Positions 1-64,000 of a DNA stretch of 64,000 nucleotides are shown here, one piece after another. The notes beneath the pieces are model-generated. The model ran no database searches and was not told the origin of the DNA. It saw only the letters and a list, made by a program, of their open reading frames with translations. Where the stretch lies: positions 1-64,000 of the forward strand of contig NZ_GG665867.1 of assembly GCF_000160115.1 (NCBI RefSeq), in the 5' to 3' direction. The translations under genes and the position numbers were made by a program. This DNA comes from Shuttleworthella satelles DSM 14600. Lineage in GTDB: Bacteria; Bacillota; Clostridia; Lachnospirales; Lachnospiraceae. The first letter of the stretch is position 1. Each line of letters starts with the position of its first letter.

Positions 1-246
1 CTACTTACGGAATCGATGTTTCTTTCTCTTCCTCCGGCTACTTAGATGTTTCAGTTCACCGGGTTCCCTTCCATAGCTTATGGATTGGGCTATGGATGAC
101 CGGAGTTTGTCCGGCCGGGTTTCCCCATTCAGAAATCCGTGGATCACAGCTTATGTGCAGCTCCCCACGGCTTTTCGCAGCTTATCACGTCTTTCTTCGG
201 CTCTTAGTGCCAAGGCATCCACCCTGCGCTCTTTCTTGCTTGACCT
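1..246 (-). rRNA. 23S rRNA, 5' part (runs off left edge)
   Basis: The minus strand carries the conserved start of 23S rRNA: a GGTCAAG-like 5' end near 246, then the AGGGTGGATGCCTTGGCAC block and the AAGACGTGATAAGCTGCG segment. Only about the first 246 bases are in the window; the rest lies beyond position 1. It is the last of the three rRNAs in transcription order, after 16S and 5S. The exact mature 5' end is an estimate. Confidence 0.95.
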
Positions 247-705
247 CGCTACGAGCACTTAGACGGTAACGAGCCCTCAGGCGATGTTAGCGTCTTACGT
301 GCGATGCATGCATGGCCCTTGGTGAAAGCGAGTCTGTTAAGACGAAGCTTGAATCTAGTAGCCAGGCGCGTTATTCGCACGCTGCTTTTGTCCTCGTATT
401 CTTTTGATGCATAGCGTTGCATCAGCTTAAAAAAGCTTGTGTTTTGATCTTTCGATCGGTTTGTTAATTCTCGGATGTCTTGATATTTATCGACCTTTCT
501 GTTGCAATCTCCATCTCATTCGCGAACAGGTCCGCTCATGATCCGCAGATCCAGAAGGTCTTTTTATCAATTCTTCTATCTGTATGAAGTTTTCAAGGTA
601 CTCCCTGATCTCTCAGGTTGACTGAATTTATCAGTCATTCCGGTGTTCAATCTCTTGAGCACTCGAATGACGAATAAATCGTCTTCTTCTCAATAAAAAG
701 AAATA
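247..705 (-). other. 5S-23S spacer, no gene
   Basis: About 460 bases between 5S and 23S in transcription order. I see no tRNA gene in it. Around 588-602 the minus strand reads CCTTGAAAACTTCATAC, similar to the sequence often found before 23S genes in Clostridia and resembling a boxA/processing element. The remainder is A+T-rich and shows nothing else I can support. Confidence 0.6.
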
Positions 706-821
706 TCTGGCGGCCACCTATTCTTCCGGGCCGTCTCCAGCCGAGTACCGTCGGCCGCCTGAGTCTTAACCATCGTGTTCGGGATGTTAACGGGTGTTCC
801 CCCCAGGCGCATCGCCACCAG
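706..821 (-). rRNA. 5S rRNA, placed between 16S and 23S
   Basis: On the minus strand the segment starts TCTGGTGGCGATGCGCC, contains AACACCCGTT and CATCCCGAACACG, then GGTACTCGGCTGGAGACGG, and ends GAATAGGTGGCCGCCAGA. These are the conserved 5S helices and loops, and the ends pair with each other. The length of about 116 is normal. The gene is in the same direction as 16S and 23S but lies between them, unlike the usual 16S-23S-5S order. Confidence 0.95.
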
Positions 822-904
822 AAATATGAAGTTATCTTTGAGCCGCAAGGATCGGAAAAAACAATGCGTCGAATGCTTGCATTCGTAAGCATTTGTTTTT
901 GATG

Positions 905-1012
905 ATCCTCGGGGCGAATGCCCCGGCTTGTGGACGAAGTCCACAAGACATGCTTATCGGCTCTGCCGATAAGATGCGCTCATCAGCAAAGCTGACAAGT
1001 TGCGCTCAAACA
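905..1012 (-). repeat. four stacked hairpins in the 16S-5S spacer
   Basis: Four perfect or near-perfect stem-loops follow one another: GGGGC/GCCCC near 911-924, CTTGTGGAC/GTCCACAAG near 928-948, CTTATCGGC/GCCGATAAG near 953-973 and TCAGC/GCTGA near 982-995. The last two are each followed on the plus strand by a GCGCTC motif, so they look like diverged copies of one unit. In the transcript they lie just after 16S and would form a run of short stems. The role is unknown. Confidence 0.7.
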
Positions 1013-1020
1013 CTCGCGTG

Positions 1021-1045
1021 CCTGATAACTCAACAATGAAACAAC
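1021..1045 (-). other. 16S processing stem, 3' arm
   Basis: The plus-strand sequence CCTGATAACTCAACAATGAA and the few bases after it are nearly the same as the minus-strand sequence at 2778-2803 upstream of 16S. In the rRNA precursor the two would pair into a stem of about 25 base pairs that encloses 16S. This is the usual form of an RNase III processing stalk. Confidence 0.7.
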
Positions 1046-1059
1046 ACTCTACTCGATCT

Positions 1060-2597
<1,538 letters not shown>

Positions 2598-2838
2598 TAA
2601 AAGTCCTTCATTCATCCGCCTTTTAAGTTCATCACACAGATCCTCTAACAGATCACATATGATTCTTCTTCGCGGATGCATGCTTCCCAGAATGAATTAG
2701 CTTGGCTAATCCTTTACTGTTTTTAAGGTCCTCAGATTGCTCTGAGATTCGCTTTGATTCTCTTAGAATCTTTCAAGGTTGTTTCATTGTTCAGTTATCA
2801 AGGTTCTTGCTTGCACCCGCTCGAGTGACAGCTGGAAT
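2598..2838 (-). other. rRNA leader with 16S processing stem 5' arm
   Basis: Transcribed leader between promoter P2 and 16S. The stretch 2778-2803 (minus strand CCTTGATAACTGAACAATGA and following) pairs with 1021-1045 beyond the 3' end of 16S. No ORF or tRNA is supported here. Confidence 0.65.
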
Positions 2839-2867
2839 AGTTTACCGCAGCTGTTATTTCCTGTCAA
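2839..2867 (-). promoter_or_regulatory. rRNA promoter P2
   Basis: Minus-strand TTGACA at 2862-2867, a 17-base spacer, and TAAACT at 2839-2844. It matches the vegetative sigma factor consensus and lies 77 bases downstream of a second such promoter, the tandem arrangement common for rRNA operons. Confidence 0.8.
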
Positions 2868-2915
2868 GATTTTATTCTGTCTCCTGCGGAAATATCCTTG
2901 CGCAGTGCACCGACT

Positions 2916-2944
2916 ATACTATCATTCTCCCTCCTGCATGTCAA
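2916..2944 (-). promoter_or_regulatory. rRNA promoter P1
   Basis: Minus-strand TTGACA at 2939-2944, a 17-base spacer, and TAGTAT at 2916-2921. It sits between tRNA-Ser and P2, so the rRNA operon can be started independently of the tRNA genes. Confidence 0.8.
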
Positions 2945-2979
2945 CGCGACATTGTGGTGAGTTTGTGATAATTGTCGAG

Positions 2980-3068
2980 CGGAGATGGAGAGATTTGAAC
3001 TCTCGCGCCGCGTTAACGACCTACTCCCTTTCCAGGGGAGCCCCTTCGGCCAGCTTGGGTACATCTCC
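2980..3068 (-). tRNA. tRNA-Ser (GGA)
   Basis: Minus strand. Acceptor stem GGAGATG pairs with CATCTCC, followed by discriminator G. The anticodon loop reads CTGGAAA, giving anticodon GGA. It has the long variable arm of a serine tRNA and a normal GTTCAAATC T-loop. CCA is not encoded. It is 89 bases with the discriminator and lies 55 bases downstream of a second tRNA-Ser. Confidence 0.95.
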
Positions 3069-3123
3069 AAAGCATGATCGATTTCTCAACCATATATCAT
3101 TGTCGGATCCGAAGATCCGCCAG

Positions 3124-3209
3124 CGGAGAGGGTGGGATTCGAACCCACGCGCCCTTGCGGACAAACGGTTTTCAAGACCGCCTCGTTATGACCACTTCGA
3201 TACCTCTCC
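3124..3209 (-). tRNA. tRNA-Ser (TGA)
   Basis: Minus strand. Acceptor GGAGAGG pairs with CCTCTCC, discriminator G. The anticodon loop reads CTTGAAA, giving anticodon TGA. The long variable arm and GTTCGAATC T-loop fit a serine tRNA. CCA is not encoded. It is the first gene after the promoter at 3240-3269. Confidence 0.95.
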
Positions 3210-3239
3210 AAGCATCTGTGCCTTAACAGCACGAAAATT

Positions 3240-3269
3240 ATATTATCACAGCAAATTTCAGAGTGTCAA
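3240..3269 (-). promoter_or_regulatory. promoter of the tRNA-Ser pair
   Basis: Minus-strand TTGACA at 3264-3269, an 18-base spacer, and TAATAT at 3240-3245, about 30 bases before tRNA-Ser(TGA). It should drive both tRNA-Ser genes and may read on into the rRNA operon. Confidence 0.75.
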
Positions 3270-3404
3270 CAAAGAAAAGCGTTTTTCTCCATTTTTGCTA
3301 TTTTTCAGGGCACGGCAATCCCACGTCTTAAAACAAGGATCTTCATATGCAGTCTCCTATCTGTCTTCAGATGCGCTGTGAAGTTGCCTCTTGTACATAT
3401 ATAA

Positions 3405-3926
3405 CTATAACCAGTCAAAACACTCATACAGGTCTCGCTGATTACAGATCACAAGAGTTTTTCCCTTCATATTTTTTGTTATATCCTGATAGACATTTCT
3501 TTGAGATGCCACTCTTCCATCCCAGAGAATCCAGCGCAGGAACTTCCAGTCGAATTTCTCCGGACAATCAGTCCCCATATCTGGCCTGGTTTTTCCCTTG
3601 TATGTTAACCATCTCTTTATCACTCTCAGCGCACATGGTATTCGTCCGTACAGAAGCAAAATTATGAGATCCGCCTCTTCTAATCTGCGCTCAAATTCCA
3701 GCTTGGTGTAGTTTCCGTCAATGATCCAGGCATCCTTTATATCCATAAAGCTCTTACATATCTGTTGTTCGTCTTCTGCCTGACGTTCACCCCAGTTGGG
3801 TAGCCAGTGTACCTGATCCAAGTGAAGAACTTCTATTTGATATTTGTCAGCAAGTTTCGTTGCCAGCGTGGATTTACCGGAACCACTGTAGCCCATGATT
3901 ACTATCTTACGGGGTTTTTTGCTCAT
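3405..3926 (-). CDS. P-loop nucleotide kinase-like protein (FlaR / adenylate kinase-like family)
   Basis: The 173-residue protein opens with a beta strand and Walker A motif GYSGSGKST, followed by the HLDQVHW segment typical of the small proteins annotated as topology modulation protein FlaR. Later it has DGNY, a run of hydrophobic residues before LLYGR, and a WR-rich C-terminal half. The family resembles adenylate/shikimate kinases; the true substrate is not established. I start it at the Met of MSKKPRK because GGGAGG lies 8 bases upstream; an in-frame Met nine codons earlier has no such site. It sits alone in an A+T-rich patch between the tRNA genes and decayed genes, and its base composition differs from the main chromosome. 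Confidence 0.75.
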   Translation of the reverse strand: MSKKPRKIVIMGYSGSGKSTLATKLADKYQIEVLHLDQVHWLPNWGERQAEDEQQICKSFMDIKDAWIIDGNYTKLEFERRLEEADLIILLLYGRIPCALRVIKRWLTYKGKTRPDMGTDCPEKFDWKFLRWILWDGRVASQRNVYQDITKNMKGKTLVICNQRDLYECFDWL

Positions 3927-4026
3927 ATGCTTTGCCCTCCCATAATGAATCACTCCTGGTACACTCCTCAGTGTTTTTCCCGCATATCCATATCCTCCAC
4001 AAACTTTGATTTATCGTTTCAACCTA

Positions 4027-4330
4027 TCATTCATATTTCTCCCAATCCTCGGCAGATTCTATTACCAAAATCCAACGATCAATCTCAAATTTTTCATCGT
4101 GTTCGCAATCAGATTAAGTCGAAGAGGTCACCCATCTGCTTCGACGACTCGTACTTGTAAGTTGTCGATTGTACGATAAGAAGGATTCTGGGTTCTCCAT
4201 TTTTCGGCTCATAGCCTCCCTGTACACAGATTGTATTGATATGATAATTTCCATTCCCTCCATATCCAAATACATATACCCTGCTTCCGTTACTCCGGCA
4301 CTTTCCAGTACCCATTTTTTCTTGCTCCAT
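4027..4330 (-). pseudogene. frameshifted remnant of an unrecognised gene
   Basis: The minus strand encodes 73 residues (start near 4330), including VFGYGGNGNYHINTICVQ and ILLIVQSTTYKYESSKQMG, and stops at 4109. One frame over, protein-like sequence continues at once with CEHDEKFEIDRWILVIESA to a stop at 4027. The join suggests a one-base change near 4107 in what was a longer gene. I do not recognise the family. Its 5' end overlaps the 3' end of the Fic gene by about 40 bases. The alternative is a chance 73-residue ORF, but the protein-like run in the second frame argues against that. Confidence 0.4.
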
Positions 4331-5087
4331 AACGGATAATCTTCTTTTCTTCTTTCAGACTCGCCAGTATGCGCTGCACCTGTCTCTGTGTCAGTCCCAG
4401 CGATAATGACAGGACCTTTGCCGTAAGCCTGCCGTCCTGCCGGAGAAGCTCCAGCACTTTATCCTCATTTGTTACGACATTTCTTGCGACATTTATTGCG
4501 ACATCATTATTGTCTGTCTTGCCCTGATTCTCACTCAGTTCCTTTAAGGCATTGCGGATCATACCAAGCATAAATTCCACAAACTCTGTGGAATCTCCAG
4601 AATTGTCAGCCTTCTGCAGCACCCGATAGTATTCTGTCTGATTCGCATGGACCAGATTTTCCACCGGCAGCCACGCAAACAGGTCATTCCATTTCTGAAG
4701 GATCAGGGACTGCCAGAGCCGTCCGGTCCGTCCGTTCCCATCCGCGAAGGGATGAATAAATTCAAATTCATAATGAAAGATACAGCTTGTTACCAGAGGA
4801 TGATATTTGGATTCCTTCAGCCAGGTCATCAATTGTGAAACCAAATCAGGAACGTATCTCGCCGGTGTGCCGGCATGGATCAGCTGATCACCGGCATACA
4901 CGCCTACATTGCCGCTGCGGAATCTCCCTGCTTCTTTTACCAGGCCTTCCATCATCAGCTTATGCGCAAAAAGCAGATTCTTTACATCGTAAGGATCAAG
5001 CTCAGAAACACGCTCATATGCTTCATAGGCATTCTTCACCTCCCGGATATCCTCCGGCGGGCCAAATACATGCTTCCCGTCGATCAC
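4290..5087 (-). CDS. Fic family protein, N-terminally truncated, with C-terminal winged helix
   Basis: The protein carries the Fic core: FHYEFEFIHPF followed by the active-site loop HPFADGNGRTGRLW (about residues 111-124), whose His and phosphate-binding loop are intact. Fic enzymes attach AMP or related groups to target proteins. The last 65 residues look like a winged helix (RQDGRLTAKVLSLSLGLTQR), as in many Fic proteins of Firmicutes. The reading frame begins at GTG within what in relatives is the middle of a linker (GKHVFGPPEDIREVKNAYEA). The usual 50-70 residues before it, which carry the inhibitory helix (S/T)xxxE(G/N), are missing: the frame meets a stop 13 codons upstream, within the last codons of ispD. 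No good ribosome site precedes the GTG. Likely a broken, possibly silent, gene. Confidence 0.75.
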   Translation of the reverse strand: MIDGKHVFGPPEDIREVKNAYEAYERVSELDPYDVKNLLFAHKLMMEGLVKEAGRFRSGNVGVYAGDQLIHAGTPARYVPDLVSQLMTWLKESKYHPLVTSCIFHYEFEFIHPFADGNGRTGRLWQSLILQKWNDLFAWLPVENLVHANQTEYYRVLQKADNSGDSTEFVEFMLGMIRNALKELSENQGKTDNNDVAINVARNVVTNEDKVLELLRQDGRLTAKVLSLSLGLTQRQVQRILASLKEEKKIIRYGARKNGYWKVPE

Positions 5088-5120
5088 ATCGCTGGCGATT
5101 GGGCAGAATCCGCCCTCTCC

Positions 5121-5822
5121 TTAAATCTGAGACGGACTCCAGCCTCGCCTGCGCAGAATGATCTCCGCCATCAGAAGGTCCTCAGGTGTCGTTACCTTGA
5201 GATTCTCATAGCTGCCCTCAATCATATAGAGCTTCTTTCCGATCATCAGCTCATAGATCGCCGCGTCATCTGTCGCCCCGCTTCTTTCCTCCTGCAGATA
5301 CCTTCTGTAAGCCTCCTTGATTTCCTCTGTCAAAAAGCACTGTGGAGTCTGCACCTGCCAGAGTCTGCTTCGATCCGGTGTGCGAATCACCGACTGATCC
5401 TCTCCTACTTCCTTAATCGTATCCTTGACGGGCATCCCCATGGCGCAGGCTTCCCCCCTGGAAACGACGGAAAGAGCTGTATTGATCTCCTCTGCCCGGA
5501 TCAGCGCCCTTGCCCCGTCGTGAATCAGGACCTGTCCCCCGTCGTCCACCTTCTGCAGACCGGCGAAGACAGAATCGCAGCGTTCCCTGCCACCAGCCAC
5601 AATGGCGCTCACCTTATGAATCTGATACCGTTGAAGAATCTCCTCCGCGCGGTCCCGATCAAGCGGATCCACAACAAGAACGACGCGATCTACGAGCGAT
5701 TGCTCATAGGCAAGCAGGCTATAGGCCAGAAGAGGCCGTCCAAGAAGAGGCAGGTACTGCTTCGGTAGCTTGCTTCCCATACGCCTTCCCTTGCCGGCTG
5801 CAAGAATGATTGCACTCACCAT
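5121..5822 (-). CDS. ispD: 2-C-methyl-D-erythritol 4-phosphate cytidylyltransferase
   Basis: IspD joins CTP and methylerythritol phosphate in the MEP route to isoprenoids. The 233 residues show the nucleotide-binding start LAAGKGRRMG, the PKQY segment, GGRERCDSV, HDGAR, PVKDTIK, QTPQCF, ATDDA and ENLKVTTPEDL, all in family order, and the length is normal. The gene is the last of the long leftward run and lies 61 bases after tsaD. Its stop codon is followed within 20 bases by Fic-derived sequence, so it marks the edge of the normal chromosome on this side. Confidence 0.95.
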   Translation of the reverse strand: MVSAIILAAGKGRRMGSKLPKQYLPLLGRPLLAYSLLAYEQSLVDRVVLVVDPLDRDRAEEILQRYQIHKVSAIVAGGRERCDSVFAGLQKVDDGGQVLIHDGARALIRAEEINTALSVVSRGEACAMGMPVKDTIKEVGEDQSVIRTPDRSRLWQVQTPQCFLTEEIKEAYRRYLQEERSGATDDAAIYELMIGKKLYMIEGSYENLKVTTPEDLLMAEIILRRRGWSPSQI

Positions 5823-5883
5823 ATTCCCATATCCTCATTGCGGCCCGATCGCCGCCCTGTGCCGTCCATGTCGGCAGATGGCC

Positions 5884-6915
5884 TCAACGCTCTCCCAGCT
5901 TAAGTCCCGGCACAGCGTTGAGATCCCAGCCGCTGACAGCTCCTCTGGCAAAATCATAGTAGGCAGCGGCTCCGATCATAGCCGCGTTATCCGTACAGAG
6001 GATGGGGGAAGGCCGATAGAACTTGACCCCATGCCGATCACAGGCCGCCTGCATGGCCTCGCGGAAGGCGCCGTTTGAAGCGACGCCGCCCGCTATGGCC
6101 ATCTTCTTCAGATGGAACTCTTCCATAGCCATCTCGGCGTGATCCACCAGCGCCCCCACGACGGCCTTCTGAAAGGAAGCGGCTACATCCGCCCGATTGA
6201 CCGCTTCTCCCCTCATTTGCATCTGATTTAAATAGTTGAGAACCGCAGATTTCAGACCGCTGAAGGAAAAATCGTAGACGCCGTCATTGACATGCGCCCT
6301 CGGAAACGCGATGGCATCGGGATTTCCCTCTCTTGCCTCTCTCTCAACCTTGGGGCCTCCGGGGTAGCCCAGGCCAATGGCTCTGGCGACCTTGTCAAAC
6401 GCCTCTCCTGCTGCGTCGTCTCGGGTCATACCCAAAATCTCATAATCCCCATAGTCCCTGACCCTGACCAGATGGGTGTGGCCGCCGGACACCACCAGGC
6501 ACAGGAAGGGAGGTTCCAGGTCCGGATTCTCAATGTAATTGGCGCTGATATGCCCCTCGATGTGATGAACCCCCAGGAGGGGAAGTCCCTTGGCATAAGC
6601 GATGGCCTTGGCCGCAGAAACACCCACCAAAAGAGCTCCCACCAGTCCGGGGCCGTAGGTCACGGCAACAGCGTCCACACCATCCAGGTCTGTATCCGCC
6701 TCCTTTAGGGCCTGTGCTATCACCTGGTTAATCCGCTCCGTATGAGCCCGGGAGGCAATCTCCGGCACGACGCCGCCGTAGAGGGTGTGAATGGGAATCT
6801 GCGTGCTGATCACATTGGACAAAACCTTGCGGCCATCCACAACAATGGCTGCCGCCGTCTCGTCACAGGAGCTCTCAACAGCGAGGATACGACGAATTTC
6901 CTTCTTTTCAGACAT
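5884..6915 (-). CDS. tsaD: tRNA N6-threonylcarbamoyladenosine transferase subunit TsaD
   Basis: TsaD moves the threonylcarbamoyl group onto A37 of tRNAs that read ANN codons, acting with TsaB and TsaE, both encoded upstream. The 343-residue protein has the ASKHA fold markers: VESSCDETA at the N-terminus, [12 protein letters not shown], the metal-binding HHIEGH (117-122), SGGHTH (143-148), [24 protein letters not shown] and CTDNAAMIG near the end. It is separated from rnz by about 217 bases of degenerate repeats, so its expression may differ somewhat from the upstream genes. A GGGAGAG site precedes the ATG. Confidence 0.97.
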
Positions 6916-6937
6916 AATCTCTCCCTCTCGGCGCAGG

Positions 6938-7145
6938 TGTTTTTACGGATGCCTGCTTCCTCTGCCCGCCGGCATATACATTTTCGCAGGCACTCGTTTC
7001 CTTTGTTTTTCGGCACATGGCATTCCTGCTCGTGTCAGCCCGGCTATTTACGGATACTCACTTCCTTTACCCGCCTGCACATGGCGCTTTCTCCCGTGTC
7101 GATTCAAATATTTTTACGGGCCCTTGCTTCCTTTATTCCTCCGGG
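6938..7145 (-). repeat. degenerate tandem repeats starting at the rnz stop codon
   Basis: Four diverged units follow each other on the minus strand, recognisable by a core AAAGGAA(G/A)C(G/A)AG followed by a CCGTAAAAA-type end. Two are about 65 bases long and two about 41. The first unit includes the rnz stop codon (GAGGAATAAAGGAAGC); the last ends just before tsaD. No ORF of interest lies in them. Confidence 0.65.
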
Positions 7146-8044
7146 AAATCCAGGGTACAGCTTCTTCCATCCCAGCCCAGGCTGGCATTGGGGAATATCT
7201 CTGTCACCTGATCCATATAACGGGCCGCCCCCACTAAAGAGGGGGAAAAATGGGTCAGCCAAAGCTCCTCTGCCTTCGCCTCCCTGGCCAAAGCGGCGGC
7301 CTCCGCAAAGGTCATATGTTTCTTCTTCCTGGCCTTGCCGGCATCCTCCGGATCCCCGTACATGCCCTCACAGATAAAGAGATCCGCGCCCGCAGCCGCG
7401 TCAGAGATGGCCGGCGTCGGTCTGGAGTCTGTACAGTAGGTCAGCTTGATCCCTCTGCGGGCAGGCCCCATCACCATTTCAGGCCGGTATACCCTGCCAT
7501 CCATCTCAACCCTTTCGCCCTTTTGCAGGCGGTTCCAGGCCTTCAGGGGAATCTCCTGCCTCCTGGCAGCATCGGCGTCGAAGCGGCCGGCCCGGGGAAT
7601 GGAAAGGGAATAACCATAACAGGTCACATTGTGATTGACCCGAAAGGCCTGAATCCGGTATCCAAAGAGGTCAAACTCCTGCGTCCTGTCCTCAATTTCA
7701 ACCATGCGAACCTCAAAGGGCAGCTCCTGGGCAATGGACCGAAGAGCAGTCACCACGCGAACCAGGCCCCTGGGGCCGATCAGGGTCACCGGATCGGTGC
7801 GATCGGCGTTACCCATGGAGAGCAAAAGGCCCGGAAGACCGGAAATGTGATCGGCATGAAAGTGAGTAAAGCAGATGACATCGATGGGATTCGGGGAAAT
7901 CCCAGCCTCCTTCATGGCGATCTGTGTTCCCTCTCCGCAGTCAATGAGCAGGCTGTGCCCGTTGAATCTTGTGACCAGCGCTGTCAGCCAGCGCCGAGGC
8001 AGGGGCATGGTTCCTCCCGTCCCCAAGAGACAGACGTCTAACAT
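7133..8044 (-). CDS. rnz: ribonuclease Z (tRNA 3' processing)
   Basis: RNase Z cuts tRNA precursors at the 3' side. The 303-residue metallo-beta-lactamase protein begins MLDVCLLGTGGT, has LLIDCGEGTQ, the zinc motif HFHADH (61-66), a further His in RVNHNV, the Asp of YCTDSRP (about 213) and the final His in LTHFSPS (about 270). Length and order match the short form of RNase Z. All three tRNAs in this window lack an encoded CCA, which is the substrate type that needs this enzyme. The start overlaps the rimI stop by 7 bases, so the two are co-translated. It lies inside the t6A gene cluster. Confidence 0.93.
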   Translation of the reverse strand: MLDVCLLGTGGTMPLPRRWLTALVTRFNGHSLLIDCGEGTQIAMKEAGISPNPIDVICFTHFHADHISGLPGLLLSMGNADRTDPVTLIGPRGLVRVVTALRSIAQELPFEVRMVEIEDRTQEFDLFGYRIQAFRVNHNVTCYGYSLSIPRAGRFDADAARRQEIPLKAWNRLQKGERVEMDGRVYRPEMVMGPARRGIKLTYCTDSRPTPAISDAAAGADLFICEGMYGDPEDAGKARKKKHMTFAEAAALAREAKAEELWLTHFSPSLVGAARYMDQVTEIFPNASLGWDGRSCTLDFPEE

Positions 8045-8625
8045 GGCTTCTCCTTTTCCTCCGGCAAATCCAGGCGCAACAGCAGGGCGTCCTCGACAGG
8101 GTGCCGGTAAAAACGCGGTCTCAGGCCCACAGACGCAAACCCGTTTCTCTCATAGAGACAGATGGCCGGGACATTGCTCTTTCGCACCTCCAGAAAAATG
8201 CCCCTGAGGCCAAGATCTCTCGCTTTTTTCTCGAATTCTGTCAGCAGCTCTGTCGCGCAGCCCTGCCTTCTGGCATCAGGATGGCAGGCAATCGATACAA
8301 TCTCGCCCTCGTCCGCCGCGAAATAGCAGAGCAAATACGCAAGGACGGTCTCCTCCTGTCCGGCGGGAAAATCCCCTGAAGACCTCTCCTTTGCCGGGAC
8401 TAAATCCCCTGAAGCTTCCCCCTGCGTCAGAACCATAAGCAGGGCCTGATCATTCTTTAGGGCATCGGAAAAAGCTTTCCTGCTCCAACCGTCCGGGATG
8501 CTGACCGCCTCGATGGCCGCCATCTGATCCAGATCACTCTCGGCCGCCAAACGAACTCTTCCCATACCCTTCTTCTGCCCGAATCCTTTTATCTCTCGAT
8601 CAGGGATCTCTTCTCCGCGGCACAT
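8038..8625 (-). CDS. rimI: ribosomal-protein alanine N-acetyltransferase RimI-like
   Basis: A GNAT acetyltransferase of about 195 residues. The acetyl-CoA signature is clear: EIVSIACHPDARRQGCATEL, then LEVRKSNVPAICLYERNGF and RPRFYRHPVEDALLL. RimI acetylates the N-terminus of ribosomal protein S18 and sits between tsaB and tsaD in many Firmicutes, as here. The open frame extends further upstream, but I start at MCRGEE because AGAGGG precedes it and the longer version would lie wholly inside tsaB. It overlaps tsaB by 26 bases. A stretch around residues 70-85 (GEASGDLVPAKERSSGDF) is an insert not usual for the family. Confidence 0.88.
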   Translation of the reverse strand: MCRGEEIPDREIKGFGQKKGMGRVRLAAESDLDQMAAIEAVSIPDGWSRKAFSDALKNDQALLMVLTQGEASGDLVPAKERSSGDFPAGQEETVLAYLLCYFAADEGEIVSIACHPDARRQGCATELLTEFEKKARDLGLRGIFLEVRKSNVPAICLYERNGFASVGLRPRFYRHPVEDALLLRLDLPEEKEKPC

Positions 8626-9343
8626 CAGACCCTCTTTTCTCTGCTGCCAACTTTTCTCTTCGCTCCCGCTCAGCCTGGGACAGGCGCAGGTAATTGGGGC
8701 GGAAGTCCTCTGCCGCCACAAATTCTCCCTTTTGGGCGTAGACATAAGCCAGAGCAGCGAGACTGGAAGCCCTCTGCACGGCCATGTGCAGGGGGGCGAA
8801 ATGATAGTCAACCCGGCACAGGCCCTCTATCGTCTGCCGAAAAACCGGTACCCCATCGCCCAGAAAGACAACCGGTCGCTTCCGGTCATTCACCCTCTCA
8901 AGAATCGCTTCTATACTCATGGCGGCCTGATCCATCAGCACCGTCAGTCCCCGGTCTGCAGACTGATAAAGACCGGTATAGGCCTGCTTCCTGCGGGCGT
9001 CCATGAGAGGACATATGAGCCTGTCGGTCCCCCAGCAGTTATAGGCGAGCGTCTCCAGGGTCGGAACCGGGATCAGAGGGATATCAAGGGCCTGCCCCAG
9101 ACCCTTGACTGTGGCCGCTCCGATACGCAGGCCTGTAAATGAGCCCGGACCCGAAGTTACCGCAATCGCGTCAAGGGTTTTAAGATCCAGATCAATCATC
9201 CCGGCCAGCTGATCCAACATGGGCAGAAGGGTCTGCGAATGGGTCTTCTTATCATTGGTCGTATACTCGCCGATCAGACGATCATCTTCTGTGACTGCGA
9301 CAGAGGCCACCAGGCCCGAGGCGTCCATGGCAAGGATTTTCAC
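8600..9343 (-). CDS. tsaB: tRNA threonylcarbamoyladenosine biosynthesis protein TsaB
   Basis: TsaB partners TsaD and TsaE in making t6A in tRNA. The 247 residues begin MKILAMDASGLVASVAV, followed by THSQTLLPMLDQL, the conserved VTSGPGSFTGLRIGAATVKG and PLMDARRKQAYTGLY. This is the TsaD-like fold without the metal-binding residues, as expected. The C-terminus is longer and more charged than usual (ERERREKLAAEKRGSD) and is where the overlap with rimI begins. Its ATG overlaps the tsaE stop by 4 bases, so translation is coupled. Confidence 0.94.
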   Translation of the reverse strand: MKILAMDASGLVASVAVTEDDRLIGEYTTNDKKTHSQTLLPMLDQLAGMIDLDLKTLDAIAVTSGPGSFTGLRIGAATVKGLGQALDIPLIPVPTLETLAYNCWGTDRLICPLMDARRKQAYTGLYQSADRGLTVLMDQAAMSIEAILERVNDRKRPVVFLGDGVPVFRQTIEGLCRVDYHFAPLHMAVQRASSLAALAYVYAQKGEFVAAEDFRPNYLRLSQAERERREKLAAEKRGSDVPRRRDP

Positions 9344-9771
9344 TCCTCTACCTCCTCAACTTGAATCCTGCGATAATCCAGTCCTTTTGACAGGTCCTTG
9401 GCAATCCGAATCTCCGTGCGCCGGTCAGGCAGGACTTCCTCGATCAGGTTGGCCCACTCAATCAGACAGACTCCCCGGCCAAAGATATAGTCATCAAAGC
9501 CGATCATTTGCAGCTCGTCAGGATCAGCGATCCGATAGACGTCAAAATGATAGAAGGGAAGGCGCCCCCCCTCATACTCCTGAACAATGGTGAAGGTAGG
9601 ACTGTTGACATGGTCCTGGATCCCAAGCCCCCGGGCAAAGCCCTTGGTCAGGACGGTCTTTCCCACGCCAAGATCTCCCACAAGAGTAAAGACGTCGCCG
9701 GGTATGGCCCTCTCGGCCAGCATACGGCCAATCTCTCTGGTCTCTTCCTCGCTGTTTGTCTCGTAAATCAT
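9340..9771 (-). CDS. tsaE: tRNA threonylcarbamoyladenosine biosynthesis ATPase TsaE
   Basis: A small ATPase that drives the TsaB-TsaD complex. The 143 residues have Walker A GDLGVGKT (32-39), NSPTFTIVQEY and YHFDVYRI, and the LIEWANLIEEVLP motif, all standard for the family. GGAGGG lies about 9 bases before the ATG. It is the first of the overlapping set tsaE-tsaB-rimI-rnz and follows tex after a 110-base gap. Confidence 0.95.
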   Translation of the reverse strand: MIYETNSEEETREIGRMLAERAIPGDVFTLVGDLGVGKTVLTKGFARGLGIQDHVNSPTFTIVQEYEGGRLPFYHFDVYRIADPDELQMIGFDDYIFGRGVCLIEWANLIEEVLPDRRTEIRIAKDLSKGLDYRRIQVEEVEE

Positions 9772-9840
9772 AGGGATTTTCCCTCCTGCTCAGAACAATG
9801 AAATATTCGTGGAGCGCATCCTCCATTGTCATGAATAAGA

Positions 9841-9866
9841 TCAGACAGATCTAAAGTCAGACAGAT
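9841..9866. repeat. short direct repeat after tex
   Basis: TCAGACAGATC occurs twice, 15 bases apart, 16-40 bases beyond the tex stop codon. A small repeat with no known role. Confidence 0.4.
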
Positions 9867-9881
9867 CACAGAGCCGGTAAT

Positions 9882-12338
9882 TTACAGTTTGATCTTAGCC
9901 AGCGCCTTTAACATATCGGAATTGCCCAGGCCCTCAGAGATATGCTGTCTCCTGTCCTGCCTCTGTCCCTCTCTTCCGCGGTTTCGTCCTGATCCCGCAT
10001 GCTCTCGGCCCTTTGTATCCTGCTTTCTCTGGTCTTTTCCACTCTTTCGGCGATCGCTGACGGCTCCGCCCCCGCGGACATTGCTCCCGGCGGAGGCTCC
10101 GTGGCCCAGCCCTCCTCTACCGGATTTTTTATCCCGATCAGGATGATCTCTTCTGGCGGACATTTCCACAGGATTGCCCTGCGCGTCCACATCTCTGCCA
10201 ATTCGCATGGACAGGGCGACGCGCTGCTTGTCCAAGTCAACAGCGACCACCTGCACGTCCACAATATCGCCGACAGAGACAGCCTCAAGCGGGTGCTTGA
10301 TAAAGCGATCGGATATGCGGGAAATGTGCACCAGGCCATCCTGATGTACGCCGATATCCACAAAGGCCCCGAAATCAACGACATTTCTCACCGTGCCCTT
10401 AAGCACCATGCCGGGCTTCAAATCCTCCATGGACAAAACGTCCCGGCGCAGAATGGGCTGGGGCATATCCTGCCTGGGATCTCTGCCCGGCTTGGCAAGC
10501 TCCGTCAGAATATCCTCCAGCGTCATCTGCCCCAGGTGCAGCTCCGTGGCCATCTTCTGAATATCGCTGACCTCCTCGGCAATTCTCGCGATCCCGCCCT
10601 GACTGATCTCCTCCGGCCTGTGCCCCAGCCTGGCTAAAAGCTCTTCCGCCGCCTGATAGGACTCGGGATGCACGGAGGTGGCGTCGAGCGGGTTTTGTCC
10701 GTCGCGAATCCGCAGAAATCCGGCGCACTGCTCAAAGGCCTTGGGCCCCAGCTTTGGTACCTTAAGAAGTTGGCGACGACTTGTGAAAGACCCCTTCTCA
10801 TCGCGATAAGCCACGATGTTCTTTGCGACCGGCGCGGAGATTCCTGAGATATAAGAGAGCAGGGAGGCGGAAGCCGTATTGAGATCGACGCCGACCCTGT
10901 TGACGCTGTCTTCGACCACGCCGCCCAGAGTCTCGGACAGCTTCTTCTGGTTCATATCATGCTGATACTGGCCTACGCCGATGGACTTGGGATCTATCTT
11001 GACCAGTTCAGCCAGAGGATCCTGTACCCGTCTCGCAATAGAGGCCGCGGATCTCTGTCCTACGTCAAAGGCGGGGAACTCCTCGCTGGCCAGCTTGGAA
11101 GCGGAATAGACCGAAGCCCCTGCCTCATTGGTAATGACATAGGATACCCGTTCGGGTATCTCCGCCAGAAGGTCCACGATGATCTGCTCAGACTCGCGGG
11201 AGGCCGTGCCATTGCCCAGAGAGATCAGGCTGACACCGTACTTTTTTATCATAGCCGCGAGGATCTTCTTAGACTCTGCCAGCTTATTCTGGGGTGCTGT
11301 CGGGAAGATAACCTTAGTGTCCAGGACCTTGCCCGTGGGATCGACAACAGCCAGCTTACAGCCGGTCCGGAAGGCGGGATCCCAGCCCAGAACCGTCTGC
11401 CCGGCAATCGGCGGCTGCATGAGCAGCTGCTGTAAATTCTTGCCGAAGACCCTGATGGCCCCGTCCTCCGCGGTCTCCGTCAGTGCGGAGCGAATCTCCC
11501 GCTCAATGGCGGGGGCAATCAGACGCTGATAGGCATCGGCGATTACAGCCGTCAGGACAGGCGTCGTGTAGGCGTTCTCCGCGTTGATATAGCGGTCGGC
11601 GATCAGCCGCAAAATATCCTCTTCGGGGGCATGGATCTTAACCGTCAGGATCTTCTCCTTCTCGCCGCGATTGATCGCCAGCACACGATGACCCGGGACT
11701 TCCCTGATGGGCTCATCAAAGTCGTAATAGGTCTCATAGACGCTTCTGGCAGTCTCGTCCCTGGCTGTAGAGACGATGCGTCCCCGATCCCTGGTCATCT
11801 GTCGGATCGTCATGCGCAGGTCGGCATCGTCAGCAATCTGTTCGGCGATAATGTCTCCCGCGCCGGCCAGAGCCTCCTCTGCCGACGTTACATCCTTTTG
11901 GGGATCAAGATATCCGGCTGCCTCTTCTAAGGCCTCTCTTGTCAGATTCTGTGCCAGAATGGTCTCCGCCAGACCGGTCAGGCCCTTCTCCCGGGCGATC
12001 ATAGCCCGGGTTCTTCGCTTGGGCCGATAGGGGCGGTAGAGATCCTCTACCACAACTAAAGTCCTGGCCTCTTCAATCTTAGCCCTCAATTCCCCGGTCA
12101 GTTTTCCCTGCTCCTCAATGGCAGCCAGAACACTGGATTTCTTATCCTCCAGATTGCGCAGATAAACCAGGCGCTCCCCCAGATTGCGGAGGACTTCATC
12201 ATTGAGTCCTCCGGTCGCCTCTTTGCGGTAGCGGGCAATAAATGGGATGGTGTTGCCCTCGTCGATCAGCCTGACAGCCGCCTCGACCTGGCTCTTCTTG
12301 ACTCCTAACTCCTCTGTGAGCTCTAAAGCAATATCCAA
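9882..12338 (-). CDS. tex: Tex family RNA-binding transcription accessory protein
   Basis: Tex proteins bind nucleic acid and affect transcription; the exact biochemical job is unsettled. The 818 residues follow the family plan: N-terminal helical part with IPFIARYRKEATGGL, the LYRPYRPKRRTRA segment, a YqgF/RNase H-like part around GWDPAFRTGCKLAVVD, paired helix-hairpin-helix units (LSYISGISAPVAKNIVAYR, KVPKLGPKAFEQCAGFLRI) and an S1 domain at about 645-715 (LKGTVRNVVDFGAFVDIG). After S1 there is a tail of about 95 residues rich in Arg, Gly, Asp and Lys with RGG-type runs, then NSDMLKALAKIKL. That tail probably adds RNA binding. It lies 34 bases after glpK. Confidence 0.95.
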   Translation of the reverse strand: MDIALELTEELGVKKSQVEAAVRLIDEGNTIPFIARYRKEATGGLNDEVLRNLGERLVYLRNLEDKKSSVLAAIEEQGKLTGELRAKIEEARTLVVVEDLYRPYRPKRRTRAMIAREKGLTGLAETILAQNLTREALEEAAGYLDPQKDVTSAEEALAGAGDIIAEQIADDADLRMTIRQMTRDRGRIVSTARDETARSVYETYYDFDEPIREVPGHRVLAINRGEKEKILTVKIHAPEEDILRLIADRYINAENAYTTPVLTAVIADAYQRLIAPAIEREIRSALTETAEDGAIRVFGKNLQQLLMQPPIAGQTVLGWDPAFRTGCKLAVVDPTGKVLDTKVIFPTAPQNKLAESKKILAAMIKKYGVSLISLGNGTASRESEQIIVDLLAEIPERVSYVITNEAGASVYSASKLASEEFPAFDVGQRSAASIARRVQDPLAELVKIDPKSIGVGQYQHDMNQKKLSETLGGVVEDSVNRVGVDLNTASASLLSYISGISAPVAKNIVAYRDEKGSFTSRRQLLKVPKLGPKAFEQCAGFLRIRDGQNPLDATSVHPESYQAAEELLARLGHRPEEISQGGIARIAEEVSDIQKMATELHLGQMTLEDILTELAKPGRDPRQDMPQPILRRDVLSMEDLKPGMVLKGTVRNVVDFGAFVDIGVHQDGLVHISRISDRFIKHPLEAVSVGDIVDVQVVAVDLDKQRVALSMRIGRDVDAQGNPVEMSARRDHPDRDKKSGRGGLGHGASAGSNVRGGGAVSDRRKSGKDQRKQDTKGREHAGSGRNRGREGQRQDRRQHISEGLGNSDMLKALAKIKL

Positions 12339-12372
12339 TATCTAACTCCTCAATTCACGTATTGCGGGCTTC

Positions 12373-15136
<2,764 letters not shown>

Positions 15137-15345
15137 AGATACCTCTTTTCCTATCCTATGACCTCTTTTTCAAGGCCTCGCATATCCTGGCAAAACTGCC
15201 CCTTCCACCGCCCGACGTCGGCAGAATCTCCGGTGAATCCTGCACCTGCTCCCGCTTACTCCTGTCCCCCGCGCCTGCCGCACCGGGATACTCGCGCACT
15301 GCCCGGAAGCTTTCCCGCCCCGCTTTCTCCCCTTCCCGGCTCCTG

Positions 15346-15789
15346 CTACTCCCTGGCCAGAATCTTGACATAGCCGATGCCCCGGGTCTTCTCAATGGTA
15401 TTGATCATGTCAGAGAGGTCCAGCGTCTCCGGCAGAACCTCCACACTGAGGGTGATCGAGGCCATATTATTGACCGGGATCGACTGGTGCAGGGTCAGAA
15501 TATTGGCGTGATACTCGGCTACAATGCGGATGACTGCGGACAAAAGTCCCGGCGCGTCCTCCAGAGAAATCATCATCGTGATGGTCTTGCCCCGGTTGCT
15601 CTCATGAAATTTGAAAATATCATCCTTGTACTTGTAGAAGGAGGAGCGGCTGATTCCGACAAAGGCCGTCGCCTCCTGAATGGAGTCGCAGCGACCGGAG
15701 TCCAGGAGATCCTTTGCCTGTACCACCTTGAGCAAAACCTCCGGCACCGCCTTCTCCTTAAGAACATAGTATGCTGTCTTATCTGTCAT
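15346..15789 (-). CDS. ACT domain-containing protein (UPF0735 / PheB-like)
   Basis: A 147-residue protein with an N-terminal helical part (YYVLKEKAVPEVLLKVVQAK), a helix-turn-helix-like stretch (SIQEATAFVGISRSSFYKYK) and a C-terminal ACT domain (TITMMISLEDAPGLLSAVIR). ACT domains bind amino acids. B. subtilis PheB belongs to the same family and lies beside pheA; here the neighbour is hom, so an effect of a threonine- or methionine-family amino acid is plausible but unproven. A 209-base G-rich spacer separates it from hom; I see no gene in that spacer. Confidence 0.9.
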   Translation of the reverse strand: MTDKTAYYVLKEKAVPEVLLKVVQAKDLLDSGRCDSIQEATAFVGISRSSFYKYKDDIFKFHESNRGKTITMMISLEDAPGLLSAVIRIVAEYHANILTLHQSIPVNNMASITLSVEVLPETLDLSDMINTIEKTRGIGYVKILARE

Positions 15790-15872
15790 GGATAAACCTC
15801 TTATATGCCATTTACGCTTCGAAAGGCGGCTTTTATGCCTCGCAGGCCTCTCTGATTCAGCAGGGAAAACGC

Positions 15873-17012
15873 TCAGTCCTCTGACATGGCATTTCTATCC
15901 GGACAGCCCAGAGAGAGCCAGCGCAGATACGCGTTGATAAAGAGGTTAATGTCCCCGTCCATCACAGCGGAGACATTGCCGGTCTCCTCACCCGTCCGCA
16001 GATCTTTGACCATGGTATAAGGCTGGAATACATAGGAGCGGATCTGGTTGCCCCAGGCGATGTCCGTGACCTCTCCCCGGATTCCCTCCGCCTTGGCCTT
16101 CTGTTCCTCCATCTTTAGCATATAGAGCTTGGCCTTGAGCATCTGCATGGCCTTATCCTTGTTCATATGCTGCGACCGCTCATTCTGACACTGAACGACA
16201 ATCCCCGTGGGAAAATGCGTAATCCGGATGGCGGAAGAGGTCTTATTGATGTGCTGGCCGCCGGCGCCCGAAGACCGATAGGTGTCAATACGGATATCCT
16301 CATCCTTGACCTCGACATCCAGATCCTGCTCCAGTTCCGGCATGACATCACAGGATGAGAAGGAGGTCTGGCGCTTGCCGTTGGCGTTGAAGGGGGAAAT
16401 CCGCACCAGCCGGTGAACCCCCTTCTCGCTCTTTAAGTAACCATAGGCGTTCTCACCGTTGACCTGAAAGGTGACCGCCTTGATCCCGGCCTCATCGCCG
16501 TCCAGATAATCCAATTCCTCCACTTCAAAGCCCTGGGCCGCTGCCCAGCGGGTATACATGCGGTAGAGCATGGCTGTCCAGTCACAGGCCTCCGTCCCGC
16601 CGGCGCCGGCGTGCAGGGTGACTATCGCGTTGTTGGCGTCAAACTCTCCGGAGAGCAGGGTCTTGATCCGGACCCTCTCGAAGTCCTCCTTCATCTGATC
16701 CATCATAAGGCGGATCTCTCCCACCATGTCCGCATCATCCTCTTCATTGGCCATATCCATGAGCATGCCGATCTCCTCAATGCTGTTCTTCAGCTTATCG
16801 GCGATCTCAACATCGTCCTTTAAGGACTTGAGCTCCTTCATCTTCCTGGCGGACAAATCCGCGTCATTCCAGAAGTCGGGAGCCTCCATCTCACGATTCA
16901 ATTCCTCAATCTTCTGGTGCTTGGATTCCAGATCCAGGGCCCTGGTCACTTCTGCCAGGGGCTCTTTATAGCTCTCCAGTTCCTGTCGCATGGGGTCTAA
17001 TTCAATCAGCAT
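15873..17012 (-). CDS. prfB: peptide chain release factor 2
   Basis: Ends translation at UGA and UAA. The 379 residues include the RF2 recognition tripeptide SPF (206-208), the catalytic GGQ (251-253 in GAGGQHINKT), HAGAGGTEACDW and the SFSSCDVMPE block. The early segment LAEVTRALDLESKHQ reads straight through in one frame. Many bacteria have an in-frame UGA and a programmed +1 shift at this point, but here the codons are CTG GAT CTG, so that feedback loop is absent. It follows ctpA after about 80 bases. Confidence 0.97.
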   Translation of the reverse strand: MLIELDPMRQELESYKEPLAEVTRALDLESKHQKIEELNREMEAPDFWNDADLSARKMKELKSLKDDVEIADKLKNSIEEIGMLMDMANEEDDADMVGEIRLMMDQMKEDFERVRIKTLLSGEFDANNAIVTLHAGAGGTEACDWTAMLYRMYTRWAAAQGFEVEELDYLDGDEAGIKAVTFQVNGENAYGYLKSEKGVHRLVRISPFNANGKRQTSFSSCDVMPELEQDLDVEVKDEDIRIDTYRSSGAGGQHINKTSSAIRITHFPTGIVVQCQNERSQHMNKDKAMQMLKAKLYMLKMEEQKAKAEGIRGEVTDIAWGNQIRSYVFQPYTMVKDLRTGEETGNVSAVMDGDINLFINAYLRWLSLGCPDRNAMSED

Positions 17013-17092
17013 AAGGCGATCCTTCCACCGGCACGGCCGATTCTTATCTCGTGTGATGACAGTGGTAGAGGCCCTTCCCGCATCAGCCGCGA

Positions 17093-18472
17093 TTACTTCA
17101 GCTGATCTTGCAGGAGCTCAATGGCCCGTCCCACCTCATTGTCCTTCAGTATATCATAGGTCCCTGTATCCGTGGACTTCGTGTCAGAATCCTCCATAGA
17201 GACATCCGGCTGGATCCCCTTCTTGTGGATGGACTCCCCATTCGGAGTGTAATAGCTGGAAACGGTAATCTTGACTGCGGATCCGTCCGCCAGCCGCATG
17301 GTCTGCTGCACGATCCCCTTGCCAAAGGTCGTCTGTCCGATCAGAGTCCCCTTGTGATAGTCGCGGATGGCTCCGGCGAAGATCTCCGCCGCCGAGGCGG
17401 AGTCCTTCGATATCAAAACGGCAATCGGCATCTTGAGTTCATCTTTGCCGTCGGTATGATAGTCGGTCCGTTTCCCCTCCTTGTCCACCATATAGACGCT
17501 GGTTCCCTCCGGCAGAATATGGTTCAGAATATCTGTGACGGACGTGACCATACCGCCCGGATTATTGCGGACATCAAAGATGACTCCCTTCATCCCCTGT
17601 TTCTTCAGATCGTCCATGGCCGCGAGATACTCTTTCAGGGTATTCTCACTGAACTGATCGATACGGACATAGCCGATACCGTCCGCCGCCATCCGATGGG
17701 AGACGCTGGGAATCTCAATTCTGCGGCGGGCAACGGAAAGGGTTTCCTCGCTGCCATCCGCCCGGCGCAGAGTCAGTTCAACCCGACTGTCCGCCTGACC
17801 GCGGACCTTGGCGACAATATCCTCCAGAGAGAGATCTGCCGTGCTCTGATCCCCCACCTTCTCGATAATGTCGCCGGAGACCATACCCGCTTCACTGGCG
17901 GGGGACTTATCGTAAACGGTCACGACCTTGATCTTGCCATCCTCCGTCTTCGTCATGGACACCCCGATCCCGACGAAGGATCCCGTCATGGAAGCCATGA
18001 GATCCTCATATTCCCTGGCCGTATAGTACTCCGTGTAGGGATCTCCCATGGCCTCCATAATCCCCTTGTACATCCCCTTCTCCATGGCATCCTTGTCAAC
18101 ATCCTGGTAATAGTAGCGCTTGATAATCTTCTCCAGGGCCATCAGCTTGGCATAGCTGGCCGGATTGACCGCAGAGTCCCCCTTGCCGGCCGAGTAGACG
18201 CTGATGCCCAGGACCAGAGCCAGAATCAGAAGGGTAGCCAGGGCGCCGGTGAAAATCCCCCTGACGAAGGATCCGCCCTTTTCCTTTCTTGCCTTTCTCC
18301 TTGACCCTCTTCCCGCTTTCTCTGGCAGAGCCTTTTTCCCTTCTGTCTCGCCCGAATCGATAGATGTCTGCTTCTGTCCTTCTGGCTCGCCCGAATCGAT
18401 AGATGTCTGCTTCTCCTCCGGTCGCGGACTTCCTTCTGTCTCCTCGCTGCTGATCTGCTTCTTCTCATCCAT
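17093..18472 (-). CDS. S41 family C-terminal processing peptidase
   Basis: A membrane-anchored serine protease. The order is: a charged cytosolic N-terminus (1-68), one membrane helix (about 69-94), a helical linker, a PDZ domain (about 160-245, GSFVGIGVSM...SPASEAGMVSGDII) and the S41 catalytic domain, with the Ser of KDSASAAE (about 358-360) and Lys385 in FGKGIVQQ. The N-terminus holds two 13-residue repeats (KQTSIDSGE), an exact 39-base duplication at the DNA level. It follows ftsX by 105 bases. In Firmicutes this position beside ftsEX is common and suggests envelope or division-linked proteolysis, but the substrate is unknown. Confidence 0.93.
   Translation of the reverse strand: MDEKKQISSEETEGSPRPEEKQTSIDSGEPEGQKQTSIDSGETEGKKALPEKAGRGSRRKARKEKGGSFVRGIFTGALATLLILALVLGISVYSAGKGDSAVNPASYAKLMALEKIIKRYYYQDVDKDAMEKGMYKGIMEAMGDPYTEYYTAREYEDLMASMTGSFVGIGVSMTKTEDGKIKVVTVYDKSPASEAGMVSGDIIEKVGDQSTADLSLEDIVAKVRGQADSRVELTLRRADGSEETLSVARRRIEIPSVSHRMAADGIGYVRIDQFSENTLKEYLAAMDDLKKQGMKGVIFDVRNNPGGMVTSVTDILNHILPEGTSVYMVDKEGKRTDYHTDGKDELKMPIAVLISKDSASAAEIFAGAIRDYHKGTLIGQTTFGKGIVQQTMRLADGSAVKITVSSYYTPNGESIHKKGIQPDVSMEDSDTKSTDTGTYDILKDNEVGRAIELLQDQLK
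18341..18418. repeat. 39-base tandem duplication inside the S41 peptidase gene
   Basis: Two copies of a 39-base unit (core GCCCGAATCGATAGATGTCT) encode the two KQTSIDSGE repeats in the cytosolic N-terminus. The near identity of the copies indicates a recent event. Confidence 0.8.
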
Positions 18473-18494
18473 ACTTCGTTTCCTCCTGAGCGCA

Positions 18495-18531
18495 GAAATA
18501 CATCCCCCGAGACAAGCGGGCGATGTATTTC
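18495..18531 (-). other. inverted repeat between ftsX and the S41 peptidase
   Basis: GAAATACATC pairs with GATGTATTTC around an inner CCCG/CGGG. It is a strong stem without a run of T on the minus strand, so it is more likely an mRNA stabiliser or processing site than a terminator. Confidence 0.55.
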
Positions 18532-18577
18532 CATAACAAATATCCCTGAGACGACAGGTCTTCGCAGACCGATAGAC

Positions 18578-19468
18578 TTACACCTTCAAATGTCGTTTTA
18601 AGGTCATCCGGCTTCCCAGATACCCGATTCCAACCCCCAGAACCAGGGAGACGGGAACCAGAATGCGAAAGATACTCATGATCGGGATAAAATCCATCAT
18701 TCCGCTCAGGAAAGAGAATTTGCCGGACACATAGCCGACGATTCCCTGATACATGAAGAAGAGGGCAACCAGGGGAATCAGAGCGCCGAGGAGACCAATG
18801 ACTACCCCCTCGACGATGAAGGGAGAGCGGATGAACCGGTCCTTGGCCCCAATCAGCTTCATGATGCTGATTTCCTCCTTGCGGACGGAGATTCCGACCG
18901 TAATTGTGTTGTTGATCAGGAAAATAGCCACAGCGATCAGAATGGCCACAACGCCCACAGAGACATACTTAAGCAGGCGGTTGAAGTCAGACAGGGTCTT
19001 GGCTGCCACCTCTGACTGATTGACCTGCCGGACACCGTCCACTGTCTTTAAGTACTCTACCAGAGAACCCTGCTCGGAAACGTCATTGAGGAAGACCTGG
19101 TAGTTGGAGGAATTGGCCAGAGGGTTATCCTCCTTGAAACCGTCCGCCAGATTTTCATTGTTCTTGAAGTAATTCTGCTTAAAGGAGTTCCAGGCCTCAT
19201 CCGCGGAGACATAACGGTAATTCTTCACCTCCGGTCTGGCCTTGATCGCGTCCCCGATGGCATCCACCTGTTCCTGACTGACCCCATCCACGAAGAAAAC
19301 AGTGACTGCCACGCCCTGCTCCGCCTCCTTGACCATCTGTGAGAAATTGGTCACCAGGGAATAAAAAGCCCCGAAGAGGAAGATGGTGGCCGCCATCGTC
19401 GCGATGGAAGCTAAAGAGAACATCTTGTTGTGCCAGATATTTCGAAAACCCTGCTTAATATTATACAT
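18578..19468 (-). CDS. ftsX: cell division protein FtsX
   Basis: The membrane half of the FtsEX complex, which controls peptidoglycan hydrolases at the division or elongation site. The 296 residues show an N-terminal cytosolic segment with [16 protein letters not shown], a first membrane helix, an outer domain of about 130 residues ([18 protein letters not shown] onward) and three further helices at the C-terminus, including [19 protein letters not shown] between helices 2 and 3. Its start overlaps the end of ftsE by 8 bases. Confidence 0.96.
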
Positions 19469-20147
19469 GCTTTGGACTTGTCCCTCCTTCCACGTCGCTG
19501 ACCAGACAGCCGCGCTTAATCGTGATGACGCGCTTCTTCATAGCCTTGACGATCTCTATATTATGGGTTACGACGACAACCGTCGTCCCGTCCTGGTTAA
19601 TCTTCTCCAGAAGCTGCATTACCTCCCAGGCATTCTTATTGTCCAGATTACCGGTGGGCTCGTCAGCCAGAATCAATTTGGGACTGTTGACAATCGCGCG
19701 GGCAATCGCCACTCGCTGCTGCTCTCCGCCGGAGAGCTGACGGGGAAGGGACTTGTACTTGGATGCCAGGCCCACCAGAGTCAGAACCATGGGGACTCTT
19801 CTCTGGATATCCCGCTTCCTGGACTCGGTGACACGCATGGCAAACGCCACATTTTCATATACATTGCGGTCCGGCAGCAGGCGGAAGTTCTGAAAAATGG
19901 TGCCGATCCGACGACGAAACATTGGCACCTGGCGATGCCGCATCTTATTCAGGTTCTGCCCGCCCACCGTAATGGTTCCCTTGCTGGCCTTCAATTCATT
20001 CAGCATGAGCTTGATCAGGGTGGATTTACCGGATCCGGACGCACCGGTAATAAAGACGAACTCTCCCGGCTCAATATGCAGACTGATATCATCCAGAGCC
20101 GGAATGCCGGCCTCATAGGTCTTACTCACATGTTCTAAGCTGATCAT
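19461..20147 (-). CDS. ftsE: cell division ATP-binding protein FtsE
   Basis: ATPase partner of FtsX. The 228 residues have Walker [10 protein letters not shown], the Q-loop [11 protein letters not shown], signature LSGGEQQR, Walker [13 protein letters not shown] and the switch [13 protein letters not shown] is characteristic of FtsE within the ABC family. The ATG overlaps the cdaR stop (TAATG), and its own end overlaps ftsX, so the three are co-translated. Confidence 0.96.
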
Positions 20148-21235
20148 TAGTAGTTCTGCTCCTCCATATACTTCATATACTTTACTACCATCAAAGCAAT
20201 CTTGAAGGTGATCGCGTCCGAGAAGACGCGAAGATCAAGTCCTGTTGCCTTCTCCAGCTTATCCAGCCGGTAAACCAGCGTATTGCGGTGAATATAGAGC
20301 TGGCGGGAAGTCTCGGACACATTCAGGCTGTTCTCAAAGAATTTATTGATTGTGACAATCGTCTCCTCATCGAAATCCTCCGGGGACTTATTGGCAAATA
20401 TCTCCCGGATAAACATCTTGCAGAGGGGAATGGGGAGCTGATAAATCAGCCGGCCGATTCCCAGCTTGGAATAGGCGATCACCTGGTGGTCTTCAAAGAA
20501 GATCTTTCCGACATCAAGGGCCATCCCGGCCTCCTTGTAGGAGCGGGACGCGTCCTTGAGCTCTCCGACAATGGTTCCGTAGGAGACCCGGATCTGCTTG
20601 TCCACGCGATCCTTAAAGGAATCAATGATCACCTCCGCGGACCGTTCCACATCGGCGTAGCCCTCATCATCCGCAAGCTCCTTGAGAACCACGACATTGC
20701 GCTCATCCACAGCCGTGACAAAATCCCTGCTCCGACCGGAGAAGACGGACCGAACCCGATCCAGCTCATCTCCCTCTTCGCTTCCCGCAGTCTCAACAAC
20801 CATGACTACGCGCCGGGCGTTGGTCTCAATGTGCAGCTTCTTGGATCGATTGTAAATGTCAACTAAAAGAAGGTTATCCAAGAGCAGGTTCTTGATGAAG
20901 TTGTCCTTGTCAAAGCGCTCCTTATAGGCCACCATCAGCTCCTGAATCTGGAAGCTGGCCATTCTGCCGATCATAAAGACAGACTCATCGTCACCCTGCA
21001 GGATGACAATGAACTCCAAATGCTGGTCATCAAAAACTTTAAAAAAATGGCAGCCCAGAGCGATCTGGCTCTCCGCGGGGGATGCCGCGAATTCTCTGGC
21101 CGCGGGGACATAGTCCTCCACCTCCGGAAAGGTCGTCGCCAGAATGCTCCCCTCCGCGTCAATCACGGCCAGACTGTGCTTGCTGATGTGATGCAGGCCA
21201 TCGATGGTATTCTGCAGGATTTGATTTGAAATCAT
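20147..21235 (-). CDS. PucR/CdaR-type helix-turn-helix transcriptional regulator
   Basis: About 362 residues. The N-terminal part (MISNQILQNTIDGLHHISKH, ...LAVIDAEGSILATTFPE) resembles the putative sugar-diacid recognition domain, the middle is a GGDEF-like/CdaR domain, and the C-terminus has the PucR-type helix-turn-helix (NVSETSRQLYIHRNTLVYRL). Regulators of this type respond to small metabolites; the ligand here is unknown. I start at MISNQIL because GGAGGGA lies 9 bases before it; the frame runs 16 codons further upstream without a site. It leads the cdaR-ftsE-ftsX-ctpA run, so it may control those genes. Confidence 0.85.
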   Translation of the reverse strand: MISNQILQNTIDGLHHISKHSLAVIDAEGSILATTFPEVEDYVPAAREFAASPAESQIALGCHFFKVFDDQHLEFIVILQGDDESVFMIGRMASFQIQELMVAYKERFDKDNFIKNLLLDNLLLVDIYNRSKKLHIETNARRVVMVVETAGSEEGDELDRVRSVFSGRSRDFVTAVDERNVVVLKELADDEGYADVERSAEVIIDSFKDRVDKQIRVSYGTIVGELKDASRSYKEAGMALDVGKIFFEDHQVIAYSKLGIGRLIYQLPIPLCKMFIREIFANKSPEDFDEETIVTINKFFENSLNVSETSRQLYIHRNTLVYRLDKLEKATGLDLRVFSDAITFKIALMVVKYMKYMEEQNY

Positions 21236-21659
21236 CTCATTCTCCCTCCGCGCCTGTACAAAGTGTACAAGTGAAGCCGCCATTTTTATGCTGATTGCAT
21301 ATACTCATCCCAAGTCTAATACAAAGTGCGCAGATTGGAAAGAAGATTTTCTCTCTTTCTTATGCATGTTTACTGGTATTTGGGGACACTCTGACTCGCA
21401 AGCGCTTTTTTGTTTTCAAGTCAAGTCCAAACTCCCAAAAGTTGATTTTTCGCCCTCTTACACAAAACGTCCGTTTGTTTTTCGCCCCACAAAGGACTCG
21501 TTTCCGAGCCCCTCAGATGTGGATAATGTGGATAAGTCCGTGTATAAGTCCATTTTTCGGGCTTTTGGAGATCCCTTCCTGTGGATAATTTTCCTCTCCC
21601 GGGAAAGTCGGCCTTTTCTTTTCCGGCAGGTTGAATCAATTCTTGTGCAGGCTGATGAT
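21236..21659. other. A+T-rich intergenic region with DnaA boxes
   Basis: About 420 bases upstream of the PucR-type regulator that are clearly more A+T-rich than the genes around them. Besides the three DnaA boxes listed separately I see no supported gene. A 223-codon plus-strand frame covers the region but looks like chance. Confidence 0.6.
21518..21588. promoter_or_regulatory. cluster of three perfect DnaA boxes
   Basis: The nonamer TGTGGATAA (reverse of the DnaA box TTATCCACA) occurs at 21518-21526, directly again at 21527-21535, and at 21580-21588. All three are perfect and point the same way. A fixed 9-mer is expected about once per two windows of this size on both strands together, so three within 71 bases is not chance. 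A weaker copy (TGTATAAG) lies at 21541. Confidence 0.8.
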
Positions 21660-21890
21660 TTACAGTTTGTCCTCCCTTCCCGCTTGACAGATTGCGTGCA
21701 ATCCCACTTCAAACAAGATCAGAGATTCTCCCACGTATTCGATCGTCTCCTTGCAGCCCGGAACCTTAGCAATCAACTGATCGGCGAAATCAAAAATGGT
21801 TTTTGTGCTTTTTTGCGCGATCCCCTTCGCTTTGATATATTCATTTCCGGAGGAAGGAATCGTGATAAAAGCCACCTGGGAATTTGCCAT
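21660..21890 (-). CDS. small hypothetical protein (76 residues)
   Basis: The minus strand reads MANSQVAFITIPSSGNEYIK and on to ICQAGREDKL. The composition is protein-like, with mixed charge and two likely helices, and a GAGGG lies close before the ATG (spacing shorter than ideal). I do not recognise a family. It may be a gene remnant: it begins like an internal strand of a larger fold and lies in a region otherwise without genes. Confidence 0.35.
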   Translation of the reverse strand: MANSQVAFITIPSSGNEYIKAKGIAQKSTKTIFDFADQLIAKVPGCKETIEYVGESLILFEVGLHAICQAGREDKL

Positions 21891-22032
21891 GTCCCTCAGA
21901 AACAAAAAAGGGGCCGTGGAATAAGGAAGGTCCGGCTGCCCCATCCGCAGTTGCGTTGACTCTTACATCGAATCAATATCTGCGATATGAGGCAAGCCGC
22001 TTTCACATACTCCACAGCCCCTCAGCGTTTTC

Positions 22033-23259
22033 TTATAAAACGCGGCGAACAGCCAGAATCGGCGCGTAGTTCGCATTGATATAGGTGATTCCCTTGCTGG
22101 GATTTAAGGCGTTGATAATCTTACCGCCGCCGGCATAGATGCCGACATGGCCGCTGTAGCATACGATGTCGCCCACCTGCATGTCAGAAGTGGATACCGC
22201 GCGTCCCACGCTCCTGTCGGCGGAAGAAGAATGAGGAAGGCTGATTCCAAAGTGCTTGTAGACAGAGAGCACGAAGCCGGAGCAGTCTGCGCCGGACGTC
22301 AGGCTGGTGCCTCCCCATACATAGGGGTTCCCGACGAACTGAGCCGCATAGGCGACAACAGCCGCTCCACTGGCAGAAGCCTCAGACTCGCTTGAGACAG
22401 AGGTCTGCGCCTGGCTGCTGCTGGCTGCAGTCGTGGTTCTCTGGCTTGTCCCTCTTCTGACAGATGTCTTCCTGGAAGCTGCCTCGGCAGCCTTCTGAGC
22501 CGCCTCCTGTTCAGCCTTCTGTCTGGTGACCGCCGCCTCGACCGTCTCTCCGTAGTTGTAATGGGTGTCAACGTCTACATAGTCATTGGAGACGAATCCC
22601 TCTGTGTCCTTACCGTCCACACTGGCGCGAACCTTGATCCAGCCATCTGCCTGCTTGGAGAGATCAATGCCGGTCACTACCGTGTCCTTGGCGAATCCGG
22701 ACAGGATGTCCGCGTCCAGGCTGGCGTCCGCGCGCAGGCGCAGGCCGTTCTCCCTGACCTTGACATCCGTCGTCTGGGCATTCTTGCAGGTCTGCTCATC
22801 TCCCACCGTAATGCCATCGGCCTTCACATAGCCGTTGACGTCGCCGGAGCTGATATGAAGCCAGCCATTCTCCTCTGCGTCAACTGTCATCGCGTTGTTA
22901 TTGTAGAGATAACCGACCAGGCGGGCATTGTCATCAGCGCTCTCTCTGACATTGATCACAGAATCCGTATGAGCGATTCCAACCTTGGAATATAAGGTCT
23001 TGTTCACCGCGGAGCTTGCAACCATATCTGTCTGGTTACTGCTGACCGTCGCCTCCGTAGACATAGAAAGCATGCTCATCAGGGAGGCAGACACACCGGA
23101 CAGGCTTCCCTGACCAGACTCCTTGCTGGTCTCCAGAGCCTGATCTACCGTCGTATCCTGCAAAGTCGCCGCCTGGGATGGGAGTCCCGCGCCGGCAACG
23201 ATTGCGGAGCCTGCAGCGACAATTGCCATTGTCTTCACTGTTTTACGATTTGCATTCAT
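22033..23259 (-). CDS. secreted NlpC/P60 endopeptidase with two SH3 domains
   Basis: A cell-wall hydrolase, expected to cut stem peptides of peptidoglycan. The 408 residues start with a Sec signal peptide (cleavage likely near GLPSQA-ATLQD, residue 30). Two bacterial SH3 domains follow (about 88-152 and 163-231), then an Ala/Gln/Ser-rich linker (240-295) and the NlpC/P60 domain (298-408) with catalytic Cys326 (GADCSGF), His371 (SGHVGIY) and Asn383. It stands alone behind a consensus promoter. FtsEX, encoded next in the same direction, activates enzymes of this class in other bacteria, so a working link is possible. Confidence 0.94.
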   Translation of the reverse strand: MNANRKTVKTMAIVAAGSAIVAGAGLPSQAATLQDTTVDQALETSKESGQGSLSGVSASLMSMLSMSTEATVSSNQTDMVASSAVNKTLYSKVGIAHTDSVINVRESADDNARLVGYLYNNNAMTVDAEENGWLHISSGDVNGYVKADGITVGDEQTCKNAQTTDVKVRENGLRLRADASLDADILSGFAKDTVVTGIDLSKQADGWIKVRASVDGKDTEGFVSNDYVDVDTHYNYGETVEAAVTRQKAEQEAAQKAAEAASRKTSVRRGTSQRTTTAASSSQAQTSVSSESEASASGAAVVAYAAQFVGNPYVWGGTSLTSGADCSGFVLSVYKHFGISLPHSSSADRSVGRAVSTSDMQVGDIVCYSGHVGIYAGGGKIINALNPSKGITYINANYAPILAVRRVL

Positions 23260-23341
23260 CTATACAACCTCACTTTAGGCTATCTTCATCTGTTACGATA
23301 TGACTGCTATAAATATTACATTTATATTACGCACGAGTTTT

Positions 23342-23370
23342 ATTATAGAGACCTGCCCTCCACCTGTCAA
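23342..23370 (-). promoter_or_regulatory. consensus promoter of the NlpC/P60 gene
   Basis: Minus-strand TTGACA at 23365-23370, exactly 17 bases, TATAAT at 23342-23347. Both hexamers are perfect. The start of transcription would be near 23335, giving a leader of about 75 bases before the ATG at 23259. Confidence 0.85.
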
Positions 23371-23482
23371 GTTCAGGCCGCGCTCTTTCGATCCCGCTTT
23401 TCTTTCGCCGAAGATGCCCACAATTCTAAGGCTTTTACGGGAAAATGCCTCCTCATCACTTCGACATTGTCCTCTTGTTTTG

Positions 23483-23499
23483 TGTGAACTATTTGTGAA
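23483..23499. promoter_or_regulatory. direct repeat TGTGAA-N5-TGTGAA, WalR-box-like
   Basis: Two TGTGAA hexamers separated by five bases lie about 113 bases upstream of the NlpC/P60 promoter. The layout (hexamer, five bases, hexamer) is that of the WalR box, TGT(A/T)A(A/T/C), though the fourth base is G. WalR controls cell-wall hydrolases in low-GC Gram-positives. The match is suggestive only. Confidence 0.3.
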
Positions 23500-23518
23500 C
23501 TTGACCATGAAGGAATTG

Positions 23519-24367
23519 TTACAATTTTTCTGTCCGTCGGATTTTCCCATCCTCGATACTGACTCTTCCCTCTTTGTAGAGATGTCCGACCGCCCTCTTG
23601 AAGGCATTTTTCGAGAGACCTGTCTCCCGTCGAATCACTTCAGAGGAGGCCTTCTCCGTAAAGGGCAGGACACCCGCGTAGGATTCCAGCAGCCGTAGAA
23701 TCGCCTCGGCGTCCTCGCCAATGGTCTCGTAGGACTTGCCCCGGATCGAGACGTCCAGTTTACCATCTCTTTTGACCCCGGTCACCCGGCAGCTGATCTG
23801 ATCCCCGATTCGCAGCTGCCTTGCGTCCTCATGGCGGGGGATCATCGCGGAATAGATATCGTCAACCGCAACAAAGGTGCCGAAATCACGGCTGAATTCG
23901 TAGACTCTGGCCCTGACTTCATCTCCCGCCTGATAGGGGGAATCCGAGCGCAGCATGGGATAGATCTCCTTCATGGAGGCGGCCAGCCTCTGGGACTTGT
24001 CCACATAGACGCGGGCCAGGATCTGGTCTCCTGCCTCCACCCTGCCCAGCATCTGTCGGTAGGGCAGCAGCAGATCCTTCTCCAGGCCCCAGTCTAAGAA
24101 AGCGCCGATCTTCGTCAGCTCCTTAACCTTCATAGGAGCGAACTGACCCACCATGGCCAGCGGTCTGGCCATAGTCGCGATCAGTCGGTCGCTGGAGTCT
24201 TTATATAAGAAGACATCCAGCGAATCTCCCTGCCCAATCCCCTGAGGAACCTGCTTGGCGGGCAGAAGGACCCGCTCCTGATCCTTCGTCCCCTCCGCCA
24301 GATAGGCTCCGAAATCCACCAGCTTGACCAGAGTCAGCCGGTTCACCTTTCCCAATTCCATCTTCAT
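23519..24367 (-). CDS. CvfB-family S1 RNA-binding protein
   Basis: The 282 residues match the CvfB plan: S1-like domains in a row (VNRLTLVKLVDFGAYLAEG; VKELTKIGAFLDWGLEKDLL; VRARVYEFSRDFGTFVAVDD) and a C-terminal winged helix (LPFTEKASSEVIRRETGLSK). CvfB binds RNA and affects virulence-factor expression in Staphylococcus; the role here is unknown. The ATG overlaps the stop of the thioesterase gene. A second ATG two codons in has a better-spaced GGAG, so the true start may be 24361. Confidence 0.9.
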   Translation of the reverse strand: MKMELGKVNRLTLVKLVDFGAYLAEGTKDQERVLLPAKQVPQGIGQGDSLDVFLYKDSSDRLIATMARPLAMVGQFAPMKVKELTKIGAFLDWGLEKDLLLPYRQMLGRVEAGDQILARVYVDKSQRLAASMKEIYPMLRSDSPYQAGDEVRARVYEFSRDFGTFVAVDDIYSAMIPRHEDARQLRIGDQISCRVTGVKRDGKLDVSIRGKSYETIGEDAEAILRLLESYAGVLPFTEKASSEVIRRETGLSKNAFKRAVGHLYKEGRVSIEDGKIRRTEKL

Positions 24368-25101
24368 TTCTCCTCTCTGCGGCTAAACTCAACCAGGCAG
24401 TAAACCTCTCCCTGCGGGGACGTCATCAGGGCCTGGATCTTATTTTCCCTTTTCTCCTGCCCCGGCTCACAGCTCATCTTTAACTGCAGCAGGTCTCCCC
24501 GCATCGCCTGTTTCTTGTATTCCACCCGGATCAAACCGATCGCGTAATCCGCCGGCAGTTCTTTCCAGGCCGCCGCCACGAAATGGGTGTTGTTCATGTG
24601 ACCGTTGCTGTCCAGCTGTAGGGAGTTTACAGCGAATTCATAGCGCTCGAAAAAATGCTCCATCGGCCGGATCTTCCGGGAGGGCCAGGGATAATCGATG
24701 GCTGGCTCCTGTCCGTAATCTCTGATCATTTTGTCCGGAATCCGGGATGGAAGCATGCGCCGCAGGTCCATATATACCCAGATACTGTTGACCCGGGCGT
24801 AGATGCTGCCGTCCTCGCGGACAAGCAGCATATTGCGCATGCCAAACATACCCCGAAAGCGATATCCCCAGGTCTTAAGGGTCAGGCGGTCCCCGATATA
24901 GGGCGTACTGCCTTCCAGCGCCAGCTGATAATCTGTGACAAACCAGCCGCAGCCGACCCGCTTCAGATAGCGGATATCATAGCCCAGATCCTGGGAGTGA
25001 AAGGTGGCTGCATCCTGCAGGAGATCAAAGAGGGCAGGCAAGGTCAGATACCCGTCCTGGTCCACCTGCGAGTAGCGGATTCTTACACTCATCTCATACA
25101 T
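24364..25101 (-). CDS. acyl-ACP thioesterase
   Basis: Releases fatty acids from acyl carrier protein. The 245 residues make two hot-dog folds: the first with RYSQVDQDGYLTLPALFDLL and LKTWGYRFRGMFGMRNMLL, the second with LDSNGHMNNTHFVAAAW, the usual Asn/His active-site region. Length and layout match the bacterial FatA/FatB-like family common in gut Clostridia. I start at MYEMSVRIRY (ATG at 25101, GGGGAG upstream); TTG two codons earlier is possible. It overlaps neither neighbour by more than a few bases and lies between yfbR-like and cvfB genes in one operon. Confidence 0.92.
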   Translation of the reverse strand: MYEMSVRIRYSQVDQDGYLTLPALFDLLQDAATFHSQDLGYDIRYLKRVGCGWFVTDYQLALEGSTPYIGDRLTLKTWGYRFRGMFGMRNMLLVREDGSIYARVNSIWVYMDLRRMLPSRIPDKMIRDYGQEPAIDYPWPSRKIRPMEHFFERYEFAVNSLQLDSNGHMNNTHFVAAAWKELPADYAIGLIRVEYKKQAMRGDLLQLKMSCEPGQEKRENKIQALMTSPQGEVYCLVEFSRREEK

Positions 25102-25103
25102 AA

Positions 25104-25721
25104 TCAATCTCTCCCCAGAAGCTGGTCTAAGGTCTTTCCATAGGAGGGCAGGAAAACATCTACGAAGTCAGAGACCTCAGGATAATCCGCAGCCATCCTT
25201 TGAACCGCTGCCCAGATGGATTCCTTGGCCGTTCGAAACTCCCGGTTGCCGGCCTCTTCCTCCTCCATGCACTTGATCAAAGCGGAGAGCTTGTCCGCCG
25301 CCTTCACCAGCTTTCTCATATAGATCTCCTCGGCATCGTCGCCGCCGAAGAAAAGATCCTCATAGTCCTCCCTCAGGTCCTCAGGGAGAAGGTCAAGCAG
25401 TCTTTGCTCTGCTCTGATCTCTACATCCTTATAGGCGTTCAGGATCTGCTCATCTCCGTACTTGACCGGCGTGGGCATATCCCCGGTAATAATCTCGGAC
25501 GCGTCATGGTAGAGGCCGACCAGGGCCGCTCTCTCGGCATCGACATGATGGCCGTGGCGGCGATTGGCCAGGACACAGAGAGCATGAGCGATGACAGCCA
25601 CATCCAGGCTGTGCTCGCTTAAGGTCTCCTCGCGGGCATTTCTCATGAGCGCCCAGCGCTCAATATATTTCATTCGGGACAGGGTCGCGAAAAAATGAGA
25701 CCCTTTCTTCTTTGACTCCAT
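25104..25721 (-). CDS. YfbR-like HD-domain 5'-deoxynucleotidase
   Basis: The 205 residues have the HD hydrolase order: Arg28 and His37 (ETLSEHSLDVAVIAHAL), His72-Asp73 (GLYHDASEIITGDMPTPVKY) and a later Asp in KAADKLSALIKC. That pattern, with the DMPTPVKY segment, is that of YfbR, which removes phosphate from deoxynucleoside monophosphates. I start at MESKKKG (ATG at 25721, AGGAGGT five bases upstream). The frame stays open upstream only because it crosses the tRNA-Gln gene. Confidence 0.92.
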   Translation of the reverse strand: MESKKKGSHFFATLSRMKYIERWALMRNAREETLSEHSLDVAVIAHALCVLANRRHGHHVDAERAALVGLYHDASEIITGDMPTPVKYGDEQILNAYKDVEIRAEQRLLDLLPEDLREDYEDLFFGGDDAEEIYMRKLVKAADKLSALIKCMEEEEAGNREFRTAKESIWAAVQRMAADYPEVSDFVDVFLPSYGKTLDQLLGRD

Positions 25722-25768
25722 ATGGCACCTCCTCACTTCCTTATCACGCACGGATACTTTCAGCGAAA

Positions 25769-25798
25769 AGACCCCGCCGATGCAGATCGACGAGGTCT
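25769..25798 (-). terminator. terminator of tRNA-Gln
   Basis: On the minus strand AGACCTCGTCGAT pairs with ATCGGCGGGGTCT (G-U pairs included) around CTGC, then TTTT. It lies just after tRNA-Gln and before the yfbR-like gene. Confidence 0.7.
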
Positions 25799-25807
25799 TC
25801 CATAGAG

Positions 25808-25879
25808 CTGGCCCACAAGGATTCGAACCTTGAAATGACGGAGTCAGAGTCCGCTGCCTTACCGTTTGGCTATGGGCCA
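25808..25879 (-). tRNA. tRNA-Gln (CTG)
   Basis: Minus strand. Acceptor TGGCCCA pairs with TGGGCCA, discriminator G. The anticodon loop is CTCTGAC, so the anticodon is CTG. The T-arm reads CAAGGTTCGAATCCTTG. CCA is not encoded. It has its own promoter and terminator, so it is a single-gene unit. Confidence 0.95.
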
Positions 25880-25911
25880 ATGTCTGAGCGCTTGAAAACT
25901 CAACAATGGAT

Positions 25912-25940
25912 ATATTACCCAAGAGCCCTGCGGAAGTCAA
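25912..25940 (-). promoter_or_regulatory. tRNA-Gln promoter
   Basis: Minus-strand TTGACT at 25935-25940, 17 bases, TAATAT at 25912-25917, about 33 bases before the tRNA. Confidence 0.75.
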
Positions 25941-26016
25941 GCGGGAATTTTCGGTGGACAGTTGACAGCGGACTTTCAGTGAATTTTCCGCGGGCAGCAG
26001 TAGCGGGTTGCGCCTC

Positions 26017-26670
26017 TCAGCCTTGTTTCTGCGCGTCCAGAACCAGCTCCCCATCCACGATCCCGTAGCTGATGGGGTCGCCCTCCTGCATCCGGGCCTG
26101 TCCGCCCGTCATATCCCGGATCTGATCCTCCAGGTCCCGCAGGCCTGCCGGATCTGTCAGCAGCTCAAGCTCCACAGCCTGGGCGAAGGCCTGAGACAGA
26201 AGGGGGAGGGACTTCTCTGCGATCAGATGCTCGATCCGTCCGTAATCGCTGTATCCGAGAGACAGTCGAAGGGGAATCCCCTCCTTCTTCTCCATGAGAC
26301 GGCTGGCTTCCAGTCCCGCCTTTGACGCGTCCGTATAGGCTCGCACCAGGCCTCCCGTGCCGAGCAGCGTCCCGCCGAAATAGCGGGTCACTACCAGACA
26401 GACATCGGTCACTTCCCGCGAGATCAAAAGATCCAGCATAGGCCGTCCCGCCGTCTGCGCCGGTTCTCCGTCATCAGAGCAGTGCATGAGCGGATTGGGT
26501 TCTCCGATGATATAAGCGGAGCAATTATGCCTGGCGTCCCAGTATTGCCTCTTCATATCGGCGATGAAGGCCTGCGCCTCCCCGACGGAGCTTGCGAAAG
26601 CCACATGCGCGATAAAGCGGGATTTCTTTCGCTCAATTTCCGCCTGGCCGCCCTGGTAAATAACCTTCAT
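26017..26670 (-). CDS. YigZ / IMPACT family protein
   Basis: The 217 residues start MKVIYQGGQAEIERKKSRFI and contain the family signature ISREVTDVCLVVTRYFGGTLLGTGGLVRAYTDA in pieces (RYFGGTLLGTGGLVRAYTDA), with DDGEPAQTAGRP before it, and a ferredoxin-like second domain (YSDYGRIEHLIAEKS). The N-terminal domain resembles domain IV of elongation factor G. The bacterial function is not settled. The ORF extends upstream, but homologous sequence begins at this Met. It is divergent from the PBP gene. Confidence 0.9.
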   Translation of the reverse strand: MKVIYQGGQAEIERKKSRFIAHVAFASSVGEAQAFIADMKRQYWDARHNCSAYIIGEPNPLMHCSDDGEPAQTAGRPMLDLLISREVTDVCLVVTRYFGGTLLGTGGLVRAYTDASKAGLEASRLMEKKEGIPLRLSLGYSDYGRIEHLIAEKSLPLLSQAFAQAVELELLTDPAGLRDLEDQIRDMTGGQARMQEGDPISYGIVDGELVLDAQKQG

Positions 26671-26786
26671 AAGATCATTTTCTTTCTGATATAATGTGAT
26701 TACATGGTCAAAAGGCAGTCTCCACAGAGGGCTTCCTCTCAAGTGAAGGCATGACCTTATGACATCCGCATCGCAGTGTAGCAACA

Positions 26787-26801
26787 ATGAACTTTGTTCA
26801 T
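26787..26801. promoter_or_regulatory. small dyad upstream of the PBP gene
   Basis: ATGAAC-TTT-GTTCAT, a perfect dyad with a three-base centre in the divergent region between yigZ and the PBP gene. It could be an operator or a leader stem; there is no further support. Confidence 0.3.
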
Positions 26802-26857
26802 GATAGCAGGGGGGGATATCGTCTGACAAGGCATTTGCCTCTCCATGAGGTGACTCA

Positions 26858-29449
26858 ATGAATTACGGCAAGGATAAAACTTCTGCCCGCGTCCGTCAGA
26901 TCTCTCAGAGAAAAGGTCGTGTCGGCCATCACTTTTTGCTGGTCTTTAGCCGCACGATCTTAATCAGCCTTCTGGTCCTGCTGGTCATTGCCGGCCTGGG
27001 CGGCGTCATCTATATCCGGCACCTGATTCAGAAGCTGCCCGACACAGCTTCTGTCAATATCAGCCCCAGCGGATTCAAGTCTGTCATTTTAGACCAGGAA
27101 GGGCATGAGCTGGACAGCCTTGCCGCGTCCGGCGCCAACCGCACCTATGTGACGATCGACAAAATCCCTGATTCTGTTCAGAAGGCCTTTATCGCCATTG
27201 AGGACGAGCGCTTCTACAGCCACCACGGCGTTGATTACCAGGGCCTCATGCGCGCTCTTGTCACCGGCCTTCTCTCCGGCGGTTCCAAAATGCAGGGGGC
27301 TTCGACCATCACTCAGCAGCTGCTGAAGAATAACTACTTCACCGGTTGGACGGCAGAGCAGTCCCTCAAGGCTAAGTTTGACCGCAAGATCCAGGAGCAG
27401 GTTCTGGCCACCCGGATTGAACAGGTCACCAGCAAAGACATCATCCTGGAGAACTACCTCAACACCATTAACCTGGGTCAGAGTACGCTCGGCGTCGAAG
27501 CGGCCAGCCAGCGCTATTTCGGCAAGTCGGTCTCCGACCTGAATCTGTCCGAGAGCGCGGTTCTCGCGGCGACTACCAAGAATCCGACCCGCTATAATCC
27601 GATCACGAATCCCGATCAGAATGCCGGCCGCCGCAAGCTGGTGCTCAACTACATGCTCAAGGATCATTTCATCGACGACGACGCTTACAAAGCAGCCCTG
27701 GAGGATGACGTCTATCCCCGGATCGCTGCGAACAACGAGGCGGCATCCGCCTCCCGGACGGTCAGCTCCTATTTCACAGACGCTCTGACCGATCAGGTGA
27801 TTCAGGATCTGGTCGACCAGGCCCACTACTCCGAGGCGGAGGCTTACAAGATTCTCTACAGCGGGGGCCTGACCATTTACTCCACCCAGGACGCGCAGAT
27901 CCAGAAAATTGCCGATGAAGAAGTCAACGAGGCCTCCAACTACTCCGGCAAGCCCAAGTACTCTTTTTCCTACCGTCTCACGGTGACCAAGGCCGACAAG
28001 AGCAACCAGAATTACTCAGATCAGACCATGCTCTCCTATTACCGGTCCTCCAATCCCAATTACAATCTTCTCTTTGCCAATCAGGAGGCTGCCCAGGCCG
28101 CCATTGACCAGTACAAAAAGGACATCATGGAGGAGGGAGACAGCATTGCCGAGGGCAATGAGAAGATCACCTTCACCCTCCAGCCCCAGGTTGCCGTCAC
28201 TGTCATGGACCAATCCGACGGCAGGGTCCTGGCTCTGGTGGGCGGCCGCGGCGACAAGACAGGCAGCAAGACCCTCAATCGCGCCAGCAAGGTGACCCGG
28301 CAGCCCGGTTCTACCTTTAAGATCCTCGCCGCCTATGCGCCAGCCCTGGACGCCGCCGGCAAGACTCTGGCCACGGTACAGGATGACGCCCCCTACAAAT
28401 ACAAGAACGGCTCTTCTCTGCAGAACGCCGACCGGACCTACCGGGGCATGACCACCTACCGAGAGGCCATCGTGCAGTCCATCAATATCGTGACGGTCAA
28501 GGCGCTGACCGAGATCGGGACCGATCTGGGCTTCCAGTACATCAAGAAATTCGGCTTCAGCACCATCTCCGATAAGGATAACACCCAGGCTCTGGCCATC
28601 GGCGGCATCACTTACGGAGTCACCAACATGGAGTTGACCGCCGCCTACGCCGCCATCGCCAACAAGGGCTCCTACATCCGTCCCCACCTCTACAGCAAGG
28701 TCCTAGACCGGGACGGCAAGGTCCTCCTCTCTCAGGAGACGCCCAGCCCCCAGCAGGTCATCAAACCGACCACCGCCTGGCTTCTGACCAATGCCATGCA
28801 GGACGTCATGACCAGAGGCACCGGAAAGGACGCCAATATCAAGGGCATCACCCTGGCAGGCAAAACCGGCACGACCAATGATGAGCGCGACTATCTCATG
28901 GAGGGCTACTCCGGCTACTACACCGTTGGACTCTGGGGCGGTTACGATGACAACTCCCCCCAGACCTCCTCCACCTACAGCAAGAAGATCTGGAAAAAGA
29001 TTATGTCTCGCATTCACGAGGGCAAGTCTGATCGAAGCTTCGATATGCCCCAGGGAATCACACAGGCCTCCGTCTGCTCTGTCTCCGGGAAGCTTCCTCT
29101 TCCCAGTATCTGCAACGCTGACCCCAGAGGAAGCAAGATCATCAAGGAGTATTTCGCTGAGGGGACGGTTCCCACGGACTACTGCGACCGTCACGTCAAG
29201 GTCGATATCGACATCCGCACCGGCAAAATCGCGGCCTCTGGAACCCCTGCCGATCAGATTGTCAGCGGCATCTTCATCAAGGACGGCTCAGCCCATACCC
29301 CTGACGCGGCCTATGCCATCTCCTCCGCCGCCTTAAACGGGACTGCTCCTTCACCCAAGTTTCAGTTCGAGATGCCCGCGCAGTCTGACACGCAGACAGA
29401 GGAGGGCCAGGCTTCCTCTTCCGGCGGAGAAGGAAGCCCGACCCCCTGA
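26858..29449 (+). CDS. class A penicillin-binding protein (PBP1A-like)
   Basis: A bifunctional peptidoglycan synthase. Residues 1-25 are cytosolic and basic, a membrane anchor spans about 26-54, the GT51 glycosyltransferase has its catalytic Glu115 in IEDERFYSHHGVDYQG and STITQQLLKN, and the transpeptidase has Ser485 and Lys488 (QPGSTFK), the SIN triad (VQSINIVTVK) and KTG (669-671). A Ser/Gly-rich tail ends the protein. GAGGTGA lies 4 bases before the ATG. It is the only plus-strand gene between 5 and 48 kb and is followed by a convergent glutamine synthetase gene. Confidence 0.96.
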   Translation: MNYGKDKTSARVRQISQRKGRVGHHFLLVFSRTILISLLVLLVIAGLGGVIYIRHLIQKLPDTASVNISPSGFKSVILDQEGHELDSLAASGANRTYVTIDKIPDSVQKAFIAIEDERFYSHHGVDYQGLMRALVTGLLSGGSKMQGASTITQQLLKNNYFTGWTAEQSLKAKFDRKIQEQVLATRIEQVTSKDIILENYLNTINLGQSTLGVEAASQRYFGKSVSDLNLSESAVLAATTKNPTRYNPITNPDQNAGRRKLVLNYMLKDHFIDDDAYKAALEDDVYPRIAANNEAASASRTVSSYFTDALTDQVIQDLVDQAHYSEAEAYKILYSGGLTIYSTQDAQIQKIADEEVNEASNYSGKPKYSFSYRLTVTKADKSNQNYSDQTMLSYYRSSNPNYNLLFANQEAAQAAIDQYKKDIMEEGDSIAEGNEKITFTLQPQVAVTVMDQSDGRVLALVGGRGDKTGSKTLNRASKVTRQPGSTFKILAAYAPALDAAGKTLATVQDDAPYKYKNGSSLQNADRTYRGMTTYREAIVQSINIVTVKALTEIGTDLGFQYIKKFGFSTISDKDNTQALAIGGITYGVTNMELTAAYAAIANKGSYIRPHLYSKVLDRDGKVLLSQETPSPQQVIKPTTAWLLTNAMQDVMTRGTGKDANIKGITLAGKTGTTNDERDYLMEGYSGYYTVGLWGGYDDNSPQTSSTYSKKIWKKIMSRIHEGKSDRSFDMPQGITQASVCSVSGKLPLPSICNADPRGSKIIKEYFAEGTVPTDYCDRHVKVDIDIRTGKIAASGTPADQIVSGIFIKDGSAHTPDAAYAISSAALNGTAPSPKFQFEMPAQSDTQTEEGQASSSGGEGSPTP

Positions 29450-29524
29450 TTCAATTCTTGTCAAATCTGTCGCCAGAACACTTTATCCCGCGGGAATGCA
29501 GGGCACAGTGCCCCTGTGACCGCC

Positions 29525-31654
29525 TTACACCTCGAAAATCAGATCCCCATAGGAGGGCATGGGCCAGAGATCCTTGTCCACGATCATCTCCAGTTCATCG
29601 ACGGGTTGGCGCAGGGCATCCATCCTGGCCATCACCGTCTTATGAAAGTACTGGGCCCGTTTCTCGCTGCCCCTCTGCTGATCGGCGTCAGCGACGGCCT
29701 TCTCAAGGGCCCGCAGCGCCTTCTGCGTCTTGGCCAGGAGCTTGGACGTATTCTTAAGAATCGTGCTCTGGACGGAGGTATCCGCCTCCGGACAGGCGGA
29801 TGACACCTGATTGATGGAATCCGCCAGCCTGGTCGAGTAACGGATCACCGCGGGAACAATGGACTTGGAGGCGACATCGACCATGGTCTTGGCCTCAATG
29901 TTGATCTCCTTGGCGTACTGGTCGTATTCAATCTCAACCCGGCTGTTGAGCTCCTCACGGGTGAATACGTGGAAGCGCTCAAAGAGCGCAACCGTCGTTT
30001 CGCTTGCCAGGGCCGGAATGGCGTCAACCATAGATCTGATGTCTGCCAGTCCGCGGCGGGCTGCTTCTTTCCTCCACTCCTCAGAATATCCGTTGCCGTC
30101 AAAGACAATGCGCTGATGCCGGGTCATCAAATCCTTGATGATCTTCTGAATCGTGGCGTCCCTGTCCTTTGCCTTCTCCAGCTCGTCGCAGACATCCGCA
30201 AACTGTTCCGCGACAATGGTGTTTAAGACGACATTGGCCTCACCGATGGAATCCTGTGAGCCGCACATGCGGAACTCAAACTTGTTGCCCGTAAAGGCAA
30301 AAGGAGAGGTGCGATTGCGGTCTGTCACGTCCTTGGCAAAGTCCGGGATAGACTTCACACCGGTCTGCAGCTTGGCTCCCTTCTTGGAGTGGGTCGCCTC
30401 CCCCTTATCCAAAACCTGCTCCATCACATCCGCCAGCTGATCTCCCAGGAAGACGGAAATCACACAGGGGGGAGCCTCATTACCTCCCAGGCGATGATCA
30501 TTACCGATGTCGGCCGCGGACTCACGGAGGAGATCCGCGTGTTTGTCGACAGCTGCCAGGATGCAGGCCAGAGACAGAAGGAAGAGGGTGTTCTCGTGGG
30601 GTCTCTTCCCGGGATCGATCAGATTGATCCCGTCATCCGTCACCAGAGACCAGTTGTTGTGCTTACCGGATCCATTGACTCCGGCGAAGGGCTTCTCATG
30701 CAGCAGGCACTGCAGCTTGTGACGGACGGCGACCTTCTTTAAGGTCTCCATCACCAGATGGTTCTGGTCAACCGCCACATTGCACTCCCCGTAAATGGGC
30801 GCCAGTTCATGCTGGGCCGGCGCCACCTCATTGTGCTGAGTCTTGGAGGGAACGCCCAGCTTCCAGAGCTCCTCGTTGACATCCTTCATGAAGGACTCGA
30901 TGCGCTCCGGAATGGCGCCAAAGTAATGGTCGTCCATCTCCTGTCCCTTGGGGGGCATGGCTCCAAAGAGCGTGCGTCCGGTATAGATCAGGTCCTTGCG
31001 CTTCAGATAATTATCGCGGTCAACCAGAAAATATTCCTGCTCAGCGCCCACAGAGGGAATGACCTTCTTGGAGCTGGTATTGCCAAGAAGACGAAGCAGG
31101 CGAAGGGCCTGCTCATTGATCGCTTCCATGGACCTGAGCAGGGGGGTCTTCTGGTCTAAAGCCTCTCCGGTATAGGCACAGAAGGCAGTGGGGATGCAGA
31201 GTGTCGCGCCGGCGGCGTCCTGGCGGACAAAGGCATTGGACGTGCAATCCCAGGCAGTATAGCCTCTCGCCTCAAAGGTAGCGCGCAGCCCGCCGGAGGG
31301 GAAGGAGGACGCGTCAGGCTCACCCTTGATCAGCTCCTTGCCCGAGAAGGACATGAGGACCTTGCCATTGGACATGGGAGCAGTGATGAAGGAATCGTGT
31401 TTTTCCGCGCTGACGCCATTCAGAGGCTGAAACCAGTGCGTGTAGTGGGTCGCCCCCTTTTCAATGGCCCATTCCTTCATCTCATGCGCAACCACATCCG
31501 CAGTCTCAATATCGAGATCTCTGCCCTCACGAATGGTCTGCTTGAGCTTCTGGTAGGTCTTCTTTGGAAGACGTTCACGCATCACAGTGTCATTAAATAC
31601 ATTCTCACCAAATATATCTGTGACACTGCAATATGTCGTCTCTTTGTTATCCAT
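29525..31654 (-). CDS. glnN: glutamine synthetase type III
   Basis: Makes glutamine from glutamate, ammonia and ATP. It is about 709 residues, the size of the type III family (type I is about 450). Characteristic segments are VTDIFGENVFND at the N-terminus, HWFQPLNG, GAEQEYFLVD, PSKTQHNEVAPAQHELAPI, ECNVAVDQN, GVNGSGKHNNWSL, RLGGNEAPPCVIS and NRTSPFAFTGNKFEFR. I start at MDNKETTYC: AGGAGG lies 7 bases before it, and the 30 codons of open frame upstream cover the aldolase terminator. It stands as its own unit. Confidence 0.96.
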   Translation of the reverse strand: MDNKETTYCSVTDIFGENVFNDTVMRERLPKKTYQKLKQTIREGRDLDIETADVVAHEMKEWAIEKGATHYTHWFQPLNGVSAEKHDSFITAPMSNGKVLMSFSGKELIKGEPDASSFPSGGLRATFEARGYTAWDCTSNAFVRQDAAGATLCIPTAFCAYTGEALDQKTPLLRSMEAINEQALRLLRLLGNTSSKKVIPSVGAEQEYFLVDRDNYLKRKDLIYTGRTLFGAMPPKGQEMDDHYFGAIPERIESFMKDVNEELWKLGVPSKTQHNEVAPAQHELAPIYGECNVAVDQNHLVMETLKKVAVRHKLQCLLHEKPFAGVNGSGKHNNWSLVTDDGINLIDPGKRPHENTLFLLSLACILAAVDKHADLLRESAADIGNDHRLGGNEAPPCVISVFLGDQLADVMEQVLDKGEATHSKKGAKLQTGVKSIPDFAKDVTDRNRTSPFAFTGNKFEFRMCGSQDSIGEANVVLNTIVAEQFADVCDELEKAKDRDATIQKIIKDLMTRHQRIVFDGNGYSEEWRKEAARRGLADIRSMVDAIPALASETTVALFERFHVFTREELNSRVEIEYDQYAKEINIEAKTMVDVASKSIVPAVIRYSTRLADSINQVSSACPEADTSVQSTILKNTSKLLAKTQKALRALEKAVADADQQRGSEKRAQYFHKTVMARMDALRQPVDELEMIVDKDLWPMPSYGDLIFEV

Positions 31655-31732
31655 GCGATTTCCTCCTGTCGGACTAAGCTTTTTTCTGCAATGAGATGCG
31701 CGCTCCGCGAACATCCCCCTGTCATAAAAGGT

Positions 31733-31771
31733 AAAAGGGGCCATTCCGAAAACCGTACGGAACGCCCCTTT
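31733..31771 (-). terminator. terminator of the aldolase gene
   Basis: On the minus strand AAAGGGGCGTTCCG pairs with CGGAATGGCCCCTTTT around TACGGTTTT, ending in T's. It lies between fba and glnN and looks usable in both directions. Confidence 0.8.
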
Positions 31772-31827
31772 GCGTTAAAAACCAGCGGCACGCCATTGCG
31801 CCATGAACTTATGCTTCCGCGCGAACG

Positions 31828-32691
31828 TCACGCCTTGCCCACGCAGCCGAAGACTTCACTTCTCTCACGGCAGACCCTCTTGATGGCCTCAGCACCGGGA
31901 GCCAGAAGCTTACGGGGATCAAAGCCCTTGCCCTGCTTATCCTTGCCCTGCTCGATGTACTCACGAGTCGCGGCGGCAAATGCCCACTGGCACTCAGAAT
32001 TCACATTCACCTTGGCGACGCCCATGGAGACAGCCTTGCGAACCTGGTCATCGGGAATCCCAGAACCGCCGTGGAGAACTAAGGGCATATCACCGGTCTT
32101 GGCCTTGATTGCCTCAAGGACATCAAACTGAAGGCCTGCCCAGTTCGCTGGATAAGCCCCATGAATATTACCGATTCCGGCAGCCAGCATATCAACGCCC
32201 AGGTCTGCAATGATCTTGCACTCCTCGGGATCCGCGCACTCTCCGGTGGAGATGACGCCGTCTTCCTCGCCGCCGATACCTCCGACCTCACACTCGATGG
32301 AGAGCCCCAGCTTATGGGCGACCGCAACCAGCTCCTTCGCCTTGGCCAGATTCTCCTCGAAAGGAAGAGAGGATCCGTCAAACATGATCGATGTAAATCC
32401 CGCCTTGATACACTCGTAAGCCGCGTCATAATTGCCATGATCCAAATGAAGGGCAACGGGAACCGTGATTCCGAGAGAATCATGCATCGCGTAGACCATA
32501 GCCGCTACCGTCTTGTAGCCGCCCATGTACTTGCCCGCGCCCATGGATACACCCAGGATAACAGGAACCTTGAGTTCCTCGCAGACTGTGAGAATGGACT
32601 TGGTCCACTCCAGATTATTGATGTTGAACTGAGGTACTGCGTAATGACCCGCAACGGCCTTCTCCAGCATCTCCTTAGCTGATACAATCAT
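31828..32691 (-). CDS. fba: class II fructose-bisphosphate aldolase
   Basis: Zinc-dependent aldolase of glycolysis. The 287 residues hold YAVPQFNINNLEW, GVSMGAGKYMGGY, the zinc-binding HLDHGNYDA, FTSIMFDGSSLPFEEN, the Glu motif ECEVGGIGGEEDG, IGNIHGAYP and LVLHGGSGIPDDQ. Length is normal for the class IIB form. It is transcribed alone from a good promoter, with a terminator at its end. Confidence 0.97.
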   Translation of the reverse strand: MIVSAKEMLEKAVAGHYAVPQFNINNLEWTKSILTVCEELKVPVILGVSMGAGKYMGGYKTVAAMVYAMHDSLGITVPVALHLDHGNYDAAYECIKAGFTSIMFDGSSLPFEENLAKAKELVAVAHKLGLSIECEVGGIGGEEDGVISTGECADPEECKIIADLGVDMLAAGIGNIHGAYPANWAGLQFDVLEAIKAKTGDMPLVLHGGSGIPDDQVRKAVSMGVAKVNVNSECQWAFAAATREYIEQGKDKQGKGFDPRKLLAPGAEAIKRVCRERSEVFGCVGKA

Positions 32692-32774
32692 AAATTCCTC
32701 CGTTCTTGTCTGTCACAATGACCTTGAAAACGAACTTCGATCCGCCGAAAAACGCATCGGCTGTATCTGCCCGT

Positions 32775-32803
32775 ATTATAGAACAAGCTACTAGCTCAGG
32801 CAA
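32775..32803 (-). promoter_or_regulatory. fba promoter
   Basis: Minus-strand TTGCCT at 32798-32803, 17 bases, perfect TATAAT at 32775-32780. The leader to the ATG is about 75 bases. Confidence 0.75.
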
Positions 32804-32912
32804 GTTACATTTCAGAGAAAAGAGGACGCGGCTGGCATCCGTCCTGTCCTTTCTCCGCCCTGAATAAACGCTCTCGTCAAAGTTCCTGTTCCCCAGTTCC
32901 GCTTGCCCCAGC

Positions 32913-32949
32913 GAAAATACCCTGCCCGGATATCGGACAGGGTATTTTC
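32913..32949 (-). terminator. terminator after the whiA-crh-dagK block
   Basis: GAAAATACCCTG pairs with CAGGGTATTTTC around an inner CCCGGATATCGGA, with A and T runs on either side, so it could act in both directions. It lies about 220 bases after the dagK stop. Confidence 0.7.
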
Positions 32950-32984
32950 TGCATCTATTAAGTTACAAAGGAGTTCTCTTATGT

Positions 32985-33101
32985 ATCTAACAGGTTAGAT
33001 TTATGGGAGTTTATCGTTGGCATACGATATATTTGATACATAAAGGAACCAACAGGATGGTTAGGTTTCCCTAACTGATGTATATGTTAGCTTTCACTAA
33101 C
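32985..33101. repeat. cluster of GTTAG/CTAAC dyads
   Basis: Perfect dyad ATCTAACAGGTTAGAT at 32985-33000; GTTAGG-TTTC-CCTAAC at 33060-33075; GTTAG-N6-CTAAC at 33086-33101. The last two are 26 bases apart. A fourth unrelated dyad, TATCGT/ACGATA, lies at 33012-33029. The repeated half-site looks like an operator set or a run of small stems. Confidence 0.6.
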
Positions 33102-33171
33102 CATTTTGTCAATAGCTTTTTGCATCTTTTTTAAAATTATTTTTCTAAGAATTTTTGACCTGTTGAGACCC

Positions 33172-34092
33172 TCAGCCGGAGGACTTTTCCCTCAGCATGA
33201 TTTGCAGAGACCTGGGCAGGTTCTCGACCACGGACTCCTTGAACTGACCTCCGAACTCTCCGTCCAGGGTCCAGGAGATGGGCTGTCCACAGCTGAAACG
33301 GATCCGGCTGCTCTTAAAGGCGTAAATCATATGACTCTGCTTCACTCTGCCCGTCAGATAGGAGATAATCTCGTTTAACTCTCTCGGATGCCTGGGCCGC
33401 CGCACCAGGACAACCTCAAATTCACCGTCATCCAGATCGACCGGACCATTGATCAGTCCGCGGAAGCCTCCGATGGAAATAGAATTTGTCACCATTCCAT
33501 AGATAAATTCATCGAAAATGCGATTGCCGTCGTATTCCACCTGGACAAAGTAAGACGGCACATCCACCATCTGCCGCATCCCCTCCAGAACATAGGCGGC
33601 ATGTCCGAAGATGTTTTTCATCTCCTGGCTGGTCTGATAAGAGGCCTCTGTAAAGAGTCCGAAGGCGGCCACATAGACGAAGTAGCCATCGTTGAACTTG
33701 CCGATATCGCAGGCGAAGGGACGTCCTGTGACAGCAATCCTGGCATTCTCCACCATATCCTGCGAGAGCTGCAGAGAAGCCGCGAAATCATTGCTGGTTC
33801 CGGCGGGAATATATCCCACTGGCACCTGGTGTCCGCCGCGCATGAGACCGGATACCACTTCGTCCAGGGTTCCGTCTCCGCCGGAGCAGACGAGCAGATC
33901 CTTGTCGCCTCCCTCTGCAAGGGCCTTAACCTCCGCGTCTCCCTGACACTGCGTCGCATAGATGCTGACCTCATAGCCGCCCTTGCACATGACATCGACG
34001 ATATCCGTCAGATTGCCGCGAATGCGCTCCCTGCCGGAGTGCGGGTTGAAAATAAAGAGCAGTTTCTTTCCGCCCAACTCAGGTCCTTTCAC
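33172..34092 (-). CDS. diacylglycerol/lipid kinase family protein (YegS/DagK type)
   Basis: Phosphorylates a lipid, probably diacylglycerol released during lipoteichoic acid synthesis. The 306 residues have the nucleotide-binding start FIFNPHSGRERI, GGDGTLDEVV (71-80), the ...GTSNDFAASL loop and the later SISIGGFRGLINGPVDLDDG and WTLDGEFGG segments. Its start overlaps the crh-like gene by 14 bases. It is the last gene of the uvrC...dagK run. Confidence 0.93.
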   Translation of the reverse strand: MKGPELGGKKLLFIFNPHSGRERIRGNLTDIVDVMCKGGYEVSIYATQCQGDAEVKALAEGGDKDLLVCSGGDGTLDEVVSGLMRGGHQVPVGYIPAGTSNDFAASLQLSQDMVENARIAVTGRPFACDIGKFNDGYFVYVAAFGLFTEASYQTSQEMKNIFGHAAYVLEGMRQMVDVPSYFVQVEYDGNRIFDEFIYGMVTNSISIGGFRGLINGPVDLDDGEFEVVLVRRPRHPRELNEIISYLTGRVKQSHMIYAFKSSRIRFSCGQPISWTLDGEFGGQFKESVVENLPRSLQIMLREKSSG

Positions 34093-34336
34093 TGAGGAAG
34101 TCCTCTAACTGCTGAACCGCCTCAAGCTCGTCATCCCCGTCAGCGGCAATGGTAACCTGCGCGCCGCTGGTCAAAACCAGGCTCATCATTCCCATGATTG
34201 ACTTGGCGTTGACCTTCTTGTTCCCATCCATCTCAAAGTAGATGGAGCTGGTGAACTGGTTGGCCAGCTGCACAAGATGGGCAATCGGCGTCGCCTCCAT
34301 ACTGCGGGGCATTGATACAACTACTTCCTTACGCAT
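34079..34336 (-). CDS. HPr/Crh-like protein without the active-site histidine
   Basis: An 85-residue protein of the HPr fold. HPr has the motif HARPA with His15 as phosphate acceptor from the sugar phosphotransferase system. Here the aligned segment is MEATPIAHLVQLA, with Glu14 in place of His and Thr16 in place of Arg17. The regulatory site is intact: KVNAKSIMGMMSL with Ser46. B. subtilis Crh also lacks this His (it has Gln) and also follows whiA (yvcL). So this protein should not carry phosphate for sugar uptake but could be phosphorylated on Ser46 by HprK, encoded 4 kb upstream, and act with CcpA in carbon catabolite control (inference). The Glu is unusual and might mimic phospho-His. Confidence 0.85.
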   Translation of the reverse strand: MRKEVVVSMPRSMEATPIAHLVQLANQFTSSIYFEMDGNKKVNAKSIMGMMSLVLTSGAQVTIAADGDDELEAVQQLEDFLSERT

Positions 34337-34359
34337 AAAAACAAATCCTCAAATGCTCT

Positions 34360-35241
34360 TTACCGCAGATCCTCTGCGATTTCACTGATCCGGCGCAATC
34401 TGTGATTCACACCCGATTTCCCCACCGGCGGATCCAGAAGAGCCCCCAGATCCTTGAGCGTCATGTCCGGATGTTCCAGACGAACCAGGGCAATCTCCTG
34501 CAGATTCCTGGGCAGATGCTCTAAGCCCATGCGATCACGTATCAGGGCGATATCCGCCGTCTGACGAACGGCAGCATGGACCGTCTTGCCGATATTGGCC
34601 GTCTCGCAGTTGACCTGGCGGTTGATCCCGTTGCGCATCTCCTTGACAATGCGGGCGTTCTCGTAGGTCATGTAGGCCAGGGGAGCTCCCATATAACCCA
34701 GCATGGTGACAATCTGTTCACCCTCCTTCAGATAGACCACCCAGTGTCCCTTGCGGGCGATGATCCTGGCATCCAGATTCAGTGAAAGCATACCCTGCGC
34801 GAGCTGGCGGGCTCTGTCCTGGCTTCTGCAGACGATCTCAAGGTGATAGGCCTTATTGGGGTCACTGACCGAGCCTGCACAGAGAAAAGCCGCCGCGAGA
34901 AAAGACTTTTTGCAGCACTCCCTCTGAAGCAGGAGGGGGTCGACCCTCTCCATCCGAATCCGCTGTCCGTCATACATCTTCAGCGCGGTCAGCAGGTCTA
35001 AGATTTCCTCCCCGGTCATCACTTTTGCGCCAGTATTCATATTACCCAGTTTGGCAATAATTGTAAAGAAAAGGGATCGGATTGTCTCGTTCTCCAGGAG
35101 GAAGGTCAGACGGATCTGATCTCCGCTGATCTGAACCTCTCCCTCCATCATGAGCATGGCCGCGGCCATGGCCATGCGGTCATGTCTGGTCCTGGGAATA
35201 TGGCGGATCAACTCCGCCTTGGTCTCGGATGCAAATGACAT
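34360..35241 (-). CDS. whiA: DNA-binding protein WhiA
   Basis: A 293-residue protein with a homing-endonuclease-like N-terminal part and a C-terminal helix-turn-helix. Seen are SFASETKAELIRH, the FLCAGSVSDPNKAYHLEIVC segment, NCETANIGKT and HPDMTLKDLGALLDPPVGKSGVNHRLRRI. WhiA affects division and chromosome segregation in Firmicutes and sporulation in Actinobacteria. I start at MSFASE, with AGAGG 8 bases upstream and one base after the rapZ stop. Confidence 0.95.
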   Translation of the reverse strand: MSFASETKAELIRHIPRTRHDRMAMAAAMLMMEGEVQISGDQIRLTFLLENETIRSLFFTIIAKLGNMNTGAKVMTGEEILDLLTALKMYDGQRIRMERVDPLLLQRECCKKSFLAAAFLCAGSVSDPNKAYHLEIVCRSQDRARQLAQGMLSLNLDARIIARKGHWVVYLKEGEQIVTMLGYMGAPLAYMTYENARIVKEMRNGINRQVNCETANIGKTVHAAVRQTADIALIRDRMGLEHLPRNLQEIALVRLEHPDMTLKDLGALLDPPVGKSGVNHRLRRISEIAEDLR

Positions 35242-35242
35242 C

Positions 35243-36118
35243 TTACTTACCTCTGGCCCGGTCCTTGTCAATATCCCGGTGTTCCTTCCTGATCCCGTAG
35301 TTCTTGTTCTTCTTTAAGCGATCATAGAGCTGATTGGTCAGGGTGATCGACCGGTGCTTGCCCCCGGTGCAGCCGATGCAGACGACCAGCTGATTGCGTC
35401 CCTCCTTGATGTAATTGTCAATGAGGAATTGAACCATATCCGTCAGCTTGTCCAGAAAAACATGGGCCTCCGGGCAATTCATCACATACTCCTGAATCTC
35501 AGGATCATTCCCCGTCTTGGGGCGAAGGGAGACGACGTAGTAGGGATTTGGCAAAAAGCGCACATCGAAAACCAGGTCTGCGTCCTTGGGAATCCCATAC
35601 TTGAACCCGAAGGAGAGCAAGGTCACCATCATGCTCTTATAGTCAGAATCCTCCACCAGGATCCGCTCCATCTCCGTCTTGAGTTCCCTGGTCAGCAGGT
35701 GACTGGTGTCGATGATATAGTCCGCCCGGTAACGCAGATAAGAGAGGGCTCCTCTCTCCCGGGCGATCCCGGCGGAAAGGCGCTCTGACCCGGAGAGCGG
35801 ATGATTGCGCCTGGTCTCTTTGTAGCGCTTCAAAAGGGTCTCGTCGTCCGCGTCCAAAAAGAGGACGTCCACCTTCTTGCCATCCCGATCCAGTTCGTTC
35901 AGGATATCGGCAATGCGCTCCAGATGTCCTTCGCTTCGAATATCAATGCCGACCGCCACCTTCTGCCCCTTTGGCATATTCTTGGCGGTCAGATCGACAA
36001 AGCTCTTAAAGAGGGGAATGGGCAGATTGTCCACGCAATAATAACCCATGTCCTCCAGAAACTTAAAGGCCGTCGATTTCCCGGATCCGGACATGCCGGT
36101 CAACAAGAGTAAATGCAT
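35243..36118 (-). CDS. rapZ: RNase adapter protein RapZ / nucleotide-binding YvcJ
   Basis: The 291 residues have Walker A GMSGSGKST (8-16), the FLEDMGYYCVDNLP segment, GIDIRS, FLDADDETLLKRYKETRR and a C-terminal CIGCTGGKHRSI domain. In E. coli RapZ guides RNase E to a small RNA for GlmS control; in B. subtilis YvcJ binds nucleotides and affects competence. It overlaps the last base of murB and lies directly before whiA, the standard order in Firmicutes. Confidence 0.95.
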   Translation of the reverse strand: MHLLLLTGMSGSGKSTAFKFLEDMGYYCVDNLPIPLFKSFVDLTAKNMPKGQKVAVGIDIRSEGHLERIADILNELDRDGKKVDVLFLDADDETLLKRYKETRRNHPLSGSERLSAGIARERGALSYLRYRADYIIDTSHLLTRELKTEMERILVEDSDYKSMMVTLLSFGFKYGIPKDADLVFDVRFLPNPYYVVSLRPKTGNDPEIQEYVMNCPEAHVFLDKLTDMVQFLIDNYIKEGRNQLVVCIGCTGGKHRSITLTNQLYDRLKKNKNYGIRKEHRDIDKDRARGK

Positions 36119-37038
36119 TAAAATTCTCCCACAAATCTGACTTCCGGCTCCAGGTCAACATGAAACTTCTCTTTGACCCTCGCCCGGACATCCTCCATGA
36201 GCTGACGGACCTCCGCGGCGGAGGCTCCGCCCAGATTGACGACAAAACCGCAGTGCTTCTCTGACACCTGGGCCTGACCGACCCGATAGCCCCGAAGACC
36301 GGCATCCTGGATCAGCTTGCCCGCGAAATATCCCTCCGGTCTCTTAAAGGCGGACCCGGCGGACGCCATCTCCAGGGGCTGCCTGGCAGTCCTTCGCCTT
36401 GTCAGATCAGCCATGGCAGCGTCGATCTCCCCCGCGTCTCCCCTCGTAAGCTGCAGGATGGCGGAGAGAACAATTCCTCCCTCATCCCTGACGCGGGAAT
36501 GACGATAGGAGAAGTCCATCTCCTCCAGAGAGTAATTGCGGATCTCTCCCTCCTCTGTCAGAAGCTCCACAGAGGCAAGCACATCCGCCATCGTGCCCCC
36601 ATAGGCCCCGGCATTCATCATAATGGCGCCCCCCAGACTTCCCGGGATCCCGGACAGAGATTCCATGCCGCTGAGTCCGGCCCGCTGGGCCTGCCTGGCC
36701 ACCCTGACCAAAAGAGCCCCGGCCTCCGCCTCAATGCGATCTTCGCTGACGCGGATCTGATTCATGGAATTTCCTATGTGGATCACCGCTCCCCGGATCC
36801 CCTTATCCCCCACCAGCAAATTGGAGCCGTTGCCCAGAATCATCAGGGGGACCTTTGCCTCTTTCAGGGCCGCGAGCAGGGGAGAGAGCTGATCCTTCCG
36901 CGGCTCCAGAAACAGGTCCGCCGGACCGCCGATGCGGAAGCTGGTATGCGCCGACATCGGCTCATCCACACGAATCTGCTTCTCCTCCAGAACGCTTGCT
37001 ACAGCTCTCATCCAAGAATCCCGCATCCCGTCTTCCAA
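36118..37038 (-). CDS. murB: UDP-N-acetylenolpyruvoylglucosamine reductase
   Basis: FAD enzyme that makes UDP-MurNAc for peptidoglycan. The 306 residues show HTSFRIGGPADLFLE, ILGNGSNLLVGDKG, SLSGIPGSLGGAIMMNAGAY, FSYRHSRV, the GSAFKRPEG segment with the catalytic-site Ser, HCGFVVNLGGA and the terminal EPEVRF with Glu. The pattern is type II MurB as in most Firmicutes. It follows the M18 peptidase gene after about 80 bases. Confidence 0.96.
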   Translation of the reverse strand: MEDGMRDSWMRAVASVLEEKQIRVDEPMSAHTSFRIGGPADLFLEPRKDQLSPLLAALKEAKVPLMILGNGSNLLVGDKGIRGAVIHIGNSMNQIRVSEDRIEAEAGALLVRVARQAQRAGLSGMESLSGIPGSLGGAIMMNAGAYGGTMADVLASVELLTEEGEIRNYSLEEMDFSYRHSRVRDEGGIVLSAILQLTRGDAGEIDAAMADLTRRRTARQPLEMASAGSAFKRPEGYFAGKLIQDAGLRGYRVGQAQVSEKHCGFVVNLGGASAAEVRQLMEDVRARVKEKFHVDLEPEVRFVGEF

Positions 37039-37119
37039 CCTTTCTCTGTGACTGTTCTCTGTGGTCCTTCTCTATGACCTCTTCTGCCGGCTTCTCGTCC
37101 CTTATCAGGAGCTTCCTTC

Positions 37120-38517
37120 TCACAGCTCCTTCGCTGCGAGAAATGCCTGATAGCCCAGCAGGGCCTCGTAAAGGTCCACCTTGCTGACAATCTCCCACGG
37201 CGCGTGCATGTTGAGAACGGCGACGCCGCTGTCGATGACCTCCATGCCGTAATTGCCCAGAATATAGGCGATCGTTCCACCGCCGCCCTGGTCAACCTTG
37301 CCCAGCTCCGCCGTCTGCCAGTAGACCTCATTGTCATCAAAGATCCGGCGGATCCTTGCCATATACTCCGCGGAAGCGTCATTAGAGCCGGATTTGCCCC
37401 TGGCTCCGGTGTACTTGTTGATCACCAGCCCTCTCCCGAAGTAGGCGGAATTCTTCTTCTCCATGACGTCCGGGTAGTTGGGGTCAAAGGCCGCAGAGAC
37501 ATCGGATGAGAGTGCCATCGAGTTCATCAGAGCCCTCTTGGTCTTGATCTCTTCATAATCCTCTGTCGCCGCAATAAGCTCGGCCACCGTGTTCTCGAAG
37601 AAGAGAGACTGCATGCCCGTAGCTCCCACAGATCCGATCTCCTCCTTGTCCACCAGAAGACAGGCCTGGGTTCTCTCCTGCGCTTTTGAGGCCAGGATAG
37701 CCGCGAAGGAGGGATAGGCGCAGACTCTGTCGTCGTGTCCATAGCCCATGATCATACTCCGATCCACTCCGTAATCACGGGCGGCCCCGGCGGGAACCAC
37801 CTCAATCTCCGCAGACAAAAAGTCCTCCTCATCGACTCCATACTGCTCAGCCAGGATGCGCAGGACATTGGCCTTGACCCTCTCCTTGACCTGATCATCG
37901 CAATCTTCCAGGGGGCGACTGGCGATCAGAACATCCAGAGCTTCTCCCTCGACCACCTTGGCTCCGGGCTTCTCCAGCTGCCTGGCGGATAGATGAATCA
38001 AAAGGTCAGAAACCCCGAAGACAGGATCCTCCGGCTTCTCACCGATATTGACGGAAACAAGGCTGCCGTCCTTTTTGGCAATGACCCCGTGCAGGGCCAG
38101 AGGCAGAGTCACCCACTGATACTTCTTGACGCCGCCGTAATAATGCGTGTCCAAAAGAGCCAGGTCGCTGTCCTCATAGAGGGGATTCTGCTTTAAATCC
38201 ATGCGGGGAGAATCAATATGCGCTCCCAGAATATTCATCCCCTGAGCCAGCGACTGGCTGCCTATGATAAAAAGAGCCAGGGTCTTGCCCATATGCTGAC
38301 GATAGACCCTGTCCCCGGCAGAAAGCCGTCTTCCGGAAGCGATGACCTCCTCAAGGTCTCTAAATCCCGCCTTCTCCGCCTTTTCAATAAAGTAGGAGAC
38401 GCACTCCCGCTCGGTCTTGTTGGCCGAGAGAAAACGTCGATAGTCCTCGGCGAATTTCATGACCAGAGACTGGTCTTTAGCTCCTTGATATTTTTCCCAT
38501 GCATTCTTGCGTTCCAT
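37120..38517 (-). CDS. M18 family aminopeptidase
   Basis: A zinc aminopeptidase of 465 residues. Metal-binding and active-site segments are GAHIDSPRMDLK, THYYGGVKKYQWV, GYGHDDRVCAYP, VDKEEIGSVGATGM and the late VLNMHAPWEIVS. The family takes N-terminal amino acids, often acidic ones, off peptides. The set resembles Clostridial aminopeptidase 1 (ApeA-like). It is placed between hprK and murB and is probably co-transcribed, but has no obvious link to their functions. Confidence 0.93.
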   Translation of the reverse strand: MERKNAWEKYQGAKDQSLVMKFAEDYRRFLSANKTERECVSYFIEKAEKAGFRDLEEVIASGRRLSAGDRVYRQHMGKTLALFIIGSQSLAQGMNILGAHIDSPRMDLKQNPLYEDSDLALLDTHYYGGVKKYQWVTLPLALHGVIAKKDGSLVSVNIGEKPEDPVFGVSDLLIHLSARQLEKPGAKVVEGEALDVLIASRPLEDCDDQVKERVKANVLRILAEQYGVDEEDFLSAEIEVVPAGAARDYGVDRSMIMGYGHDDRVCAYPSFAAILASKAQERTQACLLVDKEEIGSVGATGMQSLFFENTVAELIAATEDYEEIKTKRALMNSMALSSDVSAAFDPNYPDVMEKKNSAYFGRGLVINKYTGARGKSGSNDASAEYMARIRRIFDDNEVYWQTAELGKVDQGGGGTIAYILGNYGMEVIDSGVAVLNMHAPWEIVSKVDLYEALLGYQAFLAAKEL

Positions 38518-38528
38518 GCTTGTCCTTT

Positions 38529-39467
38529 CTATCTGTCCAGGCGCTCTCCCATGTTGTCCTCCATGCGGCGGTAGAGCTCCTCGACCGCGTTGTAGCCCAT
38601 CTTCTTCTGCCGGTGGTTGACGGCAGCTGTCTCACAGATAACCGCCAGATTTCGCCCGGGGCGGATGGGCAGGGAATGGCAGACCACATCCTTGCCCAGA
38701 ATATCCATATGCTCGTCATTGAGCCCAAGCCTGTCATATTCCTGGTCCGGCTTCCACTCCTGCAGACGGATCACCAGATCAATATTCTGGGAGTCCTTGA
38801 CGCATTCCACTCCAAAGAGGCTCTTGACGTCGATGATGCCAATTCCCCGCAGCTCGATCAGATGCCTGAGGACACCGGGCGCGCTCCCCCGCAGGGTGTG
38901 CTCATTGATCTTACGGATCTCGACCACGTCATCCGCCACCAGACGATGGCCGCGCCGAACCAGCTCCAGAGCCGCCTCGGACTTGCCGATGCCGCTCTCT
39001 CCGGTAATCAAAAGTCCCTCTCCATAGACATCGACCAGGACCCCATGGATGCTGGTGGCCGGGGACAGCTGCAGGTTCAGATAATAGATCAGTTCCGAGG
39101 AGAACTGGCTGGTCGCCGCGCTGGTCCCCAGAAGGGGAATATTGTGCCGGTAGGCCGCCTCCAGAAGAGAATCCTCCGGCTCAAAGCCCCGGCAGAGAAT
39201 CATCGCCGGGATGTCGTGTGAGAGAAGCGTCTCAAAGATATCCGCCCGCTCCTCCGGAGACTTCTGACGCAAATAGGCATTTTCAACCATGCCAAGCAGC
39301 TGAATGCGCTCCGCCTCGAAATGCTCGTAAAAGCCGTTGAGCTGCAGGGCAGGACGGTTAATATCCGGAATCTGCACGCTGTGCTCCTCCAGATTGATCT
39401 TGTCCGTGAAATTCACCAGGCTCAGCTGTCTGGCGATATCAGAGAGTTTGGCTCCTTTTTTCTTCAT
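38529..39467 (-). CDS. hprK: HPr kinase/phosphorylase
   Basis: Adds and removes phosphate on Ser46 of HPr and Crh, the main switch of carbon catabolite control in Firmicutes. The 312 residues carry Walker A GESGIGKS (156-163), the catalytic-region His141 (SIHGVLVDVYGEG), the HRLVADD segment and LRGIGIIDVKSLFG. I start at MKKKGAKLSD because GGGAGG precedes it; the frame extends 20 codons upstream without a site. A probable target, the Crh-like protein, is encoded in the same run. Confidence 0.95.
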   Translation of the reverse strand: MKKKGAKLSDIARQLSLVNFTDKINLEEHSVQIPDINRPALQLNGFYEHFEAERIQLLGMVENAYLRQKSPEERADIFETLLSHDIPAMILCRGFEPEDSLLEAAYRHNIPLLGTSAATSQFSSELIYYLNLQLSPATSIHGVLVDVYGEGLLITGESGIGKSEAALELVRRGHRLVADDVVEIRKINEHTLRGSAPGVLRHLIELRGIGIIDVKSLFGVECVKDSQNIDLVIRLQEWKPDQEYDRLGLNDEHMDILGKDVVCHSLPIRPGRNLAVICETAAVNHRQKKMGYNAVEELYRRMEDNMGERLDR

Positions 39468-39523
39468 AGATCCCTCCCGAACGCTTGGCGCCTTATTTGA
39501 AAGACCGGTTACAGAATAGCACA

Positions 39524-41398
39524 TCAATGCCTGTGCAAAAAGTCCCAGACCGCCTGGGCGGAAGTCCGGTTCATCCCGTCGCTCGCCGCCAGATCCTCTA
39601 CGCTCTCAGCCGCCATGGCCTGAGCATCATCGAAGCGGCGCATGAGAGCCTTGCGGCGGGCGGGGCCGATGCCCGGAATATCGTCCAGAAAGGAGTGAAC
39701 CTGGGCCGCGGACCGCAGAGACTTGTGATAACTGATGGCGAAGCGGTGGGCTTCGTCCTGCAATCTGCTGATCAGCTGAAAGCCCTCCGAGCTCTTGTCA
39801 ATCGGCAGCTCCCGGTCGTGAAAATAGATGCCCCGCGTATTGTGGTGATCGTCCTTGACCATGCCGGCCACAGGGATATCCAGCTTCAGCTCCCGCAGAA
39901 CCTCCTCCGCGATATGGACCTGGCCCTTGCCCCCGTCCATCATGAGAATATCCGGGAATTTTGTGAAGGCTCCCAGCTTCTCATCCATCTGCTTCTCCCG
40001 CAGCTTTTCCTTCTCCTCCATGCCATGCCTGAATCGGCGGGTCAGCACCTCCCGCATGGAGGCATAGTCATCCGGCCCCTCGATCGTCTTGAGACGAAAC
40101 TTCCGGTAGTCAGACCGCTTGGCCCTGCCGCGCTCGAAGACCACCATGGATCCGACCGTGGCGAAGCCCATGATATGTGAGATATCATAGGCCTCCATGC
40201 GCTCCACGCGCTCGAGACCCAGAAGCTGCGCAATCTGGCGCATGGCCCCGATCGTTCTCCCCTCCTGCCTTTTGATCTTCTCCTGATCCCGGTTCATGAT
40301 CATCTGCGCGTTTTTGGCGGCCAGGTCCATCAGGCGGGCGTTTTTCCCCCGCCTGGGATACCTGAGATAGACCCTCTGTCCCTGCTTATCTGAGAGCCAG
40401 TCCTGGGTCAGCCTGCTGTCATCGATTTCAATCGGCAGGCAGATCTCCCTGGGAATGAAGGGGGTCCCCGCGTAAAACTGGTGGACAAATGCCCCCAAGA
40501 CCTCCTTCTCTCCCTCATCCGCCCGGACATTGACCGCGAAATGATCCCTGCCGATCATCTTGCCCGCCCGGATGTAGAAGACAGATACCACGGCGTCTTC
40601 TCCCTCGACCGCCGCGGCGATAACGTCCAGATCCTCCTCGTCATATCGGGTGATCTTCTGCCTCTGGGCTGTGTGCTCGATCGCCTTGAGCAGGTCCCGG
40701 TACTCGGCCGCCCTCTCAAAATCCATTGCCGCGGCCGCGTCATTCATCCTGGCTGTCAGCTCCCGCGACACCGTCCCCGTATCCCCATCCAAAAAACGGA
40801 GGGCGTCATGAACATGCTCCATGTAGTCCTCCTGAGAGATCTTTCCGTCGCAGGGGGCGTCGCACTGTTTCATGTGGTAGTTGAGACAGGGGCGGTCCTT
40901 TCCGATGTTCTCCGGGAGCCTGCGATTACAGGTGCGAATCCGGTAGAGCTTCTGCACAAGCTCAATGGTCTGATGGGTGGCCTCTGCCGAGCTGAAGGGA
41001 CCGTAGTATTTCGCCCCGTCCTTTTTAACCCTGCGGACAAAGAGGATCCTCGGATAGGCCTCCTGCAGGGTGACCTTAATATAGGGGTAGGTCTTATCAT
41101 CTCTGAGCAGGGTATTGTATTTGGGCCGATGCTCCTTGATTAGGTTGTTTTCCAGGACCAGAGCCTCCAGCTCCGAGTCGGTCACAATATACTCAAACCA
41201 GCTGATGCGCTCCACCATCTGCCGCTTCTTGACGCCCTCGTCATGAGAGGCCTGAAAGTACTGGTGCACCCGCTTGGTCAGGCTGACCGCTTTGCCCACA
41301 TAGATGATCTGGTCGGTGGCGTCGTGCATGATATAGACGCCGGGCGCGTCCGGCAATTTCTTCAGTTCCTCTTCCAGAATAAAATCCGTGCTGGCCAT
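39524..41398 (-). CDS. uvrC: excinuclease ABC subunit C
   Basis: Makes both cuts in nucleotide excision repair. The 624 residues hold the GIY-YIG domain (APGVYIMHD...IIYVGKAVSL), a Cys-rich stretch (IRTCNRRL...PCLNYHMKQCDAPC), the UvrB-binding motif (DFERAAEYRDLLKAI), an RNase H-like nuclease (MEAYDISHIMGFATVGSMVV, DILMMDGGKGQVH) and C-terminal helix-hairpin-helix units (FLDDIPGIGPARRKALM). I start at MASTDF because GGGAGGAG lies five bases before it. A strong terminator upstream separates it from ftsH. Confidence 0.96.
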   Translation of the reverse strand: MASTDFILEEELKKLPDAPGVYIMHDATDQIIYVGKAVSLTKRVHQYFQASHDEGVKKRQMVERISWFEYIVTDSELEALVLENNLIKEHRPKYNTLLRDDKTYPYIKVTLQEAYPRILFVRRVKKDGAKYYGPFSSAEATHQTIELVQKLYRIRTCNRRLPENIGKDRPCLNYHMKQCDAPCDGKISQEDYMEHVHDALRFLDGDTGTVSRELTARMNDAAAAMDFERAAEYRDLLKAIEHTAQRQKITRYDEEDLDVIAAAVEGEDAVVSVFYIRAGKMIGRDHFAVNVRADEGEKEVLGAFVHQFYAGTPFIPREICLPIEIDDSRLTQDWLSDKQGQRVYLRYPRRGKNARLMDLAAKNAQMIMNRDQEKIKRQEGRTIGAMRQIAQLLGLERVERMEAYDISHIMGFATVGSMVVFERGRAKRSDYRKFRLKTIEGPDDYASMREVLTRRFRHGMEEKEKLREKQMDEKLGAFTKFPDILMMDGGKGQVHIAEEVLRELKLDIPVAGMVKDDHHNTRGIYFHDRELPIDKSSEGFQLISRLQDEAHRFAISYHKSLRSAAQVHSFLDDIPGIGPARRKALMRRFDDAQAMAAESVEDLAASDGMNRTSAQAVWDFLHRH

Positions 41399-41458
41399 AT
41401 CGACTCCTCCCATCCTGTGGAATGCGCGCGCCGCAAGCATTCTACAGCCATGGATAAA

Positions 41459-41490
41459 CAGAACCCGGGATCTGTTCTCCCCGGGTTCTG
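41459..41490 (-). terminator. terminator between ftsH and uvrC
   Basis: CAGAACCCGGG pairs perfectly with CCCGGGTTCTG around ten bases, followed on the minus strand by TTTATCC. It closes the ftsH transcript. Confidence 0.8.
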
Positions 41491-41533
41491 CTTGAACGAT
41501 CTGATCCGACGGGGAGCCTGGCCCCCTGTCTGG

Positions 41534-43855
41534 TCACGCTTTCTCTTTTCCCTCTTCTGCCGACTCAGCAGGCGTCTTTTCTTTCTCAGAGGGATCGCCC
41601 TCGGCCAAATCCCTGCTCTCCTCAGAAGCGTCTCTTCCCGTGGAAGCTCTTTCTGCGTCAGCTCTTTCCACGGCAGACTCTTCTGCTGCTCCCGGCACCT
41701 CTCCTGAGCGCTCTGCGGGAGTCTCTTTCTCTGGTCTCGACATCCCATCTGAGCGCTCCGGAAAGACGGACTCTTTCTCCTGGGGCTTAAACTCCTTGAC
41801 CCGGTCCTGGTAACCGCTCTCAGGAACCTGCCCGGCAGAAGACTGGTCTCCGGACTCACCTGCCTGACTGGCCCGATCCGCCTCCATCATGGCCATGGCG
41901 GACTCGACGAAGCTGACGGCCTCCTGATCCTCCTGCGGCTGGGGCAGACCCTCCAGCTGACGGAAGATCTTCATGAACTGCTTGCCGGTGATGGTCTCCT
42001 TCTCATAGAGGAAATCCGCAATCCGGTCCAGGGTATTCCTGTGCTCTGTCAAAAGACGAACCGCCTCATCATAACCCTGATTGATAAAGCTCAGCACCTC
42101 ATCGTCAATCTGAGCCGCCGTATTCTCTCCGCAGTTCAAAGCGGCCCGGCCATCCAGGTACTGGCTCTCGACAGTGGCCAGCCCCATCATGCCGAACTTG
42201 TCGGACATGCCGAAGCGGGTAACCATGGCCCTGGCAATATTGGTGGCCTGTTCGATGTCATTGGCCGCGCCGGAGGTCATGGAGCCAAAGACCACCATCT
42301 CGGCGGCGCGCCCACCCATCAGAGTGGCAATACGGGCCTGCAGCTCCTCCTTGGTCTCCAGGAATTTCTCCTCCTCGGGAGTCTGCAGGGTATAGCCCAG
42401 GGCCCCCATGGTTCTGGGCACAATGGTAATCTTCTGCACCGGCTCCGTATTCTTCTGCAGGGCAGCCAATAGCGCGTGTCCCACCTCATGATAGGCGACA
42501 ATCTTGCGCTCCTGGTCGCTCATAACCTGGTTCTTCTTCTCCCGCCCGCCGACGGCTACCAGTTCGAACGCCTCAAAGAGATCCTTCTGGCTGACGAATT
42601 TGCGCCCATGCTTGACGGCGCAGATGGCAGCCTCATTGATGATATTGGCCAGGTCAGACCCCACCAGGCCGGCGGAGGCTGTCGCCAGAGAGTCCAGATC
42701 AACCGTCTCGTCCATTGGCACATCCTTGGCGTGAACCTTGAGGGTGGCCAGTCGCCCCTTCTGATCCGGGCGGTCTACAATGATCCGACGGTCAAAGCGG
42801 CCGGGCCTGAGAAGGGCCTTATCCAGAACCTCCGGCCGGTTGGTGGCCGCCAGGACTAAAAGACCCTTCGATGTGTCAAAGCCATCCATCTCGGCCAAAA
42901 GCTGGTTGAGGGTCTGCTCACGCTCATCATTTCCTCCGCCGAAGCGGGAATCACGGCTCTTGCCGATCGCGTCAATCTCATCGATGAAAATAATACAGGG
43001 AGCCTGCTTCTGCGCCTCTTTGAAGAGATCCCGGACGCGGGAAGCGCCCACGCCGACGAACATCTCGACGAAGTCAGAACCCGCCAGAGAGAAGAAGGGG
43101 ACGCCCGCCTCTCCCGCCACAGCCTTGGCCAGAAGAGTCTTACCGGTTCCCGGAGGTCCCACCAGAAGCGCTCCCTTGGGGAGCTTGGCCCCAATCTCAA
43201 TGTACTTGCGGGGATTGTGCAGGAAGTCGACGACCTCTACCAAAGACTCCTTGGCCTCATCCTGGCCTGCCACATCCTTGAACTTGACCCCGGTCGATTT
43301 CTCCACATAGACCTTGGCATTGGACTTGCCCGGATTCATCCCAAGGCCTCCTCCCATGCGGCGCATGAGGAAGGCGAAGAGGATCCAGAGCAGGGCCAGG
43401 GGGATCACCATGGAGGCGATATTGTAAATCAGAGCTGTCGTATCGGAATTGAGCTTGCCAGAGATCACGACATTGTGCTGTTTCATGGCCGGGATCAGCT
43501 CGCTGTCCTGTATATAGGCCGTGAAATAAGTGGTCTTGACCTCCTGACCGGTGGCCTCCTGAATCAGCTTGGAGTTCTCCTGCGCCTTATCATTCTTATA
43601 GGAGGCGTTATCCTTCAGGGTAAACTCAATGCGGTCGCGATTGATTGTCGCCTTCTCCACCTGATCGGAAGTAACCAGCCTGTAAAACTCGGTGTAGGGA
43701 ACCTCTGTCTTGTTAGATGAGGCTCTGTTGTAGACCAGACTGGTGAAAAACATAGCCAGCAGGATGAAAACCAAGAGCAAAATCACTGGCTGCGGAACCC
43801 GGCTATTCTTCTTGTCGTCTCCGGATCCGCCGCCGGAATTGTAATTCTGATTCAT
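41534..43855 (-). CDS. ftsH: ATP-dependent zinc metalloprotease FtsH
   Basis: Membrane protease that removes damaged and regulatory proteins. The 773 residues have two membrane helices (about 22-42 and 143-165) around an outer domain, the AAA ATPase with Walker A GPPGTGKT (233-240), Walker [12 protein letters not shown] and the second region of homology ([19 protein letters not shown]), and the protease with HEVGH (about 455-459) and the third zinc ligand Asp in [10 protein letters not shown]. The C-terminus after about 650 is an acidic, Ser/Glu-rich tail of some 120 residues, longer than usual and probably disordered. Confidence 0.97.
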
Positions 43856-44186
43856 AAAGACCTCCGTTGATCCTACCTCCCCTTTCGGGACTTTTATTTC
43901 CGCAATTGCTCTGCGATGTGGATGCCAAAGTTACAGTGACGGATTCTTCTTCCGCAAGCCCTTTGGCATTCCCTGTAGAGGCAGGCAGGGACCAGGTGCG
44001 AGTACTCGATTATTGTAAAAAACGCATTTGCCTACCCTATGATAGAGCAGTTAAATGCGCACTTCAATGACTTTATCCGCACTTCCTGCGGCTCTTTATC
44101 TACACTTTCCACGGCTTCTGTACCCTTATTCACGGGTTTCTGTGACCTGCCCTGTTCGGCCTTGGTCAGGGAAGCCAGACCCCGAC
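43856..44186. other. upstream region of ftsH
   Basis: About 330 bases upstream of ftsH. A TACAAT on the minus strand near 44010 could be a -10 element, but no convincing -35 accompanies it. I see no ORF or structured RNA that I can support. Further upstream the tandem repeat array begins. Confidence 0.4.
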
Positions 44187-44479
44187 CAGGCGGGCAAAGG
44201 CGATCGGCAATCTGGTCCCCCAAGCAGACGAAAGCAACTTTAGAAAGTGATTGTCGGCGCCTTTTCAGAGATCCGGGCCTCCAGGCAAGCGGGAATGACC
44301 GGGCGATCAGGCGGATAAGAGCGATCAGCAATTTGGCCCCCCAGGCAGACGAAAGCAACTTTAGAAAGTGATTGTCGGCGCCTTTTTAGAGATCCGGGCC
44401 TCCAGGCAAGCGGGAATGACCGGGCGATCAGGCGGATAAGAGCGATCGGCAATCTGGCCCCAAACAAGTGGAAATAACT
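44187..44479 (-). repeat. 121-base tandem repeats after putP
   Basis: A 121-base unit occurs twice in nearly identical form: the marker GCAGACGAAAGCAACTTTAG starts at 44224 and again at 44345. Partial copies lie on both sides: the segment GGCGATCGGCAATCTGG recurs near 44209, and the array reaches the putP stop codon at 44479 in diverged form. Each unit contains GGCGGATAAGAGCGATC. Frames open through the array are by-products of the repeat. Confidence 0.85.
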
Positions 44480-46017
44480 CAGTCTCCCCTGCATACCGCA
44501 TCGAACTCTTCTGTCATCTCTCTGGAGGGAGCGGGCGTGACCAGACTGACTGCAATCATGAGCAGGGCGCTGACCAAAAAGGCCGGCAGCAGCTCATAAA
44601 TGTCCCAGACTCCTCCCAGGGGGCGAACCAGATACTTCCAGGCGAAGACCATGACCCCCCCGGAGATCATCCCCGCGATGGCCCCGTAGCGATTGGCCCG
44701 TCTCCAGAAGAGGGCCAGAAGCATGACCGGTCCGAAAGCAGCACCAAAGCCCGCCCAGGCAAAGGAAACAATGGCAAAGACAGAGGAATCCGGGTCTCTG
44801 GCAATAAAAATAGACAGCAGGGCGATGGCAATGACCGTCAGACGGGCGGCCAGTACTCTCTGCTTCTCAGTCAGAGACAGTCCGAAGACTTCCACCAGCA
44901 GATTCTCCGAGAAGGAGGATGAGGCGGCCAGAAGCTGGGAGTCAGAGGTAGACATGGTACAGGCCAGGATCCCCGCCAGGATTACTCCGGCAAGAAGGGC
45001 GAAGCCCAGGCCGTTGCCTGAGAGCAGGTGCGCGATCCGGATAATTGAGTTCTCCGCGTCAGCTGAGGTCTTTGCCACAGCGATTGCCCCCGCCTTACTC
45101 ATGGCATTGGCGACAATGCCGATGAAGATGGCAACCGCCATGGAAATCAGCACCCACACAGAGGCAATGCGGCGGGAGACCTTGATCTTCTTCTCGTCGC
45201 CAATCGCCATGAAGCGAAGGAGGATGTGTGGCATCCCGAAGTAGCCCAGGCCCCAGGCCAGGTTGGCAAAGGCCTGCATGAAGGTGTAGGGGGTCGCTGT
45301 CTGCGGAGCGTTGCTGTTGCCCATCTGGCGCAGGCTCAGATAACCCGCAATCCCTCTGGCATTCTCAAGCACCCGGTCCAGACCGCCGGCCGCATTGATT
45401 CCGAAGAGGACCACAATGACCAGGGCAACGGTCATGACGATGGACTGTACCAGATCCGTCGTAGATGCCGCCAGGAAGCCGCCCAGCATCGTATAGAGAA
45501 TGATCACCGCCGCGGACACGAGCATGGCGAGAATATAATTAACGCCAAAGAGGGTGTGAAAGAGCTTGCCGCAGGCCGCAAAACCGGAAGCCGTATAGGG
45601 AATGAAGAAAATCAGGATCCAAATGGCGGAGACAGCCAGCAGAATCCGACTCTTATCCCGGAAGCGATTTGCGAAGAAGCTCGGAATCGTGATGGAATTA
45701 TTAGCCTTGATGGTGTAGCGGCGCAGACGCTTGGCCACGAGCAGCCAGTTGAGATAGGTTCCCAGAGCCAGGCCTATGGCGGTCCAGCTGGCATCCGCCA
45801 GCCCCGAAATATAGGCAATTCCGGGCAGCCCCATCAAAAGCCAGGAGCTCATATCCGAGGCCTCGGCGCTCATGGCTGTGACAATAGGCCCCAGCCTGCG
45901 TCCCCCCAGATAGAAGTCATCTGTGCTGGCATTCTGCTTCGAGGACCAGATGCCAATCGCCAGCATGAGAATCATATAGGAAACAATGCTGACGCTAATT
46001 CCGATTTCATTGATCAT
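44479..46017 (-). CDS. putP: sodium/proline symporter
   Basis: A sodium:solute symporter of 512 residues with about 13 membrane helices. Family and PutP features include SKQNASTDDFYLGGRRLGP, AEASDMSSWLLMGLPG, LNWLLVAKRLRRYT, the IPYTASGFAACGKLF stretch and ILACTMSTSDSQLLAASSSF, where the second sodium site lies. It imports proline, for osmotic balance or as a nutrient. No proline catabolic gene is nearby. Upstream lies a 39-base tandem array, downstream a 121-base array. Confidence 0.93.
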   Translation of the reverse strand: MINEIGISVSIVSYMILMLAIGIWSSKQNASTDDFYLGGRRLGPIVTAMSAEASDMSSWLLMGLPGIAYISGLADASWTAIGLALGTYLNWLLVAKRLRRYTIKANNSITIPSFFANRFRDKSRILLAVSAIWILIFFIPYTASGFAACGKLFHTLFGVNYILAMLVSAAVIILYTMLGGFLAASTTDLVQSIVMTVALVIVVLFGINAAGGLDRVLENARGIAGYLSLRQMGNSNAPQTATPYTFMQAFANLAWGLGYFGMPHILLRFMAIGDEKKIKVSRRIASVWVLISMAVAIFIGIVANAMSKAGAIAVAKTSADAENSIIRIAHLLSGNGLGFALLAGVILAGILACTMSTSDSQLLAASSSFSENLLVEVFGLSLTEKQRVLAARLTVIAIALLSIFIARDPDSSVFAIVSFAWAGFGAAFGPVMLLALFWRRANRYGAIAGMISGGVMVFAWKYLVRPLGGVWDIYELLPAFLVSALLMIAVSLVTPAPSREMTEEFDAVCRGD

Positions 46018-46063
46018 ACTTCTTGCTCTCTCCCTTTATCGCAGCAGCCCACCAACAGGAGCC

Positions 46064-46237
46064 CTCACCATCCGTCCCAGACAGGCTCCACACAGGCGAA
46101 TTCTCACAGTCCGTCTCAGAGGATCTCCGCGCAAGCAGGTCCTCACAGTCCGGCTCAGAAAATCTCCACTCAAGCGGGCCCTCACAGTCCGGCTCAGAAA
46201 ATTTCCACTCAAGCGGGCCCTCACAGTCCGGCTCAGA
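46064..46237 (-). repeat. 39-base tandem repeats at the ABC ATPase stop codon
   Basis: Units start at 46064, 46103, 46142, 46181 and 46220 (partial), each beginning CTCACAGTCC or a variant. The two units nearest the gene differ by one base; the ones further away are more diverged. The final partial unit contains the stop codon of the ATPase gene (minus strand CTCTGAGCCGGACTGTGAG). There are no spacers, so it is not a CRISPR. Confidence 0.9.
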
Positions 46238-46976
46238 GCACCTTGGCCAGGAAATCCCGCAGGCGCTCGCTCTTCGGTGCGTCAAAGATCTGCGCGGGAC
46301 TGCCCTGCTCGATGATCTTGCCACCATCCACAAAGATCACCTCTGAGGCCACCTCTCTGGCAAAGCCCATCTCATGGGTGACGCAGGCCATGGTCATCCC
46401 CTCCCTGGCCAGCTGCTTCATGACCTCCAGGACTTCCCCTACCATCTCCGGATCAAGGGCAGAGGTCGGCTCATCGAAGAGGAGAATCTCCGGATTCATG
46501 CAGAGAGCCCGGACAATGGCAATTCGCTGCTTCTGGCCGCCGGAGAGCTGGCTGGGATAAGCATTGGCTCGATCGGACAGATTCACCCGCTCAAGAAGCT
46601 CCATGGCCTGCTTCTCAGCCTCCTCTTTGGAGAGTTTTCTCAGCTTCATGGGTGCGATGGTCATGTTCTTTAAGACCGTCATATTGGGGAAGAGATTAAA
46701 GTGCTGAAAAACCATCCCCATCTTCTGCCGATGAAGATTAATATCAATTCCGGGATCCGCAATATTGACCCCGTCCACCAGAATCTGTCCCTCCGTGGGC
46801 ATCTCCAGAAGATTGAGTGACCGAAGAAGGGTAGATTTCCCGGATCCTGATGGGCCGATGATCACCACGACCTCCCCCCGGTCGATGTCCAGATTAATAT
46901 CGTCCAGGGCCTTGATGAGGCCGCCGCGATAATATTTCTTAAGTCCTCTGACCTGAATCAGGGTATTAGCGCTCAT
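46233..46976 (-). CDS. amino acid ABC transporter ATP-binding protein
   Basis: The 247-residue ATPase has Walker [10 protein letters not shown] (41-49), the Q-loop [18 protein letters not shown], signature LSGGQKQR, Walker [14 protein letters not shown] and switch [13 protein letters not shown]. The HFNLFPHMT-like Q-loop and [10 protein letters not shown] mark the polar amino acid uptake group (GlnQ/ArtP/HisP). I start at MSANTLIQV, ten bases after AGGAGG; it overlaps the permease gene by 11 bases. The promoter upstream of the binding-protein gene suggests arginine as substrate. Confidence 0.94.
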
Positions 46977-47700
46977 TTTGACGAAGCCTCCTCTCAAGCC
47001 GACCGAAAACGGTCTCAAGAATAATGACAATCACCAGATAAATGCCTGCCACTGCAAAGAGGGGCATGAAGGCGGAATAGGTCCTGCTCCGGATGACATC
47101 GCCCGCCTTCGTCAGGTCCATAATCCCCACATAGCCCGCGACGGAGGTCTCCTTGACCAAGGTGATGAACTCATTGAGAAGGGCAGGCAGAACCGCCTTG
47201 AATACCTGGGGCAGAATGATATAGATCATGGTCTGAGGATAATTGAAGCCCAGAGATCTGCCTGCCTCGAACTGGCCCTCGTCAATGGACATGATGCCGC
47301 CGCGGATGATCTCGGCCACATAGGCGGCAGAGTTGAGACCGAAGGCGAAAATGGCCACAGCGACCGCGTTCTTGGATGTGGCAAAAATAATGAAATAGGA
47401 GATCATCAGCTGAACAACAACAGGCGTGCCGCGGATGACCGTCAGGTAAATCTTGCAAATGACGTTAAAGCCCTTGAGCAGGTAATAGGCCGGACTCTTG
47501 CGGCGTCCCATCTCCTCTCCGCTCTTGTCCCAGGTAGAACGAACCGTCGCCACCAAAGCTCCTAAGAGAATTCCCACAATCACCGCGAAAACCGTGATCT
47601 GCAGGGTAACTCCCAGACCAGAGACAAGCGACTGCCATCGATTATCATTAATGAAGTTGAGGACAAACTGGGCCTTGAGCCCATCCCACCAAGCACTCAT
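46966..47700 (-). CDS. amino acid ABC transporter permease
   Basis: A 244-residue membrane protein with about five helices and the inner-membrane permease motif [20 protein letters not shown], which contacts the ATPase. [15 protein letters not shown] is typical of the HisM/GlnP group. The membrane complex is probably a homodimer, as only one permease gene is present. It lies between the binding-protein and ATPase genes. Confidence 0.94.
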
Positions 47701-47775
47701 GCGTTTCTCCTTCCTCTCCCGTCACAAGAGGCCTCCCGACACAGATTCCGGGCTATTTGTTTCCCTCTATACACA

Positions 47776-47809
47776 GGCAAGGGCAAGGACGGCCTTGGCC
47801 GCCCTTGCC
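47776..47809 (-). other. hairpin between binding-protein and permease genes
   Basis: GGCAAGGGC pairs with GCCCTTGCC with further pairing inside (GGCC...). There is no T run after it. Such stems after a binding-protein gene usually protect its mRNA, giving more binding protein than permease. Confidence 0.6.
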
Positions 47810-47904
47810 TTGCGCTGCCTGAGCTATTGTAGCTGAGGATACCGGTTCTTGCAATTTTCCGCCTTCCGGATGTCAGTGAGAATCCGGGAGCTGACTCGGA
47901 TCTC

Positions 47905-48693
47905 TTACTTATTGGACTCATACTTGGCCAGGATCTTGTCGACGGTTCCGTCCGCCTTCAGATCCTTGATGGCCTGGTTGATCTTCTTCTGCAGGTCGTC
48001 GTTGCTCTTATTGACCGCGATCGCGTACTGCTCCTCCTCATAGGCGGTAGGCAGAATCTTTAAGGCAGATCCGTTGGCCTTGACATATTCCTGAGCGGGC
48101 TTGTTGTCGATGATAACAGCGTCTACCTTGCCGGACATCAGGGCCTGGATTGCGTCAGTGGCAACGGTGTAGCGGGTGATCTTGTCCTCGCCATAGTCCT
48201 TGGTGGCGTCAGAGTCTCCGGTGGTTCCGGTCTGCACACCGATCTTGCTGACATCCTTTAAGGCGTCCTTGTCGGCAATCGAGGAGTCGCTCTTGACGAT
48301 GATGGACTGAACCGCTGAGATGTAGGGATCTGAGAAGTTGACAGACTGCTTGCGCTCATCGTTGATTGTGATCCCGGACATGCCGAAATCGTACTTGCCC
48401 GACTGAACGCCGGCAATAATCGAGTCAAATGGAACATTCTGTATCTCCAGCTTGACCCCGAGCTTGTCGGCAATGGCCTGGGAGAGCTCAATATCAATTC
48501 CCTTGTAATCATTGCCCTCCATGTACTCATAGGGAGGGAAGTCGGCGGCGGTAGCCATGGTCAGCGTATCCTTCTTCTCAGAGCCCGTCTTGCCGCTGTC
48601 GTCTGTCTTGGACGAGCCGCAGGCTGCAAGTATGGATATACTTGTCAGCATGACCAGACCCAGGACTGCAATTTTTTTCATCTTCATATTCAT
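47905..48693 (-). CDS. amino acid ABC transporter substrate-binding lipoprotein, probably arginine
   Basis: A 262-residue lipoprotein: signal sequence with lipobox LAAC (Cys25), then an SBP_bac_3 domain with LTMATAADFPPYEYM, IDIELSQAIADKLG, FDSIIAGVQSGKYDFGMSGI, the arginine-box-like FSDPYISAVQSIIV and ALMSGKVDAVIIDN. Family members bind polar amino acids. Two ARG boxes overlap its promoter, so arginine or a related compound is the likely ligand. It leads the operon binding protein-permease-ATPase. Confidence 0.93.
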   Translation of the reverse strand: MNMKMKKIAVLGLVMLTSISILAACGSSKTDDSGKTGSEKKDTLTMATAADFPPYEYMEGNDYKGIDIELSQAIADKLGVKLEIQNVPFDSIIAGVQSGKYDFGMSGITINDERKQSVNFSDPYISAVQSIIVKSDSSIADKDALKDVSKIGVQTGTTGDSDATKDYGEDKITRYTVATDAIQALMSGKVDAVIIDNKPAQEYVKANGSALKILPTAYEEEQYAIAVNKSNDDLQKKINQAIKDLKADGTVDKILAKYESNK

Positions 48694-48758
48694 TACTCCT
48701 TATTTCTCTCAATCTCCGCCGCATTCGTCTTTCTCACGATCGGCCTGACTGGTTAGAG

Positions 48759-48787
48759 AGTATAGCAGGGTATGAATAAATTTGCAA
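48759..48787 (-). promoter_or_regulatory. promoter of the amino acid ABC operon
   Basis: Minus-strand TTGCAA at 48782-48787, 17 bases, TATACT at 48759-48764. The leader to the ATG at 48693 is about 60 bases. An ARG box covers the -35. Confidence 0.75.
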
Positions 48788-48819
48788 GCATTTCTTTTCT
48801 TCTTGTATTTTTATTCATA
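48771..48819. promoter_or_regulatory. two ARG boxes (ArgR/AhrC operators)
   Basis: TATGAATAAATTTGCAAG at 48771-48788 (plus) and TATGAATAAAAATACAAG at 48802-48819 (minus) are inverted relative to each other, 13 bases apart. Both match the ARG box of Firmicutes, CATGAATAAAAATGCAAG-like. The first lies across the -35 region, where bound repressor would block transcription. Confidence 0.75.
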
Positions 48820-48934
48820 TCCAACTGATCCTTCATGACCAAATCGTGCCCAAAATCTTCTTTCCTTCCACCCCTTCCATTTCTTTCCGTTTCTTCCAAA
48901 ATGATTTGCTCCACCTGTCGGGTCTTCGATTCTG

Positions 48935-48940
48935 TATAAT
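48935..48940 (+). promoter_or_regulatory. possible -10 element of the two-component operon
   Basis: A perfect TATAAT 31 bases before the response regulator ATG. No good -35 is visible at the right distance, so an activator may be needed, perhaps the regulator itself. Confidence 0.4.
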
Positions 48941-48971
48941 GGAAGAAGATTTTCTATCGAAAGGAGAACCC

Positions 48972-49646
48972 ATGCGCCTGCTCTTAGCCGAGGATGAACT
49001 CGACCTGTCCCGCGCCCTTGTCCGCATTCTCAAGGCCAACCACTACGAGGTGGATGCTGTCTATGACGGCCGGGACGCCTTGGACTACCTGGAAACCGGC
49101 GTCTACGACGGGGCCATCCTGGATGTCATGATGCCCAAAATGGACGGGTTTACGGTGCTGCGAAAGATCCGTTCCGCCCAGAATGATATCCCTGTTCTCA
49201 TGCTGACTGCCCGCTCCGAAATCGATGACCGGGTACAGGGACTGGACTCGGGGGCCGACGACTACCTGACCAAGCCCTTTTCCACGAGAGAACTCATCGC
49301 CAGAGTTCGCTCGATCACCCGCCGCAGAACCGTCGCGACCGATGCCAGCATGCATCTTGGAAGGCTGACCCTGGATCAGCTGACCTGCACGGCAAACGCT
49401 CCCGGAGGCAGCCTGCACCTGGCCAACAAGGAGTATCAGATCCTGGAGATGCTCCTGGCCAATCCGGGGCAGATCATATCTCCGGACCAGTTCATGGAGA
49501 AGATCTGGGGCTTTGAGAGCGATGTCGAACAGAATGTGGTCTGGGTCAATATCTCCAATCTCCGCCGCAAGTTGAAATCCATCGACGCCGGCATCGTCAT
49601 CAAGGCCTCCCGGGGTCTCGGCTACTTTGTTCAGGAGGAGGAATAA
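48972..49646 (+). CDS. OmpR/PhoB-family response regulator
   Basis: A 224-residue protein. The receiver domain (1-115) has the acidic pair EDE, the phospho-acceptor Asp51 in ILDVMMPKMDGF, Thr in LMLTARS and Lys in YLTKPFS. The winged helix (about 130-222) ends IKASRGLGYFVQEEE. I start at MRLLLAED, with AAGGAG five bases upstream; the frame upstream is open but not protein-like. It lies three bases before its partner kinase gene. Confidence 0.94.
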   Translation: MRLLLAEDELDLSRALVRILKANHYEVDAVYDGRDALDYLETGVYDGAILDVMMPKMDGFTVLRKIRSAQNDIPVLMLTARSEIDDRVQGLDSGADDYLTKPFSTRELIARVRSITRRRTVATDASMHLGRLTLDQLTCTANAPGGSLHLANKEYQILEMLLANPGQIISPDQFMEKIWGFESDVEQNVVWVNISNLRRKLKSIDAGIVIKASRGLGYFVQEEE

Positions 49647-49649
49647 ACC

Positions 49650-50933
49650 ATGTTCCGACAATTGCGCCGCAAATTCATCGGTCTGTCCATGCTCTCCGTC
49701 CTGATCGTTCTGACCCTGATTATGGGAGCCGTCAACCTGATCAATTACCGGTCCATGACAAAGTCGGCAGATCAGAAGCTGGCCCTTTTAGCCGGACAGG
49801 GCGGGCGCTTTGGCAGCAAGCCCCCGGAGGATAAGCCCCCCGGTGATTTCGACGCCGAGACTCCCTTCAGCAGCCGCTACTTCAGCGTCAGTCTCTCCGC
49901 GGATAATCAGGTCACGGCCTCTGACACAGACCACATCGCCGCGATCAATGCCGAGCAGGCCGCTTCCTATGCTCAGAAACTGGCTCTCGGGGGGCTCCCC
50001 CGCCAGGGCTATCTGGGCCGCTACCGCTATCTTCTGCAGGAAAAGAGCGCAGACCAGGGCAAGTCCAAATCCGACAGCCAGAGCCAGGACAAAGAGGCAG
50101 GCTCTTCGGATACGACCGCCAGAACCTATTACTTTTTGGATACCCAGCCCCAGATGCAATCCTTCTACAGCTTTCTCTACGGAAGTCTGGCGGCCGGCGC
50201 AGGCGGTCTTCTTTTCGTCTTTCTCCTGCTACTGCCGGCCTCAAGGCGGGCAGTCGGCCCCATCGTTGAGAGCTACAGCAAACAGCGGCAGTTCATCACC
50301 GATGCCAACCACGAGCTCAAGACTCCTCTGGCTGTTTTGGCCGCCAACAATGAGGTGATCGAGATGGACTATGGAACTTCCGAGTGGACTGTCTCCAACC
50401 ACCGCCAGATTGACCGGCTGAATGCCCTCGTGGAGAAACTGGTCCTCCTCTCCCGCATGGAGGAGGAAGGTCCCCGCCTGACCATCGAGAAGGTCGACTT
50501 CTCCCAGATGGTCTTGGAGGCCGCTGAATCCTTTGACGCCCCTGCCCGGACCAGGGGACGCAGCCTGACCATCAGCGTCGCCCCTTCCATTTCCCTGGAA
50601 TGCGATCCCGCCTCCATGCAGCAGCTGCTCAGCCTTCTGTTGGACAATGCCCTCAAGTACTCCGACCAGGGGGGCAGCATCGAAGTAACCCTGGCCTCTA
50701 CAGCCAAGGGTAAGCTTTTGACGATTCGCAATACGGTTGATTCCATCCCCCAGGGTGATCTCTCCCGCCTCTTTGAGCGCTTCTATCGTCTGGACAGCTC
50801 CCGCAATTCGAAGACGGGCGGTTATGGAATCGGGCTGGCTGTGGCCAAGGCCATCGTCAAGACCCACAAGGGGAAAATCACGGCCACAAGTCCCGACGGC
50901 AAGTCCGTGATATTTACCGTCCTCCTCCCATGA
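49650..50933 (+). CDS. sensor histidine kinase
   Basis: A 427-residue kinase with a membrane helix at about 10-32, an outer domain to about 175 holding a Lys/Ser/Asp/Gln-rich low-complexity part (GKSKSDSQSQDKEAGSS), a second helix near 178-196, the phospho-acceptor His221 in DANHELKTPLAV and a HATPase domain (LLDNALKYSDQGG, GGYGIGLAVAK). No clear HAMP domain is seen. The signal is unknown. A piece containing its last codons and stop is repeated just downstream. Confidence 0.94.
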   Translation: MFRQLRRKFIGLSMLSVLIVLTLIMGAVNLINYRSMTKSADQKLALLAGQGGRFGSKPPEDKPPGDFDAETPFSSRYFSVSLSADNQVTASDTDHIAAINAEQAASYAQKLALGGLPRQGYLGRYRYLLQEKSADQGKSKSDSQSQDKEAGSSDTTARTYYFLDTQPQMQSFYSFLYGSLAAGAGGLLFVFLLLLPASRRAVGPIVESYSKQRQFITDANHELKTPLAVLAANNEVIEMDYGTSEWTVSNHRQIDRLNALVEKLVLLSRMEEEGPRLTIEKVDFSQMVLEAAESFDAPARTRGRSLTISVAPSISLECDPASMQQLLSLLLDNALKYSDQGGSIEVTLASTAKGKLLTIRNTVDSIPQGDLSRLFERFYRLDSSRNSKTGGYGIGLAVAKAIVKTHKGKITATSPDGKSVIFTVLLP

Positions 50934-51009
50934 TTTTCAGGAAATGCCTGTCATCCCAAATGGTTCGATAACTGATCTCGGCCTCCATCCACGATTTTCA
51001 GGAAATGCC
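50924..51009. repeat. direct repeat covering the kinase stop codon
   Basis: GATTTTCAGGAAATGCC occurs at 50932 (containing the TGA stop) and again at 50993, 61 bases on. The similarity extends upstream into the last codons (CCTCC...CCA). It is a diverged duplication of the gene's 3' end. Confidence 0.6.
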
Positions 51010-51066
51010 CCTGGAAAACAGGTCGCTTGACAGTAAGTGGACCCGGGGCTAGAATCACTGTGTACA

Positions 51067-51197
51067 CAATCTTTGGGGCAGGTGAAATTCCTGACCGGCG
51101 GTGACAGTCCGCGAACCCCTTTGGGGCCGACCCGGTGGAATTCCGGAACCGACGGTAGCAGGCAGATGTCTGGACAGTCCGGATGGGAGAAGATGGA
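51067..51197 (+). ncRNA. FMN riboswitch (RFN element)
   Basis: The conserved blocks are all present and in order: CTTTGGGGCAGGTGAAATTC, CCTGACCGGCGGTGACAGTC, GCGAACCCCTTTGGGG, GACCCGGTGGAATTCCGGAA, CCGACGGTAGCAGGCAG and CAGTCCGGATGGGAGAAGA. It binds FMN and lies upstream of ribU, followed by an intrinsic terminator, so FMN should stop expression of the riboflavin importer. Confidence 0.96.
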
Positions 51198-51217
51198 TAC
51201 GCTCACAGGTCGCAGTC

Positions 51218-51258
51218 AGGACTTTCATGAGATGAACCATCTCGTGGAAGTCCTTTTT
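51218..51258 (+). terminator. riboswitch-controlled terminator
   Basis: AGGACTTTCATGAGATG pairs with CATCTCGTGGAAGTCCT around AACC, followed by TTTTT. It lies between the FMN aptamer and ribU and is the expected expression platform. Confidence 0.85.
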
Positions 51259-51366
51259 CATTCTCGGCAATGGCAAGGCCTCCATCTAGTCAAAGGTGTA
51301 CCGAAACTTTGGATTTCCCGCGGAAAAACAGCAGACCTGCGGGAGGCAGCAGAATTGGAGGTAATT

Positions 51367-52008
51367 ATGGACACACTTGTCAGAGATAACCCCACTAGGG
51401 GAGAAGAAACCCAAAAAGCAAGCGGCTTCAGCACAAGGAGACTGGTGATCATCGCCATGTTCTCCGCCTTATCCGCCATTCTCATGCTCTTTGAGCTGTC
51501 GCTCCCCATTGCCCCTTCCTTCCTGAAGTTCGACATTTCCGACCTGCCCGCGATCCTGAGCACCTTCATGATGGGGCCTGTCGCCGGTATTATCATAGAG
51601 GCCCTCAAGAATATCTTAAAGCTCCTCTTCCGTGGAACCTCTACCGCCTTTGTGGGTGAGCTGGCCAACTTTGCCGGCGCCGCTGTTTTCGTTTTGACCG
51701 CCTCTTTGGTCTACCGCTTCAAAAAAGGGAAGATGGGGGCAGTCCTCTCGCTCTGCGTGGGAACCGTTCTGACAACCATCGCTTTCGTCTTCATTGATTA
51801 CTTCGTGATTTTTCCCATGTATGTAACCCTCTACGGCATGCCCATGGATTCCATCATCAAGATGGGGACCATGGTCAACGGCCGCATCAGCGATCTCTTT
51901 ACCATGATGGTCTACGCCGTTGCCCCCTTTAATCTGATCAAGTACGGTCTGGTCTCCCTGATCACTTTCTTCACCTACAAGCGGCTGAAGCAGATTCTCT
52001 TCCGATAA
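51367..52008 (+). CDS. ribU: ECF transporter riboflavin-binding S component
   Basis: The 213-residue membrane protein has about six helices and the ECF S-component features: TRRLVIIAMFSALSAILMLF near the N-terminus, DISDLPAILSTFMMGPVAGI and IIEALKNILKLLF, matching RibU. Riboflavin as substrate is supported by the FMN riboswitch. It needs the shared EcfA-EcfA'-EcfT module, which is not in this window. I start at 51367 because GGAGGT lies four bases before the ATG; the longer frame would run through the riboswitch. Confidence 0.94.
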   Translation: MDTLVRDNPTRGEETQKASGFSTRRLVIIAMFSALSAILMLFELSLPIAPSFLKFDISDLPAILSTFMMGPVAGIIIEALKNILKLLFRGTSTAFVGELANFAGAAVFVLTASLVYRFKKGKMGAVLSLCVGTVLTTIAFVFIDYFVIFPMYVTLYGMPMDSIIKMGTMVNGRISDLFTMMVYAVAPFNLIKYGLVSLITFFTYKRLKQILFR

Positions 52009-52028
52009 GACTCTTTTCGTCCGGAGGC

Positions 52029-52190
52029 AATTCACTTCTTTTTCGGATATTCGCTTCTTCTGCGGATATCCACTTCTTCCCTGTAAGATCGCTTTCCCAT
52101 GGAGAGGCTCTTTATCCCTGAAGGATTGCTTCTTCTCCGGATATCCACCTCCTCCCCGAAAGATCGCTTTCCCTCGAAGGCCTCTTCTTA
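52029..52190. repeat. diverged short repeats after ribU
   Basis: Units of about 19-20 bases, of the type TTCGCTTCTTCTGCGGATA and TCCACTTCTTCCCTGTAAGA, follow one another from soon after the ribU stop. A block of three (near 52062-52100) recurs in diverged form near 52137-52175. Confidence 0.55.
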
Positions 52191-52211
52191 CAATTACATA
52201 TGCTTATTATA

Positions 52212-52279
52212 AAAGCCGACGCCCTGTTTTCATTTGCACCTGCCTGCATATGCAATATGGCGGCGGCTTTCTTTTTTTG
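52212..52279 (+). terminator. terminator after ribU
   Basis: AAAGCCGACGCC pairs with GGCGGCGGCTTT (one mismatch) around a long loop that has its own small palindrome TGCATATGCA, followed by TTTTTTT. It closes the ribU transcript. Confidence 0.7.
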
Positions 52280-52549
52280 TAATAATGACCGCTTCGTGGA
52301 GTATATGGCATACTCGGGCTTCCCATATGCCATTGTTCATGACTATAGAGCATGACTAAGGAGCACTCGTGGTGCATTTTTCGCCGCGTATAAGGCTGCA
52401 TGCGACCCCTGGGAGCGAATCGATGATCGGTTCGGTAACATCGTGCGCATTGTATGGATACGAATTTTTCAAAACTTTAGGTTGACTTTAACTTCCCCCT
52501 GTATTCTCTTCTCATCCCAAGACAAGAAACAAGCTGAAAGGAGGTCAAC

Positions 52550-53377
52550 ATGGCAGATCAGATGATTTTCAAGCGCTATGAGCTCAAGTATCTCCTGTCT
52601 CCGGAGATGGATCGGGCCATCCGCATAGCCATGATGGAACACATGGTGCCGGATATCTACGGGAGGAATACCAACCTCTCCCTCTACCTGGATACACCTG
52701 ATTTCCTTCTGGTCCGCCGATCCATTGAGTCTCCTGTTTATAAGGAAAAGCTTCGGATCCGCAGCTACGGAACCGTCGGCCCGGAGGACAAGGTCTTTGT
52801 AGAGCTTAAGAAGAAGTACCGAAAGGTAGTCTATAAGCGAAGGGTCGCCCTGACCGAGGATGAGACAAATGCCTGGATCAAAGGGTCTTGTCTTCCCGCG
52901 GACAGTCAGATCGTGCGGGAGATCAACTACAGCCGCAGACTTTACCCCCAACTGGCCCCCCGCATGCTCCTCTCCTATGACCGGCAGGCTTTCTACGCGA
53001 AAGAGAATCAGGACTTTCGGCTGACCTTTGACCGGAATATTCTCTGGCGGATGGAAGACCTCAACTTACACAGTCCCGTTCGGGGGCGGCCCCTTCTGAA
53101 GGACGGACAGGTGCTGATGGAGATTAAGACAGGGGCAGCCATTCCCCTCTGGCTGGTAGAAGTCTTAAGCCGCGAGAAGATCTACAGGAGCTCCTTTTCC
53201 AAGTACGGCAGAGCTTATGAAGAGCTGATGCGAAAAAACAAACCAGGGAGGCAGGCATATTGGATGCCCTCCATCCCCGGCGGACACGGAATTCTGTCCG
53301 AACAGGAATTGCGAAATTCCCTTCCCGCCCCAACGGAACACGAAGAGAGGAGGCATGACAATGACATCGCTGTTTAG
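52550..53377 (+). CDS. VTC domain protein, probable polyphosphate polymerase
   Basis: The 275 residues are a single VTC domain, related to the catalytic domain of yeast Vtc4, which makes polyphosphate from ATP inside a basic tunnel. The expected residues are present: Lys13 (KRYELKYLL), Arg69 and Arg71 (KLRIRSYG), Lys87-89 (VELKKKYRK), Lys96, Arg138 and Arg145 (APRMLLSYDRQ), Glu191 and Lys193 (LMEIKTG) and Lys218 (FSKYGRAYE). So it should be active. GGAGG precedes the ATG. It is the first of a three-gene set with a DUF4956 membrane protein and a DUF4353 lipoprotein; the reading frames overlap, so they are made together. Activity is inferred from the family. Confidence 0.9.
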   Translation: MADQMIFKRYELKYLLSPEMDRAIRIAMMEHMVPDIYGRNTNLSLYLDTPDFLLVRRSIESPVYKEKLRIRSYGTVGPEDKVFVELKKKYRKVVYKRRVALTEDETNAWIKGSCLPADSQIVREINYSRRLYPQLAPRMLLSYDRQAFYAKENQDFRLTFDRNILWRMEDLNLHSPVRGRPLLKDGQVLMEIKTGAAIPLWLVEVLSREKIYRSSFSKYGRAYEELMRKNKPGRQAYWMPSIPGGHGILSEQELRNSLPAPTEHEERRHDNDIAV

Positions 53378-54050
53378 CGGAATTTTCGACACATCAACAA
53401 GCACGGTAATCGCCCCGGGATATTTTCTGCTCTGCCTGGGGGTATCCTTTCTGATCGGTCTCTGGCTGGCCGGCATCTACGCCTACCGAAGCCGGCACAC
53501 CCAGTCCTTTATGCTGACTCTGGCCCTCCTTCCCGCCATCGTCTGCGTGGTGATCATGATGGTCAACGGCAATATCGGCGCCGCGGTCGGCGTAGCAGGA
53601 GCCTTCTCTTTAGTTCGCTTCCGCTCCGTCGCCGGAAGCGCCAAGGACATCGCCATGATCTTTTTAGCCATGGCGGCTGGCCTGATCGTCGGCATGGGAT
53701 ATCTGGCCTACGCGATTCTCTTCGCTCTGCTTGTAGGAGCTGCCCTCTTTGCCCTGGTACAGACTGATTTCGGGAGCACTCGCAGATCTCTCTACAGGAA
53801 TCTGCGCGTGACTATCCCGGAGGATCTGGACTATACGGACCTCCTCGGGGATATTTTCAAAAACTATTGCAGAACCTCCCATCTGGTCTCTGTCAAGACG
53901 AGCAACATGGGAAGTCTCTTCAAACTGACCTACGATATCGAGCTCAAGGATCCCGCGAGGGAAAAAGAGATGCTGGATGCGATCCGCGTCCGAAACGGTA
54001 ACCTGGAAATCACAGTTTCACAGCAGGAGGTGACAAATGAGCAACTTTAA
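53361..54050 (+). CDS. DUF4956 membrane protein
   Basis: A 229-residue protein with about four membrane helices in the first 135 residues (PGYFLLCLGVSFLIGLWLAG; TLALLPAIVCVVIMMV; IGAAVGVAGAFSLVRFRSVA; MAAGLIVGMGYLAYAILFAL) and a soluble C-terminal domain (VTIPEDLDYTDLLGDIFKNY onward). FSLVRFRSVAGSAKDIA is the hallmark of DUF4956. These proteins regularly sit beside VTC-domain genes. The function is unknown; a channel or exporter for the polymer is one idea. The start at 53361 has better spacing from GGAGG than the ATG at 53355. It overlaps both neighbours. Confidence 0.9.
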   Translation: MTSLFSGIFDTSTSTVIAPGYFLLCLGVSFLIGLWLAGIYAYRSRHTQSFMLTLALLPAIVCVVIMMVNGNIGAAVGVAGAFSLVRFRSVAGSAKDIAMIFLAMAAGLIVGMGYLAYAILFALLVGAALFALVQTDFGSTRRSLYRNLRVTIPEDLDYTDLLGDIFKNYCRTSHLVSVKTSNMGSLFKLTYDIELKDPAREKEMLDAIRVRNGNLEITVSQQEVTNEQL

Positions 54051-55647
54051 GAGATATAACATCAAGCGTTTTGGCGCAATCGCCATGGCCGGAGGTCTGA
54101 CCCTGGGACTGGCGGCCTGTGGAGCAAAGACCGCTTCAAAGACTGCTTCCAGCACCACAACGAGCAATACCGCGTCCGCGACTTCTGCCGCCGCTTCTTC
54201 CTCAGATTACTTCACAGACCGGGACCTGTCCGGTGACTATGACGACGCGAGCGCCACCCATATCACCCTGTCTGACAGCGCTTCTACGGTCGATGGCCAG
54301 GGAGCGAGTGTCGACGGATCCACAGTTACCATTACATCGGAAGGCACCTATGTCTTCTCCGGCAGCCTCTCCAACGGGCAGATCAAGGTAGAGGCGGATG
54401 ATACCGCCAAGGTTCAGATCGTTTTGAAGGGCGTGAGCATCAGCAATTCCGGCTCGGCAGCCATTTACGTCAAGACGGCGGACAAAGTTTTCGTCACAAC
54501 GGCGGAGGGCAGCGACAACCGTCTGACCAGCAGCGGAAGCTTCGCCGCGGACGGCAACATCAAGGTGGACGGAGCCATTTTCTCTAAGCAGGATCTGGTG
54601 ATCAACGGCAAGGGCTCCCTGTCCGTCAAGTCCTCCGCAAACGGGATCGTCAGCAAGGATGACCTCAAGCTGACCGGGTCTACCGTGACGATCGACGCCC
54701 AGGGCAAGGGACTGGAGGCCAATGATTCCATCCGAATCGCCGACGGAACCTATACGATCAACGCGACAGATGACGCTATACACGCAGATTCCTCTGACAC
54801 AGAGGCCGGCTTCTTCTACATGTCGGGTGGCACACTGGCCCTGTCCAGCGGCGATGACGGTATCCACGCCGACGGCAAGCTCAACATCGTCGGCGGCAAG
54901 ATTGTCGTCAGCCAGTCCAACGAGGGCCTGGAAGGATCCCAGATTGTGATCGACGGCGGCGACATCAATGTCACATCCAAGGACGACGGCCTCAATGCCG
55001 CCGGGGATTCCAATACGAGCAGCGACTACTCCGTCACCATCAACGGAGGTAAGCTCGAGGTCAACGCCTCCGGCGACGGCATTGATTCCAACGGTGATAT
55101 CTATATCAACGGTGGCGAGACCTACGTCTCCGGCGCGACCAATAACGGCGACTCCACCTTAGACTACGGAGATCGATCCAAGGGAGTCATCAGCGGCGGA
55201 ACGCTGATCGCCACCGGCTACTCCGGTATGGCGGAAGCCTTTGACTCCTCCTCCACCCAGGGCATGATCCTCTATGGGCTGAGCAACACTTCCTCAGAAA
55301 CTGTGACCGTGACAGATTCCTCCGGAAATGTCCTGGCTTCTTACACTCCGCCCAAGAACTACAACGCGGTCTATGTCTCCGCGCCCGGAATGACGACCGG
55401 AAACAGCTACACCATCGCAACCGGATCCTCCAGGCAGACCATCAGTCTTGACTCCATCGTCACGACCTCCGGGAACGTAAACAGCCGCGGCATGGGCGGC
55501 CCCGGAGGCATGGGCGGCTCTGGCAATTCGGGTGGCCCCGGAGGTTCGGGCGGCCCCGGAGGTTCGGGCGGATCCGGCAGCGCAGGCGGCCCCGGTGGTA
55601 TGGGTGGATCGGGCAGCTCCGGCAAGTCCGGCCGCTCGGGCAAATGA
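54037..55647 (+). CDS. DUF4353 carbohydrate-binding-domain lipoprotein with glycine-rich tail
   Basis: A 536-residue lipoprotein with lipobox LAAC (Cys28). A Thr/Ser/Ala linker leads to a repetitive beta-rich region (about 75-400) that reads like a parallel beta helix: GNIKVDGAIFSKQDLVING, NGIVSKDDLKLTGS, KGLEANDSIRIADGTYTI, DDGIHADGKLNIVGGK, EGLEGSQIVIDGGDI, DGLNAAG and DGIDSNGDIYINGGE. This is the DUF4353 pattern. The C-terminus (from about 485) is Gly/Ser/Pro-rich. It is the third gene of the VTC set, overlapping DUF4956 by 14 bases. The same repeat-like reading frame continues for 12 codons beyond the stop codon. Its role may be to hold or organise a polymer at the cell surface (inference). 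Confidence 0.88.
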   Translation: MSNFKRYNIKRFGAIAMAGGLTLGLAACGAKTASKTASSTTTSNTASATSAAASSSDYFTDRDLSGDYDDASATHITLSDSASTVDGQGASVDGSTVTITSEGTYVFSGSLSNGQIKVEADDTAKVQIVLKGVSISNSGSAAIYVKTADKVFVTTAEGSDNRLTSSGSFAADGNIKVDGAIFSKQDLVINGKGSLSVKSSANGIVSKDDLKLTGSTVTIDAQGKGLEANDSIRIADGTYTINATDDAIHADSSDTEAGFFYMSGGTLALSSGDDGIHADGKLNIVGGKIVVSQSNEGLEGSQIVIDGGDINVTSKDDGLNAAGDSNTSSDYSVTINGGKLEVNASGDGIDSNGDIYINGGETYVSGATNNGDSTLDYGDRSKGVISGGTLIATGYSGMAEAFDSSSTQGMILYGLSNTSSETVTVTDSSGNVLASYTPPKNYNAVYVSAPGMTTGNSYTIATGSSRQTISLDSIVTTSGNVNSRGMGGPGGMGGSGNSGGPGGSGGPGGSGGSGSAGGPGGMGGSGSSGKSGRSGK

Positions 55648-55683
55648 GGTACTTCCGGAAAATCCGCCGATTCAGGCAAGAAC
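55488..55683 (+). repeat. Gly-rich codon repeats running past the lipoprotein stop
   Basis: Near-identical short units (GGCCCCGGAGGTTCGGGC type) encode the tail of the DUF4353 protein. After the TGA at 55645-55647 the same frame continues GTSGKSADSGKN to a second TGA at about 55686, so an earlier version of the gene was probably longer. Confidence 0.65.
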
Positions 55684-55768
55684 TGACAGCTAATCAAAAT
55701 TCCGCGGGTCTCCTCTGAGACGTCAGCAGAAATCCGCGTTTATCATAAAAGCATATTACGCACCACAG

Positions 55769-55801
55769 AAGAGAGGGACGACGACTGCCGTCCCCCTCTT
55801 A
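55769..55801. terminator. bidirectional terminator between convergent operons
   Basis: AAGAGAGGGACG pairs with CGTCCCCCTCTT around ACGACTGC. It lies between the end of the VTC set (plus) and the second two-component operon (minus). Confidence 0.65.
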
Positions 55802-55806
55802 TTCAT

Positions 55807-55970
55807 GCTTTGAAATCACCATGACAAATGCTCCGTGGATCACCCTGGCGTACTGTGATCGCACTCTACGACCAGTGCTTCGGAATCACTACGACAAATG
55901 CTCCGTGGATCACCCTGGCGTACTGTGGCCGCACTCTACGACCAGTGCTTCGGAATCACTATGACAAATG
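55807..55970 (-). repeat. 70-base tandem repeats of the kinase 3' end
   Basis: The marker TGACAAATGC or CGACAAATGC recurs at 55822, 55892 and 55962, a 70-base period. The right-hand copy is the coding 3' end of the kinase gene (last residues AFVIVIPKHWS and stop); the other copies repeat it downstream with one or two changes each, joined by GTGCGGCCACAGTACGCC-type sequence. Confidence 0.9.
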
Positions 55971-57195
55971 CCTTCGTATATCCCGGGTAGTTCTCGTCTA
56001 AAATCAGTCGGTAACCATGCATCTGGCTGATCTTGGCCGCAATTGAGAGCCCCAGGCCCGATCCTCCCCGGCTGGAGCGCGAGCTGTCTCCCATGGCGAA
56101 GGGCTCGAACATATGCTCCGCCAGCTCCCGGGGGATGGGCTGCCCGTCATCAGCGATGATCACCAGAATCCCCTCTCCCAGTCCGTATCGGATCCGGTCC
56201 TCTTGCGTCTGGCCGCGGCGCATCTGATCATAGGAGAGGGCTCTATCCGTGTGCCTGATGGCCTGCGTGCGAACCAGAATCCTCGTCCCCCTCGGGTTGT
56301 GGCGACTGGCATTGTTGATCAGATTGCTGATCACACGTGAGAATTGAACCCGATCCGCCAGGATCTGCCAGCGCTCCTCGCTGATCTGCGCGTCCAGCTC
56401 CATCCCTCTGTCCTCTACCTCTTCAAAAAGCAGAGCGGTATTCTCCCGGACCAGCTCATTGATATCCAGGGTTCTCTTCTGCAAATGAAATCCCGTAGAG
56501 TTGATCTTCGCGTAGTCAAAGAGGATATTGATCAGATCGTTTACCCGCCTGGACTTGGCCTCAATGGCCTTAAGATATCGCCTGGCCAGAGCGGGATCCG
56601 TGACCATGCCGTCTTCCAGTGCCCTGGCATAACCCAAAACCGTCGTGATCGGATTGCGCAGGTCATGGGCGATATCTGAGAGGATCAGATTCCTGTCCGC
56701 GTCGAATTTCTCATGCTCTTTTCTCTGCTCTTCCTGCAGAAGACGCATCTGCCCAATCACGAAACGGGCATAGAGGACCCCTGTGATCACATAGGGCAGA
56801 GCATAGAGAAAGATCATGATCGCCAGCACGAGCAGAAGGAGAAAGACGCCTCCCCCCGTCAGATGCGGCAGAACCATTCCCTTCGATCCCGTAAAGACAT
56901 GGCTGACGATCACCGCCAGTATCTGATCCTCCAATTCTGTCAGACTGCCCTGAAAGATCAGACCAAGCAGGCGAACCAAAAGCAGAAAGATCATCCCTAA
57001 AAAGAGATAAATGCTCTGCCCGACCGTCATGCTTTGAATTCCCGCCTGCTCCATCAGCGGCAGAATCAGACCCGGCACAAAGAGCCGGTTCACCAGCTGA
57101 ACAACGAGCAGCTCCAGGCCCGCCGCCACCAGCATGACCACGATAAAACCCGCGATCAGGCGAATGGTCATATTGGTCTGCTGCTCGGATGTCAT
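55936..57195 (-). CDS. sensor histidine kinase (second system)
   Basis: A 419-residue kinase. The N-terminal half has three or four membrane helices (about 11-34, 60-82, 115-143) with short outer loops, so it probably senses at the membrane. The phospho-acceptor is His177 in DIAHDLRNPITTVLGYA, then N-box LINNASRHNPRG and the G-boxes IADDGQPIP and GGSGLGLSIAAKISQMHG. The layout recalls VanS/CroS-like envelope kinases. Its ATG overlaps the response regulator stop by 4 bases. The gene's last 11 codons are part of a 70-base tandem repeat. Confidence 0.93.
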   Translation of the reverse strand: MTSEQQTNMTIRLIAGFIVVMLVAAGLELLVVQLVNRLFVPGLILPLMEQAGIQSMTVGQSIYLFLGMIFLLLVRLLGLIFQGSLTELEDQILAVIVSHVFTGSKGMVLPHLTGGGVFLLLLVLAIMIFLYALPYVITGVLYARFVIGQMRLLQEEQRKEHEKFDADRNLILSDIAHDLRNPITTVLGYARALEDGMVTDPALARRYLKAIEAKSRRVNDLINILFDYAKINSTGFHLQKRTLDINELVRENTALLFEEVEDRGMELDAQISEERWQILADRVQFSRVISNLINNASRHNPRGTRILVRTQAIRHTDRALSYDQMRRGQTQEDRIRYGLGEGILVIIADDGQPIPRELAEHMFEPFAMGDSSRSSRGGSGLGLSIAAKISQMHGYRLILDENYPGYTKAFVIVIPKHWS

Positions 57196-57905
57196 CTCTT
57201 TTTCTCCATGCGATATCCCAGTCCACGGATCGTCCGGATATAGTGGTTGTTGTCCCCATCATCCAGCTTGGAGCGAAGCTTACTGATGCAGACCATGATA
57301 TTATTGTCCGCAACGATATACTCCTCCTCCCAGCCTCTCTCATAGATCTGCTGCTTGGTAAAGACCTTGCCGGGGTGAGACATGAAGAGATCCATAATCC
57401 GATACTCTACCGAGGTCAGGTCGATCTCCTCTTCTCCGCGGTAGAGGGTACAGGCCTCCCGATCCAGGCGAAGGTCCTGCACGCGCAGCTCTTTTTTGCC
57501 CCTGTCCTCTCCGCTTCCGAGGGCAATATCCGCTCCCAGGGCATAGAAGCGCCGGATCGAGGCATTGATCCTGGCCACCGCCTCCAGGGGGTTAAAGGGC
57601 TTGGACAGATAATCATCCGCCCCCAGATTGAGGCCCAGAATCTTATCAGAATCCCCGTCCTTGGCAGAGAGCATGAGAACTGGCATGTTGCTCTTCTTCC
57701 GAATCTCCTTGAGCAGACAAAAGCCATCCATCTTGGGCATCATGACGTCGAGCACGCAGAGATCCACATGCTCTTTCTTAAGCAGATCCAGGGCCTCCAG
57801 GCCGTCATTGGCCTCTAAAACCCGATAGGACTCATGATCCAGGTACAGACGGAGGAGTTCACGGATTTCGGCCTCATCGTCTGCCAGCAGGATTGTATAT
57901 TCCAT
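57192..57905 (-). CDS. OmpR/PhoB-family response regulator (second system)
   Basis: A 237-residue regulator. The receiver has ADDEAEI, phospho-acceptor Asp53 (VLDVMMPKMDGF), LMLSAKD and YLSKPFNPLE; the winged helix ends IRTIRGLGYRMEKK. The kinase follows with overlap. I start at MEYTILLADD (57905), with AAGGG eight bases upstream; the extra 44 codons in the frame are not protein-like. It is convergent with the VTC set, and its targets are not known. Confidence 0.93.
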   Translation of the reverse strand: MEYTILLADDEAEIRELLRLYLDHESYRVLEANDGLEALDLLKKEHVDLCVLDVMMPKMDGFCLLKEIRKKSNMPVLMLSAKDGDSDKILGLNLGADDYLSKPFNPLEAVARINASIRRFYALGADIALGSGEDRGKKELRVQDLRLDREACTLYRGEEEIDLTSVEYRIMDLFMSHPGKVFTKQQIYERGWEEEYIVADNNIMVCISKLRSKLDDGDNNHYIRTIRGLGYRMEKKR

Positions 57906-58062
57906 CTTCCGCGCCCTTATCCTTTCACTCAATTCCCTGTATTCACCGCATCTATTATAACAAAGAGGGTCGACCTCATGTATCGCATGCGCGCATTCCG
58001 CAGCGCCGCGACAGATACCGGTCGACCCTGTCTTCACATTTCACGTTTCATCGAATTGCTTC

Positions 58063-59487
58063 TTAGCGGGACTGATCCTCCCGGTCGGCGGAACGGCTCG
58101 CCTCAATTGCCTGAGCAAAGGTCTCCGCGTCAGGGTCGAGACCTCCCTCTGTCGCCTTTCCCTTACTTTCCTCAGACTGCGCTATCTGGCCTAGTCCAGC
58201 TTCCTCTGTCTGCGCGGCTCCCTGGCCAGCTTCTTCTGTCTGCACCGGTGCCTGGCTCTCAGCAGCGGTTTCCTCCCTTGGAGTGACCCCCTGGCCTTCG
58301 GCTGTATCTGCCTTCTGCGCAGCTACCTGGCCCTCAGCAGTCGATCCCTCCTTCTGTACAGCCGCCTGGCCCTGGCCGGACACAGCTCCTTCCCTCCTGA
58401 TGTGGTTGAAGGGGTTATTCTCCTCTGTCACCAGATTGGCCTCCGAAGCAAAGGGGGACGTCGGCGCTACCGGAGAGACCGGCTCCTGAGGAACCTGCGG
58501 TGTCGGGTCAATCGGACTGTCCACACGGTCGAAGGGACGCTTCTCCTCCTTGATAGCCTCATAGAGGGCAGCCCTCGTCTGTACAACATATGGATTGGCC
58601 CAGAAGAAATTGGAAATTCCCAATGTCACAGTCCCAAGCAGGAACCAGGGGATAAAGGAGAGATCCAGAACAAAAGATCTGAACTTATTGCCATTCATCA
58701 TATACCTGGAGACAGCAAAGGCATCCTCTCTCGGCATATCCGGATACTCCGCCAGCAAATAGGGAATCATCTGATACTCGTAGGACTTGACGATGCCTGG
58801 GATCAAAAAGAGTAAACTCCACAGGGATGTGAAGAGTCCCCGCAGGAACATGATCTTCACTCCGTTCATGTAGTGATGATCGAAGCCGTGACCCAGGCTG
58901 GACACCCGACCGGGGCCATGCAGATTGTCTAAATAGAAGCGGCTGGCTCCCAGTTCCAGAGGACCATAGACAAAGACGGAGACAAGCAGTCGGATGGTTC
59001 CCAGGATGAGGATCAGAGCGAACCCGAGGGCCAGAAACGCAAAGAACATCACATAGATCCGGGCCCAGACTGTATCCTGAATGCGACGGGAATTCCAATA
59101 GTCCCTGTTATACTGATAGCTGTCCCTGTAGGAATTGCTGTAACCGCTGGAATAATTATTGCGAAACAGACGGGAGAGATCCTCATCGTCCAGGAGAGAG
59201 CTGCGGTCAGGATTGGTCTGATAGGAGGCCGGATAGACCAAATCAGACTGCACATAGCCATTGGAATCTGTCCTGGGAACTGCGGAGAAGAGAAGATCTT
59301 CCCAATAATTTGCTCCAGATGCGATCGTTCCCACAACTGTAGCCACGGAAATGCCGTTGACCCAACCGCTGGCAATACCGCCTCCGGCAGTCGCCATCAT
59401 AAAGGCAATGGTCACCAGCAGTGTACGCCAGTAGTTGCCTCGAAAGGCCTTCTTGGCTCGATCCTTTAAATCTTTTCTTTCCCACAT
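58063..59487 (-). CDS. DUF975 membrane protein with long acidic repeat tail
   Basis: A 474-residue protein. The N-terminus has the DUF975 start RKDLKDRAKKAFRGNYWRTLL followed by a membrane helix, then a Tyr/Ser/Asn-rich outer loop (SSGYSNSYRDSYQYNRDYW), several further helices and the family segment LIPGIVKSYEYQMIPYLLAE with MPREDAFAVSRYMMNGNK. The last 150 residues are a tail rich in Gln, Glu, Ala and Gly with loose repeats of the type TAEGQ-AAQK and TEEAG-GAAQ. The family's function is unknown. TAGGAG precedes the ATG. It stands alone between two spacers. Confidence 0.88.
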   Translation of the reverse strand: MWERKDLKDRAKKAFRGNYWRTLLVTIAFMMATAGGGIASGWVNGISVATVVGTIASGANYWEDLLFSAVPRTDSNGYVQSDLVYPASYQTNPDRSSLLDDEDLSRLFRNNYSSGYSNSYRDSYQYNRDYWNSRRIQDTVWARIYVMFFAFLALGFALILILGTIRLLVSVFVYGPLELGASRFYLDNLHGPGRVSSLGHGFDHHYMNGVKIMFLRGLFTSLWSLLFLIPGIVKSYEYQMIPYLLAEYPDMPREDAFAVSRYMMNGNKFRSFVLDLSFIPWFLLGTVTLGISNFFWANPYVVQTRAALYEAIKEEKRPFDRVDSPIDPTPQVPQEPVSPVAPTSPFASEANLVTEENNPFNHIRREGAVSGQGQAAVQKEGSTAEGQVAAQKADTAEGQGVTPREETAAESQAPVQTEEAGQGAAQTEEAGLGQIAQSEESKGKATEGGLDPDAETFAQAIEASRSADREDQSR

Positions 59488-59621
59488 AAAAATACTCCTA
59501 TCAGAGACTTGTTTTTCAAGTCAAATCATAGGAGTATAACCTTATTCCCGCAATAGAAAAACCTTAAAAGATTCTTAAAAAGCCCTGATTCCTCCCGCTG
59601 CCCTTTCGGGTTGACCTGTCT

Positions 59622-61106
59622 TCACCTGGTCTGCAGATTGGCATTATTCTGGCGAACGCTGTCCTGCCCCGCCTCAGGCGCGTTTCCCTGGGCATTGCTG
59701 TCCGTGAAGCTGTTATCCTTATTTACCGTGACCCCAAGCCCCTTTAAGTCTTTTTTGGCTGATGTGCGATAGTGAGAACCGGTCAGATCCGTCAAAAGCT
59801 GCTCGTAATACTTGACGGCATTGTCCCGGTCGCCCAGCTTATTGTAGGCAGAGGCCAGCCGATAGAGGGCGGCGCCGTCCTCATATCCGGCACTGGCCTT
59901 GTCCTGAACCAGGGGCAGGTACTGGTTGACCGCCTCCTGCCAGTTGCCGGCGCTGTAGGCCGTATTGCCCGCTGTATACGCCGACTTCTTCTTGAAATCA
60001 GCCAGCTTATTGTTGAGCTCGTCATAGTCGGCCTTGCCGGTGTCTCCCAAAAGATCTCGGTTCACGGAGGAAAAGGCCTGATAGGCCCCCGCCTGATCAT
60101 TGGCCGCCAGCTTTCTCTTGGCCTCGATTAGATTCTCATAGGAAGTCACCGCATCCGCCTTGCCGGTATAATTGGATAGCTGACTCTGCAGACTCTCCAC
60201 CTGCTTCTGCAAAGAGGAAATACTGGTGTCCGACGCCTCCTTCTGCTGATTGGCGGATACTAAGGCATCGGCTGCCGTGCTGTTATTGTGCGCTCTGACC
60301 GCCGGGTAAATGAGGAAGACCGAGATCAGAATCCCTGTGATGATCCCCACAAGGATATTGAGGAAGCTCCCTCTGACCCCGTCAAAATAGTCTAAGACAG
60401 AGCGATGATCCTCCAGGGGTATCTCATCACTGCCCAGTATAGAAGCCCGGGGAAGACGACGTCGGCTCCCCCTGTGTGACTGGGCGGCCTTCTTAAGGCC
60501 CTCCCGGGTCTCCTTGCTGTAGCGAACGGTCACGGGGTCAGAGGCGTCAATCCTCCGGGCCACCTTTAAGGCCCTGTCCGCTTCCTCGTAATTGCCGTCC
60601 GCGATTTGGCAGAGGGCAAAGAGCTGATAGGCCTTGACCATATGCGGATTCATCTCCATAACCCGCTTGAGCTGAATCCTCGCCAGGTCTCGGTTTCCCT
60701 CCTTACAGTAGCGAACCGCCTGGTTGAACTTGTGCATGGTATTGGTGATCTTGTCCAGGGCGCCCCTGCTCTTCTGGATCTCCTCCAGGTAAAAATCCAC
60801 CCGATTGCCTTCCGGCTGCAGATTCTTGCTGATCACCCACTCGTTCAGGGCTAAAACCGTCTCGCCGATCTCATAGTAGCACAGTCCCAGCAGGTTTCTT
60901 GCATCCGTCAGCCCCTTGTCGCAGTGCAGGGCAGTCTCCAGATTTTCAATAGCGGAAGAAATCTCCCTGTTTTGTGCCCGGCGCAGGCCCTCGTTATAGA
61001 GCTGCTGACCCCTGGCCCTGACCCTGCGGTACTCCCTCAGATTGGCGCCGCATATGGGACAGTATTCCTCCCTGTCGATCTCATAGCCGCAATAAAAACA
61101 ATTCAT
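59622..61106 (-). CDS. zinc-ribbon and TPR membrane protein
   Basis: A 494-residue protein with a zinc ribbon (Cys3, Cys6, Cys16, Cys19), TPR-like helices (about 35-205: RAQNREISSAIENLETALHC, IQLKRVMEMNPHMVKAYQLF), a membrane helix near 249-270, a coiled coil (about 290-320) and outer TPR-like repeats (AGNWQEAVNQYLPLVQDK, LGDRDNAVKYYEQLLTDL). The layout puts the ribbon and first TPRs inside the cell and the second set outside. It is a recurring Clostridia gene downstream of valS, without a known function. The start lies ten bases after the stop of the 48-residue ORF. Confidence 0.88.
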   Translation of the reverse strand: MNCFYCGYEIDREEYCPICGANLREYRRVRARGQQLYNEGLRRAQNREISSAIENLETALHCDKGLTDARNLLGLCYYEIGETVLALNEWVISKNLQPEGNRVDFYLEEIQKSRGALDKITNTMHKFNQAVRYCKEGNRDLARIQLKRVMEMNPHMVKAYQLFALCQIADGNYEEADRALKVARRIDASDPVTVRYSKETREGLKKAAQSHRGSRRRLPRASILGSDEIPLEDHRSVLDYFDGVRGSFLNILVGIITGILISVFLIYPAVRAHNNSTAADALVSANQQKEASDTSISSLQKQVESLQSQLSNYTGKADAVTSYENLIEAKRKLAANDQAGAYQAFSSVNRDLLGDTGKADYDELNNKLADFKKKSAYTAGNTAYSAGNWQEAVNQYLPLVQDKASAGYEDGAALYRLASAYNKLGDRDNAVKYYEQLLTDLTGSHYRTSAKKDLKGLGVTVNKDNSFTDSNAQGNAPEAGQDSVRQNNANLQTR

Positions 61107-61115
61107 AGCAGCCCC

Positions 61116-61262
61116 CTAACGGCGTAGCGCTCCGCCATTTTTGACAATCTCTCGCATGAGATCTGTCAAATCTGTCAGGTCTTTCCCGTGAATAGCGTCT
61201 TCCGCCTCTTCAACTTCCATAATGGGCTCGTAATGCTTCAGCTCTTCCTCAAAATCTATCAT
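61116..61262 (-). CDS. 48-residue conserved-looking small protein
   Basis: The minus strand reads ATG (61262), MIDFEEELKHYEPIMEVEEA and then a helix ending DLMREIVKNGGALRR. A strong site (GGGGGAAGG) precedes it. It is very acidic in the first half and likely all-helical. It lies between valS and the zinc-ribbon gene, ten bases before the latter, so it is probably translated as part of that operon. From memory, similar short ORFs occur at this spot in related genomes; I cannot check it here. The function is unknown. Confidence 0.7.
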   Translation of the reverse strand: MIDFEEELKHYEPIMEVEEAEDAIHGKDLTDLTDLMREIVKNGGALRR

Positions 61263-61341
61263 GAAAAATCCTTCCCCCGGCTACCGGAATACATTTCACA
61301 GGGACGCGCCGCAGGGTTTATCTCCCTCCGACGCAGGGCTC

Positions 61342-64000
61342 TCACACGGACAGCCCTTCCTCGATGGACTTGAGTCGGGCTGTGACATCCGCCATCATCT
61401 GCTCATACTTAGCCAGCTTATCCCGCTCAGCCGCCACCTTATCCGCAGGGGCATTAGAGAGGAAGCGCTCATTGCTCAGCATGCCGTGAGACCGCTTCAA
61501 TTCTCCCTCCAGACGTTTCTGCTCCCTCGTAAGGCGTTCCTTCTCCTTAGTCAAATCGACCAGATCCGCCAGGGGCATATAGATGACCGCGTCGGGAATC
61601 ACTGCCGACACCGCGTCTGAGCCGATCCCGCTCTCGTCCGCTTGGACACAGACCTCAGAAGCGTTGGCGAGCCCGGCATAGGTTGTTTGATTTTGCGAAA
61701 AAATCTCCCGAATCCCCGCGTCCTGAGACACGATAATCAGCTTGGACTTACGGCTGTTGGGCACATCCATCTGCGTCCGGACATTGCGAACGGCCCGAAC
61801 CAAATCCATGGCGTGCTCCAGAGCCTGCTCCGCCTCCGGATCACAGGCCTGCGCGGAGTAAACGGGCCAGTCCGCGATCATAATGGATTTCTCCTCCGGG
61901 CGCAGGCTGCAGTATATCTCCTCCGTAATAAAGGGCATGAAGGGGTGGAGGAGCTTTAAGGCCTCCGCCAGAACTCCCTTCAGGGTATAGAGGGCTGCGT
62001 TGGCGGAGTCCGGATCCTGCTCCTTGTGGTACATGCGGGGCTTGACGATCTCAATGTACCAGTCGCAGAACTCATCCCAGATAAAATCGAAGACCTTCTG
62101 TACCGCGATCCCCAGCTCATACCTCTCCATGTTGTCCGTAAGCTCTTTTACCACGGTATTCAGGCGGCTTTTGATCCAGCGATCTTCTATTTTCAACTCA
62201 CTGGACGCCGGCTCATGCAGGCTGACCCCGTCCAGATTCATCAGGATGAAGCGGGAGGCGTTCCAGACCTTATTGGCGAAATTGCGGCTGTTCTCCACAC
62301 GCTCGATATAAAAGCGCATGTCATTGCCGGGCGCGTTTCCCGTGATCAGAGTCAGGCGCAGGGCGTCGGCCCCGTATCGGTCGATGATCTCCAGGGGATC
62401 AATCCCGTTGCCTAAAGACTTAGACATCTTGCGCCCCTGGTCGTCGCGGACCAGGCCGTGGATCAGGACATGGTGGAAGGGAGCCTTACCGGTCTGCTCC
62501 AGGGCGGAGAACATCATGCGGATGACCCAGAAGAAGATGATGTCGTATCCCGTTACCAGAACATCAGTCGGATAGAAGTAGTCCAGCTCCGGCGTCTCCT
62601 TTGGCCAGCCCAGGGTGGCAAAGGGCCAGAGGGCGGAGGAGAACCAGGTATCCAGGGTGTCCTCATCCTGGACGAAATGCCTGCCCTTGCACTGAGGGCA
62701 GATCTCCGGGGCTCCGCCCCGTCTCACGACAATCCGGCCGCAGTCCTGGCAGTAATAGGCCGGAATCCGGTGTCCCCACCAGAGCTGACGGGAGATACAC
62801 CAGTCCTTGATGTTCTCCAGCCAGTGCTCATAGGTTTTCCCGTAGTTCTCGGGGACAAAGCGCATCTCTCCCCGGTGAAAAGAGTCGAGTGCCTCCTTCC
62901 CCATCTCCTTCATACGGACAAACCACTGGGGTTTGATCATAGGCTCAACCGTCGTGTGGCAGCGATCATGAGTGCCGACGGCATGGGTGTGGGGAACAAC
63001 CTTGACCAGAAGGCCCAGCCGATCCAAGTCCTCCACCATGGCCCTGCGGGCCTCATAGCGGTCCATGCCCGCGTACTTGCCGCAGCGGTCATTCAATGTG
63101 GCGTCGTCATTTAAAATGTTGATCTCTTCCAGCTGATGGCGCCTGCCCACCTCGAAATCATTGGGATCGTGGGCGGGCGTGATCTTCACGCAGCCGGTTC
63201 CGAATTCTCTGTCGACATACTCGTCGGCGATCACCGGAATCTTCCGGTCCGTCAGGGGAAGGAGGAGCATTTTGCCGACCAGGTCCCGATAGCGGTCATC
63301 CTCAGGATTGACAGCGACAGCCGTATCCCCCAGGAGGGTCTCGGGACGGGTCGTCGCGATCTCAACGAACCGGCCCTCCTCTCCCTCAATCGGGTACTTA
63401 ATATGCCAGAAGCTGCCCTCCTGTTCCTCGTGCTCGACCTCCGCGTCAGACAGGGAGGTCTGACAGCTGGGACACCAGTTGATGATCCGGCTGCCCCGAT
63501 AGATATAGCCTTTCTCATACAGGCGGCAGAAGACCTCCTCGACCGCCTCGGAGCAGCCCCGGTCCATAGTGAAGCGCTCCCTCTCCCAGTCCGCGGAACT
63601 CCCCAGCTTCTTCAGCTGATTAATAATCGCGCGGCCGTATTCCTCTCTCCAGTCCCAGCAGTATTCCAGGAACTTCTCCCTGCCGATGGCCAGCTTGTCA
63701 ATCCCCTTTCCCTTCAGGGCATTGGTCACCTTGACTTCCGTGGCGATGGCCGCGTGATCCATCCCCGGCTGCCAGAGGGCTTCATAGCCCTGCATGCGCT
63801 TGTAGCGGATCAGAATATCCTGCATGGTATTATCCAGGGCATGACCCATATGCAGCTTTCCGGTGATATTGGGAGGGGGCATGACAATGGTGAAGGGCTT
63901 CTTATCCCGGTTCACCTGAGCGTGAAAATATCCCTTATTCTCCCATTTCTCATACAGGCGGACCTCAATCCCCTTAGGATCATAGGTCTTGGCAAGCTCC
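61342..64000 (-). CDS. valS: valyl-tRNA synthetase (5' end beyond window)
   Basis: Class I synthetase charging tRNA-Val. The frame is open from the right edge: ELAKTYDPKGIEVRLYEKWE is read before the internal Met at 63915, so only a few N-terminal residues are missing. The HIGH-type motif is PPPNITGKLHMGHA and the KMSKS motif is GRKMSKSLGNG. The editing domain (TTRPETLLGDTAVAVNPED), an anticodon-binding domain and a C-terminal coiled coil (LTKEKERLTREQKRLEGEL) follow. The 79 bases after the stop hold nothing notable before the small ORF. Confidence 0.97.
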   Translation of the reverse strand, partial: ELAKTYDPKGIEVRLYEKWENKGYFHAQVNRDKKPFTIVMPPPNITGKLHMGHALDNTMQDILIRYKRMQGYEALWQPGMDHAAIATEVKVTNALKGKGIDKLAIGREKFLEYCWDWREEYGRAIINQLKKLGSSADWERERFTMDRGCSEAVEEVFCRLYEKGYIYRGSRIINWCPSCQTSLSDAEVEHEEQEGSFWHIKYPIEGEEGRFVEIATTRPETLLGDTAVAVNPEDDRYRDLVGKMLLLPLTDRKIPVIADEYVDREFGTGCVKITPAHDPNDFEVGRRHQLEEINILNDDATLNDRCGKYAGMDRYEARRAMVEDLDRLGLLVKVVPHTHAVGTHDRCHTTVEPMIKPQWFVRMKEMGKEALDSFHRGEMRFVPENYGKTYEHWLENIKDWCISRQLWWGHRIPAYYCQDCGRIVVRRGGAPEICPQCKGRHFVQDEDTLDTWFSSALWPFATLGWPKETPELDYFYPTDVLVTGYDIIFFWVIRMMFSALEQTGKAPFHHVLIHGLVRDDQGRKMSKSLGNGIDPLEIIDRYGADALRLTLITGNAPGNDMRFYIERVENSRNFANKVWNASRFILMNLDGVSLHEPASSELKIEDRWIKSRLNTVVKELTDNMERYELGIAVQKVFDFIWDEFCDWYIEIVKPRMYHKEQDPDSANAALYTLKGVLAEALKLLHPFMPFITEEIYCSLRPEEKSIMIADWPVYSAQACDPEAEQALEHAMDLVRAVRNVRTQMDVPNSRKSKLIIVSQDAGIREIFSQNQTTYAGLANASEVCVQADESGIGSDAVSAVIPDAVIYMPLADLVDLTKEKERLTREQKRLEGELKRSHGMLSNERFLSNAPADKVAAERDKLAKYEQMMADVTARLKSIEEGLSV

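Follow-up and report, generated by a model that had tools for sequence, protein, structure and literature searches.

The 64,000 nucleotides of Shuttleworthella satelles DSM 14600 DNA analyzed here (the window; contig NZ_GG665867.1) contain three consecutive forward-strand genes encoding a VTC-domain protein (positions 52550-53377; 275 aa; PF09359, E=4.9e-39), a DUF4956 membrane protein (53355-54050; 231 aa; PF16316, E=7.6e-16), and a beta-helix lipoprotein of the Cthe_2159 family (54037-55647; 536 aa; PF14262, E=3.5e-78). The VTC and DUF4956 genes overlap by 23 bases and the DUF4956 and lipoprotein genes by 14 bases, and a good Shine-Dalgarno sequence is located ahead of each of the three starts. 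The open reading frames, overlaps, and Shine-Dalgarno sequences agree with the original prediction of three overlapping genes at this place, and the overlaps, together with a Shine-Dalgarno sequence for each start, point to a single translationally coupled operon. A candidate hairpin-plus-T site, identified by a consensus match only, lies 3' of the operon (55775-55794). Imperfect repeats (ggatatccac..cttcttcc, gatcgctttccc) occur upstream of the operon at 52030-52200, and an imperfect tandem repeat of ~77 bases (55810-55960) occupies the intergenic region between the lipoprotein gene and the gene for a convergent histidine kinase.

Two two-component systems flank the operon. The upstream system is composed of an OmpR-family response regulator (48972-49646) and its paired sensor histidine kinase (49650-50933), both encoded on the forward strand. 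The listed start of the regulator gene is a GTG codon at 48846; the likely start is the ATG at 48972, which follows AAAGGAG. The second system (55936-58037) is convergent with the operon. Between the upstream system and the operon, an FMN riboswitch (51065-51198; RF00050, 85 bits) is followed on its 3' side by a 17-pair hairpin and a T run (51218-51254), the two elements (51065-51254) likely forming a terminator-type switch. The gene after the riboswitch encodes a RibU-like ECF transporter, the true start of which is probably near 51368 rather than at the listed GTG (51037). The riboflavin transporter and the FMN riboswitch (51065-52008) were considered as part of the operon and rejected as a separate unit.

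The VTC-domain protein and its pairing with DUF4956

The VTC-domain protein matched PF09359 with a score of 134.7 bits (gathering cut-off, 23) over positions 1 to 233 of 235, and Pfam detected neither an SPX domain nor a DUF202 domain, PF09359 being the only family found. Its nearest named relatives are mostly from the Lachnospiraceae. A profile built from 57 VTC proteins retrieved yeast Vtc4 (3g3q) with an E value of 4e-23. The AlphaFold model (pLDDT 88) had yeast Vtc4 (3g3r and 3g3q) as its best matches among solved structures, with a TM score of 0.63, and other triphosphate-tunnel enzymes ranked below. Residues K13, R69, R71, K87, K96, R145, and R157 correspond to K200, R264, R266, K281, K294, R361, and R373 of yeast Vtc4 (native numbering), and a weaker second HMMER stretch, sharing the LEVK and FSK motifs, pairs E191 with E426 and K218 with K458. 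The nine tunnel residues are invariant across the 57 sequences, save K218, which is conserved in at least 90% of them. This alignment to yeast Vtc4, combined with conservation in 57 sequences, confirms the earlier claim that the basic tunnel residues are intact. All the yeast Vtc4 catalytic residues that were checked are present, including R264, R266, and the metal-binding glutamate E426, the modification of which impairs catalysis by yeast VTC (PMC9911596). The protein is a soluble triphosphate-tunnel enzyme and probably a polyphosphate polymerase, a role that its fold and residues make plausible. Triphosphate-tunnel enzymes also include phosphatases and cyclases, and a limited literature search retrieved no report of polymerase activity shown for a VTC-domain protein from bacteria.

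No homolog of PPK1, PPK2, or Ppx/GppA was found in the whole genome (97% complete). The VTC protein is therefore the sole candidate polyphosphate synthase of known type found in this genome, in which any polymerase activity of VTC could be followed without interference from these enzymes. The idea that VTC simply replaces PPK1 was rejected, since the two enzymes were not anti-correlated across genomes, PPK1 being present in 27 of 73 genomes with VTC versus 18 of 75 without (p=0.11).

The distribution of the VTC and DUF4956 genes was surveyed in 148 draft genomes of the class, with counts that are raw with respect to relatedness. DUF4956 adjoins 84 of the 88 full-length VTC genes, and the set is widespread among Clostridia of the gut. 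Seventy-two genomes carry both families, one VTC only, one DUF4956 only, and 74 neither, so that presence of the two families is matched in 146 genomes. Among 14 unrelated control genomes, both families were found in the same three (Bacteroides, Corynebacterium glutamicum, and Methanosarcina acetivorans). At the 80 VTC loci closest to that of S. satelles, DUF4956 is present in 78 and Cthe_2159 in 69, and none contains CotH as judged with three CotH profiles. Co-occurrence of the three families, chosen beforehand as the observation that could refute the original prediction, was thus strong, the pair being separated in only two genomes. At one locus (L079; G112:C13), Cthe_2159 and DUF4956 genes lie side by side with no adjoining VTC gene, possibly as a decayed or alternative copy.

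Relationship of DUF4956 to MgtC

The DUF4956 protein matched PF16316 with a score of 58.7 bits (gathering score, 30.6); Pfam found only this family, and a DUF202-type membrane domain was absent. In the predicted model (pLDDT 87), five transmembrane helices (residues 21 to 43, 50 to 69, 73 to 90, 96 to 113, and 117 to 136, approximately) precede a C-terminal domain (145 to 228) that has a ferredoxin/ACT-like beta-alpha-beta-beta-alpha-beta topology and is predicted to be cytosolic. The distribution of positive charges places the N terminus outside and the C-terminal domain inside. The protein is therefore not the four-helix membrane protein described originally, five predicted helices and a folded cytosolic domain being found instead.

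The PF02308 (MgtC) model gave no direct match to the DUF4956 protein at an E value of 0.01. Profile-profile comparison of 59 DUF4956 proteins with 11 MgtC proteins returned a probability of 97 to 98% over 202 to 204 columns, whereas the controls (2 reversed and 20 block-shuffled decoys and 4 unrelated families) all gave 0.1 to 5.2%. Compared alone, the membrane and cytosolic halves matched MgtC more weakly (81% and 65%, respectively). The C-terminal domain superimposed on the solved MgtC domain 2lqj with a Z score of 8.1 and an rmsd of 3.3 over 87 aligned residues, a fit with which many ACT/ferredoxin folds tie. Foldseek searches of the PDB and BFVD with the whole model returned nothing significant, and no solved relative of the membrane part was found. 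Because the profile match covers both the membrane and the cytosolic parts and exceeds the decoys, we conclude that DUF4956 is a remote homolog of MgtC lying outside PF02308. No earlier report of this link was found in a limited literature search.

This relationship bears on the model put forward in the original prediction, in which the VTC protein would make polyphosphate, DUF4956 would pass or sense it, and the lipoprotein would bind or display it outside. In the export form of this model, DUF4956 would act as the channel, and the lipoprotein would hold the exported polymer. Yeast VTC provides a precedent, since it couples synthesis to translocation via the transmembrane ring of the complex (PMC9911596). 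A synthesis and export machine would also be consistent with the fact that VTC and DUF4956 are almost never apart, with the lack of the cytosolic polyphosphate enzymes PPK1, PPK2, and Ppx/GppA in the genome, and with the RFR motif at the cytosolic end of the third transmembrane helix of DUF4956, in which one arginine is invariant and the second nearly so. However, DUF4956 resembles MgtC, no DUF202 channel domain was found, and basic residues are scarce in the membrane part of DUF4956 apart from the cytosolic loops. The known ligands of the lipoprotein family are, moreover, polysaccharides and not polyphosphate (PMC6712302). We regard such a machine as unlikely. Passage of polyphosphate by DUF4956 is in particular unsupported, since its remote relative MgtC is a regulator that binds the sensor kinase PhoR and raises PhoR autophosphorylation (PMC6658541). 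Translocation by DUF4956 is conceivable, but a sensing role fits better.

Exchange of the third gene and the recurrent two-component system

The lipoprotein matched PF14262 with a score of 262.9 bits (gathering score, 25.8), and its profile matched the solved structure 4peu with an E value of 2.7e-64. PF14262 is the Cthe_2159 family, formerly DUF4353. A lipobox (LAAC, residues 25 to 28, with Cys28) and a C-terminal tail containing 50% glycine over the last 60 residues agree with the glycine-rich surface lipoprotein described previously. Binding of polyphosphate by this protein is unsupported. Since cellulose and polygalacturonic acid are the ligands described for Cthe_2159 proteins (PMC6712302), the ligand is more likely, by analogy, to be a polysaccharide than polyphosphate, and calcium-dependent binding of polyanions in general is possible.

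No CotH gene was detected in the whole genome, extending to that scale the absence of CotH kinases reported for the window. The locus had been viewed for this reason as a minimal version. It is rather an alternative version in which Cthe_2159 takes the place of CotH, since the third gene at the VTC-DUF4956 loci of the 148 genomes is Cthe_2159 in 25 cases, CotH in 37, both in none, and neither in 22. This exclusivity is associated with a p value of 1.4e-8, a statistic that ignores phylogeny, and the VTC tree provides better evidence. One deep clade of the tree contains mainly CotH loci (18 of 26), with 3 Cthe_2159 loci inside, and the other mainly Cthe_2159 loci (17 of 34), with 2 CotH loci. 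At least six changes between Cthe_2159 and CotH are required on the tree, indicating that the third gene was repeatedly exchanged and not merely inherited.

Almost all the complete CotH partners possess an N-terminal hydrophobic anchor or signal. The CotH protein of one VTC locus (L084, 1958-5119) additionally contains Lamin Tail Domain, Fn3-associated, and dockerin domains and is probably extracellular and cellulosome linked. The anchors or signals of the CotH proteins, and the dockerin in one of them, indicate that the CotH and Cthe_2159 partners both act outside the membrane. CotH and Cthe_2159 have also been described as lineage-specific domains of anaerobic rumen fungi (PMC6712302). Clustering had suggested CotH-Cthe_2159 fusions at two loci (L084 and L096); these were rejected as clustering artifacts, as Pfam detected CotH and LTD domains and no PF14262. 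A constant third gene in the loci with neither family was likewise rejected, the scanned neighbors being mostly unrelated housekeeping or envelope genes, and some of these loci stop near contig ends of the draft genomes. The 22 loci devoid of a recognized third gene suggest that the VTC-DUF4956 pair can work without one.

In Streptococcus, Clostridium, and Bifidobacterium, pel loci have genes for CotH, DUF4956, and a VTC-type polymerase as neighbors (PMC7112168), several of the surveyed PelG genes adjoin VTC-CotH loci, and acidic polysaccharide is bound by Cthe_2159 proteins (PMC6712302). These observations would suit an accessory set for a Pel-like exopolysaccharide, in which the VTC protein, DUF4956, and the third protein would regulate or bind the polymer. 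Against this, clear PelG was found in 5 of the 148 genomes versus VTC in 73, and PelG is absent from the S. satelles genome, on which ground membership of the operon in a Pel system was rejected. An accessory function of this type is very improbable.

A two-component system was found within 5 kb at 45 of the 80 closest VTC loci, in several arrangements. In a set of 61 VTC loci, response regulators were present at 24 and kinases at 20, within about 6 kb. Of 103 homologs of the upstream kinase (49650-50933) outside the genome, 8 are located less than 4 kb from a VTC gene versus ~0.24 expected (P=1.9e-10), a calculation that ignores kinship, two of the eight coming from one genus. This kinase aligns over its full length, including the sensor region, with several VTC-adjacent relatives (35 to 36% identity), and its close relatives adjoin VTC-DUF4956 in other families. 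The family of its partner response regulator likewise recurs at VTC loci. The original prediction had singled out the convergent system (55936-58037), which does exist; its tie to the module does not hold, since the kinase has 3 other strong relatives in the 148 genomes and none on VTC-containing contigs. Because relatives of the upstream kinase recur near VTC genes and those of the convergent kinase do not, the upstream system (48972-50933), located outside the operon, is the probable regulator or partner. At the VTC locus of Roseburia inulinivorans (L130), the adjacent histidine kinase is split into three open reading frames, which reflects sequencing errors or a genuine disruption of the gene.

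A related kinase recurring at VTC-DUF4956 loci would also be compatible with a purely signaling function. The VTC protein would then bind or consume a phosphorylated ligand, DUF4956 would relay this to the kinase, and the level of the surface protein would follow from kinase output; polyphosphate in bulk would be beside the point. The match of DUF4956 to both parts of MgtC is in keeping with this scheme, and the stimulation of PhoR upon MgtC binding is a precedent for a link between DUF4956 and a kinase (PMC6658541). However, about half of the loci lack an adjacent two-component system, and the intact and invariant catalytic residues of the VTC protein favor an enzyme over a sensor. We therefore consider this scheme doubtful.

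Proposed function and comparison with known systems

Our preferred reading, to which we assign a probability of about 0.5, is that the operon encodes a conserved clostridial cell-envelope or surface module in which the VTC protein makes polyphosphate at the inner face, with DUF4956 as its partner and an exchangeable outer protein. The VTC protein, for which polyphosphate synthesis is likely given its conserved residues, would convert ATP to polyphosphate at the inner face of the membrane. DUF4956 would likely be its membrane partner, anchoring or controlling the enzyme, and the MgtC-like cytosolic domain would likely contact the VTC protein, the sensor kinase, or both. More tentatively, the third protein might carry out a surface or extracellular-matrix function, the beta-helix lipoprotein binding a polyanion such as an acidic polysaccharide outside the cell, and the upstream two-component system might turn the module on in response to envelope or surface cues. 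The interpretation offered in the original prediction is, as a whole, partly supported, export or surface display of polyphosphate being speculative. In a bolder and quite improbable version, VTC and DUF4956 would make polyphosphate inside and transfer it, or the phosphoryl potential that it holds, through the membrane to the exchangeable surface protein, namely, a CotH kinase using the phosphate in some species and a Cthe_2159 beta-helix binding the acidic polymer here. If this were true, bacteria would possess, beyond the membrane, a supply of phosphate energy or of polyanion that does not depend on ATP. Of the 148 surveyed genomes, 73 (about half) encode a VTC-type enzyme together with its constant membrane partner, and the combination of an exchangeable outer partner, an MgtC-like membrane partner, and a recurrent two-component family unites three uncharacterized domains in a single module that lends itself to testing.

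The presence of VTC, DUF4956, and CotH genes beside Gram-positive pel loci was already known, genes for CotH, a poly-phosphate polymerase, DUF4956, and DUF4832 having been reported as accessory genes adjoining pelDEADAFG (PMC7112168). The version containing Cthe_2159, the exchange of partners, the relation to MgtC, and the link to a two-component system appear to be new, as no earlier report was found in a limited literature search. The S. satelles operon shares with the pel accessory set a VTC-type polymerase gene beside DUF4956 and differs from it by having neither pel nor CotH, by the Cthe_2159 lipoprotein in third position, and by the two-component system upstream. Similar to the eukaryotic VTC complex (Vtc1/Vtc3/Vtc4), the enzyme has the catalytic triphosphate-tunnel fold and residues and is paired with a membrane protein, but the SPX domain and the DUF202 membrane part are missing, the partner is MgtC-like, and a surface protein is added. 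Like members of the MgtC/SapB family (PF02308), DUF4956 is predicted to have five transmembrane helices and a cytosolic ACT-like domain, with a profile match along nearly its whole length, although it is missed by the PF02308 model, displays GAxSLVRFRS where MgtC has GFLGAG...GLTTAA, and is encoded in an operon with VTC. Finally, the lipoprotein belongs with high profile score to the same beta-helix family as Cthe_2159 (4peu) of Clostridium thermocellum, from which it differs by its greater length, further helix repeats, a glycine-rich tail, and its location in a VTC-DUF4956 operon.
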